In this document: piece by piece, positions 1 through 22,001 of the stretch
How the letters are laid out: each line of letters starts with the position of its first letter
Numbering within the stretch: position 1 is the stretch's first letter
Source of the DNA: a virus
Length of the DNA: 22,001 bases
Virus record (IMG/VR): IMGVR_UViG_3300031566_000413
Span: 1 to 22,001 of that record
Strand: one strand, 5' to 3'
Position numbers and translations under genes: made by a program
Notes under the pieces: model-generated
What the model was told of the DNA's origin: nothing
Databases searched by the model: none
The model's input: the letters and a program-made list of their open reading frames with translations, nothing else

Positions 1-1
1 T

Positions 2-304
2 ACTCCTGCGATAAACGATGAAGACCAAGAGAGTAAATTAATTTCTCTGGCCTTTAGTCAGGCCCAAAAGGAATTAGAGGATCAAACCGCTTCTTCTCAG
101 GTCATAACACATTTCCTTAGGCTTGGCTCACAACGGGCAAAGATAGAACTTAAGAAGTTAACTCTTGAGAATCAACTTCTTGAAGAGAAAATTATATCAG
201 AGAGAAGAGCCCAAGATCTTCAAGAGACTGTTCAAGAAGTCATCGCCGCTCTTAAGAGTTATACATACACACCTCCGGGGGAAGCCGATGATTCAGTATT
301 CTGA
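2..304 (+). CDS. Probable terminase small subunit (5' partial)
   Basis: The frame is open from the window edge to a TGA at 302-304, giving the last 100 residues of a protein whose start is outside. It is acidic and helical. A segment with SSQVITHFLRLGS is followed by a Lys/Glu/Leu-rich stretch (IELKKLTLENQLLEEKI and onward) with a coiled-coil pattern. From memory this matches a small protein encoded just before the HNH and large-terminase genes in many siphoviruses and usually called small terminase; it would bind packaging-site DNA and recruit the large subunit. The position here fits, with an overlapping HNH gene next and the large terminase three genes on. No DNA-binding domain can be checked because the N-terminus is missing. 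The family name is an inference; the reading frame is secure. Confidence 0.6.
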   Translation, partial: TPAINDEDQESKLISLAFSQAQKELEDQTASSQVITHFLRLGSQRAKIELKKLTLENQLLEEKIISERRAQDLQETVQEVIAALKSYTYTPPGEADDSVF

Positions 305-698
305 TTTGATACTTCTTCTTACATTTGAAGACCGGTTAGACTTTTTGAGAACTGAAAGTTTGCCTTCCGAGATTACTTTTGATCAACTACGACTACTCAA
401 CCAGAGTTTTTATAATTCTAGAGCCTGGAAGATAGTTAGAAGAAGTGTTATAGCTAGGGATCTAGGTTTTGATCTAGGTATCCCTGGTCGTGAGATAATA
501 GGAAGGGTCTTAGTCCATCATATGAATCCACTAACTCCTAAAGATTTGTTGTATCATTCAGAGGATGCGCTAGACCCGGACTTTCTTATAACTACTTCCT
601 ATCAAACCCATCAAGCGATCCATTTCGGATCGAAACCTTTAGAAATTGTATCAGATCGTAAACTAGGAGACACAACCTTATGGCAGACACTATCTTAG
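288..698 (+). CDS. HNH-type endonuclease next to terminase genes
   Basis: This is a 136-residue protein. The start is the ATG at 288, preceded by a purine-rich GGGGGAAG and overlapping the upstream gene by 17 bases; the frame is open further upstream, but those codons lie inside that gene. Residues 40-80 read YNSRAWKIVRRSVIARD, then a loop, then VHHMNP (76-81), the first histidine pair of an HNH fold. Residues 96-113 (LDPDFLITT, then QTHQAIHF) carry the later histidines. Small HNH nucleases beside terminase genes are common in cos-type phages, where they assist DNA cleavage for packaging (known for the group). An oddity is that the Asn I would expect in the DPxNLI position or in NTHNAIH is replaced here by Phe and Gln, so activity is uncertain. 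Context and His spacing make the family likely. Confidence 0.75.
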   Translation: MIQYSDLILLLTFEDRLDFLRTESLPSEITFDQLRLLNQSFYNSRAWKIVRRSVIARDLGFDLGIPGREIIGRVLVHHMNPLTPKDLLYHSEDALDPDFLITTSYQTHQAIHFGSKPLEIVSDRKLGDTTLWQTLS

Positions 699-1012
699 AA
701 GACATTAAAGTTAGTTTAGGTGTTATGCCCGATAATCTGGGATTCAACTTAGAGCTTCTTATATTCCTGAACTCTATAAAAGTGAACCTTGTGCAGTTGG
801 GTGTTACCGAGTTGGGTATTGACATTGATGAAACCACAAGTTGGCCAGCGTTTACTGATGATACTGTTGGTGGTCTTACTAAGCACTATATTTTACTAAA
901 GGCGCGTCAGGCATTCGACCCGACAGCCAGTGAAACAATAGCGAAAACCTTCGACAAGTTCGTAATTGAACTTGAAGGACGTTTAGCACACGAAGTAGAG
1001 GAGAATGTCTGA
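680..1012 (+). CDS. gp6-like head-tail connector protein
   Basis: This is a 110-residue acidic helical protein. It opens with MADTILEDIKVSLGV, then DNLGFNLELLIFLNSI, VQLGV, a Trp-containing loop (TSWPAF), and a helix KHYILLKARQAFDP ending in an Arg-containing tail helix. This order (short helix, long helix, QLGV turn, WxxF, YxxLKxRxxFDP) is the pattern of the small adaptor that docks under the portal as the first ring of the neck. AGGAG at 665-669 lies 10 bases before the ATG, which sits inside the end of the HNH gene (stop 698). The stop overlaps the next start as TGATG. The assignment is from recognised pattern, not a search. Its position upstream of the large terminase is notable, because this gene usually follows the capsid gene. 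Confidence 0.75.
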   Translation: MADTILEDIKVSLGVMPDNLGFNLELLIFLNSIKVNLVQLGVTELGIDIDETTSWPAFTDDTVGGLTKHYILLKARQAFDPTASETIAKTFDKFVIELEGRLAHEVEENV

Positions 1013-1458
1013 TGTCTATTGATAGCATAGAAGAGATAATCGAACATTATGGAGTTAGAGGAATGAAGTGGGGGGTCCGAAAGCGTCCTTCAAGTTCGGA
1101 AAGAAAGCCCACTAAAGGACAGCAAAATAGAAACACCATAGGTCTTAAGAAAGGATCCGATACCGGCCGAGCAGCGCCATCCACAAAGACGTATAAGGGT
1201 GGAAAAAAAGCCGCTCGCGCGCTATCAGATGCAGAACTGAAAACTCGTCTTAACAGATTAAACATGGAGAAAAATTACCGCGATCTTGTGGCAAAACAAA
1301 ACCCGCCCGGCGCCATATCTAGGGGGTCTAAAAAGGTTGGGAGTATTTTGGTTAATTCCGGCTCAAAAGCAATGACGACCTTTTTAGGAAATACGGTTTT
1401 TCCTGCGATAATTAACTCGGCCGGGACTAGACTACGTCTTCCTGGAACAGGGGCTTAA
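1012..1458 (+). CDS. Basic phage protein with HYGVRGMKWGVR motif
   Basis: This 148-residue protein is strongly basic. Near the N-terminus (residues 12-24) is HYGVRGMKWGVRK, a short motif I recognise from many phage head-region proteins and from the ends of capsid-maturation proteins, where its role is not established. Residues about 70-92 read ALSDAELKTRLNRLNMEKNYRDL, a helical segment that recurs with this motif in related phage proteins. The middle is Lys/Arg/Ser-rich and looks disordered, and the C-terminus (about 105-148) is hydrophobic and helix-prone. GAGGAG at 998-1003 is 8 bases before the ATG. Between connector and terminase it is probably a virion or packaging-associated protein, possibly DNA-binding given its charge. 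No enzyme motif is visible. Confidence 0.7.
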   Translation: MSIDSIEEIIEHYGVRGMKWGVRKRPSSSERKPTKGQQNRNTIGLKKGSDTGRAAPSTKTYKGGKKAARALSDAELKTRLNRLNMEKNYRDLVAKQNPPGAISRGSKKVGSILVNSGSKAMTTFLGNTVFPAIINSAGTRLRLPGTGA

Positions 1459-1461
1459 TCT

Positions 1462-3204
1462 ATGGCCGAATACCCATCTAACAGTGCGACCCCCGTATAT
1501 TATGCAGAATTCAGACAGAAGGTACTTGCGGGCGAACTCCCCATTTGCCGAGAGATCTCCTTAGAGATGAATCGAATAGATCGTCTTATAGAGGATCCCA
1601 GATATTACTATGATCCGGCTCCAACGGAGGCCTTTATACGGTTTTGCGAGAACGAACTCACAAAGACCGACGGATCGTCGTTAAATGTCCTGGATTCGTT
1701 TAGACTATGGGTAGAGCAATTGTTAGGTTGGTATTATTGGTCTAAAAGAAATGTCTATAACGAGGAAACCAAGGACTTCGAGGAACAGATATATTTGAAA
1801 CGTTTGGTTAATAAGCAGTATTTAATAGTGGCTCGTGGTGGAGCTAAATCGATGTATGCCGCCTTTATACAGGCATATTTTCTGGTCGTTAGCGGTGAAA
1901 CAACGCATCAGATTGCAACGGCGCCAACCATGAAGCAGGCAGAAGAGGTCTTAGGCCCAATACGGACGGCTATGATTCGTCGACCCGGCCCACTTCTCAA
2001 TTTCTTAACGACGGAAATGAAGGGACTTAATTCAAGTCGTTCTAACTATAATACGCAACTTGCTGCTACCAAAAGGGGTATTGAATCATTCATTACTAAT
2101 TCACTTTTAGAAATTCGTCCTATGACAATTGATAAACTACAAGGGTTAAGACCAAAGATCTCAACATTGGATGAGTGGTTGTCGGGCGATATTCGTGAAG
2201 ACGTCGTCGGCGCCGTTGAACAGGGGGCTTCTAAGTTAGAAGACTACATTATTGTGGCCGTAAGTTCAGAAGGTACTGTTCGTAATGGCTCTGGAGACGA
2301 GGTTAAGCTTGAACTGAAGAAGATTCTTAATGGAGAATACATAGATCCACACACATCCATATTCTACTATAAAATAGACGATGTAAGTGAGGTTGGAGAC
2401 CCCGCTATGTGGATTAAGGCGCAGCCAAACATTGGTATTACCGTGTCCTATGAGGCATACCATAAGGATGTACTTAGGGCCGAGAACGCACCGTCTACCA
2501 GGAATGACATCCTTGCTAAACGGTTCGGATTACCTATGGAAGGTTATACATATTTCTTTACATATGAGGAAACTATTCCACACGAGAACGTGGGATCCTT
2601 TGCTGACATGGAGTGCGCCGTAGGCGCGGACCTATCTCAAGGGGATGATTTCTGTTCATTTACCTTTATGTTTCCATTTCATGAGGGACCGTTCGGGGTT
2701 TTGTCTATAAATTTTATCTCAGATAGGACTTATAGACTTTTACCTGCAGCTGCTCGATTTAAATACGATCAATTCATAGCAGAAGGTTCCCTTATCGTTA
2801 TGGAGGGGAGTGTATTAGAGATAGATGAGGTGTATTATGTCTTGGATGAGGAGATAGAGAAAAGAAGATTCGAGGTTATGGCCATGGGATACGATCCCTA
2901 TAATTCCGAGGTCTTTGTTAAGCTCTGGACTCAAAATTACGGACCCTTTGGGGTTGAGGTAGTTAAACAGGGTGTTAGAACAGAGTCGGTTCCTCTCGGA
3001 GAACTTAAGAAACTCTCTGAAGATAGGATGCTTTTGTTCGATCAAGAGATCTTTAGTTATGCGATGGGTAATGCTATGGTTATGCAAGACACAAATGGTA
3101 ACATAAAACTATTTAAGCGTCGATACGAGCACAAGATAGATCCAGTAAGTGCTGCAATGGATGCTTATGTAGCTATACAAAGGAATCCGGAGATTTTCAA
3201 ATGA
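1462..3204 (+). CDS. terL: Terminase large subunit
   Basis: This 580-residue protein is the ATPase-nuclease motor that translocates DNA into the prohead and cuts it. The N-terminal ATPase half shows a Walker A-like loop VARGGAKS (residues 123-130), which ends in the usual K-S but has Ala where a Gly is normal. It is followed by the adenine/coupling segment TAPTMKQAEEV and a Walker B site STLDEW (234-239, with D237 and E238). The nuclease half has the RNase H-like acidic residues in GADLSQGDD (D390), GYDPYN (D478) and the C-terminal helix KIDPVSAAMDAY (D560 or D567). The length is normal for the family. The gene starts 3 bases after the upstream stop with only a weak AGGGG, suggesting coupled translation, and its stop overlaps the next ATG. 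Confidence 0.95.
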   Translation: MAEYPSNSATPVYYAEFRQKVLAGELPICREISLEMNRIDRLIEDPRYYYDPAPTEAFIRFCENELTKTDGSSLNVLDSFRLWVEQLLGWYYWSKRNVYNEETKDFEEQIYLKRLVNKQYLIVARGGAKSMYAAFIQAYFLVVSGETTHQIATAPTMKQAEEVLGPIRTAMIRRPGPLLNFLTTEMKGLNSSRSNYNTQLAATKRGIESFITNSLLEIRPMTIDKLQGLRPKISTLDEWLSGDIREDVVGAVEQGASKLEDYIIVAVSSEGTVRNGSGDEVKLELKKILNGEYIDPHTSIFYYKIDDVSEVGDPAMWIKAQPNIGITVSYEAYHKDVLRAENAPSTRNDILAKRFGLPMEGYTYFFTYEETIPHENVGSFADMECAVGADLSQGDDFCSFTFMFPFHEGPFGVLSINFISDRTYRLLPAAARFKYDQFIAEGSLIVMEGSVLEIDEVYYVLDEEIEKRRFEVMAMGYDPYNSEVFVKLWTQNYGPFGVEVVKQGVRTESVPLGELKKLSEDRMLLFDQEIFSYAMGNAMVMQDTNGNIKLFKRRYEHKIDPVSAAMDAYVAIQRNPEIFK

Positions 3205-4439
3205 GTTACTTTGGTTTACACCTACAAACACCAATAAATGAATGGGATAGTGAGTTACTTTACGCAGCCGAGGAAGGAAAACCATACAGATTGGCTAAGT
3301 TCTTTTGGGTCGAAGCGGGAATAGTTGTAAAACATGTATCACCAGCGACAGTAACCGTTTTTAGACATTACTGGGCTCATCAGCAGCCTTTCCTGGACAG
3401 AGCACTCGTCTCGCCTATGGAGGCGGATGCGGCCGCCGACCAGTACATCGCAATGTTTAAGGATTCTGTAAATCAACATGGAAACATTGATTATGTTGAA
3501 TCTTTAAACGAAACCTATCCATCAAGAGACTTACTTGCGCAACAAAAGGCCGTTGCATTTGACAGAGCGTTCATTCGCCGACTTAAAGTACACTGCCCAG
3601 CTACGAGACCGGTGGTGTATAATGCTCCACCAGGAAACATTGACCACGACGAGTATGCAGTTCTGATTGACTTAGCCAGAGATTGCGAGGCGGCCGGAGG
3701 AGCATTCGGTTACCATAACTATTGGAGTGTTGTCAATAAACATAGTTACGTAGGTTCTCCTGGACACGCGCGCGACTATCAAATGAGATGGTCGGATACC
3801 CTCGACGAGTATCTAGTAGATAGAGGGATTAGAGTTAACTACATCTTGGGCGAAAGCGGTCCTATTGGGGCCGGGCCAGATGGATACTGGCAAAAACCTA
3901 ATGACGGTTGGAAGATGTATACCGTTTGGGATGGAGATATAGACGGTTATATGAGTGATCTTGTGACTATGGAGGAACTATTTGGGAGTTCTAGGGCAGC
4001 AGAAGAGGGTCGTTTAATAGGTGCTACATTGTTTACTAGTGGCAACGGAATTGGTTGGGAGAACTTCTTAGTTGACTTTCCTCTTCTTGGTCGTATAACT
4101 GATCATGTAATTAACTATAGTGGACAAACTGGTCCGCTGCCTCCATTACCACCAATAGTAGATGAGTTTGAAGAAGCCGCTTGGAACCTCACTACTGAAA
4201 TGCAGAGAACTGGTCAAAATGGTATTAGATTGAACGCCCTTGCGGGAATTCAACAAAGGATTAAGCAGGATAATCGCATAGATCGGACGGATTATCAGAT
4301 CGTAACCTCAGAAGCACAGCTTATCGACTTCACGGTGAACAAGACTGTGCAGGCAGCAGAGTCGTTGAGCGGTACCTTTCCTCGGCGTGTGTATGTTTGG
4401 ACGCCAGGACAGGAGATATACTATTATGAAAATCCTTGA
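3201..4439 (+). CDS. TIM-barrel glycosidase-like endolysin part
   Basis: This 412-residue protein looks like a (beta/alpha)8 glycoside hydrolase of the GH-A clan type. NE at residues 103-104 (ESLNETYP) fits the acid/base position at the end of strand 4, YHNYW (171-175) is an active-site aromatic stretch, and E218 in LGESG fits the nucleophile on strand 7. A proline linker (312-318, PLPPLPP) leads to a C-terminal module (about 320-412) rich in AAWNLT, LNALAGIQQRI and RVYVWTPGQEIYY. From memory that module also occurs in bacterial proteins that carry an M23 peptidase afterwards. No signal peptide is visible, so export would need a holin. The frame stops at TGA 4437-4439 but remains open after it into an M23 domain, so this may be the short product of a bifunctional lysin. 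The substrate (peptidoglycan or another surface glycan) is unknown. Confidence 0.7.
   Translation: MSYFGLHLQTPINEWDSELLYAAEEGKPYRLAKFFWVEAGIVVKHVSPATVTVFRHYWAHQQPFLDRALVSPMEADAAADQYIAMFKDSVNQHGNIDYVESLNETYPSRDLLAQQKAVAFDRAFIRRLKVHCPATRPVVYNAPPGNIDHDEYAVLIDLARDCEAAGGAFGYHNYWSVVNKHSYVGSPGHARDYQMRWSDTLDEYLVDRGIRVNYILGESGPIGAGPDGYWQKPNDGWKMYTVWDGDIDGYMSDLVTMEELFGSSRAAEEGRLIGATLFTSGNGIGWENFLVDFPLLGRITDHVINYSGQTGPLPPLPPIVDEFEEAAWNLTTEMQRTGQNGIRLNALAGIQQRIKQDNRIDRTDYQIVTSEAQLIDFTVNKTVQAAESLSGTFPRRVYVWTPGQEIYYYENP
4411..4428 (+). promoter_or_regulatory. Shine-Dalgarno and ATG inside the glycosidase end
   Basis: AGGAG at 4411-4415 is 10 bases before an ATG at 4426-4428, a good initiation site overlapping the last codons of the glycosidase gene. 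Translation from it runs in the frame +1 relative to the M23 domain and ends at a TAA at 4510-4512 after 28 codons. It could serve the M23 domain only with a -1 shift or if one base is missing upstream of about 4463. One more G in the run 4458-4460 would join this start to the M23 frame. Confidence 0.4.
4437..4439 (+). other. In-frame TGA between glycosidase and M23 domain
   Basis: This TGA, followed by A, is the only stop between 3201 and 4902 in this frame; the combined frame would encode 567 residues with TGA as codon 413. An 8-base spacer is followed by a small stem, ACCCA 4448-4452 with TGGGT 4457-4461 around a CGCT loop. TGA ends many other genes here in ATGA or TGATG overlaps, so it is a normal stop in this genome and not a reassigned codon. 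Confidence 0.7.
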
Positions 4440-4904
4440 AGAGAGGAACCCACGCTTGGGTGGCCATTATATGGAGAAAAACAAACCTACTTTGCTTCTT
4501 GGGCTATTTTAAATGCCCCGAGAGACTATGATGGTGATGGCGAGCGTGACGATAAACACGAAGGGTTAGATTTTGAGGCCCAAATAGGCGATAGAGTCCG
4601 GGCTTGTCAGGATGGATGTGTTCTCTGGGCTAGTAATCAGCGTAGAGACGGCTTGGGTCCTTCTTTATATGGTAATCACATTGTTATAGAACACCATGAT
4701 GGTATTATAGTCTGGTATGCTCATCTAGATGACATGTTAAGTGCGGTAGGAGATATTGTCTTTAAAGGTGAGCTAATCGGTTTTGCAGGTAATACTGGAG
4801 GATCCACTGGACCCCACTTACATTTAACTGTACAACACATCGGTTATGGTATGGAGGGTTTCGTAGTTCCCGATGTTGTAGATCCACGTGATTACTTGTA
4901 TTAA
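4440..4904 (+). CDS. M23 zinc peptidase (LytM) domain, start unresolved
   Basis: The frame following the TGA at 4437-4439 encodes a complete M23 metallopeptidase domain that would cut peptide cross-links in peptidoglycan. It begins TLGWPLYGEKQTYFASW, then has the Ca-like acidic loop DYDGDGERDDKH. The zinc-site residues follow: HEGLD (4557-4571) for the first His and Asp, WYAHLD (His at 4722) and HLHL (from 4815). GNTGGSTGPHLHL is the classic family signature. No ATG, GTG or TTG lies in this frame between 4440 and 4652. The ATG at 4653 would discard the HEGLD ligands and leave a non-functional fragment, so I reject it as the true start. The domain is therefore made by stop read-through, by a shifted start at 4426, or is split by a mutation. 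It ends with TAA at 4902-4904. Confidence 0.8.
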   Translation, partial: REEPTLGWPLYGEKQTYFASWAILNAPRDYDGDGERDDKHEGLDFEAQIGDRVRACQDGCVLWASNQRRDGLGPSLYGNHIVIEHHDGIIVWYAHLDDMLSAVGDIVFKGELIGFAGNTGGSTGPHLHLTVQHIGYGMEGFVVPDVVDPRDYLY

Positions 4905-4924
4905 AAATCAGGAGCAGACTAAAC

Positions 4925-5764
4925 ATGTCTAAAAAAGATAAACCGATTATCCTAGCAGTCAGTAGTGACCAACATGCCGGCTCAACTGTGGGCCTCTTTC
5001 CATCTTCTATTACTCTAGACGATGGGGATCAGCATCGCCCAAGCCCAGCTCAGAAATGGATGTGGCGCAACTGGCTGTTTTATATTTCAAAAGTTAAATC
5101 ACTCGCGGCCGATTACGATACTAAATACATTGCGGTTCTTGATGGTGATGTGATAGAAGGAAACCATCATCGAACAGCACAGGTTGTTTCAAGCAACGAA
5201 ACAACCCAAATGCGCATAGCAGAAGCGGTATTGAATCCGTTATTGCAAGACGCGGACCAAGCATATTTCCTTCGCGGTACGCCCGCGCACGTTGGAGAAC
5301 AAGCAAGATTAGAGGAAAAAGTAGCCGAGAATTGGACTAATACAGTCAAAGACGGTGAGAATTTTACCCGTTGGCAACTAATGTTGGATGTCAACGGCAC
5401 CATATTTGATATTGCACACCACGGTTCAATTGGACGTTTACCCTGGACCAAGACAAATTCAGTCGGTAAAATAGCAGTTGGAGCTATTATAGATGCCTAT
5501 GAAAACTTTAAAAAAATTCCAAACGTTGTAATTAGAGCCCATTTTCATCAGTATATAGACTCTGGTGAGAATTTTAGACGAATTAGAGTTATTGGCATGC
5601 CCGCCTGGCAACTTATTACTGGATATGTTAATAAGAATAATCCTGGCGCAGTTGCCGATATAGGAGGTCTTATATTTGTGTGTTGGCCAGATAAAACTTA
5701 TGATTTAGATGTGGTTCGGTTTTTCCCTAGACCTTCCCCACCGGTAAGGGTTAGATCATCATGA
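4925..5764 (+). CDS. Calcineurin-like metallophosphoesterase
   Basis: This 279-residue protein has the two-metal phosphoesterase motifs in order: SDQH (D15, H17), LDGDVIEG (G74, D75, E78), RGTPAHVGE (117-125) replacing the usual GNH block, a HH pair (165-166) in AHHGS, and HFH (206-208). These are metal ligands of the calcineurin superfamily, which hydrolyses phosphomono- or diesters; the phage members have no agreed substrate and could act on DNA ends or nucleotides. AGGAG at 4910-4914 is 10 bases before the ATG. The gene lies 20 bases after the M23 frame and overlaps the next gene by ATGA, so it belongs to the late operon. No signal peptide is seen, so it acts inside the cell. The superfamily is secure; the role is not. 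Confidence 0.85.
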   Translation: MSKKDKPIILAVSSDQHAGSTVGLFPSSITLDDGDQHRPSPAQKWMWRNWLFYISKVKSLAADYDTKYIAVLDGDVIEGNHHRTAQVVSSNETTQMRIAEAVLNPLLQDADQAYFLRGTPAHVGEQARLEEKVAENWTNTVKDGENFTRWQLMLDVNGTIFDIAHHGSIGRLPWTKTNSVGKIAVGAIIDAYENFKKIPNVVIRAHFHQYIDSGENFRRIRVIGMPAWQLITGYVNKNNPGAVADIGGLIFVCWPDKTYDLDVVRFFPRPSPPVRVRSS

Positions 5765-6012
5765 ACGACATAACAGAAGATGAAATACGTAAAGCAATAA
5801 CTGACGCGTTGGTTCTTCCAAACGAAGGCTTTCTACAAGGAGAAACGTCCGTACCAGTAGAAGCTAAAAAACATAATATTAGCAGAACGCGAATGAGAGA
5901 AATTCTTAACGATCTTTGTGATCGGGGAATTTTGGTGCGGGCAAAAGTAGCATTTACAGATGGATGGGGAGATACTCGTCGAGTCGCCGGTTATAGATTA
6001 GAAGGAGAATGA
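5761..6012 (+). CDS. Small winged-helix-like protein
   Basis: This 83-residue protein starts at an ATGA overlap with the phosphoesterase. Its middle reads VPVEAKKHNISRTRMREILNDLCDRGILV (from about residue 31), the shape of a helix-turn-helix whose recognition helix (SRTRMREILNDL) is followed by a short turn and a beta hairpin (RAKVAF and RRVAGYRL), as in winged-helix domains. I do not recognise a named family. It could bind DNA as a late regulator, or help the neighbouring phosphoesterase; co-translation favours a shared role but does not prove it. Its C-terminal codons contain the Shine-Dalgarno site (AAGGAG 6002-6007) of the next gene. Confidence 0.6.
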   Translation: MNDITEDEIRKAITDALVLPNEGFLQGETSVPVEAKKHNISRTRMREILNDLCDRGILVRAKVAFTDGWGDTRRVAGYRLEGE

Positions 6013-6013
6013 A

Positions 6014-6298
6014 ATGGAAATGTCACAAGTATGGCCGTGGGTCTTATTGGTTACTGGTATATTTGCTCGTATTCTTGTCCCGTTCTTGATTGAACGGAGA
6101 GAGAATCCTAGTTTAACATGGGACATGAAGTATGTGTGGCCCCAGATAATTAGTTTTGTGATTATAGTGCTTATGTTGCCCGTAATAATTCCCGATTTGG
6201 AAGGCATATCTAGTTTGGCCTTTCAAGCCGCGTTTCTTGTAGGCTGGGCCGCTGGCGACATAGGTAATGTTGGTAGAAAATTTTTAACTAGAACATAA
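6014..6298 (+). CDS. Small membrane protein, candidate holin
   Basis: This 94-residue hydrophobic protein has three probable membrane segments: about 6-25 (VWPWVLLVTGIFARILVPFL), 43-60 and 66-84 (with AAFLVGWAAGD). A short charged loop (26-40) separates the first two, and a basic tail follows the last. Size, topology and position a few genes after the glycosidase and M23 domain fit a class I holin, which would release the lysins that lack signal peptides. There is no sequence motif that proves a holin, so this is inference from context. AAGGAG at 6002-6007 favours the ATG at 6014 (6-base spacing) over a second in-frame ATG at 6020. Confidence 0.6.
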   Translation: MEMSQVWPWVLLVTGIFARILVPFLIERRENPSLTWDMKYVWPQIISFVIIVLMLPVIIPDLEGISSLAFQAAFLVGWAAGDIGNVGRKFLTRT

Positions 6299-6316
6299 TT
6301 ATAAGGAGTCTGGGAC

Positions 6317-9300
6317 ATGGCCACCCTCAATAAAACATTTCCCTTTGCCACGACTCTTGAGGGATTCACCGGAGTACCCTTTGGCACTTCAATGACCATG
6401 TCTTATGATGGTACTTATGGTAATCCTTCGGGTTCGTTAAAATCGCGAAACGTAGGCAGAAACAAAGCAGGAACGTCATACTGGGAGTGGACCGGAACCT
6501 GGGAAGATTTAGGTATAACTCCTGGAACCACAATAGACCAGGTAAGAATAAATAACGGGGATAATCAGTGTACAGAATGGAATGTTGGTGACGCCGCCAC
6601 CATTGGTCCATATTCTATTTATAACTCTGCGGGAGACGTTCTCATAGCTACTTTATGGGCCGGAAGATCTCCCACGGGCGTAGAAGGAAGCTGGACCTCG
6701 ATAGGTAATCAAGCCTATCAAGCAATTGGCGCCTCGTATCAGGCTAGTAATACTAGCATTAGAATACGTCTGTACAATACTTCCGATCTTGGTAATAACC
6801 CAGCTGCGGCACAAACATTTTACGACGATAACATATCCTTAGATATTGATTATGTAGCCGGGTCAGATGACTTAACGGCTGTCGGCATCACCGCTAATCC
6901 GGTTGTAGGAACGCCAGCTATTGGTCAAGAACATGTCCTTACAGCGGCTGGCATTACTGCTAATCCGGTTGTAGGAATACCAGTTCTTCTTCTTATATTT
7001 ATCTTGACATCTGTGGGAATCCTAGCTACTCCGGTACTAGGTACGCCGACTATAACTCATATTCACGTCTTAACGGCGACGGGTATCACAGCTGATCCGG
7101 TTGTAGGAACGCCTACCCTGAGTTCTGGATCGGCAAATTCCCCAGTAAGAGAGCAGAACAAAGACCATTGGTTTAGCGGTGATTTACCTGATACTGTGGC
7201 ATTTGATGAGGCCGTAACCGAAGGGTCGCTTTTGGTTGTGTGTTTTAGCGGGTACTTAAATTCCAGTACAAACGCGATTACTATATCTGACGATAAAGGA
7301 AATACCTGGCAAGCTGCAGAAGAGGGGTACTCTAACGGCTCATCGATGGCTGGTATTTGGTATGCGAAAAACGCGGCCGCCGGGGTCACAACTCTTACAA
7401 TTAATGATACTGAAGATCAGACGTGCTTCTTGCTGGTTGTTTTAATTGAGTATAGTAATGTAAATACAACAGCACCGATTGATCAGAGTAACGAAGCAAT
7501 CGCGAACAGTGCAAGCTGGGACAGTGGAGACGTAACAACAACACAGGCAGATACTGTATTAATTGGTGTAATGGGCCAGGACTCCGCCACCCGCACATTA
7601 ACAGAAGATTCTCCCTGGGTTCTAATCTTTAAGGAAGAAGACCAGGGTAGTTATACTCCGATATCGGTGAGTGAGATAATTGCCACGTCTACACTTACAG
7701 ATGCTTATACTGGTGAAATGGATGGCATCGCTATGTGGTATTCGGCTGTGGTGGCATTCAAGGCGGCCTCAGCAACTGACGACCTTGTCGCCGTCGGTAT
7801 CACAGCTAATCCAGTTGTAGGCACACCCACTCTTACTCGTATCTCTAATTTAACGGCGACAGCTATTACAGCTGATCCAGTTCTTGGAGTTCCTACAGCA
7901 GCAGAAGAGGGCGGGAGTCCTGCTGGTGTTAAAGTAGCCACAACCAGAGTTGCTTGCAAAACGACTACTGGACTCCAAACCATTACCACAACTGATCTTG
8001 GTGGTCTGACACCTACCGCCGCTCTGCTGATATGCACGAATGCAACCGCTGACGGAACAGCAGCAGATCACGCTAGAATATCGATAGGTGCTGTTGTTAG
8101 TGCAACTGAGCGATGGGCAATTAGTTCTAATGACGATCATGGCGTAGCTACAGCCTTATCGGTTAGGAGAATGACCGAAGACGAAGTTGTAATGATGGTG
8201 GCCTCTGGTGGTGGAGGCACTGTTGAATTTGAGGCCGACTTCGATTCTTGGGTAACAAATGGGATGGTTATAGATTGGGGTTCGACTAACCCTTCTAGCG
8301 GCTATCTACTGACCGTCATCTTCTTTGCGGGTTCTGACGTGGTTGCCCATGCTGATACTGTGTCACTACCAGCAACAACGGGGGTAAATACGGATGTAAC
8401 GGCTCCTGGATTTGAGCCAGCTTTTGTGATTTTCGCTAGTACTAGATCAGCCATAAACGACGAGGTGAACACCAACTTTGCCCTCAGTTTTGGAATTGCC
8501 GCCAATGATGGCGCTGATACAAACTTTTCTCTCAACCTCTCTGGTGCAAATAGCGCACTGACTAGCGAAAATGCTGTTCTCGCGATCAACGATAGTATTC
8601 AAGAAAACCTTTTTCAAGGAAACGTCTATGGCGGTCATTATGTGGATACTTATGACGCAGACGGATTTACTGTTCGGTGTATAAGAAATGGTGGTGGCGA
8701 TTCGCCGTATCTTGCTATCGGATTCGGTGGTGCGGTAGATGTTTGGCTTGGTGACATTTCGACTCCTATTAGCACAGGGGACGATGTGGAAACTGGCCCA
8801 GGATTTACACCGCAAGCCCTTATCGGCGGGTTAAATTATTCTAGTTCCGGTTTCCAAGGTGGAGCGACTCCTTCAAATGACGTTGAATCTATCTATTCAG
8901 CAGGGATTGGAATAGCAACGCCAACTGCCGAGTATAGCAACGTCGTTACGTCCGAAGATGCCGCTGACACAATGAATACTCAGTCGTTATCTGATGACGT
9001 TTTTGCTAATGTTCAACCGCATATAGGTGGTACGGCTCAGGACATTGTTGGCACAGGGCCAGCGGGAGCAGGATCGTTTGACGCCAGTGGGTTTACATTG
9101 AACTATTCGGCAGTTGATGTAGTAGATAATCACCCGTTCTTCGTTCTGGCGATTGAGGCGGAGAGTGATGGTGACAACGATCTTACTGCTGTCAGTATCA
9201 CAGCTAATCCGGTCTTAGACACGCCCTCAATAGGGCAAAAACACCTCTTAACGGCTACGGGTATCACAGCTAACCCGGTGCTTGGAACGCCGACTATAGG

Positions 9301-10411
9301 TCGAATTTCCAACCTAAACCCCGTCGATATTACTGCTAATCCGGTCCTCGGAACCCCGACTATAACGCATATTCATGTATTAACTGCTACAGGTATTATT
9401 GTTAACCCGACACTTGGTACGCCAGTTTTGGGTGCAGAAGGAGAAGATAGTCTTGAAGCTGTTAGTATTGTTGTTAACCCGGCACTTGGCACTCCCGCGC
9501 TCGCGCAAGAGCACGCCCTAGGCGCTGTCGGTATTACAGCCGACCCAGTAGTCGGAACGCCGTCTATAGAACGTATATCCAACTTAACGGCCACAGGTAT
9601 TACAGCCGACCCAGTAGTCGGAACACCGACTATAGGACGGATACCAAACTTAGATGCTGTCGATATTGTCGCCAGTCCCGTGCTTAGTGTACCAACCGTG
9701 AGCCGGGTTTCTAATCTAATCGCGGTTGGTATTACAGCTAATCCGGTGTTAGATACACCGTCTATAGGCCAGACGCACGTCTTAGATGCTGTCGATATTA
9801 TTAGTACTCCGGTCCTTGGAACACCGGTTTTAGGCTCAGAAGGAGAACATACTCTTGAAGCTGTCGGTATAACATCGGATACAGTAGTCGGAACTCCAGC
9901 GATAGGACAGACACATGTGGTGTCATCCGTTGGAATTTCAACAACTCCTGTGACCGAGACCCCAACCATAGCGTTGGTTCATATATTGAATGCGACTAGT
10001 ATTACAGCCACCCCGGTAGTTGAAGAGTCAGCGATAGGACAGACACACGCGCTATCACCAACTGATATTACAACAACTCCTGTTGTGGGTGCACCGATAC
10101 TGAGTCCCATTTGTCATCTAGACGCGACCGATATTACAACAACCCCAACGGTTGAAACCCCAACGATAGGACAGACGCATGTATTAGACGCGACGACTAT
10201 TATCGTTTCGCCTATATTTGGTGTCCCAACGATAGGACAGACGCATGTTCTTAGTGCGGAGGGGATAACAACTACTCCAGAACTCGGGGTAGCTAGTTGG
10301 GAATTGGTTGATGGTGAAGTCATTGTAACATTCAGTGCCTTTCCGTCCCCAATGTTGTTTACCGTTCTTCAACCCGAAATTGAATTTAGTAAAGTATACA
10401 CGGAGGATTAA
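6317..10411 (+). CDS. Large repeat protein, probable virion surface fibre
   Basis: This 1364-residue, beta-rich and mostly acidic protein has no enzyme motif. An N-terminal beta-sandwich-like domain (about 1-185) is followed by four 22-residue repeats (186-269) with consensus LTAxGITANPVVGTPTIGxxHV. Next come a globular domain (about 270-488, containing DDKGNTWQAAEEGY and GIWYAKNAAAGVTTLTI), two more repeats (490-533), and a region (about 534-953) that seems to hold three related beta domains. Seventeen repeats (956-1328) precede a short tail. The DNA period is 66 bases. AAGGAG at 6303-6308 is 8 bases before the ATG. Length, repeats and neighbours (lysis genes before, small structural genes after) suggest an adhesin or head or tail fibre. 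Without a known receptor-binding domain this remains an inference. Confidence 0.7.
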   Translation: MATLNKTFPFATTLEGFTGVPFGTSMTMSYDGTYGNPSGSLKSRNVGRNKAGTSYWEWTGTWEDLGITPGTTIDQVRINNGDNQCTEWNVGDAATIGPYSIYNSAGDVLIATLWAGRSPTGVEGSWTSIGNQAYQAIGASYQASNTSIRIRLYNTSDLGNNPAAAQTFYDDNISLDIDYVAGSDDLTAVGITANPVVGTPAIGQEHVLTAAGITANPVVGIPVLLLIFILTSVGILATPVLGTPTITHIHVLTATGITADPVVGTPTLSSGSANSPVREQNKDHWFSGDLPDTVAFDEAVTEGSLLVVCFSGYLNSSTNAITISDDKGNTWQAAEEGYSNGSSMAGIWYAKNAAAGVTTLTINDTEDQTCFLLVVLIEYSNVNTTAPIDQSNEAIANSASWDSGDVTTTQADTVLIGVMGQDSATRTLTEDSPWVLIFKEEDQGSYTPISVSEIIATSTLTDAYTGEMDGIAMWYSAVVAFKAASATDDLVAVGITANPVVGTPTLTRISNLTATAITADPVLGVPTAAEEGGSPAGVKVATTRVACKTTTGLQTITTTDLGGLTPTAALLICTNATADGTAADHARISIGAVVSATERWAISSNDDHGVATALSVRRMTEDEVVMMVASGGGGTVEFEADFDSWVTNGMVIDWGSTNPSSGYLLTVIFFAGSDVVAHADTVSLPATTGVNTDVTAPGFEPAFVIFASTRSAINDEVNTNFALSFGIAANDGADTNFSLNLSGANSALTSENAVLAINDSIQENLFQGNVYGGHYVDTYDADGFTVRCIRNGGGDSPYLAIGFGGAVDVWLGDISTPISTGDDVETGPGFTPQALIGGLNYSSSGFQGGATPSNDVESIYSAGIGIATPTAEYSNVVTSEDAADTMNTQSLSDDVFANVQPHIGGTAQDIVGTGPAGAGSFDASGFTLNYSAVDVVDNHPFFVLAIEAESDGDNDLTAVSITANPVLDTPSIGQKHLLTATGITANPVLGTPTIGRISNLNPVDITANPVLGTPTITHIHVLTATGIIVNPTLGTPVLGAEGEDSLEAVSIVVNPALGTPALAQEHALGAVGITADPVVGTPSIERISNLTATGITADPVVGTPTIGRIPNLDAVDIVASPVLSVPTVSRVSNLIAVGITANPVLDTPSIGQTHVLDAVDIISTPVLGTPVLGSEGEHTLEAVGITSDTVVGTPAIGQTHVVSSVGISTTPVTETPTIALVHILNATSITATPVVEESAIGQTHALSPTDITTTPVVGAPILSPICHLDATDITTTPTVETPTIGQTHVLDATTIIVSPIFGVPTIGQTHVLSAEGITTTPELGVASWELVDGEVIVTFSAFPSPMLFTVLQPEIEFSKVYTED
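6872..7123 (+). repeat. Repeat block 1: four 66-bp units
   Basis: Units begin at 6872, 6938, 7004 and 7070, each encoding 22 residues of the form LTAxGITAxPVxGTP. The second unit has lost its tail (VLLLIFI), and the third carries TITHIHV, which recurs in block 3. Confidence 0.9.
7784..7909 (+). repeat. Repeat block 2: two 66-bp units
   Basis: Units begin at 7784 and 7850 and encode LVAVGITANPVVGTPTL and LTATAITADPVLGVPT. They link two globular regions of the fibre-like protein, which suggests that the repeat acts as a spacer. Confidence 0.85.
9182..10300 (+). repeat. Repeat block 3: seventeen units of about 66 bp
   Basis: Units start at 9182 and continue to the last at 10250. Fifteen of the first sixteen spacings are accounted for by 66 bases except two units of 72 bases (those ending in LGAEGEDS and LGSEGEHT), which exactly explains the 1068-base distance. 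Two neighbouring units share 29 identical bases (9530-9558 and 9596-9624), so duplication has been recent in places. Later units are more diverged, with ITTTP replacing ITANP. Confidence 0.9.
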
Positions 10412-10414
10412 AAC

Positions 10415-10789
10415 ATGCCTTTTATTCACGACACAGCACTAGATGCATTACTTAATGATATAGACAGTAATGCCGAGGAGCTTCATATTTGCACTGCTGA
10501 GCCAACAACCTATACTGAAGCCACAGTCACTTATTCCAAAGGACAGAAAACGGCCCTAGTCGTCAATGCTCCCACAGACAGAGCCGGCAATGGTCGAGAG
10601 ATAGTTATTCCCGCGATCACTGATGGCGCCGTTGACGGAGACGGCACAGTTACCCATTGGGCCATTGTCAAAGCTTCAGCAACATCGCGTCTGTTAGCTG
10701 CAGGAACTCTCGCCTCTGGCCAAGCAGTGACGAACGGCAACACGTTCACGTTGACCGAATTCGCCATTGGCGTGCCGGACGCGGTATAG
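10415..10789 (+). CDS. Small phage structural protein, possible decoration protein
   Basis: This 124-residue protein reads ALDALLNDIDSNAEELHICTAEP, then NGREIVIPAITDGAVDGDG, TVTHWAIVKAS and TSRLLAAGTLASGQ. This run of segments is one I recall from small beta-rich phage proteins annotated as hypothetical or virion-associated. GGAGG at 10402-10406 is 8 bases before the ATG, and the upstream gene ends just 3 bases earlier. It lies between the repeat protein and the portal, so it may be a head decoration protein or a partner of the fibre. No catalytic residues or membrane segment are evident. The CDS is certain; the role is a guess from context. Confidence 0.65.
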   Translation: MPFIHDTALDALLNDIDSNAEELHICTAEPTTYTEATVTYSKGQKTALVVNAPTDRAGNGREIVIPAITDGAVDGDGTVTHWAIVKASATSRLLAAGTLASGQAVTNGNTFTLTEFAIGVPDAV

Positions 10790-10810
10790 TTTTAAATAAG
10801 GAAAACCACC

Positions 10811-11164
10811 ATGCCAACACAACTTGATGAACGGGCGATAGAGGGTGGTACGTATGGAATTTTGGTTGAGTTTTGGGAAAGGACTACTCCGACTGCGGAT
10901 CCTACGTCCTTTACCCCTAACGCAGGACTAGTGTGGAGTCTTCGCGACAAACACGGTACTCCTGTAAATGGAAAAGAAGATCAACCAATAACTTCTGGCA
11001 CATCCATTATCATCGTATTAACAGGTAACGATTTAGCATTAAGTGGTGGTCCAACTCGTAGATATGTAACTGTAGAAGGTACATATAATGGTGTTCTTGG
11101 CAATAACTTACCATTAGTCGACGAGGTATCGTTTCAAATTGCAAACCTTGTAGGCAAGCCATAA
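10811..11164 (+). CDS. Small Ig-like structural protein
   Basis: This 117-residue protein has alternating beta strands: TYGILVEFWERTTP, LVWSLRDKHGTPVNGKED, SIIIVLTGNDLAL, RRYVTVEGTYN and VDEVSFQIANLVG. The pattern resembles a single Ig-like or jelly-roll domain and recurs in hypothetical proteins of phage head regions, to my recollection. A purine-rich AAGGAAAA lies before the ATG. It follows the previous gene by 21 bases and precedes the portal by 14, so the two small genes are likely to be expressed together as virion proteins. It could be a head decoration protein, but nothing in the sequence proves this. Confidence 0.6.
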   Translation: MPTQLDERAIEGGTYGILVEFWERTTPTADPTSFTPNAGLVWSLRDKHGTPVNGKEDQPITSGTSIIIVLTGNDLALSGGPTRRYVTVEGTYNGVLGNNLPLVDEVSFQIANLVGKP

Positions 11165-11178
11165 GGAAAGGAGGTTAA

Positions 11179-12420
11179 ATGCCAAGTTTTATGGATAGAC
11201 TAAAACTCTCTTATAACGTACTTCGTAGTAAGGGACCAGCAGTCGCACCAACCCAAATGGTATTGAGCGCTTCACCTTCTTCGGTTTATAGTGGTCTTAC
11301 ATATAGTACTGAGGCGTCGGTTTTAGCACCGATAAAAACTCGTATTGCTATGGATGCTGCGAACATTCCGATGCGTCATGTATTGGTCGACGAAAGAAAA
11401 CAGTATCTGGAAGATAGGACAAGCGAACTTAACGATCGTCTTACTATCATGGCCAACATCGATCAAACAGGAATTGCTTTTATCCAAGATGCAGTAATGA
11501 CGCTTCTTGAAGAAGGTGCTTGCGCTTTGGTTCCAATTGAGATAAGTGGATCACCGGATTCTGCTACTTACGAGATTTTGTCTATGCGGGTGGCCAGAGT
11601 TGTGGAATGGATGAACTATTCTTTAAGAATAGAGGTGTATAACGAGTTGACAGGATCAAGAGAGGAAAAGGTTCTACCTAAGTCCTTTATGGCCGTTTGT
11701 TATAACCCGTTGTATGCTGTTATGAATGAGCCCAATGGTACTTTAAGACGACTGGTTCAAAAGCTGGCCCTTCTTGATCAAGCGGATGGTCGTCTGTATA
11801 GTCCACAGTTGGACCTCATTCTTCAACTACCATTCACTACTAAGACTTCTCGTAGACAGACAGAAGCAGACCGAAGATTAGAAAGCCTGGAGAATCAACT
11901 GTATGAAAGTAAGTATGGAATCGGATACATAGATCCTACAGAGAAAGTAACGCAGTTGAATCGTCCAGTTACAAACACATTAGCTGACACAGTTGATGGC
12001 CTAGTGTCTAGTTTGCATAGTCAGTTGGGATTGACCCCGTCGATCTTCGCTGGCACAGCCTCACAAGAAGAGATGTTGCTCTATTACAATAGAACAATAC
12101 TTCCTGTCCTAAACGCATTGACAGGTGCGATGATTGGGGCCTTCTTTAGTAGGACAGCGATTAGACAAGGCAACTCTGTTATGGTTTTCCCAAGTTTGTT
12201 CAAAATGGCACCTCTTGAGGCATTTGCAGATGCGGCTGATAAGCTCACTCGTAATGCAATTGTGTCCTCTAATGAGGTTAGAGCGGTGGTTGGAATGCCT
12301 CCGCATCCAGATCCGGACGCGAACGCCCTAAGGAATAAAAATCTTAACCAATCCGATCAGGGTCTACCCGGGCAAGAACAAACAGAGAAACCGCCAGACA
12401 ATGTAGAGAAAAAGGAGTAA
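11179..12420 (+). CDS. Portal protein (HK97-like)
   Basis: This 413-residue protein would form the dodecameric ring at the head vertex through which DNA enters. The order fits the HK97-type portal: an N-terminal arm, a segment APIKTRIAMDAANIPMRHV, a wing with RVARVVEWMNY, the stem and crown region with GYIDPTEKVTQLNRPV (residues about 253-268), HSQLGLTPSIFAGTASQEEMLLYYNRTI, which is typical of the C-terminal helices, and TRNAIVSSNEVRAVVGMPPHPD near the end. The last 30 residues are polar and Gln/Glu/Pro-rich. AAAGGAGG at 11167-11174 is a very strong ribosome site but only 4 bases from the ATG. It is followed 4 bases later by the protease-capsid fusion, the usual head order. Confidence 0.9.
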   Translation: MPSFMDRLKLSYNVLRSKGPAVAPTQMVLSASPSSVYSGLTYSTEASVLAPIKTRIAMDAANIPMRHVLVDERKQYLEDRTSELNDRLTIMANIDQTGIAFIQDAVMTLLEEGACALVPIEISGSPDSATYEILSMRVARVVEWMNYSLRIEVYNELTGSREEKVLPKSFMAVCYNPLYAVMNEPNGTLRRLVQKLALLDQADGRLYSPQLDLILQLPFTTKTSRRQTEADRRLESLENQLYESKYGIGYIDPTEKVTQLNRPVTNTLADTVDGLVSSLHSQLGLTPSIFAGTASQEEMLLYYNRTILPVLNALTGAMIGAFFSRTAIRQGNSVMVFPSLFKMAPLEAFADAADKLTRNAIVSSNEVRAVVGMPPHPDPDANALRNKNLNQSDQGLPGQEQTEKPPDNVEKKE

Positions 12421-12424
12421 ATTA

Positions 12425-14407
12425 ATGCCAAATTCATATGACTTTAGTGGTATTGCCACTGCATATGATGTTCTATGTCAAGACGGGCGAATTATTATGC
12501 CCGGAGCTTTTAACCACCAAGAGGGAGAAGTTATCCCTATGGTATGGAGACACGGACATGATGACATTCGAAATACTCTTGGACATGCGATTCTAGAAGC
12601 TAGTGAATCACCGGCCGGTATGCGGATTAAAGCATTCTTTAATAAAACCGATGAGGGCCAGCGCGCTAAGATTCTTGTTCAAGGTAAAGACATTCGTCAT
12701 TTGTCCATTTGGGCTCATAAATTGACTGAGAACCCAGCTATGCATGATGGCAAACAAGTTAGACAAGTCAGACTGGGCACTATTAGAGAGGTTAGTCTCG
12801 TTTTCGGAGGAAAGAACCCCGGTGCCTATATCGATGACGTCGTAAGACATTCGAACGATCCGCTAGATCCAGACGGAATAGTCGAGGACGGAATTATCAT
12901 CCACACGATTTATGAGGTCGAGGTTGAAGAACCCCAGCCCGAACCAGAGGTCGAGCCGGAACCCCAGCCCGAACCAGAGGTTGAGCCGGAAGAGACCGAG
13001 GATGGAATTCAACACGAAGACGAGACTGTAAGGGATATTTTGAAGACCCTTAACTCGGATCAGCAAAACTTATTCAATATCATCCTGCACGCGGCCGCGT
13101 TGGGAGAGAAAACACCCCCCACAAAATCTAGCGGCGAAGAAGGTGCTGGACCCACGGTTAGAGAGGTATTTGAGACCCTTTCTGACGAACAAGCAAATGT
13201 ATTGTATTATATGGTCGACGGAGTCGACCCAGAACAAAACGTATCACAAGGAGATTCCGACCCTATGCCAAAAGACACCCACAACATTTTCGAGAAAGAT
13301 GGTAACGAGAAAGACGAGACTGTTCTAATGCACGAACAGGCGTTGAACGTTCTCGCCAACGCCGTTAAAACACGCGCTTCGTCATTGAAGGGCGCTTTTA
13401 TGGCTGCGGAGGAAACCCTTTCTCACAGTATTACTGATATTGACTTTATGTTCCCCGACGCGAAGAACGTCGAGGCTGGTGGACCACAGTTCTACTCCCG
13501 TCCAATGGAATGGGTCGAGAGTGTTCTTAACGCCACTAAGAAAAGACCCTTCTCTCGTATTAAGAGCATGTATGCTGACCTGACTGGTGCGGACGCCCGC
13601 GCGAAAGGTTATGTAACTGGTAATGAGAAGGTCGAGGAAGTGATCGCTGTATTGAAGCGAGTTACGACTCCTCAGACCATCTATAAGCTCCAGAAGCTTG
13701 ACCGGGACGACATCATCGACATCACAGATTTCAACGTTGTGGTGTGGCTGAAAGGCGAAATGCGGATGATGCTTCGAGAGGAGCTTGCTCGCGCTATTCT
13801 GATCAGCGACGGACGTGCAGATACTGGCGATGATGCCATCATCTCAACAAATGTTCGGCCGATCTATAATGATGCTGCGGTTTATAACGTTCGCGCCATC
13901 TATAATGATGCTAGCAATGAGACAGCTGTTACCGCGATGACCGACGCTGAAGCATTGGCGTTCATCGATTTCATTGCTAATCAACGTCAGTACTACCGTG
14001 GCTCCGGTAGCCCCATATTATATACCCAGCCCGAGGTATTGAGCCGCCTGCTTCTGATTCGTGATACCGACACTCATCGTATCCATCGCACTGAGGCGGA
14101 ACTCGCTTCCGCAATGCGTGTTAGTGCTATCGTTGAGGTACCTCCAATGTCCGGAATGTCCGAGGCGGGTCAGGTCAATCCTGCGGGACTTCCTGCGGGA
14201 ACTTACACCATCGAAACCGTTGGCGTTATTGTCAATTTGAACGATTACGTCATTGGTATGGATTCTGGTGGACAAACGGCTTTCTTTGATGACTTCGATC
14301 TTGACTTCAATAAGTACACTTACCTGTACGAAACTCGGCTGTCTGGCGCTTTGGTAAATCCGAAGTCCGCTATCACAATCGAGAATGTCACGGCGAAGAC
14401 CGCATAA
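12425..14407 (+). CDS. Prohead protease-scaffold-major capsid fusion protein
   Basis: This 660-residue protein joins three head functions. Residues 1-150 are an HK97-family (S78) prohead protease: WRHGHD (41-46) holds the catalytic His and IREVSLV (S124) the Ser. Residues about 155-280 look like a scaffold: an acidic Pro-Glu tandem repeat, then two related helices, TVRDILKTLNSDQQ (from 201) and TVREVFETLSDEQ (from 244). Residues from about 281 (MPKDTHNIFE) are the HK97-fold major capsid protein, with ending sequences FDLDFNKYTYLYETRLSGALV. Such fusions are known in some siphoviruses. AAAGGAG at 12411-12417 serves the fusion start with 7-base spacing. An internal Shine-Dalgarno site and ATG at 13265 could give free capsid protein of 380 residues. 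Confidence 0.9.
   Translation: MPNSYDFSGIATAYDVLCQDGRIIMPGAFNHQEGEVIPMVWRHGHDDIRNTLGHAILEASESPAGMRIKAFFNKTDEGQRAKILVQGKDIRHLSIWAHKLTENPAMHDGKQVRQVRLGTIREVSLVFGGKNPGAYIDDVVRHSNDPLDPDGIVEDGIIIHTIYEVEVEEPQPEPEVEPEPQPEPEVEPEETEDGIQHEDETVRDILKTLNSDQQNLFNIILHAAALGEKTPPTKSSGEEGAGPTVREVFETLSDEQANVLYYMVDGVDPEQNVSQGDSDPMPKDTHNIFEKDGNEKDETVLMHEQALNVLANAVKTRASSLKGAFMAAEETLSHSITDIDFMFPDAKNVEAGGPQFYSRPMEWVESVLNATKKRPFSRIKSMYADLTGADARAKGYVTGNEKVEEVIAVLKRVTTPQTIYKLQKLDRDDIIDITDFNVVVWLKGEMRMMLREELARAILISDGRADTGDDAIISTNVRPIYNDAAVYNVRAIYNDASNETAVTAMTDAEALAFIDFIANQRQYYRGSGSPILYTQPEVLSRLLLIRDTDTHRIHRTEAELASAMRVSAIVEVPPMSGMSEAGQVNPAGLPAGTYTIETVGVIVNLNDYVIGMDSGGQTAFFDDFDLDFNKYTYLYETRLSGALVNPKSAITIENVTAKTA
12931..12990 (+). 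repeat. Tandem 30-bp duplication in protease-capsid linker
   Basis: Two adjacent 30-base copies differ by one base (C or T). They encode the Pro/Glu run PQPEPEVEPE twice, in the acidic region between protease and scaffold helices. The near identity points to recent slippage or duplication of a flexible linker. Confidence 0.9.
13248..13267 (+). promoter_or_regulatory. Internal ribosome site and start for free capsid protein
   Basis: AAGGAG at 13248-13253 is 11 bases before an in-frame ATG at 13265-13267. The product would begin MPKDTHNIFEKD and run to 14407 as a 380-residue capsid protein. Separate capsid proteins of this family often begin with Met and then HNVFE or similar, from memory, so the ATG falls where an unfused capsid gene would start. 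Confidence 0.5.
13850..13912 (+). repeat. 36-bp-period duplication in capsid gene
   Basis: The 27-base copies at 13850-13876 and 13886-13912 differ at four positions. They encode NVRPIYNDA and NVRAIYNDA, 12 residues apart, in the capsid domain after the helix with REELARAILISDGRAD. The last 15 bases (ATCTATAATGATGCT) are identical. Confidence 0.8.
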
Positions 14408-14408
14408 G

Positions 14409-14723
14409 ATGGCTAAATTCTGGGGTAAAATAGGTATTAATCGCGGTGCTGTAGAAGGCGCTCCAGGCATATTTACACCCACCATTGAGGAGGTTGAAGT
14501 ATCTGGAGAAATGCGGCTTATAGGCGCGCGATGGTCAAATCATGAACTTGGAGACTCGGTCTCAGCAAAACATGTTCTTAGTATAATTACCCCCGAAGAC
14601 TCAACAATTGATTTTACAGAGGTCGTTTATATTGTTTGGCAGGGCCGAAACTGGTCCGTACGCACCATACAGTATAAGCGACCTCGCGTAGAACTGACTC
14701 TTGGGGGTAAATACAATGGATAA
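14409..14723 (+). CDS. Head closure-type neck protein
   Basis: This 104-residue protein begins MAKFWGKIGINRG, then APGIFTPTIEEVEVSGEM, VSAKHVLSIITPED, then WQGRNWSVRTIQYKRPRVELTLGGKYNG. This is the shape of the small beta-barrel neck protein that follows the capsid gene in many siphoviruses and closes the portal channel; relatives usually begin MGKWYGKIGYA and end LxxGGxYNG. I chose the ATG at 14409, just 1 base after the capsid stop, over an in-frame ATG at 14385 within the capsid gene, because of that N-terminal match. Translation is probably coupled to the capsid gene. Its stop overlaps the next gene by 8 bases. Confidence 0.8.
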   Translation: MAKFWGKIGINRGAVEGAPGIFTPTIEEVEVSGEMRLIGARWSNHELGDSVSAKHVLSIITPEDSTIDFTEVVYIVWQGRNWSVRTIQYKRPRVELTLGGKYNG

Positions 14724-15048
14724 CAACACAACACGACTTACATTACACTCTCAGTTGGAGGCAGCGTTTCCGGACCTACCGATATATTATAGTCCTCCCG
14801 GAAACTTAGAGCTGTCTTATCCATGTATAGTTTATGAACCCAAGGCAGAGGAACCGACTTGGGCTAGTAACAAACCATATACTATTGGAACCCGATATCA
14901 GGTCGCGATTCTAAGTGAGCTTCCTGGTTACGCCAATAAAAGAGCTATATTTGATATAGACTGGATTGTTATCTCTGGAAATCGGTCCTATACTCACGAA
15001 GACATCGTTCACGATGTTTTTACTTTATCCATAAATTCAATAACATAG
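14716..15048 (+). CDS. Tail terminator-like or tail completion protein
   Basis: This 110-residue protein has HSQLEAAFPDLPIYYSPPGNLELSYPCIVYEP at the N-terminus, then TRYQVAILSE and a C-terminal pair of strands ending VFTLSINS. The SYPCIVYE stretch and order match the short protein that follows head closure in this phage module, thought to cap the tail tube at the neck. The start is the ATG at 14716, with GGGGG at 14703-14707 eight bases upstream inside the previous gene; an upstream in-frame TTG at 14701 is less likely. It ends in TAG within the TAGGAG ribosome site of the major tail gene. Confidence 0.75.
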   Translation: MDNNTTRLTLHSQLEAAFPDLPIYYSPPGNLELSYPCIVYEPKAEEPTWASNKPYTIGTRYQVAILSELPGYANKRAIFDIDWIVISGNRSYTHEDIVHDVFTLSINSIT

Positions 15049-15061
15049 GAGAAAATAAACT

Positions 15062-15712
15062 ATGGCAATCCTAACTTGGGGTGCATCCGCAGATAAGAAA
15101 TACGAATCTGGTGTTGATCGCGGTGTACTATATATGAAATCCGCCGGGACTTATCCCGCCGGCGTGGCCTGGGAAGGTCTTATCAGTGTTACCGAGAAAC
15201 CCGGGGGCGCTGAGGTGACCGATCTGTGGGCTAATAATGAGAAGTACGCGGCATTGGTCGCTACAGAGACGTTTGAAGGATCTCTCGAGGCATACACATT
15301 CCCCGACGAGTTTCTTGAGGCGATGGGGATGCTTGAGCATACCACCGACCCCGGTGTTATTCTCGGTCAGCAGACTCGCGGTGAGTTCGGCCTTTCTTGG
15401 CGAAGTCGCGTGGGAAGTGATGCTGAAGGATCCCAGGCTAACTATAAGCTTCATATTGTGTATGGTTGTCTTGCTAAACCCTCCGAGGTTCAGCACTCAA
15501 CCGTAAATGATTCACCCGAAGCCGTTACGTTCAGCTGGGATTTCACCACGACTCCGGTCGCGGCCACCGGCTTCTCCTCGCTTTCGAAGATCACTCTTGA
15601 TGAGTCGGTTCTATCGGCTCCGAACTTGGCAGCGCTGCAGGAGGCATTGTGGGGCGGTACAGGATCTGCTGCGCTTCCTTTGCCAAACGCACTATTCGCC
15701 CTCTTAGTTTAA
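15062..15712 (+). CDS. Major tail protein
   Basis: This 216-residue protein would polymerise as the tail tube. It opens MAILTWGASADKKYESGVDRG, then YPAGVAWEGLISVTEKPGGAE and EAYTFPDEFLEAMG. Next come GVILGQQTRGEFGLSWR and KLHIVYGCLAKPSE, NDSPEAVTFSWDFTTTPV and a C-terminal LAALQEALWGG and LPLPNALFALL. Each block recalls major tail proteins of Firmicutes and Actinobacteria siphoviruses. AGGAG at 15047-15051 is 10 bases before the ATG. The codon choice is more GC-rich than in most neighbours, like the capsid gene, as expected for an abundant product. A hairpin follows the gene and may set its level against the chaperones. Confidence 0.9.
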   Translation: MAILTWGASADKKYESGVDRGVLYMKSAGTYPAGVAWEGLISVTEKPGGAEVTDLWANNEKYAALVATETFEGSLEAYTFPDEFLEAMGMLEHTTDPGVILGQQTRGEFGLSWRSRVGSDAEGSQANYKLHIVYGCLAKPSEVQHSTVNDSPEAVTFSWDFTTTPVAATGFSSLSKITLDESVLSAPNLAALQEALWGGTGSAALPLPNALFALLV

Positions 15713-15726
15713 TATTTAGTTTAATA
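15704..15726 (+). repeat. Direct repeat of TTAGTTTAATA at gene end
   Basis: TTAGTTTAATA occurs at 15704-15714 and 15716-15726, a 12-base period. The first copy contains the TAA stop of the major tail protein gene. The function is unknown; it could be simple slippage in an AT-rich gap. Confidence 0.7.
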
Positions 15727-15727
15727 A

Positions 15728-15770
15728 AGCCCTCAAATGAATTCCGCCAAGCGTTAGGAGTTTGAGGGCT
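15728..15770 (+). terminator. Perfect 10-bp hairpin in the major tail-chaperone gap
   Basis: AGCCCTCAAA (15728-15737) pairs perfectly with TTTGAGGGCT (15761-15770) around a 23-base loop. On the + strand the stem is followed by six A, not by a T run, so it is not a standard intrinsic terminator in the direction of the genes. It may be an attenuator or a 3' stabiliser of the major tail mRNA. It lies in the only long gap of the window (15713-15824); the rest of that gap holds a Shine-Dalgarno site (AAAAGGAG 15808-15815) and A-rich sequence. Confidence 0.55.
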
Positions 15771-15824
15771 AAAAAATTCCCCGAGTAAAAATTCGGAGAA
15801 AAAAATCAAAAGGAGATTTGAGAC

Positions 15825-16202
15825 ATGTTAAAGAAAGTTGTAGAATTCACTGATTTCAATGGAGAACAGGGGTCCGACACGTTATATTTCAATCTAACAG
15901 AGGCGGAAATCATTCGTTTGGACGCTAATTATGTAGGTGGTCTTGCGGGAATAACAAAAGTTCTAGATCCGAAAGAGAATCCCCAGCAGGTTTTGGATCT
16001 CTTTGAGGACGTGATTCGTGCGTCATATGGCGAGAAGTCTAAGGACGGACGACACTTTATGAAGGACCCCATCGCCGTTCAAACATTTTTCCATTCAGCG
16101 GCGTACAGCGCTCTATTCATGGAGTTAATCCAAGACGCAGATGCCGCCGCGGCGTTTGTTAATGGAATCATGATCTCGACAGCGCCTAAGCCTAAAGAGT
16201 AG
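15825..16202 (+). CDS. Tail assembly chaperone, first gene (gpG-like)
   Basis: This 125-residue acidic protein reads VEFTDFNGEQGSDTLYFNLTEAEI, then LDLFEDVIRASYGEKSKDG, HFMKDPIAVQTFFHSAAYSALFMELI and AAAFVNGIM. These are familiar segments of the tail chaperone that coats the tape measure protein before tube growth. It is followed by a second chaperone gene, as in lambda G and GT, but the next gene has its own start 16 bases after this stop. The start has AAAAGGAG at 15808-15815, nine bases upstream. It is the first gene after the hairpin in the gap, so its expression may be separately tuned from the major tail gene. Confidence 0.85.
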   Translation: MLKKVVEFTDFNGEQGSDTLYFNLTEAEIIRLDANYVGGLAGITKVLDPKENPQQVLDLFEDVIRASYGEKSKDGRHFMKDPIAVQTFFHSAAYSALFMELIQDADAAAAFVNGIMISTAPKPKE

Positions 16203-16218
16203 TTTTGGAGATGAGAGA

Positions 16219-16764
16219 ATGCTTACAATAACTGTTGACGAACAAGAGTTCTTCGATCAAGAGAAGCAGATGTTTTTTACGGTAAAACCCGTTACCGTAC
16301 GTATGGAGCATTCTCTCATATCTATCTCCAAGTGGGAAGCTCACTGGGAGAAACCGTTTTTACCAACCACGGGGGTTGTACCAGGAATGACGGGCCACGC
16401 CGAGGAAATTTATTATATTCAGTGTATGATGTTGACCGGCGCTGCTCCGCATATTCCGGAAACTTTATATGCTTACCATCACGCCGAGATTACTGAGTAT
16501 ATGGATAAAAAACATTCGGCAACAACTATCCACAGATTCGGATCACAAAGATCATCCAGAAATATCATAACATCAGAGCTTATATATTATTGGATGGTAA
16601 AATTTGGAATACCACTGGAATGTCATAAATGGCATTTTAATAGGTTATTAATGCTTATTGATGTTTGCAGTGTTAAAGAACTACCTGCCAAAGAGAATAA
16701 AATGTCTGCTTTGGACGCCCGAAGGCATATTTCCGACTTAAATAAACAGAGACGAGGGTTATGA
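16219..16764 (+). CDS. Tail assembly chaperone, second gene (Gp15-like)
   Basis: This 181-residue protein has VRMEHSLISISKWEAHWEKPFL (residues about 28-49), EEIYYIQCMMLTG, ITEYMDKKHSATTI, NIITSELIYYWMVKFGIPLEC and HKWHFNRLLMLIDVC. These blocks match the partner chaperone found after the gpG-like gene in Gram-positive siphoviruses. The spacing from the previous stop is 16 bases, with GGAG at 16207-16210 eight bases before the ATG, so separate initiation is the simplest reading. In the frame of this gene there is a TGA at 16171-16173 inside the first chaperone gene, and no standard -1 slippery heptamer leads into it. The stop overlaps the next ATG. Confidence 0.8.
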   Translation: MLTITVDEQEFFDQEKQMFFTVKPVTVRMEHSLISISKWEAHWEKPFLPTTGVVPGMTGHAEEIYYIQCMMLTGAAPHIPETLYAYHHAEITEYMDKKHSATTIHRFGSQRSSRNIITSELIYYWMVKFGIPLECHKWHFNRLLMLIDVCSVKELPAKENKMSALDARRHISDLNKQRRGL

Positions 16765-17132
16765 TACGAATTGACGAACCTGATTTTAAAGACACGCACA
16801 AATTTTTCGACAAATTAGACAAGTTCGACCCCCTCTCTATTTTACATAACTTTGGAGAGATGGGCGTCAATCTATTAGCGGCAGCGACTCCATTCGACAC
16901 CGGAGAAACTGCTAGTAAGTGGTCGTACAAAATAGAAGGAAATCGAGAGCGATACACAATTACATGGATGAATAGTGAACCCGCCGGCTCTGCTCCTCTA
17001 GTACTTCTATTACAGTATGGACACAGTACAAAGAATGGATATTGGTTGCCGGGAAGAGATTTTATTAATCCGGCCTTATATCCTATTTATGATATGATAG
17101 GTAATATATTGGCTAAGGAGGCCTTACCATGA
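16761..17132 (+). CDS. HK97 gp10-like neck or tail-completion protein
   Basis: This 123-residue protein contains NLLAAATPFDTGETASKWSYKI, YTITWMNSEP, VLLLQYGHSTKNGYW and GRDFINPALYPIYD. The order T-P-x-D-T-G-x-x-A, then QYGHxT, then GRDFINPA is the signature pattern of the gp10 family, which helps join head and tail. It overlaps its neighbours by ATGA at both ends, so the three genes are translationally coupled. In many phages this gene lies between head closure and tail terminator; here it sits between the chaperones and the tape measure, an order I also recall from some Firmicutes phages. Its exact role in that position is not settled. Confidence 0.75.
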   Translation: MIRIDEPDFKDTHKFFDKLDKFDPLSILHNFGEMGVNLLAAATPFDTGETASKWSYKIEGNRERYTITWMNSEPAGSAPLVLLLQYGHSTKNGYWLPGRDFINPALYPIYDMIGNILAKEALP

Positions 17133-20100
17133 GCAGCACAGTTGAACGTCGAATTGTTCAAATGGTCTTTGAAGCTAACGAGTTTCGTAAAGGTATCCGT
17201 CAATCTATTGATGATTTGGGTGCCCTTAAAAGATCCTTCCAGATGGACGAAGCACAAAGAAGCTTGTCTGAATTAGAAAAAGCTACGCATGTAGACTTTT
17301 CTCCGATGAGCAACGCGCTTGATTCCATCAATAATAAGATGAGTATTGTTGGTATCGCCGCGGCGCATATGGTTACGAAAATAACCGATTCTATAGTTGG
17401 TGCTGCCTCCAAATTGGCTGACGCATTGATTGTGGCGCCCATTGTGACCGGTTTAGAAGAATACGAAATCCAGCTAAACGCCATTCAAACCATTTTAGCA
17501 AACACGGCTAAGCACGGAACCGATTTGGAAGACGTTAGCGGAGCCCTAGATGAACTTAACACATACGCAGATTTAACCATTTATAATTTCACTCAGATGG
17601 TCGACAGCATCGGTAAGTTTACAACAGCCGGGGTTGATCTAGAGACCAGCACCCTGGCGATTAAGGGTATTGCGAATATCGCGGCCATTTCAGGATCAAG
17701 TGCTCAACAGGCCTCAACGGCAATGTATCAGTTATCTCAGGCTATAGGCACGGGATCGCTTAAACTACAAGACTGGAACAGTGTCGTAAATGCTGGAATG
17801 GGTGGCCAAATCTTCCAAGACGCCTTAGCCGACACAGCAAGAACATACGGCGTCAACGTAGATTATATTTTAGAAAAGAATGGAAGTTTCCGAGCCTCCC
17901 TGCAAGAGGGCTGGATATCAAAAGAAATCCTATTGGATACCCTGGCTAAGTTCACAGGAGACCTTAGCGATGCGGAATTAGAAGCTCTTGGGTATACTGA
18001 GGAACAAATCGCGGCCATACAAGAACAAGCAACGATGGCTGTAGATGCCGCTACCAAAATTAAGACCCTAACCGGTCTAATGGACACCCTAAACGAAGCC
18101 CTTCAAAGTGGATGGGCTCAGAGTTGGAAATTCATATTTGGTGACTTCAACGAGGCACAAGAGTTGTGGGGAGAAGTTAGTGAGTTCTTTAGTGGATTTA
18201 TATCCTCATCTTCCGACGCTAGAAACGAGTTGTTAACCACCTGGAATCGTATGGGTGGTCGAACAGAGGCCATAGAAGCCCTGTTTAATCTTTTAGATGC
18301 CGGGGCCAACATATTAGAAGCCTTTATAGAGGCGGTAACCGACATATTTGAACCCCTCAGCGGGTTTGATTTGTATTACTTAACAAGAAGTTTTAACGAG
18401 TGGACCTTCGAGATTTTCAACGCTACGGAAGAGTTAGGCCCATTTAAAAGCATTGTTAGTGGTATAGCTGCTATATTTAGTATTCTATTTATGGTTGTGG
18501 GGGCCGTATTAAAGCCCTTTGGAGTTCTTACAGGAATCACATCGGGGCTTGGTGGAGGGCTTGTAGACATGCTCGCCGGTGCGGGAGACGCCATTGTGGC
18601 CTTCCGAGATATGGCCGAAGAAACCGGGTTCTTTGACACGGTAGTGGCCAATATTATAACACATGTTAAGGAATTCATTGCGTGGGTTAAGGATTTAGTC
18701 AAGCAATTCAATGAGTTACAAATTGTTCAGAGGATTATTGCTACTATTCTCTGGGCGTTTGAAGAGATAAAGAAGATTGACCCGGCCAAGGTTTGGGAGG
18801 GTTTTCTAAACGTTCTTACGGCCATAGTGGCTCCCTTTTATCTAGCTGCGAAAGGCGCAGAGTGGCTTTACAACGAGATTGTGAAGCTAGATGTCGTTCA
18901 GGACATTGTTGAATGGTTCAATGATATTGATCTTAATGAGATCAAACAAGAATTTGTTGAGCTTGGAGATGGGATAAAAGAGTTTATAGATGAAATAAAA
19001 GACTCAGACATAGTTAAAGACTTTGCTGAAGCCTTTAGCTCTTTCGATGTAAAAGCTGAGTGGGAAGAGTTTATTACGGCAGCTAAAGAAGGTTTCGGTT
19101 GGATCGGAACCGGTAGCGAAAAAGCTAGAGAAGGTATTTCAAACTTACTTCCAGATATGACTCAGATTAAAGAAGCCGCAAAAGAGCTCGGCGCGGCTCT
19201 TAAAGAAGCTTTTGCTGGGCTGTGGGACTATATTTTTGGTGAAGAGACCGATATCGACTATGATAGACTGTTTCAATTCATTAACACTGGCCTGGCGGGG
19301 GGCTTCATTTTAGCTCTTCGTAAGCTTGCTGATATGTTTAGCTTAGATGCTATATTTGGAGACAGCGATATAGGAGACGCGATTGTAGAAGATTTGGAAG
19401 GTGTTCAGAACGCTTTAAATGGTATGGCTCTTGGGCTTAAAGCTGAGGCTCTTAAGAACGTAGCGCTAGCTATTGCTCTTTTGGCGGGTTCTATATTCTT
19501 ACTAAGTGCAATTCCTAGTGAAAAACTTGCCGTAGCCACCGCAGCTGTAGGTTCTATGGCTTTGGCTTTGGCAGGCTCGACCAGAGTAATGGGTAACCTG
19601 GATCTTAAGTCGGCTGCCGCAAATGCACTTCTTATGATTGGTATTGCTATATCTTTGGGGTTGGTTGCGGTAGCAATAAAACCCGTTGCGGAAATCGACC
19701 CCATAAAATTAACCACAGCAGTGGGAGCGCTTGGTGGGGCCCTAGTAGGGATGGTGACTTCGGTTATTTTGATAACTAAATTGGCTGGAAACGAAGCCAA
19801 AATCTTAACTATAATAGCTACGATGTATGGGTTGAGTAAAGCCCTAAGATCTTTGTCAGGCACCGTAGAAATTATGGGTCAGATGGATGAAGACGTATTG
19901 ATACAGGGTGGTGCGGCTGTCGGTATTATTCTAACAGCTCTTAGTGGAATGGCAATAGCTATGGGTAAGTGGGGTAGTAAGGATGCCCAAAAACTCGGCT
20001 TGAATATGATAGGCCTGGCGGCTGGGATATTCTTATTGTCGTTTTCTATTGAGAAAATAGGCGGAATGGATCTTGTCACTCTGGCGACGGGCCTGGCCGC

Positions 20101-21724
20101 TGTTGGCGTGATCATGCTTGCCTTTGGCGGCTTCTCTAGGCTTGTTAAACCAAAAGGAATGCTCGAGGCGGCCGCGTCAATTGCTGTTATTGCCGGATCC
20201 ATGTTTATTATGTATGAAGCAATAAAAAAGATGGCGACCTTAGGTGTTGTGGAATATCTGAAAGGGATGGGGGCTATAGCTATAGCATTACTTATTATTG
20301 CGGGCATAACAAAAGTGATGGGTCCTCAAAGTCTTCCCGCGGCGGGAGCAATTGCTATTGTGGCAGGGGCTATGGTTATTCTTGCTTATGCCCTTACAGA
20401 GTTGGCTAAAATAAGATGGCAATCCCTAGCTAAGGGGCTTCTTGTCATAGGCGCGTTTTTCGTTATTATAGGCGTTGCAGGTTATCTACTGGCACCCGTG
20501 GTTCCTGTATTATTAGCCTTAGGCATTGCCATAGGCCTAATTGGTTTGGCGGCCTTCGGGTTTGGTCTTGGTATATTCTTAGCTGCCGCTGGGCTAGTGG
20601 CTCTTGCGGGCAGTGCGAGTGCAATAGCAGTGGCCCTACCGATAGTCGCCGATGCTATAGTAGAAGTTCTACCTCGTTTAGTGACCGCCTTTGCGGAAGC
20701 GATTGTTAACTTTGTAACTGTGTTGGCCGAGAAGGGACCCGAGTTATTCGAGGCCTTTTCGACTTTAATTACGAACATGATGGAGTCCATAACAAGCCCT
20801 GAGTTCTTACCCAAAATTGTTGGGTTTGTTCTTAACTTCATAGTGGCCATAATAGATGAGTTTGAGAAATCAGGCATCGTCGATAAGGTCATTCAAGCCG
20901 GATGGGATATTCTTACATCTCTTATTAAGGGGGTAGAAGACAACATCCAGGAAGTCGTGGACGCGGGCTTAGGTGTAATCGAAGAGTTCATAGCGGGTTT
21001 AGAATCCGGTGTGCCGCCTCTTCTGATACAAGCCAAGGACATGCTTATGGCGTTCTTTACGACCATCGAGGAAGAGATCGTCACTAAAGAGAACGTAGAA
21101 AGAATGACCAATATGGGTCTCAATATCGCAGGAAACATAGTCGCGGGTGTTCTCGCCGGGATTATAAGCGGTGGTAAGGACATATACAAAAAGCTTGCCG
21201 ACGTAATAAGTGAGGCTATACACGGTGCCGAAGGACCGGAAGGCTCTGACTCTCAATCTCCATCTAAAAAGACCACCAAGATCGGTAAAGATCTTGTGGA
21301 TGGTTTTGTTAAAGGTATTCAAGATAATGCTAAGTATGTTGACAGGGCAATAGTCGAGTTCGGACAAACTATAAAACGTAAATTAGAGCCCGTAGTACAA
21401 CAGATGGCAACAGCGATTGATAAGGAAGCCACCTTCAAGCCGGTTATATCTCCAGTATTAGATTTAGAAAACTTTAGACGGGGAAAGGACCAACTAAGTC
21501 ATATGGGGATCTTTGGTGCTGCTATCATGGCGAACGTTGAACATACCCAGGGTACTAGAGGATACGCGTCTGTACCAATAGGTGTAGCCGAAACCGTACC
21601 ATCAACCGGGGTAAACTTTATACAAAATAATTACTCGCCAACGGCACTGGACAGGGAAACCATATATAGACAGACCAGAACGCATTTGGCTAAATTAGAA
21701 CAAGAGAGGACTTTTGGACTATGA
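17129..21724 (+). CDS. Tail tape measure protein
   Basis: This 1531-residue protein would set tail length; at the usual 0.15 nm per residue this predicts a tail of roughly 230 nm. The N-terminal 300 residues carry the conserved tape measure core (LIVAPIVTGLEEYEIQLNAI, FTTAGVDLETSTLAIKGIA, MYQLSQAIGTGSLKLQDWN). A hydrophobic segment occurs at about 445-475. Acidic amphipathic helices fill about 590-690. Residues about 770-1180 contain roughly ten membrane-like helices of 17-25 residues in a loose repeat, which could cross the host membrane during DNA entry. SPSKKTTKIGKDLVDGFVKGI near residue 1380 resembles the usual end region. No lysozyme or peptidase motif is visible. AAGGAGG at 17115-17121 is 7 bases before the ATG, and the stop overlaps the next gene. 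Confidence 0.95.
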   Translation: MSSTVERRIVQMVFEANEFRKGIRQSIDDLGALKRSFQMDEAQRSLSELEKATHVDFSPMSNALDSINNKMSIVGIAAAHMVTKITDSIVGAASKLADALIVAPIVTGLEEYEIQLNAIQTILANTAKHGTDLEDVSGALDELNTYADLTIYNFTQMVDSIGKFTTAGVDLETSTLAIKGIANIAAISGSSAQQASTAMYQLSQAIGTGSLKLQDWNSVVNAGMGGQIFQDALADTARTYGVNVDYILEKNGSFRASLQEGWISKEILLDTLAKFTGDLSDAELEALGYTEEQIAAIQEQATMAVDAATKIKTLTGLMDTLNEALQSGWAQSWKFIFGDFNEAQELWGEVSEFFSGFISSSSDARNELLTTWNRMGGRTEAIEALFNLLDAGANILEAFIEAVTDIFEPLSGFDLYYLTRSFNEWTFEIFNATEELGPFKSIVSGIAAIFSILFMVVGAVLKPFGVLTGITSGLGGGLVDMLAGAGDAIVAFRDMAEETGFFDTVVANIITHVKEFIAWVKDLVKQFNELQIVQRIIATILWAFEEIKKIDPAKVWEGFLNVLTAIVAPFYLAAKGAEWLYNEIVKLDVVQDIVEWFNDIDLNEIKQEFVELGDGIKEFIDEIKDSDIVKDFAEAFSSFDVKAEWEEFITAAKEGFGWIGTGSEKAREGISNLLPDMTQIKEAAKELGAALKEAFAGLWDYIFGEETDIDYDRLFQFINTGLAGGFILALRKLADMFSLDAIFGDSDIGDAIVEDLEGVQNALNGMALGLKAEALKNVALAIALLAGSIFLLSAIPSEKLAVATAAVGSMALALAGSTRVMGNLDLKSAAANALLMIGIAISLGLVAVAIKPVAEIDPIKLTTAVGALGGALVGMVTSVILITKLAGNEAKILTIIATMYGLSKALRSLSGTVEIMGQMDEDVLIQGGAAVGIILTALSGMAIAMGKWGSKDAQKLGLNMIGLAAGIFLLSFSIEKIGGMDLVTLATGLAAVGVIMLAFGGFSRLVKPKGMLEAAASIAVIAGSMFIMYEAIKKMATLGVVEYLKGMGAIAIALLIIAGITKVMGPQSLPAAGAIAIVAGAMVILAYALTELAKIRWQSLAKGLLVIGAFFVIIGVAGYLLAPVVPVLLALGIAIGLIGLAAFGFGLGIFLAAAGLVALAGSASAIAVALPIVADAIVEVLPRLVTAFAEAIVNFVTVLAEKGPELFEAFSTLITNMMESITSPEFLPKIVGFVLNFIVAIIDEFEKSGIVDKVIQAGWDILTSLIKGVEDNIQEVVDAGLGVIEEFIAGLESGVPPLLIQAKDMLMAFFTTIEEEIVTKENVERMTNMGLNIAGNIVAGVLAGIISGGKDIYKKLADVISEAIHGAEGPEGSDSQSPSKKTTKIGKDLVDGFVKGIQDNAKYVDRAIVEFGQTIKRKLEPVVQQMATAIDKEATFKPVISPVLDLENFRRGKDQLSHMGIFGAAIMANVEHTQGTRGYASVPIGVAETVPSTGVNFIQNNYSPTALDRETIYRQTRTHLAKLEQERTFGL

Positions 21725-22001
21725 TAACAGATCTATATATTACAAATCCTGGTGGTAGTACTCTTAACTTAAATTTAAGAACGTCAAAAGATGATCATGG
21801 AATTCTTGTTTTTAATCTTACTGGTTTAGGATCCCCTACAGCCACCGTTACTGGCCTAACCGGTCCCAATTATGATGGTATTAGGGGATATTTTGTAAAG
21901 GCGGATGCCCGACATCTTCTCTTAACATTGGCTATACCGGTTAGGGGTTCGTCGTTAGAAGAATTCGCAAAGGACCTGGTTTATGATCATTTTCAAGTAA
22001 A
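21721..22001 (+). CDS. Distal tail protein (3' partial)
   Basis: The frame opens with ATG overlapping the tape measure stop (ATGA) and is still open at the window edge, giving 93 residues. It reads MITDLYITNPGGSTLNLNLR, GILVFNLTGLGSPTATVT, then LLLTLAIPVRG and SLEEFAKDLVYDHF. The pattern of an N-terminal strand with NP-G-S-L-L-L, a GLG-PxA-x turn and later strands fits the N-terminal domain of Dit proteins, which form the hexameric hub at the tail tip. Position directly after the tape measure is the standard place for this gene. The second half is outside the window. Confidence 0.8.
   Translation, partial: MITDLYITNPGGSTLNLNLRTSKDDHGILVFNLTGLGSPTATVTGLTGPNYDGIRGYFVKADARHLLLTLAIPVRGSSLEEFAKDLVYDHFQV

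Follow-up and report, generated by a model that had tools for sequence, protein, structure and literature searches.

An in-frame TGA between a putative glycosidase and an M23 peptidase in the lysin gene of related uncultured phages suggests occasional read-through

The window, that is, the complete 22,001-base stretch of DNA analysed here, is a phage record in which the TerL, lysin, holin-like, fibre-like, portal, protease-capsid and tape-measure genes lie on the plus strand. The lysin gene, which overlaps the TerL stop, starts at the ATG at 3201, preceded by a good ribosome site, and reaches an in-frame TGA after 412 codons. Searches for relatives with glycosidase, M23, TerL and linker queries detected five further members (L002, L009, L006, L008 and L010). 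The relevant features of the window are as follows.

3201..4439, plus strand: first ORF of the lysin gene, a probable clan GH-A (TIM-barrel) glycosidase by a weak fold match
Residues 1 to ~310 of the first ORF: glycosidase barrel part
Residues 320-412 of the first ORF: C-terminal module, common to L002, L008, L009 and L010
4437..4439, plus strand: in-frame stop codon TGA where the two domains meet, within CCT TGA AGA; TGA-AG is also found in L002, L009 and L006
4440..4904, plus strand: same-frame extension, with an LGWP lead segment followed by an M23 metallopeptidase and a terminal TAA; under purifying selection
4448..4461, plus strand: short stem in the predicted fold, neither conserved nor exceptional
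4452..4454, plus strand: ACG codon, a candidate non-standard start if M23 were initiated separately; aligns with an ATG in L002 (L002:3845)
4653..4655, plus strand: TTG, the first standard in-frame start past the TGA, within the M23 domain and 3' of HEGLD
6014..6298, plus strand: small hydrophobic protein downstream of the lysin, holin-like by eye and position

The small protein encoded at 6014..6298 has no family match of its own; the protein that follows M23 in L009 shows a weak holin match. Adjoining the lysin gene, positions 4925-5764 encode a possible phosphoesterase-like protein with no significant family match, and a longer phosphoesterase-like protein is encoded directly 3' of TerL in L008, L010 and L011. 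The 1364-residue product of 6317-10411, probably a fibre-like protein, consists mostly of degenerate units such as 'LTAVGITANPVVGTPTIGQEH', with no tandem repeat detected at the DNA level, and similar arrays occupy the same place in L006 (from 1517 on), L009 (6837-8885) and L008 (recognized via antisense shadow ORFs). The S78 prohead protease and major capsid region (12425-14407) is a single 660-residue ORF (phrog_3270, E 8e-166).

Translation of 3201-4904 yields 412 residues, the TGA, 154 residues in the same frame and a TAA. This bears out the preliminary description of the locus, according to which the glycosidase frame, closed by the TGA at 4437-4439, reopens without a shift into a full M23 domain that extends to 4904, with all the zinc-ligand motifs present and without an ATG, GTG or TTG before 4653. 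The motifs found are HEGLD, GPHLHL and the histidine of YAHLD. The TTG at 4653 is codon 72 of the extension, and a start at this codon would cost M23 its HEGLD motif. The TGA is indeed followed by A, the two bases next to it being AG. The short stem that had been pointed out at 4448-4461 is present in the predicted fold of the window and absent in the relatives, and the folds downstream of the junction are not exceptional (z of -1.44, 0.02, -2.03, -0.98 and -1.23 in five relatives), so that the stem is probably irrelevant; with no conserved stem at the junctions of the relatives, a conserved RNA structure was rejected as a stimulator. No SECIS-like element was recognized at the junction and there was no Rfam match; the site is a linker. 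From the window and L009, standard gene calling recovers no more than a truncated piece of M23.

The identity of the extension is clear: its residues 39-133 match the Pfam family Peptidase_M23 (PF01551) with 85.7 bits against a cut-off of 28.7 (E 2.5e-24), and the HxxxD and HxH zinc motifs are found in the window, L002, L009 and L006 as HEGLD (HEGVD in L006) and GPHLHL. Of the bifunctional glycosidase-M23 lysin initially proposed, the M23 half is thus supported by Pfam, whereas the glycosidase half lacks any Pfam, PHROG or NCBIfam match and has no homologue among 50,697 phage records. The AlphaFold model of the whole fusion, for which homologues are lacking, has a pLDDT of 34; the model of the barrel alone (pLDDT 47, pTM 0.53) has its best PDB matches among the GH53, GH5 and GH10 barrels, with E values of 4e-4 and weaker. 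The motifs SLNE104 and LGE218SG, present in the window and L002 and in differing forms in L009, fit the catalytic pair of clan GH-A. From these model-based matches and motifs, it is plausible that the first ORF encodes a clan GH-A glycosidase.

Evidence of translation upstream of the first standard start comes from the evolution of this part of the extension. Comparison of the window with L002 gives a dN of 0.34 with near-saturated dS for M23, next to a dN of 0.31 for the glycosidase. The segment ahead of that start (4440-4652) is equally constrained: it is 41/70 identical to L002, with a dN of 0.40 and a dS of 2.4, and shares 39 of 68 residues with L010; the changes are mostly at third positions, and both other frames are full of stops. 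Judging by these substitutions, the region is under purifying selection. Ribosomes must therefore be in this frame by the time they reach the conserved (L)GWP segment, 3-7 codons past the stop.

The in-frame TGA is known from at least four related uncultured phages, including the window. L002 is 63% identical to the window in the glycosidase, 61% in M23 and 87% in TerL; in L009, the identity is 55% in M23 and ~29% in the glycosidase, and the M23 domains of L002, L009 and L006 span 55-61% identity to that of the window. The junctions read as follows.

Window: GAA AAT CCT TGA AGA GAG GAA CCC ACG CTT GGG TGG
L002: GAA AGT CCT TGA AGA ATT CCG ATG TTA GGA TGG
L009: GAA GAA GGT TGA AGC GTT GGG TTT CTC GGG TGG
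L006 (contig end): GAA GAC CCC TAC CAA TGA AGC CTT TTG TGG

In all four members, TGA-AG lies in frame at the homologous domain boundary and M23 follows in the same frame, although these members are related, so that the counts are not independent. Counted from the TGA, the conserved W of the GWP/LWP motif is reached after 7, 6, 6 and 3 codons in the window, L002, L009 and L006, respectively, that is, every length change preserves the frame. The members differ in the availability of a start for the second domain. In L002, an ATG in the same frame is the fourth codon past the TGA (9 nt), exactly where the conserved LGWP segment begins, and L006 has a TTG three codons past the TGA (6 nt), whereas no ATG, GTG or TTG is found near the beginning of the extension in the window or in L009, the first one in L009 being at codon 45 of the extension. 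Beyond these members, the contigs L001 and L003/L004 (IMG/VR sample 3300031539) match the window at 99.95-99.97%, and the L003/L004 junction is identical to that of the window; because these contigs may share the sample of the window, they confirm the assembly and add no independent phage. A pattern scan of viral contigs returned only the known members plus chance matches, and no relatives were found among named phages or, by linker alignment, in bacterial genomes.

An open frame behind a stop codon is, by itself, a weak signal. Among the ORFs of at least 200 amino acids in the related contigs, 50 of 388 are followed by a same-frame open run of at least 120 codons, so that same-frame adjacency alone means little. 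Coding-strand runs of at least 120 codons nearly all have a start within 14 codons. One same-frame open run of 338 codons, at L038:841, has no start for 51 codons after the stop and may be a shadow frame. AG follows 8 of the 126 TGA stops in the related contigs, and three of these eight are in the lysin genes described here. What stands out in these sequences is the combination of four same-frame cases, spacer changes in threes, TGA-AG throughout and two members without a start. A run with homology but without a nearby start, as in the window and L009, is the unusual feature.

Two members show other arrangements. The L008 lysin (L008:4998-6860) has the same C-terminal module joined to a different barrel and a further domain, with no M23, and ends in ...IYYFEGVR-stop, with a TAA at the residue position where the others have TGA. 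Since this M23-less glycosidase ends at the same residue, the short product appears to be a complete protein. The barrel of L010 is of the L008 type, and its M23 is in the -1 frame. The zero frame of L010 ends with CAC CCT TTT TAG, where the C_CCT_TTT heptamer (5129-5135), an X_XXY_YYZ slippery site, lies directly 5' of the glycosidase stop TAG, with an SD-like AAGGAG 7 bases upstream. A -1 slip at this candidate site (CCCTTTTTAG, heptamer included) would read CCC TTT TTA GCC TGG (PFLAWP) straight into M23 and yield a fused product (...HPFLAWPILREKQ...) with a linker of similar length. The succession of an out-of-frame TGA-AGG, AAGGAG, C_CCT_TTT and TAG in L010:5114-5138 looks like a -1 frameshift cassette within the lysin gene, and the out-of-frame TGA-AG at 5114 is in the homologous place, which would fit a former in-frame TGA that a single-base change has left behind in another frame. 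In-frame heptamers of the C_CCT_TTT form occur at 0.39% of codons, which amounts to a 2-3% chance in the ~6-codon overlap. The frame change could also be an assembly error or a natural one-base deletion beside the old TGA, instead of programmed frameshifting. Unless this is so, fusion by another route, together with the absence of a standard start codon at the beginning of the L010 M23, favours selection for a fusion protein. It is conceivable, if rather doubtful, that this lineage of tailed phages has maintained a small amount of bifunctional lysin by recoding while the mode switched: the window, L002, L009 and L006 would rely on UGA read-through, and L010 on a -1 shift at CCCTTTT-TAG.

The most serious alternative to a fusion is that the glycosidase and M23 are two separate proteins, with M23 made by termination-reinitiation a few codons past the TGA, at the ATG in L002, the TTG in L006 and a non-standard codon in the window and L009. 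Coupled reinitiation is known to occur over distances as short as those of the L002 and L006 candidate starts (PMC10666635), and the window has, at the position of the L002 ATG, the ACG at 4452, with an SD-like GAGAGG ~5 nt upstream. However, the window and L009 offer no standard start, and in L009, ATA, ATT, ATC and CTG are missing before the GWP motif as well, the first of these codons being an ATA after GWP; no clear SD is present in L002, L006 or L009. Moreover, the frame is held through several changes of spacer length, which reinitiation does not require, and the L010 M23 frame can be reached only by a -1 slip. Given this balance, separate initiation throughout the group seems unlikely, though well worth considering.

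The other explanations fare much worse. In the preliminary description, a point mutation from TGG or CGA was named as the plain alternative; a broader form of it holds that the TGA is a recent nonsense mutation, a sequencing error or part of a decaying pseudogene, with M23 dead or near loss. L008 is a case of a glycosidase with no M23, but the same TGA recurs in the near-identical L003/L004 and at the homologous site of three diverged phages: a sense codon was sought there in L002, L009 and L006, and each has an in-frame TGA. The point mutation is accordingly rejected and a nonsense mutation or sequencing error is rejected on the same sequences; with the catalytic motifs all intact and a low dN/dS in M23, an accidental stop in any form is highly improbable. 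A lone in-frame TGA that runs into a conserved domain also has the look of a reassigned codon, and reassigned stop codons are established in phages (PMC9523058). That the phage or its host generally reads UGA as an amino acid (a code of the 4 or 25 type) is nevertheless very unlikely. As stated in the preliminary description, TGA is an ordinary stop elsewhere in the window, where it ends 8 of the 20 assigned genes, including TerL and several in which the next start overlaps, which speaks against reassignment; no other gene has an in-frame TGA inside a conserved domain, and the L008 glycosidase ends with TAA at the same place. There is hardly any chance that the two domains of the window are brought together by some other recoding event, be it a frameshift pair, bypass, transcript editing or an intron. 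CCT TGA does resemble the +1 shift-prone CCN UGA sites and L010 appears to use a -1 slip, but four members keep one and the same frame on both sides of the TGA, with no insertion between the domains. A +1 slip at the CCT TGA of the window was rejected, as it leads into the wrong frame, which stops at ~4511.

With a TGA in frame between the domains in four phages, two of which lack the usual second start, occasional read-through is the most likely explanation. The reading that we favour, with modest confidence and from sequence comparison, is that leaky read-through of the UGA yields a glycosidase as the major product and a glycosidase-M23 lysin as the minor one. Most ribosomes would terminate at 4437-4439, releasing the glycosidase with its C-terminal module, whereas in a minority, a near-cognate tRNA (tRNA-Trp being the likeliest) would decode the UGA and synthesis would run on to 4904, producing a glycosidase-linker-M23 protein of ~567 residues. 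Because the stop is at a domain edge, both products would be complete: the glycosidase with the C-terminal module, or these plus M23. The production of the fusion, the inserted amino acid and the roles of the two isoforms in cell-wall degradation are proposals, and the read-through level may, by analogy, be a few percent. UGA is the leakiest stop in Escherichia coli, where Trp is the amino acid most often inserted at it (PMC11126739). A scan of the window and the related loci, which are partial contigs, found no phage-encoded suppressor tRNA. The minor bifunctional enzyme made by read-through, as initially suggested, thus is the best-supported reading, with the reservation that, in L002 and L006, a candidate start just past the TGA leaves room for separate initiation.

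Several endolysin genes, such as those of Lys170, CTP1L and Cd27L, yield two products via internal start sites. Like the window gene as read here, each makes a longer and a shorter lysin with unequal sets of domains. Those products have the C-terminus in common, whereas the two products of the window gene would have a common N-terminus, and the longer one alone would carry a second catalytic domain. The lysin A of Gordonia phage Kenosha and the endolysin of Arthrobacter phage SWEP2 similarly have M23 in a lysin of multi-domain size, in or near the lysis cassette, but these are uninterrupted single ORFs with the matched M23 near the N-terminus, unlike in the window. In full-text literature searches, the coverage of which is incomplete, no case of read-through or programmed frameshifting in endolysins was found. 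A close parallel comes from the Q-beta coat/A1 gene, where UGA is decoded as Trp ~1 in 15 times, yielding a minor C-terminally extended protein (PMC8067240). Both are phage genes with a UGA at a domain boundary; A1 is an experimentally proven read-through product, a virion protein of an RNA phage, whereas in the window, the read-through that we infer would affect a lysis enzyme of a tailed DNA phage. In the tail assembly chaperones of the tailed phages lambda (gpG/GT) and P2 (E/E+E'), programmed -1 frameshifting at a site of the X XXY YYZ type gives a minor C-terminally extended protein (PMC3091744, PMC6316719); L010 shares this type of site, located before the glycosidase stop, although the lambda and P2 products are tail proteins and, in the window, no change of frame separates the extension from what precedes the stop.

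Most likely, the stop in the lysin gene is a variation on known recoding that involves no new principle. Read-through in phages is known mainly from virion proteins of small RNA phages. Gene callers split lysins of this kind or lose the second domain. If the proposed read-through is real, termination efficiency would set the dose of a second wall-cutting activity in a DNA-phage lysin, and the reason why phages limit their lytic enzymes could be put to a direct test.

Follow-up and report, generated by a model that had tools for sequence, protein, structure and literature searches.

Bacteriophages lambda and Mu have an in-frame start inside the protease gene (lambda C and Nu3, Mu I and Z) which gives a shorter protein sharing the C-terminus of the longer one, and this common C-terminal part can bring the protease into the prohead. 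In retroviruses (Gag and Gag-Pro-Pol) and herpesviruses (UL26 and UL26.5) the protease also enters the particle on a variant of a structural protein; frameshift or readthrough puts the protease at the C-terminal side in retroviruses, while herpesviruses use a nested transcript and a scaffold. HK97 gp5 has a fused delta (scaffold) domain, and the protein described here resembles it in having the HK97 fold and an N-terminal extension that is expected to go on maturation, whereas the protease of HK97 is encoded by a separate gene and is here fused upstream of the capsid.

The closest described proteins are those of phrog_3270, 'major capsid and protease fusion protein' (actinobacteriophage clusters AM, AU, BI, DJ and CC and Lactococcus phages of the 1706 type), which belong to the same protein family and have the same gene order as our locus. 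We found 248 phage records matching the fusion protein, the match covering 80% or more of the query in 232 cases, and among the matches listed the identity to phage relatives was at most about 44% in the best segments and about 40% over the whole length. The fusion itself is already published, being described in PMC5513430, where it was compared with the HK97 and lambda fusions, and in PMC5679793. The nested start, to the extent that the sources were accessible, is mentioned neither in the records nor in the literature searched, and nothing that we found there describes a capsid start inside these genes: the word 'internal' is absent from the main text of PMC5513430 as far as it was available, and in the available part of PMC9671378 the term 'internal start' refers to lysins alone. 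None of the 21 annotated phage loci has a nested CDS annotated, each having one full-length CDS. In phage 1706, orf10 is annotated as 'head maturation protease', and a note in the ReqiPoco6 record gives 1706 gp13 as 'major head protein', which is a major tail protein in the current 1706 record.

The sequence analysed (the window) comprises 22,001 bases, positions 1 to 22,001 of virus record IMGVR_UViG_3300031566_000413. The features in and around the fusion gene are as follows.

11179-12420: portal gene, directly upstream of the fusion
12412..12417, + strand: AAGGAG, Shine-Dalgarno (SD) sequence of the fusion start, 7 nt upstream of the ATG at 12425 (from the sequence)
12425..14407, + strand: fusion CDS of 660 aa opening with ATG; S78-type prohead protease, helical repeats and HK97-fold major capsid protein
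12482..12841, + strand: Peptidase_S78 (prohead protease) domain, residues 20-139 (Pfam PF04586, E 1.8e-5)
13028..13099, + strand: helical hairpin 1, residues 202-225, putative scaffold-like repeat (predicted helices; role inferred)
13157..13219, + strand: helical hairpin 2, residues 245-265, a copy of the family-conserved TVxDVFDxLxEEQKxVVY motif (predicted helices and alignment; role inferred)
13248..13253, + strand: internal SD, AAGGAG (from the sequence; equivalent found in relatives)
13265..13267, + strand: internal start ATG, codon 281, in a predicted disordered linker (from the sequence, relatives and structure prediction)
13265..14407, + strand: putative nested CDS, major capsid protein alone, 380 aa, beginning MPKDTHNIFE (comparative start-site evidence; HK97 fold)
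13508..14395, + strand: region predicted as HK97 fold, residues 362-657 (structure models)
14385-14723: DUF7253 gene, downstream of the fusion
14701-15048: tail terminator gene, downstream of the fusion
15062-15712: major tail gene, downstream of the fusion

The window thus has the gene order of the phrog_3270 family, with the portal upstream and the connector and major tail genes downstream. At the N-terminus of the fusion, PF04586 scored 25.4 bits, above the gathering score of 21, the protease part was modelled confidently across residues 6-139, and H43, S94 and E122 were invariant among the 25 N-terminal parts compared; S78 enzymes use His, Ser and acidic residues of this kind. The domain is followed by an acidic low-complexity linker, in which we also observed an in-frame repeat, EPQPEPEVEPEPQPEPEVEPEE (12932-13000). 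A helical motif, TVxxVxxTLxxxQ, occurs twice in the window gene (13028-13219), L002, L008, ReqiPepy6 and Hydrus and once in most relatives, and it may be a scaffold element. A second disordered stretch is predicted at residues 268-301, between the helical segments and the capsid domain. The phrog_3270 match to the fusion reached E 8e-166 with its best stretch at residues 234-657, and Foldseek searches with the full-length and the 380-residue models matched the shells of HK97, GTA and actinophages, with a best E of about 1e-9 to 1e-10. Solved structures offered no close relative from which to place the mature N-terminus, the best sequence match having an E of 0.14.

The initial annotation had proposed that AAGGAG at 13248-13253 and the in-frame ATG at 13265 form an internal start at the beginning of the capsid part, and both elements are present as described, separated by 11 nt, with the ATG at codon 281 of 660. 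Judged in the window alone, the site is no more than chance: its anti-SD pairing of -8.5 kcal/mol is only joint second among the 34 in-frame ATG, GTG and TTG codons of the gene and is beaten by that of a TTG at codon 410, the spacer is long and the SD unexceptional. We therefore dropped the window-only reading as evidence, and the case for an internal start rests on the relatives.

The first set of relatives contained 61 viral contigs found with the whole protein, 22 phage loci (21 annotated), and 80 genome and 80 viral contigs found with the capsid alone, one of the latter being already included; the capsid-only search patterns lay in the capsid body and not at the start, and the site played no part in selection. 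Including the window and excluding L084 (RRH1 type) from the family set, there were 243 ORFs, with 189 representatives at 80% identity. Protease and capsid lie in one frame in 235 of the 243; of the remaining eight, seven have their start at the edge of the stored stretch, and the last is L162. A start-type codon was present at the homologous site in all 238 assessable ORFs (ATG 214, GTG 22, TTG 2; 168, 19 and 2 among the 189 non-redundant sites), just before the capsid NxF motif in an otherwise unconserved linker, and it shifts with local indels relative to that motif. The other five ORFs (L003, L038, L058, L108, L203) are truncated ahead of the site, and nine sites were set by hand after the anchor had missed or misplaced them (L030, L061, L047, L053, L139, L140, L165, L226, L116). 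As a background rate, an in-frame NTG occurs in only 22-23% of six-codon windows of the same genes. Named phages of Arthrobacter, Gordonia, Streptomyces and Lactococcus have the internal site. A second set of 104 loci, fetched with both halves of a split case (see below) plus two genome matches, gave a start-type codon in 99 of 99 assessable loci; five were cut (L276, L283, L305, L335, L355), four sites were set by hand (L262, L264 and L296 by eye, and L253), and six of the 104 have a 60-nt context identical to the first set. Fused genes made up 98 of the 106 loci classed in this second analysis. The internal start as initially proposed would have been refuted by close relatives that lack the site although their fusion is intact, and in neither set did we find such a loss. 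With the relatives included, the internal site is far beyond chance.

A rival account is that only the 660-residue fusion is made, so that every shell subunit has a protease and self-cleavage in the prohead gives the mature capsid protein, with the conserved Met and the acidic residues marking a linker or a cleavage site. The single frame of protease domain and capsid in 235 of 243 ORFs agrees with this, and some RRH1-like fusions have no junction start, so one-to-one fusions may be viable. However, amino-acid selection cannot account for the codons used, since all 24 non-Met residues at the site are start-type (Val is GTG in 22 of 22, Leu is TTG in 2 of 2), and on this evidence we rejected a conserved Met kept as a protein feature; over the 21 non-redundant non-Met cases the product of the codons' own gene usage is 10^-15.3. 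At six other Met-rich capsid columns, Val was GTG in 0 of 3 and Leu was TTG in 7 of 118, and the replacements were Leu, Ile, Phe and others. On the capsid tree (187 rows) at least 15 changes among ATG, GTG and TTG are required. We also considered capsid column 510, where NTG follows SD-like DNA in 126 of 187 rows, as a start-like site, and rejected it because its Gly-rich protein sequence explains the pattern and its non-Met residues are mostly Leu (TTG in 3 of 22) or Phe; it was used as a negative control. Mean anti-SD pairing at the internal site (-9.86 kcal/mol) was stronger than in synonymous recodings (-8.40; Wilcoxon p 4e-14), and 2725 other in-frame ATGs averaged -3.83 kcal/mol. Part of this SD signal arises because the acidic, A-, G- and Gly-rich peptide itself favours SD-like DNA, and on average 38% of the synonymous recodings pair at least as well as the real site. 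Folding energies showed a sharp structure minimum around the site, at the codon itself, and mRNA openness relative to synonymous recodings had a z of +0.81 +/- 0.06 at the site (n 189) and of -0.13 to -0.30 at five other offsets. These p-values ignore relatedness and are hence inflated, and only the tree change count corrects for kinship. It follows from this comparison that selection maintains the internal start codon together with its SD and the weakly structured mRNA around it. A fusion made as the only product leaves unexplained the SD pairing and the openness above the synonymous expectation, as well as the movement of the start codon with indels relative to the NxF motif, and we regard it as very improbable. 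We give still less credence to the idea that the internal SD is a translational pause that aids folding of the protease before the capsid domain, the start codon being incidental: the SD-like sequence does fall at a domain boundary, but a pause needs no start codon, yet ATG, GTG or TTG stands at all 238 sites, and the mRNA structure is minimal at the start codon itself.

A further reading is that the internal start is used but weakly, the fusion predominating and a lesser share of plain capsid subunits sufficing to relieve crowding in the prohead; it is a quantitative variant of the two-product explanation and does not exclude it. The computed SD in the 21 annotated phages speaks for it, the fusion start (-10.55) being stronger than the internal start (-7.66). 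Against this, SD pairing alone is a poor predictor of initiation rates, translating ribosomes hold the internal site open, and a shell built mostly of 660-residue subunits would, as we infer, leave little room inside. We consider weak use unlikely, though it remains a real possibility.

Our preferred reading is that one gene gives two products, the protease-scaffold-capsid fusion and the plain capsid protein, to which we assign a probability of roughly 0.88 on sequence evidence, without expression data. Initiation at 12425 would yield a 660-residue subunit with the maturation protease and the scaffold-like helical segments N-terminal to the capsid subunit, and initiation at the internal SD and the ATG at 13265 only the major capsid protein, of 380 residues. 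We infer that the two products assemble together by means of the capsid domain they share, which would bring the helical segments and the protease, riding N-terminally on some shell subunits, into the prohead; there the protease would sever the linkers and, by inference, release itself. Both products appear to matter, because the reading frame of the linker is kept (235 of 243 ORFs in the first set; 98 of 106 fused in the second) and the start codon and SD are not drifting. Were only the nested product needed, stops and frameshifts should build up in the linker, and instead the frame is kept; were only the fusion needed, the start codon and SD should drift, and no drift was seen. The nested products proposed in the initial annotation are thus supported by the conserved site and by the codon, SD and mRNA-structure evidence, whereas the excess of capsid protein that it also proposed has not been demonstrated, no relevant virion proteome having come up in our searches. 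Two further points count in favour of the two products: the position of the site in a predicted disordered linker, and the split gene described below. An excess of plain capsid protein over the fusion is only inferred, and the computed SD strength does not favour it.

One genome bin contains what appears to be a natural split of the fusion into two genes (L250:2214 and L162:1-82). L162 has an in-frame TAA 18 nt upstream of a GTG, followed by AAGGAGG; the capsid ORF has only six codons before this GTG, which is the codon homologous to 13265 and the start of the separate capsid ORF. The protease part is found on the other contig of the same bin as a 255-codon open frame with its stop just past the hairpin motif. 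The junction is unseen, each contig breaking off no more than about 90 nt from the split, and no second capsid match was found in the L162 genome bin. We found no support for an intron having caused the split, neither piece having an Rfam match; with the contigs ending so near, an unseen insertion or an assembly fault is still not excluded. A search for more splits among 391 genomes of the same class gave three matches, namely the known split and two long open frames (581 and 573 aa).

We also checked six fusions of RRH1-type small phages, which, like those of Arthrobacter AN, appear unrelated to the present family; RRH1-type phages were absent among the matches listed for the window fusion. 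RRH1 (L084:5258, SD GGAAGGA) and Rahul (L244, codon 307) have a clear ATG with an SD at the protease-capsid junction, Yank and Adaia have weaker candidates, and none was found in the fusions of SallySpecial and Whytu. A fusion can therefore work without a junction start, and we rejected such a start as a universal rule for protease-capsid fusions. In addition, the accessible part of PMC5513430 states that Maggie gp7 has little or no similarity to the AM and AU fusions.

The initial comparison with lambda C and Nu3 is sound as logic, a conserved second ribosome-binding site and an in-frame start lying inside a protease gene here as well, but it does not extend to the nested product. In lambda and Mu this product is a scaffold, which is lost from the particle, whereas here it is predicted to be the HK97-fold major capsid protein, and protease, helical segments and shell protein form one polypeptide. 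The window gene thus works like the lambda C/Nu3 type and is not a member of it. Unlike in retroviruses and herpesviruses, separate initiation would here add or omit an N-terminal protease. We think it probable that in a widespread phage lineage the protease is delivered on a fraction of the shell subunits which is set by two competing starts. Such control of protease dosage, in a gene entered in the public records examined as a single fusion, would likely be the mirror image in bacterial viruses of Gag/Gag-Pol control. If true, this would explain how phages with a one-piece protease and capsid gene avoid one protease per shell subunit, the major capsid protein annotation of a large family (248 matching phage records) would be corrected, and a ready system would be at hand for studying what sets the protease copy number per prohead. 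Judging from their sequences, phages with the nested start are probably able to produce shell protein of which not every copy carries a protease.

Elsewhere in the window, a 1364-aa ORF between terminase and portal (6317-10411) had no Pfam or PHROG match, and likewise the ORFs at 3201-4439 and 4925-5764. In the aligned rows, where the window is without it, an extra C-terminal capsid domain of roughly 70-80 residues was observed in the actinophage loci L062-L073, L075, L076 and L081-L083.
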